A DNA stretch of 64,000 nucleotides from Spirodela intermedia (lineage: Eukaryota; Streptophyta; Magnoliopsida; Alismatales; Araceae), in NCBI GenBank assembly GCA_902729315.2, contig LR746272.1, positions 13,337,827 to 13,401,826 of the forward strand. Direction: 5' to 3'. This document shows positions 1 through 64,000 of the stretch, piece after piece. The notes below the pieces were generated by a model. The model was not told where the DNA came from, made no database searches, and worked only from the letters and a program-made list of their open reading frames with translations. Within the stretch, counting starts at the first letter, position 1. Every line of letters begins with the position of its first letter. A program made the translations under genes and the position numbers.

Positions 1-137
1 TTGGATGACATACAAGCATTACAAGTGTATGTTTTATTGAAATCAACAGTAGGAATTCCATATGTGGCTATTACATGATGAAGTGTCTTGAAATTGGGAT
101 GTCCAAGTCTCTCATGCCATGTCTTCAATGTGACCTT

Positions 138-545
138 CTACCCAAGGAAAGTTTTGAGATTATTTGATTTTTGAAGTTGGTAGAGCCCATCTCTAATAGT
201 TCCCCGAAGTAGTGGTCTCCCTATTGTTTCGTCCTTCACAAGATAGTATGTGACAGGAAAATTAACAAATATGTCGTTATCATTAGTCAATCTATGGACT
301 GATAGAAGATTTTTTGTGATTGTAGAGACATGTAGTACATTCAACAATCTCAACAGTATCTTTGAATATAGAACATAGGATCTGGTTGAGTGAATGGACA
401 AACCTGAACTGTTCTCAATTTGAAGTTGATCATTTCCATGATAGACTATAGGATCAATCAGAGTTTGCTGATCATGTGTGACATGGTGCATGGCACCACT
501 ATCTGGGTACCATGAGGTATCTTGAGTAGGTTCTGATTGAGTCAT
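138..545 (-). pseudogene. copia protease / GAG-pre-integrase fragment
   Basis: The 135-residue frame contains WYPDSGAMHHVT, the DSG form of the copia aspartic-protease active site. It is followed by a pre-integrase region (NLLSVHRLTND, DGLYQLQ). It lies downstream of gag in the same orientation, as expected for copia. The frame stops before any integrase core, and the intervening 546-841 contains stops, so it is a remnant. Confidence 0.7.
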
Positions 546-841
546 AACAGATTGAGTCGATAGATTGTAGGCTTGAGGCTGTATTGTACCACTTGAAGAG
601 GGATTAGACTAGTTGCAATAATAGCCTTTATTGTACCTTTCTATGCAGTCTTGAGCTCGATGCCCAAATTGTCCACAGATTTAATATCGAGGTGAGTATC
701 TTTCTCCATTCCTCCCTCATTCTCTTTTTGATCTGTTTCCAGACCTACATCTGTGTCTTTCGACGACATTCGACTGAACTTGATTTGCTGCTGGTGGAAA
801 TTCAATGTGATTGAAGTCTTTGGAGATAGTAAAAAGATTAG

Positions 842-1468
842 TCAACTCTTCATGGGAGTTGATTTGTGCAACGACATCTTCAAAGTAAAGATTTGCAGAT
901 GTGATGAAACTCTTGCATTAAATGTAGCATAGTAAGGTCCAAGACCTCGGAGCAGATCATATATCGGGACTGTCTCTTGTACTGGATGACTTGCCACTGC
1001 CAATTCATCACAGTTATGCTGAATCTCTTGAACATAATCTAAGATTGACCGTATACCTTTGGTTGTATTGTGAAGCCAATTGTGAAGATGCATAATTCGT
1101 GAGAGAGCTGTGGAGGAGAAATGCTTGCTTAATACTTCCCAAGCTTCCTTGGCTGTGCTTTTCCCTAAAACGCACAGTAACACTGTCTCAAAAAGAGACA
1201 AAACAATCAACGAGAGGACCTGTTGATCCTAACACCACCAGATTTGATATGCAGGATTCACGATAAGAGTTCCATTAGCTCTTGGTTGCGTGGAACTCAA
1301 TGGATCTTGGTGAAGAATGTGTGCCAGATCGTAGTAGTTCAAGAGAGGAAACAACTGCATTTTCCAGAAAAGAAAGTGCACACCTATGAGAGTTGCAGTA
1401 CTCGGAGTAGTGACTGCGATCAGCTGATTGCTTCCTCTATTCTCCTCTAGTAGGTCGGCGGTCGCCAT
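842..1468 (-). pseudogene. copia gag (broken)
   Basis: The start is an ATG at 1468 (MATADLLEEN). The first part gives a gag N-terminus containing the sequence NPAYQIWW. After a break near 1220 the second part (1210-842) resembles the UBN2/retrotran_gag domain, with STAKEAWEVLSKHFSS and LLRGLGPYYATF. Normal function would be the nucleocapsid of virus-like particles. A knuckle-like motif (CGQFGHRAQDC) is readable near 625-680 but its first cysteine is lost beside a stop codon. The frame break makes it non-functional as it stands. Confidence 0.7.
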
Positions 1469-1493
1469 GGATTAGGAAGTGCGGTTAAGCTTT

Positions 1494-1506
1494 GGTTCTG
1501 AGACCA
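1494..1506 (-). other. copia primer-binding site
   Basis: The minus strand reads TGGTCTCAGAACC, a variant of the TGGTATCAGAGC site complementary to initiator tRNA-Met. It is immediately adjacent to the LTR end. Confidence 0.7.
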
Positions 1507-1682
1507 TGAAGAGAAATAGAAAAGAAGGATGAGAGAGAAAGATAAGAAGAGAATGAAGAGCGAATCGTGTGATTCTAGAAATCAGAGTCACCGTTCATTA
1601 CAATTGGTGTCCTTTATATAGGAGATGAAATGTTGGAAATAGAAAAGACAAGAAAGATAGTTACAACAGAAATCTGTTGTCA
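1507..1682 (-). repeat. copia 5' LTR (176 bp)
   Basis: On the minus strand it starts TGACAACAGATTT and ends TTCTCTTCA, giving the TG...CA ends of an LTR. A TATA box (TATATAAAGG) lies at 1611-1620, read on the minus strand. The first 20 bases contain a short inverted repeat (ACAACAG/CTGTTGT). The inner end directly abuts a primer-binding site. Confidence 0.75.
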
Positions 1683-2068
1683 CGGTGTGAATTGGGTTGA
1701 GAGAACCAGACCGATTTGACTCAGTCACGTTGACTCGATCAGGTTCGGAAGAGGTGACTGAGTGCGGTCTTCAACAGGCCATTCATTTGTATGATTTTTC
1801 GTTCTCGATGTTGTTCCTCTGGGAATCAAACTTGGCCTTGTCAATCGGGGCTCCTCCTGGGGATGGATCCTTACCAGGGAAGCTTTCTGTTATGCATGTA
1901 GATATATCTGTAGCTTTATATATCTATAAATCTTCCATTTTTAAGGGCACAAGGAAATGGGGAAGGCGCGAAGTGCATCAACCGTTGATCTGAACGGCTG
2001 AAGATCTTTATTGATGCATGCATGGACCTGTGAATCTCAGACTGGGGGACTTGCCTGCTGCGTTTCAG
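1683..2068 (+). other. Lectin-kinase intron 1 remnant / upstream sequence
   Basis: From about 1780 onward this matches the 3' part of intron 1 of copy B (from about 20398) with few differences. It includes the stretch ending in the acceptor TTTCAG just before 2069. The 1683-1780 segment between the LTR and this homology matches nothing else I can see in the window. Confidence 0.6.
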
Positions 2069-2817
2069 GTAGCACCACTGGGCAGCTGGCGGTGGAGATC
2101 GACTTGTGGTCGAATGAGGTCGACCCTGAGAACGAACACGTTGGCGTGGACACCACCGCTATCTACTCCGACGCCACCGCCCCACTGTCTGCTGCCAACG
2201 TCAGCCTGTCGGAGGAGAAGCCGATGACCTTCAGGGTCAACTACGACGGATGGACGAAGAACCTCCAGGTCTCGGCGGGATACGCCTATGAGGGGCCCCT
2301 GAAGAACATCCTCAACTACAGCATCGTTATCGCGAAGATCGCCCCTGTGTACGTGGGTTTCGCCGCTGCCTCCGGGCCCGCCACACTCAACAGCGCAAGC
2401 CTTCGGGTTCTCAGCTGGAACTTCTCGTCCACCACTTTGCCGCCGGAGTCCCTCGACAACGGCAGCAGCAAGGGGAACAAGAATATAAGAACCATTCTCA
2501 CCATCGTCCTCTCGACAGTGATCGGGGTTCCACTGGTGGGGATGCTGTTGCTGCTTGGGATGAGGGAGGCTAGGGAGTGGAAGAGATGGAGAGCTCTGGA
2601 GGGCCTGTCGAAGAATGCTATGGGTGCACCCAAGATGTTTACATATGCTAAGCTCTCCAGAGCCACTAGGCGTTTTAGCAGCGCCAACTTACTTGGCAAG
2701 GGAGGCTTCGGCAGCGTCTACAAGGGCCACCTCTCCAATCCTCCTTCAATGGTTGCTGTCAAAAAGATCTCCGCCAACTCCAAGCAAGGTTTGACCAACT
2801 TCTCCGTCTCTTCCCCG

Positions 2818-2848
<31 letters not shown>

Positions 2849-3953
2849 CCTCCCTCCCTTCCTCCCTCCCCCCCCCCCCTGCCCGCCCCTCTTCCCTCTC
2901 TCTCTCTCTCGCTTGCTGGCTGGCTGGTTCGCTGGTTCTCTTGCTCTCCCGCTTGCTCACTCTCTCCAAGTAATTATTCGGCAAGCTGGTGTCGGGAGCT
3001 TTTTGTTAACTCATTTGCTTATGTATTAGGTTCTCTTAACCTTTTCGATGACTTCTCTGTCCTTTATCCCCCTTAACTCTTGGTATCGATCAGGCGAAAG
3101 GGAGTACTTTGCGGAGATATGCACCATCGGCCGTCTCCGTCACAAGAACATCGTGCAGCTGCAGGGCTGGTGCCACCGCGCCAAGAGCCTCCTCCTCGTC
3201 TACGAGTTCATGCCCAACGGAAGCCTCGACCGCCACATCGCCGCTGGAACCCTCGACTGGCCCACTCGCCACCGCATCCTCCTCGGCCTCGCCTCCGCCC
3301 TCCTCTACCTCCACGAGGAGTGCGGTGGCACCGTCGTCCACCGCGACGTCAAGCCCAACAACGTCCTTCTCGATGCCGACTTCGAGGCCCACCTCGGCGA
3401 CTTCGGCTTGGCCCGGCTTGCTCAGGGAACAGGCCGGACTACTTCCACCACGGTCCTCGCCGGCACCATCGGGTATCTCGCCCCTGAATTCGGCTACACC
3501 GGCAAGGCCACCCCCGAGTCTGACGTTTTCAGCTACGGCGTCGTGGTGCTGGAAGTGGTGTGCGGGAGAATGTCCTTGCTGGGACTGGACGATAATAACC
3601 TGTTGGATCACGTCTGGGACTTCTACACCTCCGGGAAGCTGCTCCAGGCGGTGGATTCGAGACTGGAGAGTCAGTTCGACAAGGAGGAGGTAAGGAGAGC
3701 TCTTTTGGTGGGGCTCATGTGCTCCCACCCGAACCCCGCGAGTCGGCCGAGGAGCAGGCAGGTGGTGCAGATCCTCGGGAACCCGAACGAGCCGCTGATG
3801 GAGATGCCGGAGAAACGGCCAGACATCATCATACCCTCCTACTCTATGAGGGAGACCGGGTTCGATGGGGTCATGATCATTTCCACGAGCATGACGACAC
3901 CGATGGGGGCGTCACTCTACAGCTCTAGGTCGAACCTGGACCTTGCTCGCTGA
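2069..3953 (+). CDS. L-type lectin receptor-like kinase copy A, exons 2-3 (exon 1 absent)
   Basis: Two exons, 2069-2788 and 3094-3953, are joined by a 305-bp phase-1 intron (donor CAAG|GTTTG, acceptor ATCAG|GCG). Exon 2 encodes the C-terminal half of a legume-lectin domain (LAVEIDLWSNEVDPE, HVGVD), a transmembrane helix (TILTIVLSTVIGVPLVG) and the kinase start with GKGGFGSVYKG and VAVKK. Exon 3 carries HRDVKPNN, DFGLARL and LAPEFGY and ends in LDLAR. Both exons are open and almost identical to copy B. The signal peptide and N-terminal lectin strands are missing: a copia LTR and about 100 bp of unmatched DNA lie where intron 1 begins. Either exon 1 lies beyond the left edge or it is lost. An in-frame ATG at 2011 could start a product without a signal peptide, which would be unlikely to be a working receptor. 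Confidence 0.85.
2824..2935 (+). repeat. (CT)n / pyrimidine tract in intron 2 of copy A
   Basis: TC dinucleotides grade into CCT and poly-C runs, all inside the kinase intron. The equivalent intron of copy B carries a longer tract at the same place, so the tract predates the A/B duplication. Confidence 0.9.
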
Positions 3954-4305
3954 AAAGTGCAATTGGGGATCGAGGATGATGTACAAGCTATTGATCTATA
4001 GGTGGCTTTTCAAAGGGAGATTTTTTTTATTAATTTTCAACCTATTTTGAATCGTTGCCAGAGTTTATCGGTTCTCCATTTACTTTTATACATTAAAACT
4101 CTAGCTTTGTATAAGATTATTTGTTTCCTCAACAAGTTGACTGATGAACTCTTTAGATTGCCCAGTATTGGTGGAGAAGAGTGTCATCTTGATACCGGCT
4201 GTTGTGTTGGTGTTAGTTGGTAGCAAAGGGTCTTTGTTATGGTGTCACCCAAACATCGGCTTTGAAGCCTCCTCAAATTTCTACATAACTTCTTCGCTTG
4301 GTGCT
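3954..4305 (+). other. 3' flank of copy A
   Basis: This corresponds to 22666-23038 downstream of copy B. It holds the probable 3' UTR, but I cannot place a polyadenylation signal confidently. It ends exactly where the next element begins (GTGCT|TGATAAG). Confidence 0.6.
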
Positions 4306-6456
4306 TGATAAGTTTTCATTATCATGAGTTAATAATTAGTAAATAATATAATTTTAGCCTTAACTCATGATAAATAGAATTATATTTATATTAAAGTATG
4401 AAAAATAGTTTTTAATTAATTAATATGATTTTTTTGGCTAATTATGTGATTTTCTACAAATTTATATAAATTTTATAATCTTATTTTTGAGATAAATAAA
4501 AATAAAAATCTAACAAAATGAGGAGGGCCTGCCAGTCAATCGGGCCCACAAGTGGGTTAAAAGTGCAGTCAAGGATGAGTTGAGAGTAGGGGCTTGAGCA
4601 GCTAGAACCGATGGGGGCATGTGTGTGCCACTTCCCTTCCACGTCACTAGTAGCCAACTGACTATGAGGCAATCTATGAAAATTAGGGAGCATTTGAAAA
4701 AATTCTTGGATTTATTTTGAATTTAACAATGGGTGCTAATGGATCTTTAATATTGGATGCTCTTTGAATTGAATTATAAATATAATGATTTTTCATGATT
4801 ATAAGATTGTTCTAAATTTGACTTGTACTTCCTTCAAGATCCATCAAAATTAATTTTTCTTTTGAATTTTTTGTTTTGAATGAATAGTGAAAGAATTTTC
4901 TAGCCTTAGATGAAAGAGTCTTCTACCATGCATAAAAATTAATAAATTTGAGAAAAAAGTTGAATAATTATTACCCTCCTTTAGTATGCTCCAATTCTTG
5001 TCTTGTTTCTCTTTTTTTCTTTTTTTTTTGGCAAGAAGAAAATAAAACAAGAGTTAATTTTTTTTGTGTATTCTAAGAGAAAAATAAAAAAATACTAAAT
5101 ATTATGTAATACATCTCCAACAACGATGTCAAAATTTAATGTGACTTAGTCCTTGTATAGTAAATCACATAAATTTAAAATTTATAAAACTAGAAAATAA
5201 TAATTTTTAGATACTTAGAAGTATTTCCAAACAACTATATCAATTATAATTCAATAAAATTTCCAAAATAGTGGTAATTTTCCAAGTCGATCACAAGAAT
5301 GTAATATAATATCAAGTAATTATTTAAAATTTTCTTCAAAGAAAACTATTTTCTATTAGTTTTATATTAGAAAATAAAAATAAAATATATTTAAAATTTA
5401 CAAAAAAAAGAAAATAAGGGTGCGGACGTCAAGATGACGTTAGTGCTCGGAGAATGCGAATTGGGTAGAAATAGAGTTTTGCATGGTAATTCTTACGTAA
5501 GTGATTATAGATAATTTAATTGATTAAATTAAGATCTATAAAAGTTGAAAGAATTATAATTGAATAAAGTATAGCTTGGTAAATTTTAATCACATAAATT
5601 ATCACTAAATGAAGCAAAAGTTAAGTTGAAAGTAGAAAAATAAAGTTTTGGCGTCGTGATGGCGATTCGTTGGCGATGCACTATAATCTTGAGTGTTCAG
5701 GAGGATCATTGTGTAGTGTCCACGTCATGCATCGTGTAGTGTTATTAAAATTATTGAACGATTTGTGATAAAAGGATTGTAAATTCATTGAGTAAATCAT
5801 CTTTGATTAATTGACGAATAAGCCGTCGTCAGAAAGAGGATGATCCTTTGAGAGATGAGTCACCACCTCTTGAGAGCATATCGGATGCGATGAAGAGCCT
5901 CCTTTTATTATGCAGACATGAGAATGAAGCTCTCTAACACGTGCCTCACCTCCATCCAGCTCCTCTCTGTTAGGTGACAACCGTTAGAGAGCTGCAAAGT
6001 CATTATTTTTTTGTTCTACCAAGTGACAGTCGTTGAAGATGATGACCTATTTTATTGATTTCTAAACTTTGTAAGGAGATCTAAAGATTACCCACATTGT
6101 TCTTGTCCAAAGAGAGTTTTTAAAGTCGTAGACACTACACGACGTTCCTCCTGAACACTTAAGATTTTAGTGTATTGTCGACACATCGCTGTCGTGACGC
6201 CATCGTGACGTCGAAACTCTATTTTCATGTTTTCAACTTAATTCTACTTCATTTAGTGATAATTTGTGTGATTTAAATTTACTATATTATATTACATCCT
6301 TATGATCGACTTAGAAAATTACTACTATTTTTAAAAGTTTTATTAAATTCTAATTGATATATTTATTCAAAAATATTTATATTTGAAAATTAATATTTTT
6401 TAGTTTTATAAATTTTAAATTTACATAATTTACTATACAACAACTAAGTCACGTCA
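4306..6456 (+). mobile_element. Compound solo-LTR-like insertion with internal foldback
   Basis: It begins TGATAAG and ends GTCACGTCA. It is flanked by GTGCT (4301-4305) and GTACT (6457-6461), a 4/5 match to a 5-bp target duplication. The paralogous locus after copy B lacks it. Segments: 4306 to about 4680 is the sense 5' end of the repeat family seen at 23841, 36213 and 53958; about 4680-5136 is unmatched AT-rich DNA; 5137-5733 is the family's 3' end in reverse; 5734-6456 is the same 3' region in sense. The last two form a head-to-head inverted repeat of roughly 600 bp. I see no coding capacity. Confidence 0.6.
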
Positions 6457-7440
6457 GTACTACATATCATTGATTTTGAAAAGATAGATGGGTAATTAAT
6501 TGTGAGGCCTCCTTACACTTTTCTAGTGAAAGTTTTGTGACAAATAGTTTCAAAATAGTTTTGTGACAATAACAGATGTGATTATAAAAATACACTTTCT
6601 TCGTTAGTGAGGAAAATTCAAACAATACTACATGCATCATAAACTGTTTGGTCTTGCCTTGACTTTTGCAGGTATAAGGTAAGATTGACCCACGGAAAAT
6701 GATTCAGATTGTTGCTGTGTTCATAGTATTCTTTTTGTTGACTAGGCAAAAGAGTATAGTGTCGTCGCTTTGAAGCGGGACATTGGGACCCAAACTAATA
6801 GATGGAGTAAAAGTATCATGACTTACTGATATATGGGAGATCCAAGGGTCAGTTGTATCATACACTTACTGATCAGAAGCTCAACTAATATCAAGCAAAA
6901 ACAGGCCGATTTTGAAAACCTCGGATAATTTTGATCCTCCTGACCCTTCTAGATCCTCCAGCAGAAAGAGCATGTAAATGCCAGCAAAGCTCGTTTTAGC
7001 CAAGATTTCCAGTTGTATGTGACGCTCCAATGTGACTGTGGTCAACACGGGTATTCTCAAATAGAGCCATTCAGCTTTTCTCCCATTTGTTCTCACTATA
7101 GTCGGGCGGCGGGTCGGCCTCCGCGCCTAAGCGCCGACGGTGCAAGATGGCGTGCTGTTGCCGGAGGGTTCCTGGACGACGATGGGATGGATAAGTAGGA
7201 AAGAGACTGAAGGCTAGGGAGGCGTACTTCTCCCCCAGTTTAACGAAAAATGCTGGCTTCTTGTTGCATTTATTCCCTTACTAAGGACAACAACGCATCG
7301 CGAGAATAATGAGGGCCCGGACTGCAGTCAATCAATGCTCCTCAGCCTGAATCCTTCTCCACATTCACGGCAAGTAGTGAAGGGCTTGATCCAGCCCCAT
7401 CGTAGCTGTCGTGGATTGCCATCTTCGGCAAATTCTCTAG
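6457..7440 (+). pseudogene. Lectin-kinase 5' region and exon-1 remnant (alpha)
   Basis: About 6475-7340 matches 29755-30069 plus 33014-33550 base for base over long stretches. Part of it also matches the upstream regions of copies C, D and E (for example GGCTTCTTGTTGCATTTATT near 7250). A short stretch near 7345-7400 aligns with the lectin exon-1 codons for ISFPPFPANS but is out of frame. The remainder of the exon is cut off by the copia element that follows. No product is possible. Confidence 0.6.
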
Positions 7441-7754
7441 CGAGACTGATTTGGGTGTTTTCCTTCTTCCAAGTGGTTATTTTCTATTTGCAGGATTGAT
7501 CGGGGCCGTCCATCATCGGGAGTTATAACGGCGAGGATGGTGCCACCTCGAACACTAAGCCAGCTCAGCGAGGAGTTAGTTGCATGCTCTCTCTCTCCTA
7601 AGACAATTGGCTCCCCCATATAAGGGGCTATGTGTTCGACGTATTAACATGCAGAACATTCTTTTGATCAATTTCATTGTTTCATTTTCTCCTTCTTGAT
7701 TCTTTTTTTATTTGGAAGTTCTTGGAGCGGATCTAGCTTTGCAAAGCCAACAAG

Positions 7755-7767
7755 TGGTATTAGAGCC
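7755..7767 (+). other. copia primer-binding site
   Basis: TGGTATTAGAGCC differs by one base from the usual initiator tRNA-Met complement. It lies two bases after the LTR end (CCAACA). Confidence 0.75.
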
Positions 7768-7791
7768 ACTTGACTCTACGAGATCAAGAAG

Positions 7792-8640
7792 ATGGCCAAG
7801 AAGACGGGCGAGGCAAGCACCTCTGGCAAGCGTGGGGGAGAGATGGTGGCGCCAGCACCATTCCTCAAGCTCTTGAAGACCAACTACAGAGTGTGGTCGA
7901 TGTCTATGGAGGTATATTTGGATTCTCATGACCTTTGGTAGGCAATCGTCGGGGAGAATGTCTCAAAGAAGAAAGATCGCTTGGCATTATCGGCAATCAT
8001 CAGTGCAGTTCCAGAAGATTTGCTGATGGTTCTTGACGCCAAGAAGACAGCGAAAGAAAATTGGGAGATTCTACGGCAATGGAACCTCGACGTGGACTGA
8101 GTGATTCAGTCCTATATTCAAGGATTGAAACGAGAATTTGAGATGCTCCATATGGCCAAGACTGACTCAATTGTGGATTTCACGATGAAGTTCACAAAAA
8201 TCGTCTTCGAATTGTGGAGTTTGGGAGAGGTGATGGAAGAGCGAGAGACTGTGCGGCATTTTCTGAGGGCGACGCCTTCAAAATTCGACGCACTTACCTT
8301 GACACTGGAGCAGTATAGTGATCTGGACAAGGTGAACCTTGATGAGGTAATTGACTCTCTTACCATTCATGAGTTGTGGCTCAAGGAACTGGAATCTCGT
8401 GAAGAGGAGTAGGCATTATTGGCCAAGGCGATGGGCAAAGCGAAACTGACGAGTGAGGAGGAGTCCTCATCTCGTGGAAGAGGCCGCCATTGCAGCCGTG
8501 ACAGAGGTAGAGGTAGAGGCAGAGACCGAGGACGGAATCAGCCTCCAAAAGAAGATAAGAAGACTTTTGACAAGTCAACAATTCAGTGTTATAATTGCTA
8601 GAAGTTTGGTCACTTTGCATATGAATGCAGAAGTGCTAAG
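7792..8640 (+). pseudogene. copia gag with CCHC knuckle (broken)
   Basis: It starts at ATG 7792 (MAKKTGEAST). The centre (8101-8412) is a UBN2-type capsid domain, followed by an arginine/glycine-rich stretch. The CCHC knuckle near 8586-8632 reads CYNC then a TAG stop, then KFGHFAYEC. At least three further stops (near 7939, 8098 and 8410) break the frame. It would have formed the particle core. Confidence 0.75.
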
Positions 8641-8664
8641 AAAGAGAGGGAAGACCAAGCTTAT

Positions 8665-9230
8665 GTGGCGGACTCAGCCTCAGCAGTGGCAAGCACTTGC
8701 TCTGCCCTTGCTGCTACGTCATCTCTTCTGATGGCAATTGAAGATGCACAGAGTGACTTCCTCCTTCAAGGCTCTGAGGGTGATCTCAGCAATCCAGACC
8801 TATGGTACCTTGACACTGGGGCCACAAACCACATGACCGGGAGGAGCAGTTTCTTCACGAATCTAGATGAAACAACATTTGGCTTTGTCAAATTTGGGGA
8901 CAATTCTCGTGTGGAAATCCATGGCAGAGGCAATGTGGTGGTTCCTCGGCAGGATGGAGAGTAAATTTACTTCGGTAATGTTCTCTTTGTTCCTAAATTA
9001 TGTGCTAATATTCTTAGTCTGAGTAAACTTGATGAAGAAGGATGCAAGATGATCATGCACAGGGGACGCTTAACCATTTATGACTAGGATGGAGCACCCC
9101 TAGCAGAAGTCTATCGCATGGAAGAGCGGTTCTATTTACTCAAGCTCAAAGTGGAAGAAGAGTGTCTACTCACTAAAGAGGATGAGAATTTAAGTCGGTT
9201 ATGGCACTGAAGGTTTGGCCATTTAAATTT
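8665..9230 (+). pseudogene. copia protease and GAG-pre-integrase (broken)
   Basis: WYLDTGATNHMTG near 8802-8840 is the aspartic-protease active-site region. A stop at 8962-8964 and further stops downstream interrupt the pre-integrase part. The order between gag and integrase is canonical. Confidence 0.75.
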
Positions 9231-9246
9231 TCGTTCATGAAGGGAA

Positions 9247-9930
9247 ATGTCGAGTAGAGCACTAGTGGAGGGACTTCCACTGATCAGGGTACTTGATCAC
9301 ATCTGCCAAAGTTGTCTAGCAGGCAAGCAATCTCGCACTCCATTCCCTAAAGTATCTGCTTACAGAGCTACTGCCCCTCTTGAGTTGGTGTTTATAGACA
9401 TCTGTGGCCCAATTAGCCCACTCACGTTAGGGGGAAGCTAGTATTTCCTCCTCATTGTTGATGACTACTTGAGGCTAATGTGGGTGGCTATGCTCAAGCA
9501 TAAATCTGAACCATTTAGTCAATTCAAGAAGTTTAAAATACTGGCTGAAGCTAAGAAGGGGACAAAGCTCGGGTGTCTTTGGTCAGACATAGGTGGAGAA
9601 TTTAATTCTGATGAATTTAATTCTTTTTGTGCTTCTCAGGGCATTCAACAACATTTGACTGCCCCCTACTCCCTGCAGCAAAATAGAGTTGTGGGAAGAA
9701 AGAATCGAACAATTATTTCCTTAGTCCGGATCATGTTGAAGGAAAAAGCACTACCTCAAGAATTATGGGGAGAGGCTGTAAGTACAGCAATTTATCTTCT
9801 TAATTGGTCGTCTACTCACAATTTGCAGATGTTGACTCCTTATGAGAAGTGGATAGGCAAAAAGCCCTCAATTGAGCATTTGCGAGTGTTTGGCTCAATT
9901 GTGCATGTGAAATGCACCAAAACTCCATAG
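9247..9930 (+). pseudogene. copia integrase (broken, catalytic Glu replaced)
   Basis: The zinc-binding end (CQSCLAGKQ) is followed by the rve core. The two catalytic aspartates are visible in FIDICGPI and WSDIGGEF. The third residue, usually Glu in NGVVERKN, reads NRVVGRKN, so the DDE triad is incomplete. A stop near 9441 splits the core. The end shows TPYEKWIGKKPS and LRVFGS, typical of copia. Confidence 0.8.
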
Positions 9931-10348
9931 AAAAAACTTGAAGTTCGCAGCACCCCTATGGTGTTCAAAGGCTATGAAGTTGGCTCAAAGGCCTACCGCT
10001 GCTTTGACCCAATTAATGGCACAGTCCATATCAGCTGAGATGTTGTTTTTGAAGAAGATGCTTGATGGAATTGGGAAAAAAGAGGTGAGAATGTTCCTAA
10101 GCTTAAATTTTTTCCTAATTTTTCTGCTGACCAAGGAATGGATGAGCCAATTGTCCCCGAGGAAGAAGATGAAGAGAGTCACTCTGAGACTCAAGAGCCA
10201 TTCTGGTTGCACACTTGAATTCTGAAGAAAGTCAACCTGCAAGATTCAAGTCCTTAGCTAAATTGTATAGTGAGATCAGTCCAATACCCTCTAAGATGGA
10301 AGATTGCTTACTTTCTAGTGATGAGCTTGTGACCTATGCTGAAGCTTC

Positions 10349-11560
10349 ATGAGAGGAAGCATGGAGGAAGGCTATGAGAGAAGAGATGGAAGCTATAGAT
10401 CAAAGTCAAACTTGGGAGTTAATCACAACCTCAGTTGGTTGCAGGCAATTGGGCTTAAGTTGATCTTTAAGCTCAAGAAGAATGCTCAAGGAGAGGTTTT
10501 GAGACACAAGGCAAGACTTGTTGTGAAGGGTTACTCTTAGAAGCAAGGCATAGACTATGATGAGGTATTTGCTCTTGTGGTTATATTTGAGTCAATTCTT
10601 GTGCTGATTGCCATTGCAGCCCAAAATAGATGGACATTGCATCATCTAGATGTGAAATCTGTCTTTCTAAATGGAGATGTGGAGGAAGAACTATATGTCA
10701 AGCAATCTAAGGGATTTATCATGAAGGATAAAGAGGGTTGTGTTCTGAAGCTGAAGAAAGTGCTATATGGGCTCAAGCAAGCCCCATGCACATGGTATTT
10801 CAAATTTCATAATTCCTTAGTTTCACTCGGTTTCAAGAAAAGCAACCATGAGCAAGCTATCTACTTGAAGCATTCAAATAGAGTTCACTTGATCATCAGA
10901 GTCTATGTGGATGATCTTATTGTCATAGGTGAGAATGACATTGACATCAGTGAATTCAAAGGTCAAATGAAGCATTTCTTTGAGATGAGTGACCTCAGGC
11001 ACCTTTGCTCTTATTTGGGCATCAAAGTGGTTCAAAAAGAAGCTTGAATTACTCTATTTTAGAGAACTTATGCACTAAGAATACTGAATTTTGCAAAGAT
11101 GGGCGATTGTAATCTAGTGCAAGCTCCACTTTAAGCCAGAGTCAAATTTAGTTAACCAAATTTAGGCCCATCAGTTGACTCTACCTACTTTCGAAGCCTC
11201 ATCGAAAGCTTAAGGTATTTGACTCACACCCATCTTGATTTGACATATTATGTGGGATTTTTGAGTAGGTTTATGGAGCACCCTACTTCAAAACATCACA
11301 TAGTGATCAAGCGAGTTCTAAGGTACCTAAAAGGTATAATTCACTATGGTTTAGTCTATGAAAAAGGATAGACATGAGCATAATTAATTGACTACAATTA
11401 TAGCGATTTTGTTGGTGATGTGTAAGATAGAAAAAGTATCTTAGGGCAAGTCTTTTTCCTTGGTAAAATGGTGATTAGTTGGGATTTTTAGAAGCAGAAG
11501 TCAGTAACCTTATCTTTGTGTGAAGTAAAGTATACTCCACTACTATTGCCACATGTCAGG
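10349..11560 (+). pseudogene. copia reverse transcriptase and partial RNase H
   Basis: The RT region shows [30 protein letters not shown] and the catalytic YVDDLIVIG near 10906. RNase H follows from about 11370 (LIDYNYSDFVGDV, RKSILGQ) and is cut near the final Glu-containing motif at 11560. A stop at 10538-10540 and several after 11045 break it. Confidence 0.8.
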
Positions 11561-11880
11561 TGATGTGACTTAGTCGTTGTATAGTAAATCATGCAAATTT
11601 AAAATTTATAAAATTAGAAAATATGATTTTTTAGATATGTAGAAGTATTTATAAACAAATATATCAATTATAATTCAATAAAACTTCCAAAAATAGTGAT
11701 AATTTTTTAAGTCAATCACAAGGATGTAATATAATATCTGATAATTATTTAGAATTTTCCTCAAAGAATACTATTTTTTATGAATTTTATATTAAAAAAT
11801 AAAAATAAAATATATTTAAAATTCACAGAAAAAGAAAATAAAGGTGTGGACGTCAAGATGACGTTAGCGCTCAGCGAGAC
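11561..11880 (-). repeat. Fragment of the 1.5-kb solo-LTR-like family
   Basis: The + strand starts TGATGTGACTTAGTCG and follows the same sequence as 23841 onward, ending near the GACGTTAGCGCTC motif. Only about 320 bp are present, i.e. the 3' end in the family's sense orientation. It truncates the copia to its left and abuts gypsy-like sequence to its right. Confidence 0.7.
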
Positions 11881-13136
11881 ATTTAAGGATGACACAACAT
11901 TCATGGAATCATCATAGATTGGTGTCTGGCTAAAGATGTTAAACTTTGTACTAATTGAGAGGCTACCTAATTATTTTAGTGTTGCAGAATTTAATTTGTG
12001 TTTTGTAGTTAATAAACTTAGAATTTCATTGCTTCTTATTTTATTTCAGTAGTAACTCATACATTTATATTTTATCATGTTATACTTGCTGAGTTATGAG
12101 TATATATCTTTTGCTTTGCAGTTTAATTTGATAATATATTTCATGTCATTGAGGACAATTCTGATTTTAAGTGAGGGGAGCAAAGAAAATTCAGTTAGAT
12201 TTATTTCATGAATAATTAGCATAGAAGGAAAATTTTATACTAGTATTGATGAATTCATGGATTTCTACATTTTTCCTATACGATGGTAAATTCATTTAAG
12301 TATGAATGTTAAAGTGTGTTAGATTTAGTGACTTCAAGTGATAAAAAAAAATGTAACACATTGAAGGATGAAATATTTCAGAATATATCTTGATGATCAT
12401 GATCTATATGTTATGAATTCACATTTTGAATTAGTAGAAATCATGAAGTTGTATGTGATGAGGTTGAAATTGTATAAAAATTATTGGAAGCTAGATATTC
12501 TTAGTATGAAGAATCCTAAGTAGTTGACCATTTGTCTTATATATATAGATAAAAAAAAATCATCATATGGTAGAGTGTAAGACTCAACTCACGAAAAAAA
12601 TATATATGAGGATTTTCCACTTGTCCTATAGAGACTTTTCTATATGTGAGACTAGGACAAGATTAGTGCAAATGCTTCTATGGATATTTCCCACTTGTCT
12701 CATGGAGGCTTTCCACATGTGAGATTTAGACATGAAAAAGAAGCTATATGAGGAAAGCTACCCACTTATGATGTTTATAATAAAAAAAGAAGAAGAAGAA
12801 GAGACAAATGGAATATGCTACTTTGAAAATTTGAGTAAACTTCTGATCATTTAATTAGTGATTTCTGAAAATGAAAGATATTGAATTTCGTGCATTGAAG
12901 AGAATGACAATTAAGATGAATATTTTTTGAAATAGTTCATTTTGACGTGGAAACATTTTTTATTTTTGATCTTGTAGGAAATTATTTTGCATCACATGAA
13001 CATGTGAATATTTATTTGAGTGCCATCTCTAGTGGAAAAATGAGAAAATAAATGGTTCATGTAAAATAATTAATAAATAGCTTTAACTTTGTAAGTATTT
13101 TTCTTATTACTAGGGACTAGCAAATTTTAAAGTTGG
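11881..13136 (+). mobile_element. Ty3/gypsy Athila/Tat-like 3' internal region (non-coding)
   Basis: No long frame remains. Two signatures typical of the region downstream of pol in Athila/Tat elements are recognisable: a GCTAAAGATGTTAAA...GAGAGGCTACC stretch near 11930-11970 and ATTGAGGACAATTC...AAGTGAGGGG near 12148-12178. A purine-rich AAAGTTGGGGG at 13130-13140 could be the polypurine tract. The assignment rests on remembered family features, not on an alignment. Confidence 0.55.
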
Positions 13137-13560
13137 GGGTATTTATTAAAGCTAGATTTATATGTTTTAATTATTTTTATTATTTGATTTATTTTTTTAA
13201 CTTGCAGAATAAATATGAGATATATTTTTAATTTTAAAAGTTTGAAGTTAAAATACTTAGCATAATTTTTTATTATTAAAATAAAAATAATAAAATTCTT
13301 CTACCTACTAGTAAGTCGTCACTCGACAATTGACCCAAAGGGGAGGGGGGGACAACAGTCAAGTAGGTAGACCCAGACCAGGGGAGCCACAAGCTGGGCT
13401 CGAGTGGCAAAGGCCTTGCTTTGCGCACGTGTGTGTCGCTCCCTTTCCATGTCTTGGTGGCCAACCAGTCGTGGGGCAAGGAGTGCCCGTACACACGTGC
13501 ACATGCAAGGGTGGACCACCTTATTGCCTTCTCCCAAGATGGTTTTGGGCATTATTTTAT
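13137..13560 (+). repeat. Diverged gypsy LTR-like segment
   Basis: The stretch 13420-13510 (CCCTTTCCATGTC, GGGGCAAGGAGTG, ACACGTGCACATGCAA) is a diverged relative of the sense 5' half of the 1.5-kb family, as at 37380-37450 in reverse. It follows a possible polypurine tract, as a 3' LTR should. I could not place its right end. Confidence 0.5.
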
Positions 13561-14100
13561 TTCAAAAAAAGGGATCTTTGCTAAGAGATTGTAGCTTTAG
13601 TTTATATTCGACATATGTTTCAAAATATTTCTAATGTGGGACTAAATGTTTTCATCTATTTCAACGTAGCCATCTGGAGTGTGGTGTGATTCAGTGGTAT
13701 GTAGAAAGCCACGTCATCTGATTAGCCTAATCTTGTGGCTGGCAAACTACCATGATACCAAATGCGTAAAGTGATATGTTGACGATTCACAAATCCGATG
13801 CCGCTTAGCACACACGTGGCCTTAAAGGCTCATCCGATGGCTATAGAGGTGCCATGGTACCAAAACTTAAGTTCCTGATTGACAATAGTTTGCAGCAAGT
13901 TGATCCTACATCGCTCAGAGCATCATGTGACCAAGCTCATTTGATCTAGTGGGTTGTGGAGTGCCATGATACCAAAACTTAAGTTCTCACATGTATCATT
14001 ATTAGGGATATAAAGATAATAATCAATTATTTTTTGATAAAACATACATTATTGATTATCTTTAAAATCCCAATGGTAATTATAAATATAGAATTCAATC
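13561..14100. repeat. Degenerate ~110-bp tandem repeat and short inverted repeat
   Basis: The motif CCATGRTACCAAA recurs near 13750, 13852 and 13962 at about 110-bp spacing, with similar sequence between. At 14006-14072 GGATATAAAGATAATAATC pairs with GATTATCTTTAAAATCC. No gene is seen. Confidence 0.5.
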
Positions 14101-15289
14101 TTCCCTCCTCTTGCGTGATCGACATCTTCGGCGATCGGGAAACTTGTTCCTTCCTCCTCCACTACACTCAAGGCCTTTAGTGAGTGGTCAACTCTTCCCT
14201 TCTCCCCCTAAACAATGGTGACAACGTGGTCGATCCCTCTTTTAGTGGATCTCTCTAGCAAGTGGCGTAGTACTTCTAGACAATACTTCTGTGACTTCTA
14301 GCATGGTGTGTATGTCTAGACAAAATCAAACTGTCACACCGGTGTCTCTTGTTGCCCAAGAGGCAGACTAAACTTGGATAACAGTTTATTTCTTGTTTTC
14401 AGCATTTACTTACCTACTTTTGTCATTTATTTACATTTTATAGTAAGTTCTTTTCATTTCATGCACGTTTCGATTGAAATGAGTAGAATTAATTTAAAAC
14501 TTGTTGAATGATCTTCATTCCTCTTTTGAATCCTCCAAAACTCGTTTGAGATCAAGTTAAGATTGTTTCTAACTTGTTTTCCATTAATTTTTACAGTCAA
14601 ATCTTGATGTATTCACATTCTCGACATTTAGTGAATAAGTAGTATTTTTCTATTTACCAAACGTAAAATCGCCGAGATTAAAGGTTGATTAACAAGCGTT
14701 CAATAGTTAAAACAAGCTAGAGACATTCATGGCTGACCTCATGTCATGTGTGAATCTTTGAGCACACATTCATTTGAGAAAATGGGTTGACCATATTTCT
14801 CTCTTTCTTCATTTCTCATCTTATTTCTCTCTCTCCCTCTCTCGTGAGACCTCTCTTCTCTCTCCATCTTTTGTGAGATCTCTTCCTTTCTCTCCCTTTG
14901 TCTCTATCAATCCCTTCTATTTCTCTCCCTTTCACGAGAGATCTCATCCCTTCTCTCTCTCGTGAGAGCTCTCTCTTCTCTCTTGTTTCTCTCTCTTTTC
15001 TTCCTTCCTTTTCTCCACTTTTCTTTATTTCTCACCTCACCATTCTACTTTATTATTGCTGTTAAATATTAATAAAATATTAAAATCATTTTATATATAA
15101 ACTAAATTAGTTTTCATGATGGATTAATCAATCTCCTTGTTTTCAACCTAAGACTTACTTCTATACTAATATTTTATTGAGTCTTAGTTATAAATATTAT
15201 TAGATAGTGTGCATTTAAACACAACGACAAGTGCACACTAGTCATCAACGAGCAAATATTTACAAACTTGAAGGGAGCACTCTTATAAG
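14101..15289. other. Non-coding, pyrimidine-rich stretch
   Basis: 14780-15040 is dominated by TCTCTC runs with repeated CGTGAGA motifs. The 63-residue frame in it is low-complexity and I do not believe it. The rest is AT-rich with no recognisable feature. Confidence 0.6.
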
Positions 15290-18200
15290 TGAGTTTGTGT
15301 TACAACATTAGATGATTCTATGACTAATGACACTTTTTTATGATATTTGTGATTGGGCTATATGAGTAAAATAGGTCTGCAAAAATTACATGCATGAAGA
15401 TTGCTAAATAATGTAAAAATTTGTAAGTTAGATTTTTTTAAGTACTATTTTATAGAAAAATAGTACAAGGTAACATTCAAGGTTGTGAAGCATGAGACAA
15501 TTGATGTGCTGGATTATATTTATTTAGATGTGTATGATTTAGCTGATGTGATGTCGATTGGTGATGCTCATTATATTTTGATTTTGTTGATGATATTTCT
15601 AGAAACATTTATGTATTCTTCTTGAAACATAAGCTAGAAATATTTGTGAAGTTTAAGATTTGATGTATGAAGGTAGATCAAAATCTTGCAGATTGACAAA
15701 GGTACAAAATTTAAGAATTTTAAATTTAATTAATTTTGTGATGAGTATAACATTCAACTTCATTATATAATGAAGAAGACTCCACAACAAAATTATGTTG
15801 TTAAGTAGATGAACCACACAATTGATGAGATATGTTAGTGTTTGTAGCATAATGCTAACTTGTTCAAGGTGTTTTGAGCATAAACTATGAGTATGACGAT
15901 TTATTTAGTAAACAGATCACTAAAGTCTAGTTTTGATGAAATGGTGACTAAAGAGGTATGGATTGAGAATCCTATTGACTATTCAAACTTATATATATTT
16001 GTAGATATTTAGATGTCCAATATATGTTTTTATTCTTGTTGATGATAGATTGAAGTTGGATCAAAAGTTGAGGAAATATATCTTCTTAAACTATAATATT
16101 AGTGTGAAAGGGTATCGATTTTGAGATTTAGAGATGAAGAAGATTATTTTTAATAAGAATGTGATCTTTGATGAAGATCACATGCTGAAGTCTTTATCTA
16201 CATAGCATATAGTTTAGGAATTTCATGATACATGTGTTAAAGACAAAATAAGATTAGAAGTGGAGACCATGCATGGTCCTCTTTGTTTTATTGACAGTAT
16301 AGATCTAGTTGAAGAATCATTATATATTTTTTATTATATTATAGCTAGAGGGTGTATGTGTGAAGTAAGGCCTCCTACTTGTCTTGATGATTATGTTATC
16401 TTAATGTTGTTTAGAAGAAATAATAAGCTTACGACTTTTCAAGAAGTAGTTCATTGTCTTGTAAAGGAGAAGTGACTATAGGTGATGTATGAGGAATGAG
16501 CATCCTTGAATAAAAATCACACAGGAGAATTGATAAATCTTCCTATAGGAAAATAAATTATGGGTGTAAATAATTGTATAAGAAAAAGTCACTAATAATT
16601 GATGGTGACCAACCATAATATAATGCAAGGCTTGTTGTAAAAGGTTTTACACCGAAATAGAGAATTGATTACACATAGAGCTTTTCACCTGATGTGAAGC
16701 ATATGTCTATTTGCTTAGTGCTAGCCATAGAGATATAAATTTAAGCAGCTAGATGTGAAAATGATATTTCTTCATGAAGATTTAAAAGAAATAATTTACA
16801 TGTTGTAGTTACAGAGTTTGTTGTGCAAAGGTCAAAACATCTTGTCTATCAACTGAAGAAGTATTTTATAAGTTGAAGTAGACATTGAGGTAATGATACA
16901 ATTTTTTTGACTCTTACATGTTGAAGAGTAGCTACATCAAGTACAATTTTGACTATTGTATTTATATGAGGACATGTGGTGATGATTTTTAAATTATTTT
17001 GATGCTCAATGTTGATAATATGTTCATTGCTTCAAAAAATTAATTTGAGATTACTAGATTAAAGTTATTATTGATCAAAAAATTTGACATGAAGAATCTA
17101 GATGTGACAAAGAAGATTTTTGATATGAAGATCTATAGAGACTAAGAATTAGGTTAGAAGAGTTATCTCTTGAAGGTGATGGATCTATTTGGCATGGGTA
17201 ATATTAAAGTAGTGGGCACTTTCTTAACTAGTAATTTCAGGTTATCTACTATTCCGTGTCCAACATCTGATGAAGATATTACTAAGATGAATAAATTTCT
17301 TATGTTAGTATAATTGAGTTTCTTATGTATGCTATGGTCTATATAAGACCAAATATTACTCATATAGTTAAGTTTGTGAGCAGGTTTATAAACAATTCAG
17401 AAAAAGAGCATTAGAGCATAATGAAATAGATTATTTGATATCTAAAGGGTTTTTTTAGATTTTATAATCTATTTTGACTGCTAAAATTATCTTTTTCCTA
17501 TTTATTTTGTTGATATAGATTTTTTAGGGGATTTAAATCATTGAAGATCTATGACGGGGTCTATTTTCACCATACTTCAAAATACTTTTGTATTTTCTAC
17601 GGTTAAGGTGTAGTACATGACAACTACTAAAGCAGTCAATGAAGCCTTGTGGTTGTAGAGGTTATTAAGTGAACTTAGGATCTAATAAGGTGAAGCATAT
17701 TAATATGTAATATCATAAAATCTGTGAGTTGGTGAATTCTAGAGATATCTCTCTATAGAAGGTTTGTACAAAAAAGAATGCCACAGATATGTTGACAAAG
17801 GTTGTCAATGTAGAGAAATTTAAATATTATTTAGATTGTTTTAGGTACCTTGCTGATCGTGGAGAATTTACAATATAAATGGATTTAGACTCTAAGTGTA
17901 GCAATGATGACTATCAAGGTGAAGTTTGTTAGTGGTGTCAATACATCATGTTTGACCCATTTGGGAGATGTGTGAGGAGTCTTCTCCCATCTAACCCATT
18001 AAGAGGATATGTAAGGAATGGTGGGTGGTGTCACTTCATCCCTATTGACCCATTTTGGGGTCGTGTAAGGAGAGAGATTGAGAAACAAGGGTGGTTGAAA
18101 TGATCACCTCTATGATGTGTGGGCCTGCCCACGCATAAGTCGAGAATGTCTCCTTTTAGGGGGGTGGTTATCTTTTTCATTTTTTGTAAATATGATATGT

Positions 18201-18570
18201 ATTTATCATTTTGTGATGATGAGGACAAGGATGAATGAAAAGTAGATTATTCTTCTTGAGATCTTTCTTCTCTCCTGCTCTCTTAGTACCTTAGTTTCTC
18301 TATTATATCTTCTTACTTTTCTTACTTTCTCTTCTTATTTCTATTATAAGTGAAGTCATTATAGAAGAAGAAAAGAGTCTATTACTGACCCAATAATATG
18401 TTGACTGTCTCAAAGGTGTTGAGACATGAATTATAAGTGTTTTGGTGGAAGACTTGTTCTCATTATAATTCTTCATAGTTTGGTAATTTCTTTTCTATTT
18501 GTTCTCATTGATATCTAAAAATTGAGTTTTTGTTATTATTATGATCTTATGCTTGCATATTTTTCTTACA
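15290..18570 (+). mobile_element. Ty1/copia retrotransposon, 5'-truncated, decayed
   Basis: It starts within the pre-integrase region and aligns with the reverse complement of the complete copia at 23039-29721, so they are one family. Integrase-like codons lie near 15500-16050, RT near 16600-17450 (QLDVKMIFLHEDLKE; the YVDD box is degraded to NVDNM near 17010) and RNase H near 17500-17680 (MTTTKAVNEALWL). The frame is full of stops. It ends in a 3' LTR. The 5' LTR and gag are missing. Confidence 0.75.
17927..18570 (+). repeat. copia 3' LTR (about 644 bp)
   Basis: It starts TGTTAGTGGTGTC and ends TTTTCTTACA. It resembles, in reverse, the LTRs at 23039-23656 and 29111-29721. Confidence 0.7.
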
Positions 18571-18787
18571 ATCTTGATAAGTTGAGCACCTCTATGTTCA
18601 ACCCTTCAGTAGATTTAAGCTCCTTATTGTAAATGAACTTTACAAATTCGTAACAGCCTAGCATTCTATCTTTGACTCTATATCTCTCTGTCTCTCTCTC
18701 TCTCTTGGCAGGCTATTGTCAAAAATTCAAAAAAGCCATGAACCCGGCGACGGATGGAGGTCTCGATGGGCCGGCCGTCTGCATCAG

Positions 18788-18833
<46 letters not shown>

Positions 18834-19432
18834 GGCTAAAGTCAAAAAATGAGCCAGTTAGAAGGCCGGGAAGCCTTTGTTGGAGAGGCGAGGGGTGGTG
18901 GGCATCGTTTGAGACTCGCCCGTCGGGGTTACTCTCGAATTCATGGGGGCATCAATTTTCTTGAAGCAGTGGACCTCTCGACGGGCCGGACGTCTGCCTG
19001 ACTCCACCTTCAGGCCTCGACAGTCAAACGCGTTTATGGCGCAGCGGTTGTCGGTTGGATTGAATAACCCGGTTGGCGGCGCCAGTTGACATGACGTTGG
19101 TTGACATGGCAAACCGCCCGCCATGAACCCGGGGCCGCGTATCCCCTTGCTGTGACGTCCGACGGAATTAACTGCTCCCGTGCCTTGCGCAACCAGTGCA
19201 AATTCCTTTCTCGCTGCTGAAAGAGACACGTCGCCGTCGCCGTCGTCATCGTCCCGATACCATGAACAGCCGGCGGCCGGTCGCCCCGGACCAACAGGGG
19301 GCTGAAGCTGCTCATCCATCAGACTACTAGTACTGTCTCTAGAGAGAGAGAGAGAGTACCTGTTATCTATCTATCACTACCGAGGGCTAGCGCCCATCGC
19401 TGGTTGAGGGGAGAGAGAGGGAGAGGGGAGTG
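18571..19432 (+). promoter_or_regulatory. Upstream region of lectin kinase B
   Basis: GC-rich upstream DNA with microsatellites at 18686-18704 and 18790-18829 (CT)n and a GA run at 19341-19355. No clear TATA box is seen; the GA/CT tracts lie within 100-700 bp of the start. Part of 19130-19190 resembles 40430-40490, upstream of another lectin remnant. The long minus-strand frame here is not believed. Confidence 0.5.
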
Positions 19433-21470
19433 ATGGATTGCACCATGCCGACTCTGTGGACGTTGGCCCTCGCCTTGGCTTCTGCCTTTCTGCTGGCTGC
19501 TCAAGCTCAACCCCAGCCGAGCTCTCCTCCGGTTATATCCTTCACATCCTTCCCGTCGAATAGCTGTGACACCGGCGGCCCGCTCAACTGCATGCAAGAC
19601 AGCAGTGTGCACGACGGCTGCATCGCCATGGTCCGCGAGGACGGGAACAATGGCGACACGATGTTACTGATAAACAACAAGGGCCGTGTGCTGTTCGGGA
19701 GGCCCGTCATAACGTGGCCGGCTAGCTTCGACACCAACTTCACCGTCCTCTTCCGCAGACGTGCCAAATCGATCGGGTACGGCGAGGGGATGGCGTTCGT
19801 GATGACCGCTGACATGCGCCAGAGCCCTTCGGGAAGCTCCGGCGGTTTCCTGGGCCTGTTCAATCACTCCACCTCAGGTTAGCCACTCACTCCTCCATCT
19901 GCTCTCCATGTGGGTGAAAGATTGAGACTCCCTTTCCTAGGCCTGCCGCGAGGCTCGACACATTCGTTTGCTTGAACGATTCCGTTGACAAAACCAAGAT
20001 CAAATACGTATTTCTTCAATGATTCAGAAATGAGCTGTGGGATCTGAAAATACTGGAAGTCATCTGATATGTTGCGTAAAGAGTTTACGAAATGAGCTGA
20101 ATTCGCGAAAAAAGGTCTCCCGCTCTTTTGGATGTCATCTGTAGTACGTCGTCGCAAACTGAATTTTAAATTAGTTTTCGGAAAGATGATGTTGGCCATG
20201 CATTTAAGAAAAGGCCGAATACTTGATAACTGCGGACACGCCAGCGTCCAGCATTAAAACCTGCAGCACCCTAACGTCATGAACACCAAGCTCACCGGAG
20301 GGAGTTCACGGTCAACTGATTATGAGTTCCCCCTCCCGCCCGAAGATTCTCCAACTAATTTTTCTGAGGATTATGTGGGTACGGTGAATAGAGTGAAACC
20401 ATTCATTTGTATGATTTATCGTTCTCAATGTTGTTCCTCTGGGAATCAGACTTCGCCTTGTCAATCGGGACTCCTCCTCGGGATGAATCCTTGCGAGGGT
20501 CCATGGCATAACACAGGCGAAAGCTCCTAAGGAAGCTTTCTGTTAAGCATGTAGATAGATCTGTAGCTTTATATATCTATAAATCTGCCATTTTTAACGA
20601 CACAAGGAAATGGGGGAGGCGCGAAGTGCATCAACCGTTGATCTGAACGACTGAAGATTCGGATTGGTGCATGCATGGACCTGTGAATCTCAGACTGGGG
20701 GACTTGCCTGCCGCATTTCAGGCAGCACCACGGGGCAGCTGGCGGTGGAGATCGACTTGTGGTCGAATGAGGTCGACCCTGAGAACGGACACGTCGGCGT
20801 GGACACCACCGCTATCTACTCCGACGCCACCGCCCCACTGTCTGCTGCCAACGTCAGCCTGTCGGAGGAGAAGCCGATGACCTTCAGGGTCAACTACGAC
20901 GGATGGACGAAGAACCTCCAGGTCTCGGCGGGATACGCCTATGAGGGGCCCCTGAAGAACATCCTCAACTACAGCATCGTTATCGCGAAGATCGCCCCTG
21001 TGTACGTGGGTTTCGCCGCTGCCTCCGGGCCCGCCACACTCAACAGCGCAAGCCTTCGGGTTCTCAGCTGGAACTTCTCGTCCACCATTTTGCCGCCGGA
21101 GTCCCTCGACAACGGCAGCAGCAAGAGGGATAAGAAGATAGGCAGCATTCTCACCATCGTCCTCTCGACAGTGATCGGGGTTCCACTGGTGGGGATGCTG
21201 TTGCTGCTTGGGATGAGGGAGGCCAGGGAGTGGAAGAGGTGGAGAGCTCTGGAGGCCCTGTCGAAGAAGGCTATCAGTGCACCCAAGATGTATACATATG
21301 CTACGCTCTCCAGAGCCACTAGGCGTTTCAGCAGCGCCAACTTATTGGGCAAGGGAGGCTTCGGCAGCGTCTACAAGGGTCACCTCTCCAATCCTCCTTC
21401 AATGGTCGCTGTCAAAAAAATCTCTTCCAACTCCAAGCAAGGTTAACCACCGTCTGCTGCGTCTCTTCCC

Positions 21471-21535
<65 letters not shown>

Positions 21536-22665
21536 CCTTTCCCACTCCCTCTCCCTCTCCCTCCTTTCCTCCCGCCTTCCTCCCCCCTGTTCTCTCTCTT
21601 TCTCCCACTCCCTCCCCCTCCTTTCCTTCCTCCCTTCCCCCTACCCCTCCCCTCTCTCTTCACTCTCTCGCTGGCTGGCTGGCTCGCTTTCTGACTCTCT
21701 CGTAGTAATTATTCGGCAAGCTCGTGTCTGGACCTTTTTGTCAACCCATTTGCTCCTTTATCTGAGATATATTACGTTCTCCTTAACCTTTTCGATGACG
21801 CTACTGTCGTTGATCCTCCTACTCATGGTATCGATCAGGCGAAAGGGAGTACTTTGCGGAGATATGCACCATCGGCCGTCTCCGTCACAAGAACATCGTG
21901 CAGCTGCAGGGCTGGTGCCACCGCGCCAAGAGCCTCCTCCTCGTCTACGAGTTCATGCCCAACGGAAGCCTCGACCGCCACATCGCCGCTGGAACCCTCG
22001 ACTGGCCCACTCGCCATCGAATCCTCCTCGGCCTCGCCTCCGCCCTCCTCTATCTCCACGAGGAGTGCGGCGGCACCGTCGTCCACCGCGACGTCAAGCC
22101 CAACAACGTCCTCCTCGATGCCGACTTTGAGGCCCACCTCGGTGACTTCGGCTTGGCCCGGCTTGCTCAGGGAACGGGCCGGACCACCTCCACCACCGTC
22201 CTCGCCGGCACCATCGGGTATCTCGCCCCTGAATTCGGCTACACCGGTAAGGCCACCCCCGAGTCCGATGTCTTCAGCTACGGCGTTGTTGTGCTGGAAG
22301 TGGTGTGCGGGAGAATGTCCTTGCTGGGACTGGACGATAACAACCTGTTGGATCACGTCTGGGACCTCTACACCTCCGGTAGGCTGCTCCAGGTGGTGGA
22401 TTCGAGACTGGAGAGTCAGTTCGACGAGGAGGAGGTAAGGAGAACCCTTTTGGTGGGGCTCATGTGCTCGCACCCGAACCCCGCGAGTCGGCCGAGGAGC
22501 AGGCAGGTGGTGCAGATCCTCGGGAACTCGAACGAGCCGCTGATGGAGATTCCGGAAAACCGGCCAGACATCATCATTCCCTCCTCCTCGATGACCACGA
22601 CCGGGTTCGATGGGGTCATGATCGTTTCCACGAGCATGAAGACGCCGATGCCGGCCTCACCCTAG
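19433..22665 (+). CDS. L-type lectin receptor-like kinase copy B (complete, 663 aa)
   Basis: Exons 19433-19877, 20722-21441 and 21839-22665 join in frame, with both introns in phase 1 (TCAG|GTTAG...TTTCAG|GC; CAAG|GTTAA...ATCAG|GC), giving 664 codons with the stop. Residues 1 to about 26 are a signal peptide (TLALALASAFLLAAQAQ). About 30-285 is a legume-lectin domain with metal-site candidates E158, D160, N164, D167 and H172. About 290-313 is a transmembrane helix. Kinase: glycine loop from 358, Lys380 in VAVK, helix-C Glu396, HRD Asp473 and DFG Asp491, all present. It is predicted to be a plasma-membrane Ser/Thr receptor kinase of the LecRK family. ATG 19433 was chosen because it gives the signal peptide; M5 (MPTLW) is an alternative start. 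Exons 2-3 are nearly identical to copy A. Ligand and role cannot be read from the sequence. Confidence 0.9.
21473..21680 (+). repeat. (CT)n / pyrimidine tract in intron 2 of copy B
   Basis: About 60 bases of pure CT are followed by CCCT-rich DNA up to the GCTGGCTGGCTGG run. It fills about half of the 397-bp intron. The matching intron of copy A has a shorter tract, and copies C and D lack it. Confidence 0.9.
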
Positions 22666-23038
22666 AGCTTTAGGTCGAGCCTGGATCCTGCAGGCTGAAA
22701 AGTGCGATTAGGGATCAAGGATGATACACACGCTATTGATGCATGGGTGGTTGTAAAAAGTGAGATTTTATTTTGAAGTACGTTCTGAATCACTGAGAGA
22801 GTTTATCAGTTCTCTTGTTCTCCGTTTACACGCGCTCATGTTCTACATTTACTATTACACATCATAACTTTAGCTGTGTAGTTGACTGATGAACTCTTTC
22901 AATTGCCCAGCATTGGTGGGTAAGGGTGTCATTTTAATATTGGCTGCTGTGTTGGTGTCAGTCAGTGGTGAATCATTTCTGCTATGATGCCACCCAAATG
23001 TATGTCTCAAAGCCTTGTCAGATTTCTACACTACTTCT
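22666..23038 (+). other. 3' flank of copy B
   Basis: Paralogous to 3954-4305. It stops at CTTCT, immediately before the LTR of the next element; in the copy A flank the sequence continues through this point as ACTTCTTCGCTTGG. Confidence 0.6.
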
Positions 23039-23656
23039 TGTCGAAAAAAATATACATGCATAGGATTACAATAACAACAAAAACTCAATTTTTGAACATC
23101 AATGAGAACAAATAGAAGATAAATCACAAAATTATCAGTAATTGTGATGAGAGAAAGACTTTCACCAAACACCTCTAATCCATGTCTCAATACCCTCGAG
23201 ATCACTCACACACTAGAGAGTTAACAATAGACTCTTATCTCCTTCTATAAGAACTTCACCTCTAATAAAAAAGAGGGAAGATACAAAGAGAAAAGAATAG
23301 AGTTGATGAATAAAGAGAATAGAATCAAGAGAGATAGAGAGAATTTGTCATCCGTGTACTAAAAATAAGAGAATTACATACTTTATTTATAGCGAATAGG
23401 AAAATATAACTACTCCTCAAAAGGAAGCATCTCGGTTTATGTGTAATTGAGCCCACACATCTCAAAGGTGATGGCTACAACTACCCTCATTTCTTACACC
23501 TCTCTCTGCACGACCCCCAAAGGGGTCAAAAAGTTTGATGTGACTACTATGTCACTTCCCCTTACTCTTCGCATACCTTTTGAGTAAGTCAGATGGAAGA
23601 GGTTCTCTCTCACGTCTCTCAAATGATTCAATCATGATAGACTAACATTGTCAACA
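23039..23656 (-). repeat. copia 3' LTR (618 bp)
   Basis: Minus-strand start TGTTGACAATG, end TTTTTTTCGACA. It pairs with 29111-29721. Scattered differences between the two indicate an old insertion. Confidence 0.8.
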
Positions 23657-23840
23657 AACTCTACTTTGACAAGCATCATTATTTCACCTAGAGTTGACAT
23701 TCATTCATCTTGCAAGTTCTCCACCTTCTATAAGGTACCCACAATATGAATCAAATAATGTTTGAACTTCTCCAATATGATGACTTTCATCAATATATTT
23801 ATGACATTCTCCTCTGTGAGAACTTTTTATGAAGAGATAT

Positions 23841-25358
23841 TGATGTGACTTAGTCATTGTATAGTAAATAATACAAAATTTAAAATTTATAAAACTAGAA
23901 AATATGAATTTTTAGATATTTAGAAGTATTTCTAAATAAATATATCAATTATAATTTAATAAAACTTTCAAAAATAATAGTAATTTTTCAAGTTGATCAC
24001 AGGGATGTAATATAATATATGGTAATTATTCAGAATTTTGGTCAAAGAATACTATTTTTTATGAATTTTATACTAGGAAATGAAAAGAAAATATATTTAA
24101 AATTCATAAAAAAGAGAAATAAGGGTGCAGACATCAAGATGACATCAGCGCCCGGCAAACACAAATAAGATGAAAATAGAGTTCCGCCTAATGATTCTTA
24201 GGTAAGCGATTATAGAAGATTTAATTAATCAAATTAAGATCTATAAAAGTTAGAAGAATCGTAATTGAATGAAGTATATTTTGGTAAATTAAAATCACAT
24301 AAATGATCACTAAATGAAGCATAAAGTAAGTTGAAAGTAGGAAAATAGAGTTTTGGTGTCATGGCGGCGATGCGTCAATAATGCACCAAAATCCTGAATA
24401 TTGGGAAGGATAGTCATGTAGTGTCTACGGCCTCGAAGACTCTCTTTGGACAAAGATGATGTGGGCAATCTCTAGATCTCCTTACGAAGTCTAGAGATCA
24501 ATGAAATGGGTCGTCGAATCGTCTTTAGAGGCTATCATTCGGCAGAGCAGAAAAATGGTGACTTTTCGGCTCTCTAGCAGTTGTCACCTGACGGAGAAGA
24601 GTTAGATGGAGGTGGGGAGCATGTTAGGGAGTTTCATCCTCATTTTCGTGCAGCAATAGGAGGCTCTTCATCGCAACTAGTACGCTCTCAAGAGGTGGTA
24701 ACTCGTCTCCCAGTGGATCGTCCTCTTCTTGACGACAACTTGTTCATTGATTAGTCGGAGATGCTTTACTTGTTGGGTTCATGATCCTTTTATCACAAAT
24801 CATTTAACAATTTTAGTAACAATGCTTCGTGAATTGCATTGACGAGATTTTCGCCGATGATCTAACGATTTTGGTTGCTTAATTCTTCATCGGCGATATG
24901 CAGGAAAATCACAATAATCAGATAAAAAATATGAATTTTGGCTCTAGGAGAATTCAAATCTGCGCCGATTGCCTCCCCCACCTTTTTTGGGGAAGGTGAT
25001 GTGGAAGGAGAGTGGTGACATGTGCCCCATCGGTTCAAGCTGCTTGAGCCCTTATTCATGGCTCCTACCCAACTACACTTTTGACCTATTTGTGGACTCG
25101 GCTGGCCGGCAGGTCCCCCTTATTTTATTTTATTTTTATTTTTATTTCTTTTTCTTCATTTATCTCAAAGGTAAGATTGTAAAAATCATATAAAATCATA
25201 TAAAATCATATAAAATCACATAATTACCTAAAAAATCATGTTAATCAATTAAAAACCAATTTTCACACTTTAACACAAATATAAGTCTTTTTATCATGAG
25301 TTAAAGCTAAAACTATATTATTTACTAATTATTAACTCATGATAATGAAGACTTATCA
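23841..25358 (-). mobile_element. 1.5-kb solo-LTR-like element nested in copia, 5-bp target duplication
   Basis: The + strand reads TGATGTGACTTAG ... GACTTATCA, 1518 bp. It is flanked on both sides by GATAT (23836-23840 and 25359-25363). The related copia at 17740-17760 has the uninterrupted GAGATATCTC site. TG...CA ends, a 5-bp duplication and the lack of genes fit a solo LTR. By similarity of the sense 5' half to the LTR-like segment after the Athila/Tat region, the family may be Tat/Athila-type gypsy (inference). Confidence 0.7.
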
Positions 25359-25869
25359 GATATCTCTAAAATTTATCAACTCACGGATCTTGTGATATCA
25401 CACATCAATAAGCTCCAATCATGTATGATAGACTTATTCTTTACTAAGCAAATGACACTTAGATTGTTACAATATAGAAGAACTTCACCCTATCGGATCC
25501 CAAGTTTGCTTAATAATCCTTTCAACCACAAGGCCTCTTTGACTACTTCAATAGCTACCATGTACCCTACCTTAGTCGTATATAATGTAATAGTAATTTG
25601 AAGTGAAGACTTCTAACTAGCAAGTCCACCAGCCATGGTAAAAACATGTCATGTCATAGATCTTCAATGATATAAATTTTTGTCAAAATCTACATCAACA
25701 AAGCCAATAGTAGAAAGACAACTTTTCTGGTCAAAATAGATTCCAAAATCTAAAGAATTTTGTAGATATCGGAGAATTCACTTTATTGCACTCTAATACT
25801 CCTTTCTTGGATTGCTCATAAACCTGCTTATAAGTCCAACAACATGAGTAATATCTAGTTTAGTATAGA

Positions 25870-26660
25870 TCATAGCATACATGAGAGAGTAAATCGTACT
25901 AATATAAGAGATTTACTTCATCTCAATAATATCTTCCTCAAATGTCAAATATTGAGTAGTAGATACTTTGAAATCACTAGCCAGAAGAGTGCTCACTATT
26001 TTAACATTACTCAAGCCAAATAGATTTATCACCTTCAAAAGATAACTCTTCTGAGTCAACCATAATTGACCTAACTTTTGGTCTCTATGGATCTCTATAC
26101 CAAAAATCTTTTTTGCCACACTAAGATTCTTCATGTCAAATTTTCTGCTCAATAGTGCCTTTAATCTAGCAAGTTTTTGTTAATTCTTTGAAGTAATGAA
26201 CATATCATCAACATAAAACATCAAAATAATAAGAGAATCATCATCATAAGTCCTCATATAAACATAATAGTCAAAATCGCACCTTGTATAGTCAATTGTC
26301 AATATATAAGAGTCAAACTTATTGTACCACTACCTTGATGCCTGCTCCAACCCATTAAAGGACTTCTTCGATTGACAAATAAGATGTTTTGACCCCTACA
26401 TAATGAAACCCTTTGATTGTTGTATATAAATAGTCTCCTCTAAATTGTCATGAAGAAATATTGTCTTCACATTTAGTTGCTTAAGTTTCATATCTTCATG
26501 TGTGACAATGACTAACAACAAGTAAATAGTTGTGTACTTCACAACATGTAAAAATATCTTATGTGTAAAGTTTTTTGCAACAAGCCTTGTCTTGTATTGT
26601 GACTGATCACCATCAATCATTGATGACTTCTTCTTGTACACTCATTTGCACTCATTAACT
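25870..26660 (-). pseudogene. copia reverse transcriptase fragments
   Basis: 26641-26396 reads KTRLVAKNFTH and LKQLNVKTIFLHDNLEETIY, the N-terminal half of copia RT. 26152-25913 reads FDMKNLSVAKKIFGIEIHRD, the segment after the YVDD box. The intervening bases carry stops. Related codons occur in the truncated relative at 16600-17400. Confidence 0.75.
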
Positions 26661-27879
26661 TGCTTCCATACATGAAGATCCATCAATTCTCAAGTGTGGT
26701 TTTTGTCTAAAGATGTTTGCTCTTTAGACATCGTTTGCATCCACTTCTTCTTTTCATGATAATTAATTGCTTCCTAAAAAGTTGTGAGCTTGTTATCTCT
26801 TGTAAATACTATAAAGGCAACATAATCATCAACAGGCCTTACTTCACGCTTACTCCATATAGTAGCAATATAATTAGGAACATCTGATGATTCTACAACT
26901 CAATCTTTACTCACAATAGAACTAAGAGGACTCTACATAGCCTCCACCTCTAATCTTGTTCTGTCCACAACTCAAGTATCATAAGATTCATGAATCTTGT
27001 GTTTTATAGAAAAAGACTTCAACATGTGATATTCATAAAAAAATCACATCCTTACTGAAAAATAACTTTCTTCCCCTCTGAATCCCAAAGTCAATATTTC
27101 TTCATGCTAGTGATATAGCCTAAGAAGGTATATTTATTTGACTTTAGATCTAATTGATCTCTCATCAATAGATATCTTGGACATCCAAATATATACAAAT
27201 TCGAATAGTCAATAAGATGTTCAGTCCATCCCTCTTCAACAACCTTTTTATCAAGAGTAAAACTTGGTGATTTATCATACTTAGTAATTCCTTAGGCAAA
27301 ATTTTGAATTCTTAGTAATTGTGCCATACCAAATAAGCTACCATACTCACAACTTCAACCCAAAATTCTCTAGACAAGTCGGCATTCAACCATAAACACC
27401 ATGCTCTATTAGTAATCATATGATTCATCTACTTAGCAATATCATTCTATTGAGGAGTCTTCTTCACCGTATAGTAATGTTGAATACTATGTTCATCACA
27501 AAATTGATCAAATTCAAAATTCTTAAATTTTGTACCACTATCAGTCTGTAAGACTTTGATCTATCTCCTTGTTTGATTTTCCACCTTCGTACACACCGTC
27601 TTGAACTTTGTAAGTACTTCTAACTTGTGCTTCAAGAAGAATACTCAGACTTTCCTTGAAATATCATCAATAAATATTATAAAATATCGAGCACCACTCA
27701 TTGACATCACATCAACCAGATCACATGCATTTAAATGAATATAATATAGCACACTACTCGTATCATGCTTTGCTGCTTTGAATGTCATCTTGTATTTTTC
27801 TCATGATATAATATTTGTAAAAATTTAATTTGTAAGTTCTCACACCAGGCACTAGTCATTATACATGTAGCTTTTTCAT

Positions 27880-29090
27880 ACATGTCTCACTCATATGGCC
27901 TAATCGTAAGTGTCATAAAAGTACATCATCAATCATAGAATCATCTAGTGTCATAACACAAGGTCCACCTATAACAATACTCTTCTCAAGTTTATAAATA
28001 TTCACTCATTGATGTCTTCCCTTCATCACAATAACTAATCCCTTGATAATCTTGAGGTTCTTATTATCTCATTTGAAGCAACATTTATTTGCCTTCAATA
28101 CTCTTAAGTAAAATTAAATTTTAGTGTAATATTGGAATATGACAAACATTTCTAAGCTCTCGAACCACTATGTCAAACATCCAAACCTTCACCGAACTAA
28201 TGCCTACAACTTCACAAGTTACATTGTTTTCCAAAATAAACAACTCTTGTTGCACTTTTATATGAGCTAAACTAGTCAGCATTAAGACACATATGATAAG
28301 AATAACTAGTATTAAGAATCTATGTTTTTGACAACTCTTTAGTTGTAACAAGTCTAAAATAAACTTCACTATCTTCTCTATCCTCAACCTTCGTAACATT
28401 AGTCAAATTAGATTCACCTTTTGTTGTCCTATCACTCTGATTTTTCAGACAATCTCTTTGCAAGTGTCTCTTCTCATAACACGTGACAAATTTGGTTTTT
28501 GAACCAATTTGTCCATGACTTGGACCATCTCTTGATAATCATTTCTCCTTCTATCTTCTATGTTATCTTTCACCCTTCACATATAAACCTTCACCATGAG
28601 TCTCACCAACATCTTTTTTTCGATAATAATACTCCATCAATGAGTCAATAAGATCTTCAAAAATTTAATTTCATACGAAGCAAGTCATTCAATAATTGAT
28701 TAAAATAATCAATATTAGATGTCAAATCATCTCCATCTAACATACGTAACTAAAATAACTTTATCTTGAATGTCTATTTACTCATCATCAACTTTGGTGT
28801 ATATTGTTTCTCCAATTTCTTTTAGAGTTCTTTTAGATTGTATTCATCTATGACCTGCTGAAGAGCCCAATCAGATAGATATGTATGAATAAAATCTCTA
28901 GTCTTATTCTCCATTATCTCTCAATCATTAATACTGATCTTGTTTGATTTTGGACTATCCAAAGTCTTATACAAATCAATCTACAATAATGCATCATGCA
29001 CATGATACTTTTAGATATTAAAGTTAGAAGATTTATCCAACTTTTGTTAGTATACACCTTAGAAGTCATAATTAATCTACAAATAATCAA
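27880..29090 (-). pseudogene. copia gag to pre-integrase remnant
   Basis: 28399-28121 encodes a 92-residue frame from the protease/pre-integrase area. A knuckle-like stretch follows the gag region near 28440-28500. Gag itself lacks a long frame. Orientation and order fit the surrounding element. Confidence 0.5.
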
Positions 29091-29095
29091 ACTAA

Positions 29096-29108
29096 TGTTC
29101 TAAGACCA
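29096..29108 (-). other. copia primer-binding site
   Basis: The minus strand reads TGGTCTTAGAAC, two bases inside the LTR end; a diverged initiator tRNA-Met complement. Confidence 0.6.
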
Positions 29109-29110
29109 CT

Positions 29111-29721
29111 TGTCGAAAGAAATATGTATGCATAAGAGCACAATAACAACAGAAACTCAATTTCTAGATATCAATTAGAACTAATAGAAAAAAAATCACC
29201 AAGTTATCAAGAATCTTGATGAGAACAAGATTTCTACCAAACACCTCTAATTCACATCTCAATGCTCTCGAGATGACTAACACACTAGAGAGTTAACAAT
29301 TGACTCTTATTTCCTTCTATAAAGACTTCACCTCTGATAAAAGAGAGAGAAGATACTAAGAGAAAGAAATAGAGTTAATGGAGAGAGAGAATAGGATCAA
29401 GAGAGATAGAGAATTCATCGTTCACCATACTCAAAAAGAGAAAATACATATCTTATTTATAGTGAATAGGAAAAGATAACCACTCCTTAAAAAGAAACAT
29501 CTCGATCTACAAGTAGCCGAACCCACACATCTTGGAGGTGACAACTACAACCACCTTTGTTTCTTGCTCCTCTCTCTACTAGACTCCCAAAATGGGTCAA
29601 AAGGTTTGATGTGACCACTATGTCACTGCCCCCTTGCATGCCTCCTAAGCAAGTTAGATAGCATAAATTCTCTCTCATGTCTCTCAAATAGTTCAATTGT
29701 GATGGACTGACACTGTCAACA
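29111..29721 (-). repeat. copia 5' LTR (611 bp)
   Basis: Minus-strand start TGTTGACAGTGTC, end TTTCGACA. It is similar along its length to 23039-23656. The inner side abuts the primer-binding site at about 29097-29108. Confidence 0.8.
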
Positions 29722-30069
29722 TTTCTTCACTTGGTTTTGCATGTCATTGATGTTGAAATGATAGAAGAGTAATTAATCGTGAGGCCTCTCAACACTTCTT
29801 CTAGTGAAAGTTTTGTGGGGAAGAGTTCCAAACTAGTGTTGTGACGGAAACAACGTGATTATAAATATGCTTGCTTCATTGATGATGAACAAGATGAAAT
29901 GAAAATTCAGACAATACTAGATGTATCATAAACTGTTTGGTCTTGCCTAGACTTTTGTTGGTAGAAGAGCCATGTTAGTAGCATTCCTTTTGTTGACTAG
30001 GAAAACGAGTATAGTGACATTGCTTTGAAGTGGGACATTGGGACCTAGACTAATAGAGTGAGTAAAAAT
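29722..30069 (+). other. Lectin-kinase remnant 5' flank (beta), left part
   Basis: Matches 6475-6820 at the alpha remnant (for example AAACTGTTTGGTCTTGCC). It continues across the next copia at 33014, so the two parts were once contiguous. Confidence 0.65.
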
Positions 30070-30364
30070 TGATGGCATTAAGCCCAATTAAACAACGGGT
30101 GCATGAAGATCACCAGAGGTGACACTCTAACAGATTCTCTAACAAAAACTATTTCAAGTTGTTTACCATTTCTTCCAAGGTATAATGGCTGAGATGAAAG
30201 CTACATGAAAATGTGGGCCCCACGAATCATAACTCTCTTTAATAACCATTACTCTCTCTCTCCTAAAAATTGTACTCAACGTGTTTGTTGAAATGCAAGA
30301 AGAGAGAAGTGTTTGTTTTTTTCTTTGATTCTTCTTCACTCTCTCCTATTTCTCGATTCCAACA
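30070..30364 (+). repeat. copia 5' LTR (295 bp)
   Basis: TGATGGCATTAAG ... ATTCCAACA. It pairs with 32716-33013. The TATA-like position reads CCTAAAAATTG here but CCTATAAATTG in the 3' LTR. Confidence 0.85.
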
Positions 30365-30366
30365 TT

Positions 30367-30379
30367 TGGTAGCAGAGTC
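30367..30379 (+). other. copia primer-binding site
   Basis: TGGTAGCAGAGTC, close to the initiator tRNA-Met complement, two bases after the LTR. Confidence 0.75.
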
Positions 30380-30382
30380 AAG

Positions 30383-31260
30383 TTGTCGGAGATTAGACAG
30401 AAGATGCTGTGCCATGGAGATGCTATAGAAGGTGAGAGCTCGCTCGCCACAAGTGGAGCTGTGAAAGGACCTAGAGATGTCGGATATCCAAGTATGTTCC
30501 CAGTCTTGAATAAGACCAACTATCCATTGTGGGCGATGCGTATGCAACTCCACTTGGAGGCTCACAGCTTATGGGATGCTATTGAGTTGGAGACAATAGC
30601 AAGAAAGAAGGATTGACAAGCCCTCTTTGTGATGTTCAGAGCTGTGTCTAAAGGCATCTAGACACAACTACTTGGGAGCTTTTCAAAGTGACGTATGTGG
30701 GAGTGACTTGTCTCATGAAATCAAGACTTCAAGGTCTCAGGTGAGAATTTGAGATGTTTCAAAATGGGGGATGATGAAATTGTGATTGACTTTTCCGAAA
30801 AACTGTCACGAGTTGTCACTCAAATCAGAAATTTGGGTGAAAAGTTATAAGAAGGTGCTGTTGTTGCCAAGCTTCTTCGAGCAACACCAGGGAGATTTGA
30901 TCCAATTACAGCATCTCTCAAGCAATTTGGCAACATCGACTCCATGCCATTTGAAGGAGTTACATCTCTTAAGATCTACAAAGAAAAACTCAAAATCCAT
31001 CAAGAAAGGAAGGAAGAACAAGTCCTCTCCTCTAGCATGAGAAAATCAAAAGGTGGAGAAACACGTGGCAGAGGACGTGGATGAAGTTGAGGCCACGGAA
31101 ATGGCAAAGGTAGAAGAGGTGGACAAAGCTCCGAAGAAGGCTGGAAAAATCATGATAAATCAAAGGTAAAATGCTACAATTGTGATAAAATGGGACATTA
31201 TGCGTCTGAGTGTTACGTAGAAAAAAGGAAAGAAAAGGCTCACCTTGCAAGTTTGGAAGA
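30383..31260 (+). pseudogene. copia gag (broken)
   Basis: The N-terminal frame 30383-30616 contains LNKTNYPLWAMRMQ, a typical copia gag start. A stop at 30614 and later frame changes follow. A complete CCHC knuckle (CYNCDKMGHYASEC) is readable near 31171-31212 after a glycine/arginine-rich stretch. Confidence 0.75.
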
Positions 31261-31306
31261 GAAGGTTGAATCTACACTACTTATGGTCACAATAGACTAA
31301 CTTCTC

Positions 31307-32450
31307 TTGTTAGGTGCGCTAGAAACTCAAGTTGGAAAAGACATGTGGTACCTAGACACTGGCACCACGAATCACATGATCGAAAGACGAGAATTCTTCT
31401 CTGAATTCAATAACTCATCTAGAGGAGTAGTGAAATTTGGAGACGGATCTAGCATTGATATATTAGACAGAGGAAGTTTGTTGGTCAATTGTCAAGATGA
31501 TAGTCAACTAACTCTGGATAATGTCTTATATGCACCTGAACTGAGGACAAACATACGAAGCCTCAGACGCCTTGATAATCAAGGATACAAGAAGGTAATG
31601 AAATCAGGGTCACTCACTATCTATGATGAGAATAATTGTCTTCTTGCTAAGGTATAGAAAACGCAGGGCAAACTTTACAAGCTTAACTAAAAATTAGAGG
31701 AAAGTGCTTTCTCTCAAAAGAAAATTTCGAGACCGACTGAAAATGGCACTGAAGGTATAGACATTTGAATTTTCATACTTTAAAAACTCTTTCTTCACAA
31801 AGCCTTGTACAGAGTTTGCCGATAATCAGCATCCTTGAGAACCTTTGTCGATACTATGTTGCAAGCAAGCAACACAAACAAGTGTTCCCTGCTTCATTGA
31901 AATACAGAGTAAGTAGGGTTTTAGAACTTGTCCGTGGTGATCTTTGTGGTCCGATTTCACCTACTACGTATGGAGGAAACATGTATTTCTTCCTAATCAT
32001 TGATGACTTCTCCAGACTAATGTGGGTCTCAATCTTGAAGCACAAGGATGAAGCTCTTCAGGCCTTTGTAGAATTCAAAATGATGGCAGAGGCAGAGAAA
32101 GGAGTAAAGATTGGAGCTCTAAGAACTGATCAAGGAGGTGAATTTAATTTCACAGATTTCAATTCATTGTGCTCATAGCATGAAATTAAGCATCAACTCA
32201 CAACACCCTACTCACCTCAACAAAATGGAGTGGTGGAGAAAAAAAAAATAGAACCATTATGGAAATGATCTAGAGCATGTTAAAAGAAAAGAACCTGCCC
32301 CCCTGAATTATGGGGAGAAGCTGTGAATACAAGCATCTACAACTTCAATCGATGGCCTACAAAGAGCTTAGAAGGAGTCACTCCTTATGAAGCTTGGACA
32401 GGCTCAAAGCCGAGTGTAGCTCATTTCAGAGTTTTTGGCTCACTCGCTCA
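31307..32450 (+). pseudogene. copia protease and integrase (broken)
   Basis: 31307-31657 holds MWYLDTGTTNHM (protease) and the pre-integrase region. 31765-32178 holds the integrase zinc region and the core with GDLCGPI and RTDQGGEF. The third motif, NGVVEKK, lies after a stop and a frame change near 32230-32250. The end motif TPYEAWTGSKPS and FRVFGS near 32383-32445 completes integrase. Confidence 0.8.
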
Positions 32451-32670
32451 GGTGTTGTTGTTTATTAACAACAAATCGGCAATTGCACTATCAAAAAAAT
32501 TCAGTACGCCACAGCAGATTCTTAGCACATTGATACTTGATATCATTTCATTCGTTCTTGCCTCGAAGACAAGTCAATTGATGTGGAGCACATCAACTCT
32601 GCTGATCAATTAGCTGAGCTACTCACGAAGCTATTAAGAAAAACTGATTTAATGAGCTTCGTCAGAGACT
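32451..32670 (+). pseudogene. copia RNase H C-terminal end fused to integrase
   Basis: Directly after the integrase FGSLAQ codons the sequence jumps to LFINNKSAIALS, the late RNase H motif, then to codons related to the ADQLA-type end. All of RT and most of RNase H is missing, which points to one internal deletion between integrase and RNase H. Confidence 0.7.
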
Positions 32671-32715
32671 AAGTATGGTTGAAGACAGCGGGAATACTAG
32701 GCTTAGAGGGGAGAC

Positions 32716-33013
32716 TGATGGTGTTAAGCCTAGTCAAACAACAGGAGTGTGAAGATCGCCAAAAACGGCGACACTCCGGCAGATTCTCCGGCGAAGATTA
32801 TTTCAAGTTGTTTATTGTTTCTTCTAAGTTATAACAGCTGAGATGAAAGCTACGTGGAAATGTGGACCCCAAAAATCGTAACTGTCTTTAATGACCGTTA
32901 CTCTCTTTCTCCTATAAATTGTACTCAACATGTTCGATGAAATGCAAGAAGGAGAGGCATGTATTTTTTTCCTTTGATTCTTCTTCACTCTCTCCTATTT
33001 CTCAATTCCAACA
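32716..33013 (+). repeat. copia 3' LTR (298 bp)
   Basis: TGATGGTGTTAAG ... ATTCCAACA. It keeps CpG-rich motifs (CTCCGGC twice) where the 5' LTR has CTCTAAC. An intact TATAAA is near 32924. Confidence 0.85.
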
Positions 33014-33822
33014 AAAGTATCATGACTGACTGATACATGGGAGATCCAAGGGTCAGTCGTAGGATACATTTACTGATCAGAAGCTCAACTACTACCTAGA
33101 AAAAACAAGCCAATTTTGAAAACCTCGAAGAATTCTGATCCTGCCTCCCCTTGTAGATCCTTCAACAGAAAGAGCATGAAAATGTCAGCAAAGCTCGTTT
33201 CAGCCGAGATTTCCAGTTGCATGCGCCGCTCCAATGCTACTGCAGTCAACGCGGGTATTCTCGGACAGAGTCATTCAGCTTTTCTCCCATTTGTTCTCAC
33301 TACAGTCAGGCGGCAGGTCGGCCTACAGGCCTGAGCACCGACGGCGCAAGATGGCGTGCTGTTGCCGGTGGGTTCTTGGACGACGATGCGATGGATAAGC
33401 AGGAAAGCAACCGAAGGCCAGGGAGGCGTACTCCCCCTCCCCCCCGGTTTAGTGAAAAATGCTGGCTTATTGCTGCATTTATTCCCTTACTCAGGACAGC
33501 GACACATCGCGAGAATAGTGAGGGTCCGGACTGCAGTCAATCAATGCCCCTCAGCTCCGACAGGGGAGGCCCGCTCAAGTGCATGCGAACCTGCTGCTTG
33601 CGCGATGGCTATGTCGCACTGTCGGGTGACGGAAACAGCACCGACTCGATTCTGCTTGTCAACAACCTCGGCCGGGTGCTGTACCGGTGGCCGGCGAGCT
33701 TCCACACCAAGTTCATCGTCCTCTTCTACGAGCATGCCAAATCATTTCTGTTCGGCGATCGGAAGGCGTTCACGATGACCACCGACAAGCGTTCGAGCGC
33801 CACGGGAAGCTTCGGCGCTTGA
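33014..33822 (+). pseudogene. Lectin-kinase 5' region and partial lectin exon 1 (beta)
   Basis: 33014-33540 matches the alpha remnant and the upstream regions of copies C-E. From about 33553 the frame reads GGPLKCMRTCCLRDGY, LLVNNLGRVLYRWPASF and FGDRKAFTMTTD, aligning with exon 1 of B and C. The signal peptide is replaced by upstream sequence, and the frame ends at a TGA (33820) where GGFLGLF should follow. No exon 2 or kinase follows. Confidence 0.75.
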
Positions 33823-36212
33823 TATTTTATTTTATTTTTTTCCCTCTCATACAGTTCGACCACTATTTTATATGTTTCAATAAATTTTTTACCTATTTAC
33901 GTAAGAGGGGAGGTTAAAATCTGCATTCAATATTATATAACCTTGATACTCAACAGTCGTCTTGTATTAACCAAAAAAAACTGTAAATGAATCAACCCTG
34001 ATAAAGTAAAAGGGGACATAGACCAAGGTAACTTAATATTTAATGATTTTTCTCGATTTTTATTTGGGATTGATATATTATATAATATTCACATTCTGAT
34101 TGAATATTTATGATATATTCTTCATCAATTATTGTCTTACAAAAATAGCGAATTTTTATCTACTGTTTTACATTAATAATTTACGATTATGTGGTATTGT
34201 AGATGCTTGACGTTAGTATGAATAAGTTTTATGCTTGCAATGACATAGTAAGTGATGTTAATGTAAATGCATCAAAAGGTACTATACTAGAATTTTATGC
34301 AGATAAAATTGTATGTTTTATATTTATTTTAAGAAGTGTCTTCTTAACCTTATCTTGCCATCTTAGACTAATGTAAGAGGGACTAGACATCCGAGTTTGT
34401 TTATCTAGAATGATGGGTTTTGAGAAGTTGTACTTAAATGCTTATTTGATATTGTGATAGTTTTTTGATATTGTACTTAATTGCTTATTTGTAATATTTT
34501 CTATTGACCATGTAATGTAAACTTAGATGGTATTGTCACAATGGTAATGTCACCAAGCTATGATTGAGTGGGCCAAAAGGTGTTGTGGGTCGTGACATGG
34601 TCACTTGTACCCTCAGCCATTTTCCATCCTAGTGAAAGACTAAGACTTCTTTCCTTAGACTACCCATAAGTCTCCACTCCTGCATAAGCTTCAATGGATT
34701 CGATCATAAAAACAAATATGAAATTTTGTATTTCTTTACTAAATGAATAAATTCAATGGATTTTCTTTCTTTTGAAATGTGTTTTGTTTTTTATAAATGT
34801 AAACATAAATTTCTAGATGGTTTTTACCAATCATAGATTAAATGTTTTACTTTCTCTATTTTTACACTTTTATTTTTTCATATATGATCTGTGCATTTCA
34901 TGTTAAATATAAAAAATCAAATGATTTTTAAGATACTTATATTATGAAGACATGAATTGTGTAATGGTCGTGCTTCAAAGTTTGAGTGAAAAATCTAACA
35001 TGCAATCAATTAGACCAGCTTTAGACATTAAAGCTTGTTAATAGTGTAGGGATATGTTCTTTAAATGTCTTTCAAAGACAAAGACAATGCAATAAATGGG
35101 AAAAAAATTAATCCTACAATTTGAGTTATATTTTTCATTATTTAAATGTGTTTTATTTAAATAACATTGTAGGTATTGATGTGATACCTAATCATCTCAA
35201 TTCTAATTATTAATACATATTGTAGGCAATAGACATATATAAGGCCCTAGATGTTCCTTAAAAGCCTAGTAGAGAAGAAAAATCAATAATGTTCAACACA
35301 TTGAAAAAAAACCTAGTGGCAACATTTTGAGCAGCTAAGTGTAGTAATTATGATAACCAGCTGGACAAGTAAGAGTTTACTACAACATATGCATTGCAAT
35401 AGTTGTTAGAGGATTATAATTATGTTTTATAAGTAATGATCAAAACTATTTATTTTTTATGTTTTAATACACTAATCATTTTATTTATACTTTAGTTTTA
35501 TAATAGTTTTAATATCTTGTGGGCAGAGCAATAATGCCATTTGACAAATTGTTGGTTATAAGGAGATTATAAGAGGAGATAAGAGAGGGAGTGAATTAAC
35601 CTTTTGTAATACTTATTTGAATTGAATTCATGTCAATTTTTTAAAACAAGAATTAGAGTAGTTTTTTTAAAACATATATAAGGACATTTTCAAAGGGTTT
35701 TAGTAGTTCATGTTGGTATGATCATTAAAAATACTCTTGAAACAACTTTCATTGAATTTCATATATCTATCAATATATCAAGTTCAAGTTTCCAAAATAA
35801 TTTCTCTAGATTCACAAAACTAGGAGGCTAAGTAGATTACAACCATTTAATGTCATTTACATTAATGACTCTAGAAGTACTCAAATAAAATAAATAAAAG
35901 AAAAAATATATATTGGGATGCTACTTCTCTAGCGTAGAATTGAAGAAGATTTTTAAGAGATGTCTCACTTGAACATTTGAAAAAAAAAGTGAAAATATTG
36001 TTAGATGAGTTGATTCCTCACTTGGAGGAATGGGAGTAGGGAAGTCAATGTGATTTTTCCTTGATTTTTGGGTTTTAATGATTTAAATGGTAATTCTAAT
36101 GGCTAGCTATGTACTAGTAATGGTTGATGTGAGGATTGTCACATCTTTTTTGTGTTTTATTTTCCCTTGATGTCTTTTTCCCTCACTTTACTTTTTTTTC
36201 AAGTGTATTAAC
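33823..36212. other. AT-rich intergenic DNA
   Basis: No frame above about 70 codons, no repeat shared with other parts of the window and no motif I recognise. Confidence 0.6.
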
Positions 36213-37767
36213 TGGTGTGACTTAGTTGTTGTATAGTAAATCGTGTAAATTTAAAATTTATAAAACTAGAAAATATGATATTTTTTCCAAGTCGATCACA
36301 GGGATGTAATATAATATCTGGTAATTATTCCGAAATTTTCTCAATGAATATGATTTTTTATGAATTTTATACTAGGAAATGAAAAAGAAATATATTTAAA
36401 ATTCACGAAAAAGGGAAATAAGAGTGCGGACGTCAAGATGACGTCAGCGCCCAACGAACGCGAATCAGACGAAAATAGAGTTCCACCCGACAATTCTTAC
36501 GTAAGTAATTATAGATGATTTAATTAATCAAATTAAGATCTGTAAAAGTCAAAAGAATCATAATTAAACAAAGTATATTTTGGTAAATTAAAAACACAAA
36601 AATTATCACTAAATGAAACGTAAAGTAAGTTGAAAGTAAGAAAACAGAGTTCTAGCATTGCGACGACGATGCGTCAGTGATGCACTAGAATCCTAAATGT
36701 TCGGGAGGATCGTTGTGCAATGTCCACGGCCTCAAAGGCTCTCTTTGGATAAAGACAATGTGGGCAATCTCTAGATCTTTTCGCAAAGTCTAGAGATTAA
36801 TGAAATAGGTCGTCGAGTCGTCTCCAGCAGCTGTCACTCGGCGGAACAAAAAAATGGCGACTTTGTAGCTCTCCGGTAGTTGTCACCTGACAAAGAGGAG
36901 CTAGATGGAGGTAGGGCACATGTCAAGGAGCTTCATCCTCAAGTCTGCGCAGCAAGAGGAGGCTCTTCATCGCATCTAGTATACTCTCAAGAGGTGGCGA
37001 CTCATCTCTCGGCGGATCGTCCTCTTTCCGACGACAGCTTGTTCGTCGATCAATTAGAGATAATTTACTCGATGGATTCGTGATCCTTTTATCGTGAATC
37101 CTTCAGCAATTTTAGTAACAATGCTCTGTGAATCACGTTGACGAGATTTTTACTAATGATCTAGTAATTCTAGTTGCTTAATCCTTCACTAGCAATTTAC
37201 AGGAAAGTTGTGATAATCAAATAAAAATATGAGTTTTGGCTCTCGAAGGATCTGAACCCATGCCGGTTGCTCCCCATCTCTTCTGAGGAAGGTGACGGGT
37301 TTAGTCCCACATCACTTGTGCACCAAATTTTTGAGTGAATATATAATAATACTACATTTCTAAGTAAAGTTCTTTTCTTGCATGTGTACAACCACTCCTT
37401 GCCCCACAGTTGGCTGACCACTAATGACGTGGAAAGGGAAGTGGCACACATGTGCCCCCATCGGTTCAAGCCGCTCAAGCCCTTACTTGTAGCTACTCTC
37501 TGACTGCACTTCCAACCCATTTGCGAGCCTAGCTGATCAGTGGGTCCCCTCATTTTATAATATTTTTATTTTTATTTCTTTTTCTTCATTTATCTCAAAG
37601 TAAGATTGTAAAAATTGTATAAAATTACATAATTACCCAAAAATTCACGTTAATCAACTGAAAACCACTTTTCACACTTTAACACAAATGTAAGTCTATT
37701 TATCATGCATTAAGGCTAAAACTATATTATTTACTAATTATTAATTCATGATAATAAAGACTTATCA
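36213..37767 (-). mobile_element. 1.5-kb solo-LTR-like element
   Basis: The + strand runs TGGTGTGACTTAG ... GACTTATCA, 1555 bp, and aligns with 23841-25358 throughout. Flanks TTAAC (36208-36212) and TTGAC (37768-37772) are a 4/5 match. It includes a TATA-like AT stretch near 37340 in reverse. No coding frame is believed. Confidence 0.65.
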
Positions 37768-38202
37768 TTGACCCATGCATGCAAATATAAATGTTTCATT
37801 GTGGAGGATTTCTAATGTATTGAATGGTCATGTAATACTCTATCCTTGTTTACTTTTTGTCACGATATTTGAGCTTATTTTTGTGTAGTCATATTTACTC
37901 CTGAGTAATAACTTTGTCATAGTAGATTTAAAATCTTCTTCATTTAGTAAGTTGACTCACTTTTTTGGTCGTGTTATCCCTTCTTCACATAAGGTGCCTA
38001 TTGACACTTGCAGCGGTAATTAAGATATTATGAATATTAAATTTTATCAAATCAAGTGAGTAAATCCTCTTATTACAAGAACATTAATATTAAAAAAACT
38101 ATTAGTAATACAATCCAAATAAAGGATTTTGTGAAGAGTTAGAATATGACCTAGTGAATGTAAAATTGCTATCATTGCCCTTTTTGAAATAGAAAGCAAT
38201 AA
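37768..38202. other. AT-rich intergenic DNA
   Basis: Nothing recognisable. It leads into the tandem repeat. Confidence 0.5.
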
Positions 38203-38886
38203 GATGGGTCTTGCAGCATTTTGAAATCATATGAAACTTTTATGAGTAATAAATAAACTCTATTAAATTGTTAATGAACTACTTAATTATGATAGTTTAT
38301 TATTATCATTTTACCCTTTTGTATTTTTAGGTCAGCATCCAAAATAGAAAGGCTCCAAAAAAATATGAGTGATAATGCTATGGGAAGACTATCATGTGAA
38401 GGGGAGTCAAGAATTTTATCACAGCAATAGGATGGGTCTTGCAACATTTTGAAATCATATGAAACTTTTATGAGTAACAAATAAAATCTATTAAATTTTT
38501 AATGGACTACTTAATTATGATAGTTTATTATTATCATTTTACCCTTTTGTATTTTTAGTTTAGCATCCAAAATAGAAAGGCTCCAAAAAAATATGAGTGA
38601 TAATACTATGGGAAGACTATCATGTGAGGGGGAGTCAAGAATTTTATCACAGTGATAGGATGGGTCTTGCAACATTTTGAAATCATATGAAACTTTTATG
38701 ATTAATAAATAAAATCTATCAAATTTTTAATAAACTACTTAATTATGATAGTTTATTAGTATCATTTTACCCTTTTGTATTTTTCGTCAGCATCAAAAAA
38801 AGAAAGGCTCCAAAAAAAATAGGAGTGATAATACTATGGGAAGACTATCATGTGCAGGGGAGTTAAGAATATACAATATGATGGGC
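38203..38886. repeat. 228-bp tandem repeat, three copies
   Basis: GATGGGTCTTGCARCATTTT occurs at 38203, 38431 and 38659, exactly 228 bp apart. The intervening sequence is nearly the same in each (AAAATAGAAAGGCTCCAAAA, GACTATCATGTG). A partial fourth start (GATGGGCC) is at about 38880. It is AT-rich without coding potential. Confidence 0.85.
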
Positions 38887-40389
38887 CACAACAAGATTTT
38901 GGAGGAATGATTATTTAAAAACAATGCAATTGTCGGTAAGTAATGCTAACTTGCTATTTGACTATTGGGTAGGTGATTATCTAGTACGAAATCTTCATGA
39001 AAGATTAGTACAAAAAAACAAACCAAGGAGCCCGCAAAATTTATGTCCATCCCTCTCATCTCTTGACTACTTAATTATGTGTATATTAGTTCTGTCTTAT
39101 GCCAAAATAGTTATTCTAATTTAATCTGATTAGCTCAACTAAATCACTTCTTCTGATTGTTTGTACAATGGTTTGAATTCTCTTTGATTATTCGCTTTAC
39201 CTTCAATGCTATTGCATCTTTGAACAAACCATATTTATTAATACTGATTAAAGCTTATGAAATAGGAAGTTTCATAATATAGGTTACACACAATTGAAGT
39301 GGAAAGGTAATTCAGAAGATTACTAAGGTAATTAGTCATCATTGGGTCATTTACATATTGCATCAAGCATAAAGTTGTATTGTTTTTTACATTAGTTATC
39401 ATTCTTTTAGTGTTCATGTGAAAATTATCTCATCTCCTAAGAGTTCTGCTAATTAATCCTTAAGATGGTTCACAATGTAAGTTAGATCCCAATAAGTTTT
39501 TTAATCTACAGATCTAAGTATTTTATTTTTATGACTGTTAAGAAATACAGAAGATCAAAATCAACACAAGCATAGGTTGGTAGTTCTAAGATTGATGGTG
39601 ACCTCAACGTTCCAAGCAACATCACTAGGCTTTTGGTCATGGAGATTGGCACCTACCTGAACAAGGCGAACATTACTAGAGACCACATTAGCAGGGATAT
39701 CAACACGATCTACTCCAATGTCATAATATCCCACCAACCTATCAACGTATTCTTTAAAGTGTTGTCTTTTGGAGACAACTTTGATGACGACAAGATACAT
39801 ACAAAGCTAAAATAATAATTTTGAGGTACTAAACATATGCTTAGTTTTTATAAATATTGGCAAAGTGTTTCTCTAACCTTTACCAGACTCCCATGTGATT
39901 CAAGAGATTTTTCAAGCTGCCATGCGCCTTTTCTTATTTAAGAAAAGAGAATGGTGTGAAAGGATTTTACAGTGATAGGGAGATAGAGACATCTGTAGAA
40001 AAGTAAGTCTACATAGTCAATATAATTATGCATTTTTATTTTTATTATCATTATGATAAAAAATATAGTTATCATCAGCTAGGTGAGGTCGTAGTGTACA
40101 GACTGTAAACTGAACTAACCAGAGTTTCATCTAGGTATTCATTTCCACCCCTTCGTTTGCCTGAATACAGTATGATTGAATATTCAAAGACTACTCCTGT
40201 TCATAAAGTAAATTGATTAGCACGTTAATTGGTCTGGCTCTTGACATTTGTTGCACTCAATTTGACCCAGAAAATCATAATATACAGCAAACCAAATTCA
40301 TACTGACAAAGACCACCAGCCGCGTTAGGTAAAGTTTAGTCTCATTTTTCTACCAAAGAGGAGGGTGGGCATTACTTTCGCTTGTGTCG
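38887..40389. other. Intergenic DNA, no gene recognised
   Basis: A 79-codon minus-strand frame at 39561-39800 has no family I recognise and no supporting neighbour. The rest is AT-rich. Confidence 0.5.
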
Positions 40390-41004
40390 ACATGCTGTCA
40401 CGGACGACCAAAAGATCACGTCAACGAAAACTCCGTATCCCCGCCGTCGTTAAGCTCTCAGAGTTAACTGCTCTCAGACCTTGCTAGAGGAACCTCCGGG
40501 TTCCGTCCAGGAGTTTAAAGTCATAATCTCGCTGTTAAATGCACCGCGCCTCCACTGCCGACATAATAATTCATATATTCTGAGATCGGGGGGTGGGTTG
40601 TCCGGCCAAGCTAGGTCTGAAACTGGTCATCGGGCGACAGCTCCCTCTATCACTCCTGAGGAGACCGGTGAGGATTATTGCCGATCGCGGGCCGAGGGAG
40701 TCCAAGGGACGACAAACAAGCTAATTTCCGACATGTCATCGACGGTTTTTCTCGCGACGGCACTTTTCCTGGTCAACCGTGCTCAGACTCAGCCGGATTA
40801 GTCGGCAACAACGGCTCATTCTACTCCCCCTCATTCCCATCGGAGAACTTCGAAACCAGTGGCGAACCGAAGTGCGCTGAAAACCAAAATGCTGCCTATT
40901 TCCCTCAGCAGCAGTCTATTTTCATCAGCTTTGAGAACAACGAAAGGCAGTTGACGGTCAACCGAATCAGAGTGGCCCCTCCTAATCGAGCCTCCTCTAA
41001 TTAG
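40390..41004 (+). pseudogene. Lectin exon-1-like remnant of a different subtype (gamma)
   Basis: ATG 40733 begins a signal-peptide-like MSSTVFLATALFLVNRAQTQ and meets a stop after 22 residues. In another frame the reading continues as FYSPSFPSENFETSGEPKC and ends at 41004; this resembles the start of a legume-lectin domain but not the exon 1 of B-E. The upstream stretch near 40430-40490 resembles 19130-19190 upstream of copy B. I infer a broken lectin exon; the identification is tentative. Confidence 0.4.
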
Positions 41005-42061
41005 TAACGATTACGTGGACACGGGGTCGCCATCCAAGAATGGTCTACGCAGTCAACGACGTAAGAGAGACAAACATAATTGTCCATCTCGAAGAGCGTG
41101 ATCTGCGGATGAACCCTCCTGACTCCTCCGGTGAAGGCCCCGTCTCTGATGGGACCTTGAATTGTTGGCATTATCTGGCCTTCTGGTCACAGAAATGGTT
41201 ACTAGCTGACGAAAAACGAGCCAGGTCAACGCACTGCACATTGTGTTCTCCGCATTGCCTCGGTAGAAACAATTAGCGAAAAAAATTAATTATGATTAAG
41301 TCAAATACATACAAGTAGACCAACCGGGGAACAAAGTAATACAAGAGAGATTTATGGGAGATGAAGGGGCCAGGCTAAGGAACACCGACTTCTAAATAAC
41401 CAACTCAATTAGTAACCTAAACAACACCCATTTTCTAATGACCTCAGTCATCGGACAATACTCGTCTGCCCCGACCGTTCCAACTTCCCCACTCTCGGAC
41501 CAACAGGTCGCTGCCTAGCAGCTAAGGCCGCTTCGCTTTTTGTGAGAGCATGGTGGATATCCTCGGACAGCACCATTTTGATTCTTTCTCATTGTTCTCA
41601 TTAGTGACGGATGGCGAGTTTGATATGATGGATGCCCTTCAGCGGCATTCTTCCACAAGTTTGGCCTCCGCGTTAATGCGAAATGCCGGCTTTTTATTGC
41701 ATTTATTCGCTGATTTGCAACTAAACGGCGCAACTGGTGACGGCAGAGGCTTTCAGGACTTCCACAAAATTGATGCTCCATTTCGCGTTGTACATATCCC
41801 CGCGCAGGGGCGACCCCGGGGTGGCGGGGTGGGGACGCGGGGGAGGGAGGAGGAGACGTGGCTCCGCCGAGCGTCAATCTCACCAATACACCCCAAAGGG
41901 TCTCCGTCATCTAAGAAAAAACGAGTATCTATAGAGCCCAGTGGAGACCTTCAGATTGAGGATGGACCCACTAATCACCACTGAGCCACCATCACTAGTG
42001 AGCGGGCTATATAATACCAGCGGTGAGGACTCTTGCCTACCACGAGAGGAGGGCGATCAAA
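41005..42061 (+). promoter_or_regulatory. Upstream region of lectin kinase C
   Basis: Blocks at 41200-41420, 41480-41600 and 41670-41740 are shared with the regions upstream of D (46290-46660, 46820-46880) and E (51330-51740, 51885-51950). They include TGCATTTATT with CAACTAAACG. These are inherited with the duplicated unit and may hold the promoter. Long frames here are not believed. Confidence 0.55.
42008..42014 (+). promoter_or_regulatory. TATA box of lectin kinase C
   Basis: TATATAA lies 48 bp upstream of ATG 42062. At the same place copy D reads TAAATAT and copy E TATGTAT. The downstream GAGGACTCTTGCC is shared by C and E. Transcription would start near 42040, giving a very short leader. 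Confidence 0.5.
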
Positions 42062-45056
42062 ATGATCTGCTCCGTGCCGTCGTTGTGGCCGTGGGCCGTG
42101 GGTTTTGTGTCTGCCCTTCTACTAGTTTCTCCAGCGGAAGCTAATCCGCCTCTAATATCCTTTCCTCCGTTCCCGGCAAATAGCTGCGACCCCGGCGGCC
42201 TGCTGAGATGCATGCAAAACAGCAGCGTGCGGAACGGCTATATCGACCTCCTTCCCGACAAAGGCAACGGTACGGACCCCAACCTGCTGCTCAATAACAT
42301 CGGCCGGGTGCTGTACCACCAGCAAGCGATAACATGGCCAGCGAGCTTCGACACCAACTTCACCGTCCTCATCAGCAAGCGCGCCAACGCGAGCAGCTTC
42401 GGGGACGGCATGGCGTTTGTGATGACCGCCGAAATGCGTCAGAGCCCCCCGGGAAGCTTCGGCGGCTTCTTGGGCCTGTTCGACCACAGTACGAATGGTG
42501 AGCCGCGGAACTCCCTCCCTCTGTTTTTGATGCCAACGAAATATTAGGGCTCCGTATCCAAGGCCTGCTTCTTTTAGCGTCGACACTTCAACATCGTTGC
42601 ATTACTCAATCCTAAAACCAAATTAAAATAGTTCCTGTCATGAGTTGTAACAAAATGGGACAAAAATTGAAATGTACTGCAATTCCTTTTGTGTATGACT
42701 TCAAGAATCGCAAAAGGAATATAATATATTCTCAATTTGAGATTTTAGGGCGTCTAAAAGAAGTCGAATTCGATAACGTCCCCATCTTTGATAGCCAGAA
42801 CTACTTCGTCGCCAAGCATAATTCGGCTTTATGAAGTTAAAAAATGACTTTTACCCTTAGTTTGTGACTGCATGTTATTTATAAATGAGTGAGTTGAATT
42901 GTGAATAAGTAAAAGTGAACATTGGCCGTTAATATATTGCTATCAATATGGGGACCAATAAATGGAAGTTAATAGCAATACATTACTCGAGAAAGTTGGA
43001 GTAGGAGCACAACTTATTTATTTCATTTGTCGTTTTCTTAAGAGAGAAGATCTATTCGTGAAGGTACTAAGGGTATAATATATATCTGAGTTTTCTAATT
43101 TTGAGGGCCCAAGGGGGAGATTACAAGGTCACTGCCACTCTTGGCCAAGTATTTCAGTCGGTGGATTCAGGGAGTAGTAATTGTCGGACTGATGACGTTA
43201 TCTACTTGGCAGGGAACACGACGGGGCAGCTAGCCGTTGAGATCGACACGTACCCGAACGAGTACGAAACCCAGGAATACCACGTCGGTGTTGACATCGC
43301 TAGCATCGTCTCTAACGTCACTGCGCCTCTTAGCAGTGTCAGCGTCGACCTGAACAAGGAAATACCAGTGACTTACAGGGTGAACTACGACGGGTGGACG
43401 AAGAACCTCGAGGTCTCGGCGGGATACGCCGGCGAGGGACCGCCCAAGAGCCTCCTCAACTTTTGTATCGTCATTGCCAAGATAAATCCTATCTACGTGG
43501 GCTTCACTGCGGGCTCGGGTCCCTCGTCCAACTACAGCGAGAATATCCGGATTCTCAGCTGGAACTTCTCCTTCACCCCGCTGCCGGACTGGTCCCTTGA
43601 GGAGCCCGGCGACGGGAAGGGAGGAAGGAGGTTACGCACCATTCTCGCAATCGTCGTTTCTACTGTTGTGGGTGTTCCCTCGCTTGTGCTACTGATACTG
43701 CTGGGAGCGAAGAGGGTAAGGAAGTGGAGGAGGTGGCGGTGGCTCGAGTCTCTATCGAGGAGCGCAGCGAGTGCGCCCAAGATGTACACGTACGAAAAAC
43801 TCTCGACGGCTACAAGGTGTTTCAGCAGTGCCAACTTACTCGGTAAGGGTGGGTTTGGCAGTGTCTACAGGGGGAACTTTTCTAATCCACCTTCAGTTGT
43901 CGCCGTCAAAAGAATCTCCGCCACCTCTAAACAAGGTTCGCCATGATTCAGAATAACCTTACCTTTCTGCATGTGAGGAGCTTTAAAAATGTTATATGCT
44001 CGGTTTTGGCAGCTTAAGTCTGAGAACGTACTTGGAATGGGCGTGAGCTGATAGGTCTTTATGATTTATCCAGACCATACCGAGATTACGGGATCAAGTA
44101 GATAACAAATCAATTTATCTGTAAACTAAAATCATTTGCCGGCAGTGTATTACGTTTTACCACTTTTTGATCGCACCATTGTCTTATATTCATCAGGCGA
44201 GAGGGAGTACTTTGCGGAGATATGCACTATCGGGCGTCTACATCACAAGAACATCGTGCAGCTTCAGGGGTGGTGCCACAGCGGCAAGAGCCTCCTACTC
44301 GTCTACGAGTTCATGCCCAACGGAAGCCTCGACCGCCACATTACCGCCGGAACCCTCGACTGGCCCACTCGCCACCGCATACTCCTCGGCCTCGCCTCCG
44401 CCCTCCTCTACCTCCACGAGGAGTGCGGCGGCACCGTCGTCCACCGCGACGTCAAGCCCAACAACGTCCTCCTCGATGCCGACTTCGAGGCCCACCTCGG
44501 CGACTTCGGCTTGGCCCGCCTAGCCCAGGGAACAGACCGGACCACCTCCACCACCGTCCTCGCCGGCACCATCGGGTACCTCGCCCCCGAGTACGGCTAC
44601 ACCGGCAAGGCCACCCCCGAGTCCGATGTCTTCAGCTACGGCGTCGTGGTTCTGGAGGTGGTCTGCGGGCGGAGGTCCCTGATGGGCTTGGACGATAACA
44701 ACCTTCTGGATCACGTCTGGGAACTGTACACCTCCGGCAAGCTGCTCCAGGCGGTGGATCCGAGATTGGAGAGTCAGTTCGACGAGGAGGAGGTGAGGAG
44801 AACACTTTTGGTGGGGCTCATGTGCTCCCACCCGAACCCGGCGAGTCGGCCGAGGAGCAGGCAGGTGGTGCAAATCCTTGGAAATCCCAGCGAGCCTCTG
44901 ATGGAGATGCCGGAGAGCCGGCCAGACACCATTATACCCTCTCCCTCGATGATGGACTTCAGCTTCGAGATTGTCAGTATCATGTCCACCAGCACGACGA
45001 TGCCGATGGGAGCGTCGCCGGACAGCACGAAATCGAGTCTTCTCCTTGCTCGGTGA
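42062..45056 (+). CDS. L-type lectin receptor-like kinase copy C (complete, 672 aa)
   Basis: Exons 42062-42497, 43213-43935 and 44197-45056, phase-1 introns (AATG|GTGAGC...TTGGCAG|GG; CAAG|GTTCG...ATCAG|GC). Signal peptide in about residues 1-27 (WAVGFVSALLLVSPAEA), legume-lectin domain to about 275, transmembrane helix in TILAIVVSTVVGVPSLVLLI, then the kinase with glycine loop from 356, Lys378, HRD Asp471 and DFG Asp489. In the lectin metal site E, D, N and H are kept (EIDTYPNEYETQEYH), but the Asp five before His is Glu. The upstream in-frame ATG at 42023 would add MRTLAYHERRAIK before the signal peptide, so 42062 is preferred. It is predicted to be a plasma-membrane receptor kinase and, with B, one of two apparently functional genes here. 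Its lectin half is clearly diverged from A/B. Confidence 0.9.
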
Positions 45057-46099
45057 TAGGTGAGTGGGTATCGCAGATTAGACAGAGTTTTCGAAAATAG
45101 GCTCCTGGACATGGGTGTTTCTCTAGTCGTGTGAAGGAAGTTCTGAGTCATTGATAGAGTTTCTCGTTTCTCCGTTGCGTTCCAGCTGAAGGAAGATATG
45201 ACAGTTCCCGTGTGTTTCTTTTGTAAACTTTAACTTTTGTAAAGTAGAAGGTGTCTTTCTTTTATAAACTTGAATTTTTGTAAAGTAGAATTCGTCTTTA
45301 CGCGGTTATTTACTCCTGCAAATTTGATTTCTTTGTTATCGATATCCCGTTTAAGTAGAATGGGTAACGTATTAGGATGATCAATCTTTTCAGAAAAATT
45401 CGCATATCACATATTTATAATTACTATTTCCCAAAGTGGGCATCTCCCTTGGAATTAACATAAAAGAGTGCGACTTCTTCCCCGTGTCCATATTTCCCTG
45501 TGTATGCGTCGATTATTTTAGATGAGGCCCCGGAAAGGCGGCCTACTTTCAAGTCTCCACACTCCTGTGGTGGGGGACTCATGATCTCCTGACCTTTTGA
45601 GGTCTGGGCATCTTTGAGATCACGACGGGGAGATTGTTGCACATAAGGTTGGTCCAGTCTTCGGCGAGTACGGGGATCCAGCGGGGTTCTCAACGGGGGG
45701 GGTTGGGCGGAGCAAAATTTTGCAGTAAGGAATTGTTGTTTTTTATCACAATAATGTTTATCTAACCCCGTAATATAAGAGGGGGAGAGCTGGCGTCTCT
45801 AGGGTGTGTAAGAGGATTCTCTCTCAGAAGTAAGATCGAGAACTTATCCGACCGTAGACGTATAGGTATTCTCCGAACGACGTAAAAAGGGTGTTTACAT
45901 TTCTTCTGCAGAAAAAGGAGGGGACGCTCATCAGCAACACAGTATGCAAGAAGCACTTCGTCGATGAAGACAGACAAGGCAACTGTTCATCAATGACCGT
46001 CGCTCTACTTTTTCCACTTACATGATGCTCATTGGTTGAAATTTTGGGGCGAGTCCAAAGCCAACGAGCTGATATTATGTTGGTGAAGATCGGATCTCG
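45057..46099. other. Intergenic DNA shared between units C and D
   Basis: 45460-45700 and 45800-45950 match 50297-50425, 50641-50760 and 50850-51030 downstream of copy D. The second part (GTGTAAGAGGATTCTCTC, GACCGTAGACG, ACGACGTAAAAAGG) resembles the 3' end of plant LTRs, so an old LTR fragment may have been duplicated with the unit. No gene is seen. Confidence 0.5.
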
Positions 46100-47141
46100 T
46101 AACCAATTCACGTTCTAGCGTATATACTTCATTAGGTCCTGACGGCATCAATTTGCAGAAGTATGATTTGTGGACTATATAGGCCCCGTAAATCCGGTTA
46201 AGTCTCCGAATTTGATGCAGCCTAGACTTTTTGGCGTGATGTATTCCTCCGGTGGCAAAAGATGAGACCGGCTGATGAAAGACGACACAAGTCATTGCAC
46301 CGCACACTGTGTTCTCCACATTACCTAGGCCGAATCGATTAGCTTAATAATTTCATTTTTTTAAAGTCGTGAATAAGAGGCAAACTGGGGAACAAATTGA
46401 TGCAAGTGATTGATTTATAGAAGATTAACGGCTCAGGTTTAAGGACCGCCGACTTCTAAGCAGCCCGACTCAATTAGTGACTAAAACAACACCTATATTC
46501 CATAAACCTGAGCCGACCGTTCCAAGTTCCCCACCAGCGATGGGGGACTTGTAACTATTGGAGCAGCATGTCGCTGCCTAGATTTCCGGCAGCTTTGGCC
46601 TCTTCTCTTTAAGTGAGATCAAGGTGGGTACTCTCAGACAGCGCCGTTTTGATTCTCTCTCACTGTTATCACCAGTGACGGGTGGCGGGTTGGCCTGCGT
46701 GTCCGGGCGGCCATACCTCGAGAGACTACGGCTGCGGGAGGGCTCTTCGAGTCGATGTGATGCTCGTTTATTGGCCATTCACGAGTTCGGCGCCATCCTT
46801 CTAGAAGATTGGCCTCCGCATTACTGGGAAATGGCGGCTTCCTATGGCATTTATTCTGTGATTTTCAACTAAACGGTGCAACTTGTGAGGAGTGGAGTCT
46901 TCAGGACTGGCGCAAAAGCGATGCTCGTTTTCACACCCTCACAAGCATCGCTTGTGGTGGGGAGAGGCATACAAGAGCGCCTTCTCGAAGACTAAAGCAG
47001 CAGAACAAGAACTCAATGCTTTCCTTCGGACTGTGTCTGGAGTCACTCATCAGATGGCTGGTGCGGCTATCACTAGTAAGGAGGCTAAATATTTCCACCG
47101 GCGAGTACACTTGCCTACCACCCCACTGGAAGCCAATAAAA
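46100..47141 (+). promoter_or_regulatory. Upstream region of pseudogene D
   Basis: Holds the same blocks as upstream of C and E, including GACGGGTGGCGGGTTGGCC at 46677 (identical upstream of E at 51755). The TATA position is altered to TAAATAT (about 47086). Confidence 0.5.
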
Positions 47142-49921
47142 ATGATGTGCTCCATGCCGTTGTTGTGGCCGACAGCCGTGGCTTTTGTATCCGCCATTCT
47201 ACTAATTTCTCCAGGTGAAGCTAAGCCGCCTCCGCCGATATCCTTCCCTTCGTTCCCGCGGAGTAGCTGCGATGCCGGCGACCTGCTGAGATGCATGCAA
47301 AACAGCAGCGTGACCGACGGTTACCTCTGCCTCGTCCCTGAGGAGAGTAACGGCACGAACCCTGACCTGCTGCTCAATAAGATCGGCCGGGTGCTGTACA
47401 ACCGGCCAGCGATAATGTGGCCATCGAACTACGACACCAACTTCACCGTCCTCATCCGCAAGCGCCCCAACGCGACCTACTTCGGAGACGGTATGGCGTT
47501 CGTGATGACCACCGACATGCGCCAGAGCCCCCAGGAAGCACCGGCGGTTTTTTGGGCCTGTTCGACCAGAGTACGAATGGTGAGCCACGGAATCCCTCTC
47601 AGTTCTCGATGCGATGAAATATTAGGGGTTCGTATACAACGCTCGCTTTTAGTCTATATACTTCCGCTCCGTTGCACGACAACGATCTAAAAAATTAAAT
47701 TGATTTTTTTCTATATAATTTTAAACAAAATGGAATTTTACTCGCATTAAGTTTTTGTGTGTTACCAGGATATTCCCTCAAGGAATGTAATGTTTTCAAT
47801 TTGTAGTTTTAGATCATCTAAAAGAAGTTGGGTTTGAGGTTTAATGTATTGCTCTCTACATCCGGACCGATTAACAAAGGTTGATGATCAATCGATTCCC
47901 GAATCCACATTCCAACATCAAGAACCTTTAATTCACGTATGTATTATGTGGAAGGTGGGACATATGAGAGAACCTTATTTATCGTTTCTATTCGACTCCT
48001 TACAGAAACCGAAGCTCCTCTCCTCACTTGGGTAGTCTTCTCATTGATGCGGGCACATAGTCGATGGCGTAAAAGAGGCGATGCTGTTCGTAAAGCCTTG
48101 AAGCTATAATATCTAATTATCTTGAATATTTGAAAGTCTCTGACTGATAATTTTAAGTTCTGGATATTTTGGTCTTGGACTAATGACGTTACCTACTTAG
48201 CATGGAACACGACGGGGCAGCTGGCCGTGGAGATCGACACCGTACCGAACGAATACGAAATCCAGGAATATCACGTCGGTGTTGACATCGCTAGCATCGT
48301 CTCTAACATCACTGCGCCTCCTAGCAAAGCCAACGTCGACCTGAACAGGGAAATACCAGTGACTTACAGGGTGAATTACGACGGGTGGACGAAGAAACTG
48401 GAGGTCTCCGCGGGGTACGCCGGCCAGGAACCCCTCAAGAGCGTCCTCAACTTCTCTATCGTCATCGCCAAGATAGATCCCATCTACGTGGGTTTCACCG
48501 CGGCCTCGGGTCCCTCGCTTGACGCCAGCGAGAGCATCCGGGTTCTCAGCTGGAACTTCTCGTCAACCCCACTGCCGGACTCGAAGCATAGAGTTGGCAC
48601 CATTCTCGCCATCATCCTGTCGATCCCTTTCGGTGTTATCTTACTAGGGCTGCTGATCCTGCTCGGGGTGAGGAAGTGGAGGAGGTGATTGAGGAACGCA
48701 GCGAATGCGCCCAAGGTGTACACGTACGACAAGCTCTCGACGGCCACAAGGCGTTTCAGCAGTGCCAACTTACTCGGTAAGGGTGGGTTTGGCAGTGTCT
48801 ACAGGGGGAACTTTTCTAATCCACCTTCAGTAGTTGCTGTCAAAAGAATCTCCGCCACCTCCAAACAAGGTTTGCCATGATCAAGAATAACTTTACCTCT
48901 GCACATGTGAGTAGTCTTAAAAATGTGATATGCTCTGATTTGGCAGCTTAGTTCTGACAACTAATTAGGAATGCGCGTGAGCTGGTAAGACTTTACCTCG
49001 TCCATACCGATGTAACAGCATCAACCAGATAACAAATGAGTTTACCCGTACACTAAACTCACTTGCCGGCAGTGTATTACGTTTTACCACTTTTTGATCG
49101 CACCATTGTCTTATATTCATCAGGCGAGAGGGAGTACTTTGCGGAGATATGCACTATCGGGCGTCTACGTCACAAGAACATCGTGCAGCTTCAGGGGTGG
49201 TGCCACAGCGGCAAGAGCCTCCTAACTCGTCTACGAGTTCATGCCCAACGGAAGCCTCGACCGCCACATTACCGCCGGAACCCTCGACTGGCCCACTCGC
49301 CACCGCATACTCCTCGGCCTCGCCTCCGCCCTCCTCTACCTCCACGAGGAGTGCGGCGGCACCGTCGTCCACCGCGATGTCAAGCCCAACAACGTCCTCC
49401 TCGATGCCGACTTCGAGGCCCACCTCGGCGACTTCGGCTTGGCCCGCCTAGCCCAGGGAACAGACCGGACCACCTCCACCACCGTCCTCGCCGGCACCAT
49501 CGGGTACCTCGCCCCCGAGTACGGCTACACCGGCAAGGCCACCCCCGAGTCCGACATCTTCAGCTACGGCGTCGTGGTGCTGGAGGTGGTCTGCGGGAGA
49601 ATGTCCTTGCTGGGATGGGACGATAACAACCTGTTGGATCACGTCTGGGACCTCTACATCTCCGGCAAGCTGCTCCAGGCGGTGGATTCGAGACTAGAGT
49701 GTCAGTTCGACGAGGAGGTAAGGAGAACACTTTTGGTGGGGCTCATGTGCTCCCACACGAACCCGGCGAGTCGGCCGAGGAGCAGGCAGGTGGTGCAGAT
49801 CCTGGGGAACCCGAATCAACCGCTGTTGGTGATGCCGGAGAGCCGGCCAGACATCATCATACCCTCCTCCTCGAGAACGGAGACCGGATTCACCTATGGG
49901 GGCGTCGCAGTACAGCTCTAG
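47142..49921 (+). pseudogene. L-type lectin receptor-like kinase copy D (pseudogene)
   Basis: All three exons are present: 47142-47579, about 48201-48869 and 49124-49921. Defects: exon 1 is one base short near 47530 (CCCCCAGGAAG against CCCCCCGGGAAG in C), shifting frame before GGFLGLF; the intron-1 acceptor AG is mutated, though a TAG three bases upstream (48198-48200) would keep the frame; exon 2 has an in-frame TGA at 48686 just after the transmembrane helix, beside a small deletion; exon 3 has an extra A near 49222 (CCTAACTCG against CCTACTCG); and the C-terminus is deleted and shifted. HRDVKPNN and DFGLAR codons survive. The start of exon 3 is near-identical to C, but from about 49590 on it follows A/B, so the copy is a mosaic. 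Confidence 0.88.
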
Positions 49922-50425
49922 ATCGAGCCTGCATCTTGCTCTACGATAGAGAGGGACTGGGTATCAGGGATTTGATGTGGTATTCGAACATTTTTTTCTG
50001 GACATGGATCTCTAGTCGTGTAAAGGCAGTTCTGAGTCTTCGATAGAGTTTCTCGTTTCTCCATTCCTTTCCAGAGTCATGAAGATCTGACCTTTCCTAA
50101 TACCATGTGTTTCTTTTCAACTTTATTTGCTATCTTGGACTCTTGTAAAATATAATTCTTGTTTTTATCAAAGATTATTTGGTCCCGAAAATATGTTTTA
50201 AATATTCCATTGAAGTCGAGCACTGGCAAAGTTGTTACGATATGCAAATCGTTTCAGAACGACTACGCATATTGTTTTCTTACGACTTAAGTGATATTGT
50301 CTTCTTCCTCGTACCCTTATTTCCCCATATATGCGTCGGTTATTTTTAGTGAGGGCCCAGAAGGTCGGCCTTATTGCAAGTCTTCACACCCCTGTGGTAG
50401 GGGAGTCATGACCTCCTGACCATCT
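49922..50425. other. 3' flank of pseudogene D
   Basis: Matches the region after copy C with many differences. Contains no gene. Confidence 0.5.
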
Positions 50426-50640
50426 TGTGAGATATAGTCGTAACATCTTGGTTAATGACCTTGGAATATTTTGTTTATGGGCCTTTTATATTTTTTGGGT
50501 CACTATTATATAAGGGTAACAAAAGGTTGCCTGTGTCCGGCCTTTCGTTCTTCCGCCGCCTCGTCTTCCTTCTTCATCCGCTCTCTGCGTCTCTCTTGTG
50601 AAAATAATATCGCTCTGCCCTCTCTCTATATTTGCTAACA
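50426..50640 (+). repeat. Solo LTR (215 bp)
   Basis: TGTGAGATATAG ... TTTGCTAACA with TATA-like ATTATATAAGGG near 50508. It is absent from the paralogous sequence after copy C (near 45605). Flanks CATCT (50421-50425) and CAGCT (50641-50645) are a 4/5 match. It probably arose by recombination between two LTRs. Strand is set by the TATA-like motif. Confidence 0.6.
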
Positions 50641-52358
50641 CAGCTGAGATCTGGCCATCTTCGAGGTCACGAGGGAGAGGTTGTTAGAGTTATTTGGAGA
50701 GTTATCAACTCCGGTCCAAGGGTGGTACACCAAACCAGGGGGCATTCTCACGGGGGGCAGCGACCCCTGGAGCAAAAACTTTTATCAGGACCTTATTCAC
50801 TTGTTTTCTCTATACGGTTTCCCTAGCAACGTGACACAAGAGAGGAGCCGCCTCTTGGTCTGTAAGAAGATTCTCTCTCCAAAGTAACAACTTATGTGAC
50901 CGTGGGCATAAAAGTATTCCCCCAAGCCACATAAATCGGGTGTGCCTCTTTCTTCTTCCTTTCCTCACCCCTTCTCTTGTATCTGTATTTCTTCCCTTGC
51001 ACAAGGAGGCGACGCTCATCACCAACACACAGGACAAAAGCCCAGTACCGGACAAGGCTTTAAATTTTGCTTAATCGATTATCGTTGTGCAATATTGCCA
51101 CGTGTCCAAGGTCACCGTATTCGGTGCTATGATGTCCGCAAGTGATCGGATCTCATAACGACCACTCATTCCAGCGCATCTCCAACTGATCCTGAATGGC
51201 ATCAATTTCCAAAGGTGTAAGTTGCGGATGAAACCTCCTAACTCCTCCGGAGAAGGCTCCCCGTTTGATGCTGCCTAGACTTATTGGCGTGGTGCAGGCC
51301 TGTGGTCACAAAAGATGGGACAAGCTAATGAAAGACGAACCAGGTCACCGCACTGCACAATGTGTTCTCCGCATCGTCTCGGCCGAAGCGATCAGTGCAA
51401 CAATTTAATTATCACTAAGTCATATGGACACAAGCACACCAACGGGGGAACAAATCAATACAAGCGAATTATTTATGGAGATTGAAGGCACAGGGTTAAG
51501 GAAACACAAATCTAAATCAACAACTCAATTAGTAACTTCCCCATGCACCTACTTTACTGACCACAGTCATTGGATAATACCCCTTCATCCGACCGTCCCA
51601 AGTTCCCGACCACCGATGGGGGTGCACGTAACTATCGGGACGGCACGTTGCTACCTAGATTTCCGGCAGCTTGGCCCCCTACTCTTCAAGTGAGATCAAG
51701 GCGGATATACTCTGACAGCTCCATTTCGATTCTCTCTCCTTCTTCTCACCAGCGACGGGTGGCGGGTTGGCCTGCGTGTCTTGGCGGCCATGACGCGAGA
51801 GAGAACGGTCTCCGGAGGATTGTTGGAGTCAAATGTGACGGATGCCATTCACGACTCCGGTGGCATTTTCCCACAGGATTGGCCTCCGCGTTAATGCGGC
51901 ATCCCGGCTTCTTATTGCATTTATTTCCCGACTTACAACTAAACGATGCAACGCGTAGCGACTGGAGCTTTCAGCACTACTGCGTAATCGATGCTCGTCT
52001 TCACTCCCTTTCGCCAGTCTTTGATTTCAATGAGAAACCAACCCACTCGACTTCCGCAAACAACATTCATCTACATTCTACCTTTCCCCGCGTCTTATTA
52101 CATACTCGATTTCGATGTGAAACCATCCCAGTTGCTTCCACGAGAACGAGCTCGAAAGGTCTCCATCAACAAAACAAGAGCCGTTTCTCCATTACTTGAC
52201 TCAAGCAGGCCAGAATTTATCGAACCTAATGGTTCCCTTCCGATTGAATTTGGAGCCACTCATCAGACGGCTGCTACGTCCATCACTAGTAAGAGAGCGG
52301 CTATGTATTACCAGCGATGAGGACTCTTGCCTGCCACCACCAGGGGAGGGCAATCAAA
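50641..52358 (+). promoter_or_regulatory. Intergenic DNA and upstream region of pseudogene E
   Basis: 50641-51180 continues the duplicated intergenic DNA with an LTR-like end. 51200-52358 carries the shared upstream blocks of units C and D. The TATA position reads TATGTAT (about 52302). Frames here are not believed. Confidence 0.5.
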
Positions 52359-53164
52359 ATGATTTGCTCCATGACGTCGTTGTGGCCTTGTGCTATGGTT
52401 TTTGTGTCCGTCCTCCTAATTCCTCCTGCGGAAGCTAATCCGCCACCTCTAATATCCTTTCCTTCGTTCCCGGCAAATAGTTGCGGCCCCGGCGGCCTGC
52501 TCAGATGCATGCAGAACAGCAGCGTGCGCGATGGCTACATCGCCCCTCCTCCCTGAAGAGGGTAACGGCACGGACCCCAACCTACTGCTCAATAACATTG
52601 GCCGGGTGCTGTACAACCGGCAAGCGATAACATGGCCAGCGAGTTTCGACACAAACTTCACCGTCCTCATCCGCAAGCGCGCCAACGCGAGCAACTTCGG
52701 GGACGGCATGGCGTTCGTGATGACCACCGACATGCGACAGAGCCCCCCGGAAAGCTTCGGTGGTTTCTTAGGACTGTTCGACCATAGTACGAATGGTGAG
52801 CCACGGAATCCCTCCCCTCTGCTTTTGATGCCAATCAAATATTAGGGCTCCGTGTCCAAGGCCTGCCTCTTTGAGCCTCCACACTTCCGCGTCGTTCCAT
52901 GACTCGATCCAAAAACCCAAATTAACATACTTGTTTTTTATAATTTCAAACAAAATGGGTCAAAAAAATAAAATTACTTTTTTATATACTTGTAATATAT
53001 TTTCAACAAGAACAATAAATGAAATCAACAAGTTGCTGCCCCTAACTCCCACCTTCACTTAATTTTGATAGTCGTGAACTAAAGGAGCTTGGAGCTGGAA
53101 TGGAAACTAGGAATTATTTGGCCTTCCACCTCCCTTTATTAGCCCCAAAGTCGATAGCAATACA

Positions 53165-53957
53165 TGGAACCTCAAATTCAACTTCTTTTAGGTGACTTGA
53201 AAACCGGCAGCCGCGCGCGCCGGCGCGTGCCGCGGCGCACGGCGCGGCGCGGCACGGCTGTGGCGCACGTGCCACGCGTGCGCACGCCGCCGGGGGCCAC
53301 CGGGCGACCCCTAAAGGCACGTGCCGCCCGCCACAGCGCCCGGCGGGGGCTCGCGAAGGCAACACGACGCCGGGCGCGCCGGCGGAGCCCGACGGTTCTT
53401 ATCCTTCCCACACCTACCCAAAGCCGGATCCCCACAAATGCAACGCGTGGACATAAAACGACCCAGGACCAGGCCACTTTTTTGGCGCGCCCGCGTGCGC
53501 CGCGGCGCACGGTGCTGGCTGGTCGGCCGGCTCTGCCGTGCCACGTGCCGGGGCGCTCGCGAACCTGTTCTACTGTCCATAGAAATATTTCTCATGTTGG
53601 ATCTCAGTCGAGGCAAGTGGATAGGCCATCTACCCCCTGACCCTGCAGAGGCGCCGGACCGAGGCGGAGCCAGAACGCACGAGCCGTCCTTCACCTGGCA
53701 CGGGGCCCGTTCTCGCCGCGCACGCCGGCGTGCGCCGCGGCACGTGGACCCGGCAGGTCGGGCGCCCCACGCGGGGAGAGCGTGCCAACCTGTTCGGCGG
53801 CACCCCCTGACCCTGTAGAGGCGCCGGACCGAGGCGGAGCCAGAACGCATGAGCCCCCACCACGGACCGAGGCGGCACTTCGGACCCAACCTGCTGCCAT
53901 GGACCGAGGCGGCAGGTTGGGTCCAGAACCAGAATGCAAGAAGTTCCTCTCCTCGCT
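53165..53957. other. Very GC-rich block inside intron 1 of copy E
   Basis: Sharp rise in G+C and CpG relative to both flanks. A 47-bp segment at 53636-53682 (CCGGACCGAGGCGGAGCC) recurs at 53807-53853 after about 171 bp. Elements such as GACCGAGGCGGCA also repeat near 53870-53915. Long frames exist on both strands simply because stop codons are rare; I recognise no protein. Its origin is unknown. Confidence 0.6.
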
Positions 53958-55589
53958 TGGGTGACTTAGTCGTTGTATAGTAAATCATGTAAATTTAAAA
54001 TTATAAAACTAGAAAATATAAATTTTTAGATATTTAGAAGTATTTCTAAACAAATATATCAATTATAATTCAATAAAAATTTCAAAAATAGTAGTAATTT
54101 TCTAAGTTGATCACAGAGATATAATATAATATCTGGTAATTATTCAGAATTTTTTTGTAAAGAATACTATTTTCTATAAATTTTATACTAAAAAATGAAA
54201 ATAAAATATAATTAAAATTCACAAAAAAGAGAAATAAGGGTGCAGATGTCAAGATGACATCAGCGCTTGGTGAACACGAATCGGGCGAAAATAGAGTTCC
54301 ACCCGACAATTCTTACGTAAGCGATTAGAGACGATTTAATTGATCAAATTAAGATCTATAAAAGTCGAAATAATCATAATTAAATGAAGTATATGTTACT
54401 AAATTTAAAATTAACAAATTATCACTAAATAAAATGAAAATTAAGTTGAAAGCAGAAAAGTAAAGTTCTAGTGTCGTGGCGGCCATGTATCAGTGATGCA
54501 CCAGAATCCTAAGCATTTGGAAGGATGGTCGTGTAGTGTCTATGGCCTCGAAAGCTCTCCTTGGAAAAAGATGACGTGGGCAATCTCTAGATCTCCTTAC
54601 AAAGTCTAGAGATTAATGAAATGGGTCATCAAATCGTCTTTGGTGGCTATTACCTAGTAGAGTGAAAAAATGATAACTTTGCAGCTCTTTAGTGGCTGTC
54701 ACTCGATAGAGAAGAGCTGAATAGAGGTGGGGCGTGTGTCAAGGAGCTTCATCCTCAAGTCCGTTCAGCAAGAGGAGGCTCTTCATAGTATTTGGTATGC
54801 TCTTAGGAGGTGGCGACTCATCTGCTGGCATATTGTCCTCTTCTTGACGATAGCTTGTTCGTCGATCAATCAGAGATACTTTACTCAATAGATTTACGAT
54901 CCTTTTATCACGAATCATTCAATAATTTTAATAACAATGCTCTGCGAATTGTATTGACGAGATTTTCGCCAATGATCTAGCAATTCTGGTTGCTTAATCC
55001 TTCATTGGTGATCTGTAGGAAAGTCGCGATAATCTGATAAAAAATATAAATTTTGACTCTAAGAGGATTCGAACCCACACTAGCTGTCCATCCTTTTTGA
55101 GGAGGGTGTGACATGGGTTTAGTCCCACATTGATTGTGGGCCGAAGTTTTTGATGAATATATAGTAATATCATATTTTTGATCAAGTTCCTTTCTTACGT
55201 GTATATGACCATTCCTTGCCCCACAATTGGCTGGCCACCAGTGACGTGGAAGGGGGGTGACACATACGTGCCCCTATTGGTCCAAGCCGCTCAAGCCCCT
55301 GCTCATGGCTACTCCCTAATTGCGCTTCCGACTCGTTTGCAGGCTTGATTGGCTGGCTCCCATTTTGTCTTATTTTAATTTTAATTTCTTTTTCTTCATT
55401 TATCTCAAAAGTAAAACTATAAAAATCATATAAATTTGTATAAAATCACATAATTACCTAAAAATTTACGTTAATCAACTGAAAACCACTTTTCACACTT
55501 TAACACAAATATAAGTCTATTTGTCATGAGTTAAGGCTATAAACTATATTATTTACTAATTATTAACTCATAATAATGAAGACTTATCA
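53958..55589 (-). mobile_element. 1.6-kb solo-LTR-like element
   Basis: The + strand runs TGGGTGACTTAGTCG ... GACTTATCA, aligned with 23841-25358 and 36213-37767. Flanks TCGCT and AAGAG do not match, so the left junction with the GC-rich block is probably rearranged. Confidence 0.65.
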
Positions 55590-56315
55590 AAGAGGTGCTA
55601 TTTTTCATGAAACTTTCTATTTTATTTATGTAATTGTTTCGATTTTAGGGCTCAAAGGAGACATGAGAAATTTCTAACTAATAATTGTGAGCAGCTGAAA
55701 ATTTCGATCTAGGTTTGATGAAGTTACGGCCACATGGTAGGGAACACCACAAGGCAACTGGCCATGGAGATCGACACCTTATGGAACAAGTACGATACTG
55801 CCAACTACCACGTTGCTGTTGACATCAGTAGCATCATCTCTAATGTCACTGCCCCTCTTAGCGACGCCAACATCGAGCTGATGAAGGAGAAACCAGTGAT
55901 ATACAAGGTAAATTACGTTGGGTGGATGAAGAACCTCGAGGTCTCGGCAGGATATGCCGACGAGGTACCCCTCAAGAGCATTGTCAACTTCTCTATCGTC
56001 ATCGCTCAGATAAATCCCATCTACGTGGGTTTCACTGCGGGATCGGGTCCCTCATCCAATTACAGCGAGAGCATCCAGATTCTCAACTGGAACTTCTCCT
56101 TCACCCTGCTGCCAGACTGGTCTCTTGAGGAGCCTGGCAATAGGAAGAGAGAAAGAAGGTTACACACCATTCTCACAATCATCCTTTCAACTATTGTGGG
56201 TGTTCCTTTGCTTGGGATACTGATCCTATTAGGGTTGAGGAGGGTGCAAAAGTGGAGGAGGTGTAAGCAGCATGAGGCTTTATTGGAGATGAAGGATATA
56301 GTATCAAGTCAATAG

Positions 56316-57249
56316 AGAATGATAATAATATAATGAGAATGAATAAGAAGTTATATTTGATTCCTTAGTGACTCAAAATAGGGTGTACCATTTTTTATTA
56401 ATAAAAAGGGGTTTTCTTATAACCTTCTAAAAGAGTAATGAGATCTTTGAAGAGTGACTCACAATATGTGACCTGAGGACTATGAGCCCCTTTTATATAG
56501 ATAAAGAGTGGTTTGTTCTTGGATGTTATTTTTTGCTTAGAAAACCAAAAATTAAAATTGTACCCAATCTCTAAACATATTTATATTTATTTTCATACTT
56601 AAGATGTTTCAATCTCAAATATTTAAATTTAGATGAATCAATTTAATTAAGATTAACTTGACGATAATCTTTTAATATAAAATTCATATATAATTTGGGC
56701 ATATTGAGATCAAATCTAATAATCCCCTACCTAGAAAACATAGATTTAGTAACTTGATATTGTATATTAGTAATTTATGAGTTCAATACATTGATATTAT
56801 TACCAAACACATCTCCAACAATCTCATCTATCATTACATTAATAGAATATTAAATAGATTTTTTGTCACATTTATATGTATCTAAATTTGACAACAATCA
56901 TATATATATTAATACAATGAATGACGTAAACAATTATATATGTGTAAATGTAATATATGAAATATGATTCATGCTTGTACATTTCCAACTAGTCCATCTT
57001 ATTTTCAATGGATATCAATCAAATATATTAAGAGTGAAAAATAATCATAAAATATATTCATGTATGAAATAATTAAAGGTTGTGTCTATAAAAATGTGTC
57101 AAAAGGTAAATTCTCACGACAAGTACATATCTTCATAAGGTATTATGCCCATATGAGTAGCATGCTCATAAAAAACCTTTGTTGGAAGTCTTTTAGTATG
57201 TGGATCTATTTTCATAATTTTTTTCCCAAACAATTTGGCCACTATGAAC
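56316..57249 (-). repeat. AT-rich DNA with an LTR-like start
   Basis: Begins where copy E breaks off. On the minus strand CTATATAAAAGGGGC near 56490-56504 resembles an LTR TATA box, consistent with a 3' LTR of the copia remnant to the right. The ends could not be placed. Confidence 0.35.
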
Positions 57250-58149
57250 TTGTTTCTTAACTATTTGGAACCTAATATCTATATAACTAGGCTTCATCAA
57301 GTTCTTAATTTTTTTTTCAGAATCATAATAATTGACTTATTGCACATAATAATTTTAGTAGTGTTTCAATTACATTTAAAGGTTGTAACCTTGTGAAAAA
57401 ATTCTTCAATCAAGTATGTCTTATGATTAGATGTCTTATAACATGTTATAAACTCCTATGTTATGGTGGAAGAAGTTATAAGTGATTGCTTAACACTCTT
57501 TCTAATATAGTTCTTCTAATCAATATTTATATATAGCTCATAGTAGATCTTCTATGATTAATCTATTTAGTAAAAAATAAAATTATAATACCTACTAACT
57601 TTTAGTTATTTTATTTTTTTATATGTAAACATCTTGTTCTTTATCTTATGTAAATAGCGCAAAACTCTTTTGGTTGCCTTTCAATGATTCACACTTAAAT
57701 TACTTAAATATCTACTTAATTCTCTAATTATGTACAAAATATATAGACACATCATAGAAAACTTCATATAATTGATTAATTGCGTATCTTTAAAACTTCA
57801 TATAACTAATGAATAAAACATTTTTTTACATCACTTTAGCATCATAATCATTTTTAGGACACTAATCAAGATTCAATTTATCTACTTCAACAACAAGGGT
57901 ATCATAAAATTTACATCTTTACATATTAGATCTCTCGAAGACTTACTCAACATAACTCCTTTATGACATCCCAATGATGTTTTGAGAGTGATCTTTATTA
58001 TCTTTTATGTGCAATATAATAATAGCTTCACCAAAATGCTTCATTTTATAGTTTCTTGATATAAGTCTTTTTGTGTCACAAAATAAACATATATTATTGA
58101 TGTCAAGTAATATGTTATTGGCATCAATTCCAATTCTTTCTTTTTCTAT
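57250..58149 (-). pseudogene. copia RT/RNase H remnant
   Basis: Minus-strand reading: [36 protein letters not shown] and QNIIGMS near 58130-57961, matching the RT segment after YVDD. Then KATKRVLRYL near 57690-57660, and a degraded RNase H stretch near 57500-57300. Stops and frame changes are frequent. The right end at 58149/58150 is fused to a plastid psaB fragment. Confidence 0.65.
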
Positions 58150-58254
58150 TGGCTTATCTCTCCATTGAATCAAATTTGCTAAAGGTGTGCGCTCATGAGC
58201 CCATGCTAAAGTTTCAATTAATTCCTGCCAATACCCACACCAGGAAATTAAAAA
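58150..58254 (-). pseudogene. psaB: Plastid-derived psaB fragment
   Basis: The minus-strand translation gives [18 protein letters not shown] and [17 protein letters not shown], a conserved stretch of the photosystem I P700 apoprotein A2. Two residues differ from what I remember (R to C and R to Q). It is 105 bp in frame, joined without a gap to copia RT codons on one side. This is nuclear plastid DNA, not a gene. Confidence 0.85.
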
Positions 58255-58284
58255 GGATGAATCGCTCTTGAAAAAGAATCTATT
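58252..58284 (+). other. Plastid rrn16-trnI spacer fragment 1
   Basis: AAGGATGAATCGCTC followed by AAAAGAATCTATT resembles the segment just upstream of trnI-GAU in the plastid inverted repeat. It overlaps the psaB piece by a few bases, suggesting joining through microhomology. Confidence 0.6.
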
Positions 58285-58322
58285 TTTCATATTTTATAAA
58301 ATAAGAGGTGTTAAGCTTTTTA

Positions 58323-58393
58323 TCATTTTGGCGTCGAGCTATTTTTCCGCAGGACCACCCTTACAGTATCGTCACCGCAGTAAATTTTAGTAA
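58323..58393 (-). pseudogene. rrn5: Plastid 5S rRNA (rrn5) 3' fragment
   Basis: The + strand reads GGCGTCGAGCTATTTTTCCG then CAGTATCGTCACCGCAGTA, the reverse complement of the 3' half of plastid 5S rRNA. A few substitutions are present. It is distinct from the cytosolic 5S-like repeats further right. Confidence 0.8.
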
Positions 58394-58437
58394 CTTCTAT
58401 TGATTTTTTGAGTGTCGTCAGAAATGAAACTCCAAAT

Positions 58438-58540
58438 GTCGGAGTTTTTCACAAAGACTTGCCATGGTAAGGGGGAAGGGTGGAACAAGCAAAGCACACT
58501 TGTAGAGTGCAGTACAGTGGAGAGCTGTATGCTGTGTTCC
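58438..58540 (+). other. Plastid rrn16-trnI spacer fragment 2
   Basis: TTCACAAAGACTTGCCATGG followed by GTAAGGGGGAAG, GGAACAAGC and GTACAGTGGAGAG resembles plastid inverted-repeat spacer sequence between rrn16 and trnI. It belongs just upstream of fragment 1 in the plastome but lies to its right here. Confidence 0.65.
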
Positions 58541-58576
58541 CACAACAACGAAAGCACTTTTTCATTCTTTCATATA

Positions 58577-58680
58577 CTAGGGGCTATTCATTCAATATTT
58601 TCATTTTTAGAGGATAAATTTGCACATTTAAATTATGTATCAGATATACTAATACCTTATCCCGTCCATCTAGAAAACTC
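58577..58680 (+). pseudogene. matK: Plastid-derived matK fragment
   Basis: Translation gives [19 protein letters not shown] then [12 protein letters not shown], a well-known conserved stretch of maturase K. It stops abruptly after HLE. In the plastome, matK lies in the large single-copy region, far from rrn5. Confidence 0.85.
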
Positions 58681-58759
58681 AACATTGAAGTTTTAGAAAA
58701 AGACTAGAATTAGAATTCGTATTTAATTATTGTGTTGTAATAAAAAAATGGAGAATATT

Positions 58760-58941
58760 TCCTTTTTCAATTAAGATGGGATGATTCTTTGAATCAAAGA
58801 ATGATCAACAATATCAAGGTATATTGTCTCACTGATAGCTGGAGACAAGAGATTCAGGAAGATTTATTAAATCACATAGTTTGGGCTCCTAGAATATGGC
58901 GCCCTTGTGGCAATCTATTTGATTGTATCGAAAGGACCAAG
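58760..58941 (+). pseudogene. Plastid ycf1/ycf2-like fragment
   Basis: One open frame reads [20 protein letters not shown], then [19 protein letters not shown], then [16 protein letters not shown]. The first part recalls ycf1 and the second ycf2, so it may be two fused pieces. I am unsure of the gene assignment but fairly sure of plastid origin. It ends exactly where TTTAGGG repeats begin. Confidence 0.55.
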
Positions 58942-58969
58942 GTTTAGGGTTTAGGGTTTTTTTTTTTTT
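58941..58969 (+). repeat. Telomere-like repeat plus poly(T)
   Basis: Two and a half TTTAGGG units are followed at once by about 13 T. On the minus strand this is an A-tail followed by CCCTAAA units. Confidence 0.85.
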
Positions 58970-59209
58970 GGAGATAGATGCCACTTTCACCTCTCGACAT
59001 TGTGGTAGGGGTGCCTCTCGGCACATTTTTTGGAGCTGGGGGCATCTTGGCATGGTGATGGAGGGGTTCATAATATGTGCTGCCCATCTAGGGACTGCTC
59101 CCACCCGGGGACTTCCCAGAGAGGTCACCCATCTAGGGACTGCTCCCACCCAAGCACACTTAACTCTAGAGTTCTTATGAGATCCGATGGCAACTCTCCC
59201 ACTAAGGGG
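58970..59209 (-). repeat. 5S-rRNA-derived repeat unit 1 with minisatellite
   Basis: 59108-59190 is a diverged reverse complement of the cytosolic 5S rRNA (minus strand: AACTCTAGAGTTAAGTGTGC, GATGGGTGACCTC). Leftwards (58975-59075) follows one copy of the CTCTCGGCACATT...GGCATGGTGA minisatellite, then poly(A) on the minus strand. Rightwards lies a leader (CCCCCTTAGTGGGAGAGTTG). Confidence 0.65.
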
Positions 59210-59240
59210 GTTTAGGATTTAAGGTTTAGGGTTTAGGGGT
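59210..59240 (+). repeat. Degenerate telomere-like repeat
   Basis: TTTAGGATTTAAGGTTTAGG and a further unit: about four TTTAGGG-type units with errors. Confidence 0.75.
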
Positions 59241-59867
59241 CCATCTATGAGTGTACATAATAACATTTTGAATCTCCCATGTGGTTCGGCTCTAGGCTTT
59301 TTGATAATCAACCTCGAGCTCGAATCGAATGAAGATACTCCAATAATCACAAGTACCAATGGCTACATTTCCTTGAAAATGTCCAAGAGCTAAATATACT
59401 TTCTAGATGTCATCTAAATGGGGATGTTTTGTGGTAAAACGTCTAATCAATGCAAACTGAAATGCCTTAGCTAACTAACAGACCTCATTCAAAGAGAATG
59501 AGACTATTCTCATTCCTTCTTCCTCAATATAACCCAAGTTGGCTGTATTCTTGTAAGTCACTGGGCCCAAGTCTTGGCTAAGGGTTGAGTGGGTTGAGCC
59601 GACATATTAGGAATTTGTGTGGGCTGGGTTAGTATGAATGGGGCTTGAGTTTGGATCTGGGCTGGCTCTGCCCGCATAGGTCTTACTTTGGTAGTAATAG
59701 GCCGCACATGTGTTTGGGCCCAGATATCCTTGGGTTTTGTGGCCTTGGGTGTTGCTGCCTCAGCTTGAGCGGGTGCTGCCGCCACCATTGTGGCACCGCC
59801 CCCATCAGCCCCTGCTAGTCGATGCTAATTGATGAGTCGTCTCTGAAAAGAGACTGAGTGATCCTTT
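59241..59867. other. Unassigned DNA with a Pro/Ala/Gln-rich minus-strand frame
   Basis: A 76-codon minus-strand frame (59558-59788) is rich in Pro, Ala, Gln and Thr (PIPNMSAQPTQP-like). It has no recognised domain. It could be part of a retroelement ORF, but nothing supports that. Confidence 0.35.
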
Positions 59868-59900
59868 TCCCACCGCTTGTGCAGGCCCCCGTCAATTCCT
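59868..59900 (-). pseudogene. Organellar small-subunit rRNA fragment
   Basis: The + strand reads CCACCGCTTGTGC then GGCCCCCGTCAATTCCT, the reverse complement of the conserved 16S region near E. coli position 910-940. It is only about 33 bp with one mismatch. It could be plastid rrn16 or mitochondrial. Confidence 0.6.
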
Positions 59901-59936
59901 CCCGATCCGAAGCACCCCTTTTCCATTCATAGAGAG

Positions 59937-59974
59937 AGGGTTTAGGGTTTAGGGTTTTTTTTTTTTTTTTTTTT
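59937..59974 (+). repeat. Telomere-like repeat plus poly(T)
   Basis: Three GGGTTTA units run straight into about 20 T. Confidence 0.85.
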
Positions 59975-60603
59975 GATAACTATCTTGGGCTGAACTTCTC
60001 AGGAGGTCACCCATCCTGATACTTCACACACCCAAGCACTTTGGTGCCTCTCAAGCACATTCTTTGGAGATAGATGCCACTTGCGCCTCTCAACATCATG
60101 GCAGAGGCGCCTCTCGGCACATTCTCGGCATGGTGGGGGTGTCTTGGCATAGTGAGATGGATGCCACATATGCCTCTCAGCATGGTGGTAGAGGTGCCTC
60201 TCGACACATTCTTTGCTGGGGGCGTCTTGGCATAGTGAGATGGATGCCACATATGCCTCTCGCCATGGTGGCCGAATAGGCTCTCGGCACATTCTTCGGA
60301 GCTGGGAGCATCTTGGCATGGTGAGATGGATGCCACATATACCTTTCGACATGGTGTCAAGGGTGCCTCTCAACACGTTCTTCGATACTCAAGGCATCTT
60401 GGCATGGTGACATATGGGTTTATAACACATGCTGGGCAGCGATGCCTTTCAGCACATGCACAACAAGCGTCTTGCAACGCATGCACATGTACTGGGGGAC
60501 CTCCCAGGGAGGTCACCCATCTAGGGATTGACCCCACCCGAGCACACTTAACTCCGGAGTTCTTATGGGATTCGGTGGCAACTCTCCCACTAAGGTGGGT
60601 TGA
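59975..60603 (-). repeat. 5S-rRNA-derived repeat unit 2 with expanded minisatellite
   Basis: Minus-strand order: leader, 5S-like body (60577-60499: ACTCCGGAGTTAAGTGTGCT, GATGGGTGACCTCC), minisatellite (about 60430-60060), a second partial 5S piece (60030-59995: GGATGGGTGACCTCCTGAG), GCCCAAGATAGTTATC, then poly(A). The 5' 30 or so bases of normal 5S rRNA are missing. The body keeps box A-like and box C-like sequence. Confidence 0.65.
60060..60430. repeat. 83-87-bp minisatellite, about 4-5 copies
   Basis: GTGAGATGGATGCCACATAT occurs near 60152, 60235 and 60321, with a variant near 60066. Each is followed by GCCTCTCGGCACATTC-type sequence. Confidence 0.8.
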
Positions 60604-60791
60604 GGGTTTTTTTTTTTTTTTTTTGATAATTGTCTTGGGTTGAACTTCTCAAGAGGTCACCCATCCTGATACGCATGCACACGTACTCGGGGACTTCCCA
60701 GGGAGGTCACCCATCGGGGGACTACTCCTACCCGAGCACGCTTAACTTCGGAGTTCTTATGGGATCCGGTGGCAACTCTCCCACTAAGGGA
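60604..60791 (-). repeat. 5S-rRNA-derived repeat unit 3 (best preserved)
   Basis: 60691-60772 on the minus strand contains CCGGATCCCATAAGAACTCC, GAAGTTAAGCGTGCTCGGG and GATGGGTGACCTCC, very close to plant cytosolic 5S rRNA from about base 28 on. A second partial copy (60672-60645), AATTATC and a poly(A) of about 18 (60624-60607) follow. The minisatellite is absent in this unit. Confidence 0.75.
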
Positions 60792-60832
60792 GGGTTTAGG
60801 GTTTAGGGTTTAGGGTTTTTTTTTTTTTTTTT
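60792..60832 (+). repeat. Telomere-like repeat plus poly(T)
   Basis: Three and a half GGGTTTA units followed by about 16 T. The T run is the A-tail of the minus-strand LINE to the right. Confidence 0.85.
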
Positions 60833-62249
60833 AAAATGAAGAAATTTGATTGAGTGATAACAGTTTGACCTCATTCTGAGGTTACATAAGTGGTATCTCA
60901 TTCGCATAAGGGGCGAGGATGACATGGAGGGTGAAAGACCTCTTTTTTTAGAGGGGATGTGATAATACTGGAGATAGACTCCAGTTTGCTCATCATATTT
61001 GAAGAAACCAGTTGATCTGCATTTGGGTTGAAAGAGCCTTTGAGTTCATGAAGTTGGAATATCTGGTTGCCAATAGTAGGACGTGTAAACCTCCATGTTG
61101 TGCACTATGAGGTGTTCCTGTAAGAGAAGAATTTGCTGCAGTAAGTGGTTCTAAGAAAGAAATAAAATGATATAAAGTGGTAAGAAAATAGTTGTTAAGA
61201 CAGTGAGGAGTATAAAACTATGCTAGAGTATGACAATAAGCCCAAATATGAATTTGCCTTCTTAGTGCTGCACACGTCTAATCCCTCTGGCCAAGATCTT
61301 GTTAGTACCATCAGTTGTCGTACTTCCTCTAAATAGGTAAGGAACCTTTCACCCCACGAGGAATGACTTGGTCTCTTTTTCTAACTCTTTTCTTTTCTCT
61401 TATTCTCTCTCTCTTTTTTCTCTTTTTTTTTTTTTTTTTGAGGGCCTCTTCTTTTACCCTCCACTAATGCCCATTATTTGGTGTACAAGGGTAATTCTCT
61501 TTGGAGTCTAGTGATTGGGGGAAGGAAAATAGGTTGCTCACATTTTTTTTTTTTTTTTTTTTTGAGGGCCCTTTCCCTCATCCTCCACTAATTGTCTATG
61601 ATGGGCTAGTGATTCCGGGAAAAGAAGGAGGCTATCTCTCTTTTTTTTTTTTTTTCTTTTTTAAAAAGAGAGAAAGGGAGGGAGAAAGAAATAGAGAATC
61701 GAGAGAGAGAGAGAAGAGAGAGGGTTAATCCTATGGATATATATCATTTCCTTCTCATGGGTTCAAGCTGGCTGATGGTACTAATGAGATCTTGAGAGAG
61801 GTGCTAGGTTGACGATTCACAACTAGTTTGGCAGGTCTGATGTGCTATAGACCTATAGTTCAAAAGTGGGCAGATGTTAACATGTGCTGATAGTTCTATG
61901 TCCTCACTACTTGAGGGTGATAGATAATAGATGTGAGGTGATTATGAGGAGAGTAATGATTGGAAGTAGTGTACCCGAGTAGATTACGATGTGCCTTGTT
62001 GTCCATCTTGTGTTGATAGACAAAATGCATTCCACATCGGTGGTATGAGATGAGCGCCATGATGATGTCATGGTTGTGGCTTGTGATAGACCTAAAAACA
62101 GGAACAAAGGAAACACGTACCTATATCTCCATTGTGGTCTTCAGCGGCCAATAGTAACCACCCTTGATCTCTTCCAAGCAATACGCTACTACCGTGGAGG
62201 GGCCGGTAGTGGAGTGCGGTGTATGCGTAAAAAGGGTATGTCGAGTCGC

Positions 62250-62720
62250 TCAAGTTTATGAGCACCTCAGGCTGCGAGGGGAATGTCCTGCCAAAAAGAG
62301 AAGACTGTCCTCCGACGCGATCTGACTCCATACGTAGCAAGGGTGTCGGCTGTCTGATTCCCTTCTCGGAACTGATGCATAATGGTTGTGATGCGTCCTC
62401 GACATCGCATGGTGTCTGCCCAGATATTCTTGAGCCTCCAATGAGGACAAGAGTCTGCACGTAACATGTCCACTAACACTTTGGAATCAGATTCTAAGAC
62501 AATATTAGTAATATTTTGCTCCTCACAAAGAAGCAAACCATCCCGTATTGCCATAGCCTCTGTCTCAGTATTAGTTCGTATATTATAAAAGTTTGAAAAG
62601 GCAAAGAGAATGCATCCAGTACTATCACGTAAAATACCTCCTCCTCTAGGTGGTCCAGGGTTGCCTTGAGATGCTCCATCGACGTTGAATTTCCACTATC
62701 CAACCCTCGGTGGTGTCCAT
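62250..62720 (-). pseudogene. LINE RNase H domain
   Basis: Minus-strand codons give FNVDGASQGNPG (catalytic Asp), ETEAMAIRDGLLLCEE (Glu), VLESDSKVLVDML (Asp) and HQFREGNQTADTLA. These are the RNase H motifs of the plant L1 group that acquired this domain. The frame is split near 62560. Confidence 0.8.
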
Positions 62721-62920
62721 CTAACAAACCGGATAGTAGTCCAGGTCTGTGTAAGTATGATATGGAGTCCCCAAAGCCCAAAAGCCTCACAAACAGAACG
62801 CGAGCGTTTCATTTTGTTTGGCACTAAGGAATGAGTACTTCGAAGCCATTGTGTTACGTGCCTCATAATCTCTGTGACACGCATCACTTGGCCTGCAAAT
62901 CGAGATGAGTTACGTCCCTT

Positions 62921-63391
62921 TCATATTTCCCATAACATATATGCTTTGGAGATACAGATAAAGGGACTAAGTTTGACACTCGTCGGTGAGTCAATGACTT
63001 TCCTAAAGACCTCTAGTGGTGGTCTCGTAGGTCTGTACGAGAGCATTGGAAGCCAATTCGCTAGAAGTTGACGCCAACACTCGACAACGATATCACTATA
63101 GAAAAATAGATGTTCCATACTTTCGTCCATCGTGATGGAGCAACAATGACATCTCCTTTCCACCTCTTGATCGGTGACAATCACTCGATCGTCGGTGGGT
63201 AGTCCTCGGTACATGAACTTCCACAGGAAGAACGAAACACGAGGTGTGATGGCCGGATGCCATATGAGATTTTCCCAAAATGTCTTTGGGGAGTGGTTTC
63301 TAAAGTGCTCCCAAGAGGAGCTACAAGAGAAACTGCCATCTACAGTAAGTGTCCAGATGGGTTGATCCTCAGTAAAACTCGTCTCAGTCAT
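62921..63391 (-). pseudogene. LINE zf-RVT domain
   Basis: A 156-residue frame with FWENLIWHPAITPRVSFFLW, GLPTDDRV, CHCC and ESMEHLFFYSDIV, matching the zinc-binding reverse transcriptase region of plant LINEs (usual form: CxxC...E...HLFxxC). The last Cys of the HLFxxC-type end reads YSD, so the site is degraded. Confidence 0.8.
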
Positions 63392-63721
63392 GGTGATGGC
63401 TGGTAATAAGTCCGACGGTAGTCTATGCCTCTCAATAAGTAGACGAGTGTCTCCCTAGAGAAGCTGGGCTACCGTCAAGCGAGGCCAAGAGGATGTGAAA
63501 GTGGTAAAACTAGCCAATAGTGTGTCCTCTAGCCAAGTGTCGTACCAGGCACTAATCGCGCCTCGCCCTACTCGCCAACGAATAAGGGGCACCATCTCTA
63601 ACCAATGTCACTACCAGTCTGCCCATCGTTTGACTCCTTTGATGTCAGCCGGCTGTCGAGCCCACTCACCATACTTGGTTGACACAAAAGAGCCTAGCAC
63701 CGATGGTGTAGTCCTCATCCT

Positions 63722-63964
63722 TCAAACGAGTTTCTTTTGAAGCATGTTGAGTACATCTTGAGGGTGCCGAATATCTAGGCCACCCTCATCCGTAGGTCGA
63801 CATGCTTTCTCCCAAGAAACTCGACGTTGGCGACGAGGTCCCTCAAGTTGTCCATCCCAAAGGAAGGATGTGCATATCAGTCTAATAGTCTGTAAGACGG
63901 TGTCTGGTACCTCATTGACTGCCAAAAGCTGTAATGGCATGCTCATGAGGACATGGCGTATCAA
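63722..63964 (-). pseudogene. LINE reverse transcriptase C-terminal part
   Basis: Contains ICTSFLWDG and RVSWEKACRPTDEGGLDIRH, the conserved region after the RT core in plant L1 elements, next to PLQLLAVNEVPDTVL. Truncated by frame breaks. Confidence 0.8.
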
Positions 63965-64000
63965 TTGAATCCATCCTCCAGCGGATATAAGCTGTAACTT

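Follow-up and report, generated by a model that had tools for sequence, protein, structure and literature searches.

Most accounts present scrambled NUPTs as filling internal breaks. They are an already known kind of insertion, and four papers treat complex NUPTs together with signs of NHEJ (PMC6215612, PMC7037861, PMC3989485, PMC12181080). For short insertions in Chlamydomonas a range of 28-384 bp is given, NUPTs and NUMTs being counted together (PMC10030371). Among the elements found at chromosome ends, Zepp is presented in another paper as a telomere-associated LINE of Chlorella (PMC10088271). Telomeric retroelements are rare in plants: a further source names a Penelope-like element of Selaginella and Retand of Silene, and reports none like the Drosophila kind (PMC12477314). 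For Spirodela intermedia, LINEs are put at 0.37-0.49% in a section that does not mention chromosome ends (PMC7645714).

We analysed the last 64 kb of the 13.4-Mb contig C9 of S. intermedia (64,000 nucleotides numbered from the first letter, hereafter the window). Near its right end, plastid blocks in scrambled order lie between a truncated Copia-like element and telomere-type DNA.

Content and order of the plastid mosaic

The features of this region are the following (L numbers designate other loci of the same genome).

56281..58124, minus strand: Copia-like retrotransposon, with further copies in the genome and cut at 58124 within the reverse-transcriptase YVDD motif
58125..58145, no strand: gap of 21 bp between Copia and psaB, no match
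58146..58254, minus strand: psaB fragment, PsaB residues ~664-699 (PDB, Pfam, L004)
58253..58284, plus strand: trnI-GAU intron piece A, 29 of 32 bases equal to positions 89-120 of an assumed reference
58285..58294, no strand: gap of 10 bp, no match
58295..58389, minus strand: 3' part of plastid rrn5 and downstream spacer (assumed rrn5 query, L022)
58390..58439, no strand: gap of 50 bp, no own-genome copy
58440..58539, plus strand: trnI-GAU intron piece B (assumed reference, L007), ending at reference position 85
58540..58583, plus strand: ycf2 fragment 1, Ycf2 residues ~1820-1834 (match over residues 1820-1838, E=4.6e-4; L037)
58584..58676, plus strand: matK fragment (Pfam MatK_N 3.8e-14, positions 124-157)
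58676..58752, plus strand: plastid rps18-rpl20 intergenic piece in rps18 sense, 77 of 77 bases identical to L002 (L003, 95%)
58753..58829, plus strand: ycf1 (TIC214) fragment, residues 1544-1568 (E=9e-5; L008, 86% over 58754-58829)
58830..58845, no strand: gap of 16 bp, no match
58846..58940, plus strand: ycf2 fragment 2, Ycf2 residues ~2078-2108 (E=3.1e-12; L005, 94%; L006, 91%)
58941..58969, plus strand: telomere repeats GG(TTTAGGG)2, then poly(T), directly abutting the last plastid block
58970..60794, no strand: subtelomeric array with an 83-86 bp tandem repeat, 5S-rRNA-like units (minus strand) and more (TTTAGGG)2-poly(T) sites
60795..60832, plus strand: telomere repeats and poly(T), at the 3' end of the element that follows
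60833..64000, minus strand: LINE, 3' end on the proximal side, cut off by the end of the contig (zf-RVT 4.9e-20; RNase H-like frame read by eye)

A sequence-only reading of the window had claimed at least five plastid fragments within 0.8 kb, at 58150..58941. The mosaic is there and is denser than claimed, with at least nine blocks, and its limits are better placed at 58125-58940. All the fragments that had been named are present in the order and orientation given, once some labels are corrected. The two pieces attributed to the rrn16-trnI spacer are real, and trnI-GAU intron is a better label for both than spacer, a correction based partly on an assumed reference. The "ycf1/ycf2-like" stretch does contain pieces of both genes, as two separate blocks (TIC214/ycf1, E=9e-5, and Ycf2, E=3.1e-12) and not as a single stretch. 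Two blocks had been overlooked, namely ycf2 fragment 1 and the 77-bp rps18-rpl20 spacer piece.

The plastid blocks are 32-109 bp long, lie on mixed strands and span ~719 of the 816 bp of 58125-58940; the remaining ~97 bp are without assignment and fall in four gaps (21, 10, 50 and 16 bp). From left to right the order is psaB (-), trnI intron A (+), rrn5 with downstream sequence (-), trnI intron B (+), ycf2 (+) and matK (+), followed by the rps18-rpl20 spacer (+), ycf1 (+) and ycf2 (+). Complex NUPTs have at least two plastid fragments adjacent in nuclear DNA, and this is what the mosaic displays, with nuclear flanks visible. The blocks are not collinear with the plastome: Ycf2 1820-1838 is followed by matK, the rps18-side spacer and ycf1, and only then by Ycf2 2078-2108. 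The plastome gene order used in this comparison is the one we take to be typical.

The psaB block (minus strand) matched PsaB in the PDB (E=1.9e-15, residues 669-699) and the Pfam family PsaA_PsaB (2.2e-12), as well as L004 at 86% over 58151-58237. Positions 58238-58254 presumably belong to it too, going by the expected PsaB sequence. A query of assumed plant plastid rrn5 and downstream sequence matched the rrn5 block (minus strand) over 90 nt (58300-58389) at 93% (E=2.3e-31). L022 is a second nuclear copy of this block, with an Rfam 5S score of 33.6 bits, below the gathering score of 38; Rfam scans gave no score to the truncated rrn5 piece and the intron piece of the window. Piece A was identified by local alignment only, to an assumed 3' end of the trnI-GAU intron, and a genome search returned no further copy of it. 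Piece B was found by a genome search with the assumed intron reference (E=3.6e-19, 83%), matches L007 at 91% over 58445-58511, and ends at what we take to be the terminus of domain V (reference position 85). The domain-V-like hairpin folds well in the assumed canonical sequence (z=-5.3) and weakly in the window copy (z=-1.2).

Further to the right, ycf2 fragment 1 is identical to L037 in 44 of 44 bases, and the bases under ~3 residues of the matK profile match were given to ycf2 for this reason. The exact edges of the matK block are presumed from the expected sequence, and a genome search found no other copy of this fragment. The 77-bp spacer copy in L002 adjoins open rps18 and rpl33 frames; rpl20 is assumed to follow, from the usual gene order. 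An excess of C>T and G>A is what methylation in the nucleus would be expected to leave, and these types account for 10 of the 19 changes relative to assumed references (4 of 6 in rrn5, 3 of 3 in piece A and 3 of 10 in piece B). Some of the changes in piece B are common to L007 and are therefore older. Compared with other nuclear copies, ycf2 fragment 1 (L037) and the spacer piece (L002) carry no change at all.

Searches of plasmid and phage DNA for the plastid reference gave no matches, and exact plastid sequence patterns had none in viral_contigs or genome_contigs. One of five plastid words matched the literature, in primers tagged as chloroplast markers and lacking an rrn5 label. Other short plastid fragments (~40-150 bp) are numerous in the genome (L002-L008, L022, L037, L038), and some longer ones occur elsewhere in it, e.g., rpl33-rps18 in L002.

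Joints between blocks and source of the fragments

The sequence-only reading had favoured end joining of several fragments over the transfer of one long piece, and the scrambled order, mixed strands and close-packed joints fit this view and are not what one long transferred piece would give. It had also pointed to microhomology between psaB and the adjacent piece. The shared bases exist (a 2-bp overlap, AA, partly from assumed psaB codons), yet chance often gives such an overlap and its weight as evidence is small. With references that are partly assumed, the overlap at the joint between matK and the spacer piece is 1 bp, and those between piece B and ycf2 and between ycf2 and matK are 0 bp; three further joints are masked by unassigned bases, and the one between the spacer piece and ycf1 was given no overlap value. 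We dropped microhomology as evidence for joining, since the overlaps are only 0-2 bp. The joints allow blunt or microhomology-assisted end joining, and the sequence as it stands would be compatible with more than a single pathway.

The two intron pieces bear on where the fragments came from. In the assumed plastid reference, the end of piece B (position 85) and the start of piece A (position 89) are separated by ~3 bp, whereas in the mosaic the two pieces are swapped and stand apart. When nine fragments were placed uniformly in 20,000 simulation runs, any two ends fell within 3 bp in 0.72% of the runs and within 10 bp in 2.2%, a proximity test made post hoc and with an assumed reference. The closeness of the two ends favours one broken and rejoined molecule over independent pieces, and it fits an origin of pieces A and B from the same molecule. 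Capture by a Helitron or Pack-type transposon seems less likely, as only plastid pieces were seen, and was set aside.

The flanks and the distribution of end-type units

The Copia-like element on the left gave 47 own-genome matches (40 of 45 candidates scored). All nine copies compared (L010-L018) share homology with each other past the point at which Copia breaks off in the window, over ~100 bp (L018) to 1490 bp (several of L013-L017), and the LYVDDILL motif, intact in L014, is broken in the window. None of this further Copia sequence has a match in the window at E 1e-3. For L012 and L018, flank matches to other parts of the window begin only at flank positions 404 and 817, outside the shared Copia part. 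A simple insert with target duplication was rejected, as Copia does not resume in the window. Positions 1-56315 contain several lectin-receptor-kinase-like frames (named by eye), some of them interrupted by retroelements.

On the right, the (TTTAGGG)2 adjoining the last plastid block is the most proximal one of the window, and the array that follows contains three 5S-rRNA-like units on the minus strand (59094-59215, 60483-60599 and 60677-60792), which share a short distal end sequence near TTTAGGG. In a restricted scan one of them scored 38.0 bits, which equals the gathering score; a scan of the whole window at that score listed none. These units are possibly a 5S-derived SINE moved by the LINE. 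The sequence AAGGTTTAGGGTTTAGGG is also present inside arrays. No telomere repeats stand at the very end of contig C9, while the published S. intermedia clone 8410 assembly is described as having telomeres at both ends of all 18 pseudomolecules (PMC7645714).

We counted such units over the 32 contigs (136.5 Mb) of the genome, where 18 large contigs (at least 3.8 Mb) provide 36 ends and the zones within 60 kb of these ends make up 1.6% of their length. The first 396 bp of the right flank had 298 genome matches, and among the matches listed most were near contig ends (by eye). The LINE probe had 61 matches: 42 within 60 kb of large-contig ends, 17 internal, and two on the small contig C30. Near ends, 41 of the 42 have the polarity seen in the window, i.e., a fixed orientation with the poly(A) end proximal. 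Insertion is not confined to telomere repeats, as shown by the internal matches (17 of 61) and by L049, where the poly(T) lies on non-telomeric DNA. The exact joint (TTTAGGG)2-T12 occurs 44 times, with 39 occurrences within 60 kb of ends, two internal and three on C30. All 39 have outward polarity, and the joint is present at 21 of the 36 large-contig ends. The same pattern read backwards was absent genome-wide, as was A12-N(0-3)-(TTTAGGG)2.

We inspected 20 of the 44 joints: the two internal ones and, for each of 18 ends, the joint lying farthest inward. Inward of the telomere repeats, nine have an adjacent 5S-like unit (BLAST). At L071 (C11 right) and L072 (C12 right), the repeats sit directly on 5'-truncated LINE DNA, with different truncation points. 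The joint at L083 is 38 bp away from recognised LINE DNA; therefore only L071 and L072 count as direct telomere-on-LINE cases. At L082, LINE DNA of the opposite orientation precedes a longer stretch of telomere repeats. The right end of C15 (L074), taken up as a second joint between chromosome body and telomere, was rejected: the DNA there is subtelomeric and repeated, with 28 matches. On the far side of the poly(T), BLAST matched the LINE 3' end at three joints and the end of the 5S-like unit at six; some further joints match by eye, whereas other sequence follows at L079, L085, L088 and L089 at least. L088, one of the internal joints (C11:952748, 0.95 Mb from the contig start), has its (TTTAGGG)2-poly(T) on unrelated DNA; it may be a retroposed copy or mark a former chromosome end.

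Reverse transcription of poly(A) RNAs onto telomere repeats fits these joints, and insertion into pre-existing repeats fits them equally. The units made of telomere repeats, poly(T) and antisense LINE or 5S-like sequence are a possible case of telomere-primed retroposition in a flowering plant.

Origin of the mosaic and comparison with known systems

The sequence-only reading had pictured an insertion into nuclear DNA. The locus is not simply an internal insert: Copia does not resume in the window, and the right side is subtelomeric and begins with telomere repeats. Within the window, the distal part of the broken element is missing and telomere-type DNA stands in its place. On balance, we lean towards the mosaic being the scar of a chromosome break, which plastid shards patched and telomere or subtelomere DNA then capped. 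The chromosome would have broken near its own right end, inside the Copia element. Short plastid pieces, at least two of them from neighbouring sites of one molecule, would then have been end-joined in series onto the broken end. The telomere or subtelomere DNA of the patched end may stem from telomerase acting on the last plastid (ycf2) piece or from fusion with another subtelomere; poly(A) retroelements lie beyond it. Telomerase action would leave the same sequence as the uptake of a ready-made (TTTAGGG)2-poly(T) unit, so that the sequence does not distinguish the two. The blocks, their order, the truncated Copia and the telomere-type right flank are observed; from them we infer a single event, the joining pathway, the capping and a former chromosome terminus at the mosaic. 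The account is favoured by the right flank having its copies mainly near contig ends, with LINE matches and telomere-poly(T) joints there in nearly or wholly one polarity. Against this end repair, a later insertion or a join made in assembly could account for the right flank, C9 lacks terminal telomere repeats, no target-site duplication or empty site is seen, the L049 LINE copy sits on non-telomeric DNA, and two of the 44 telomere-poly(T) joints and 17 of the 61 LINE matches are internal, so that these units are not strictly terminal.

A bolder version of the end-repair scenario, which we regard as tentative and less likely than not, is that the ends of this genome grow by alternating telomerase and telomere-primed reverse transcription of poly(A) RNAs (TTTAGGG-poly(T)-cDNA), in a HeT-A-like manner, and that this arm was first patched with plastid DNA and then entered the cycle. 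We know of no land plant with HeT-A-like end growth alongside telomerase.

It is rather unlikely, although internal array and LINE units do occur in this genome, that the mosaic is an ordinary complex NUPT that filled an internal double-strand break and that the subtelomeric array arrived later, by transposition, ectopic recombination or translocation. The other half of Copia is not in the window, and the array, opening with telomere repeats, follows immediately on the final plastid base. Rearranged plastid pieces are present in plant mitogenomes, and the plastid DNA might have been scrambled in the mitochondrial genome before moving to the nucleus as one piece. The ~97 unassigned bp in the four gaps could be mitochondrial under such an origin. 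We consider it improbable: none of the blocks was recognised as mitochondrial in the searches made here, and nine blocks in 0.8 kb with nothing mitochondrial among them would probably be unusual. Fragmentation and reshuffling after insertion are described in two papers (PMC7037861, PMC3989485), and the stepwise decay of one or a few longer NUPTs must be weighed as well. It seems very improbable here: the source genes lie far apart in the plastome and hardly any foreign DNA separates the blocks, while decay would normally leave collinear remnants split by nuclear sequence. An assembly chimera of plastid reads is barely credible, even in a repetitive subtelomere, because every block is far shorter than a read and the blocks are not plastid-perfect (two residue changes in psaB, partly against the expected sequence, and 6/90 in rrn5 and 3/32 in intron piece A relative to assumed references).

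Returning to end repair, the mosaic lies precisely where the chromosome body gives way to subtelomere, which suggests that a broken chromosome end can be rescued with the help of loose plastid DNA. As in the complex plant NUPTs described in two papers (PMC6215612, PMC7037861), non-adjacent plastid pieces are packed side by side in mixed orientation; those joints that can be read, with partly assumed references, are blunt or overlap by 1-2 bp, which would fit as well. The mosaic differs from them in its one-sided telomere/subtelomere flank and in having at least nine pieces of 32-109 bp within 0.8 kb. The subtelomere of Arabidopsis chromosome 1 is reported to hold a rearranged NUMT of 104 bp (Kuo et al., as cited in PMC7037861), which is likewise scrambled organelle DNA in a chromosome-end region, although it is mitochondrial and shorter. 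De novo telomere addition (chromosome healing) also places telomere repeats directly on broken non-telomeric sequence with the G-strand outward; here the perfect repeats number just two, with poly(T) and an element coming after them, and joining to a pre-existing subtelomere would be indistinguishable.

Chromosome ends of this genome look as if poly(A) retroelements had been added onto their telomere repeats, a kind that a 2025 review reports as not found in plants. The right flank offers a testable flowering-plant case of telomere repeats alternating with poly(A) retroelements at chromosome ends in one polarity. The window LINE resembles HeT-A/TART/TAHRE, SART/TRAS, MoTeR, GilM/GilT and Zepp, as portrayed in one paper (PMC10088271), in its proximal poly(A) end, its single polarity and its intercalation with telomerase-type repeats. 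Unlike these telomere-associated LINEs, it belongs to an angiosperm, has RNase H-like and zf-RVT regions, is accompanied by 5S-like units and has many internal copies.
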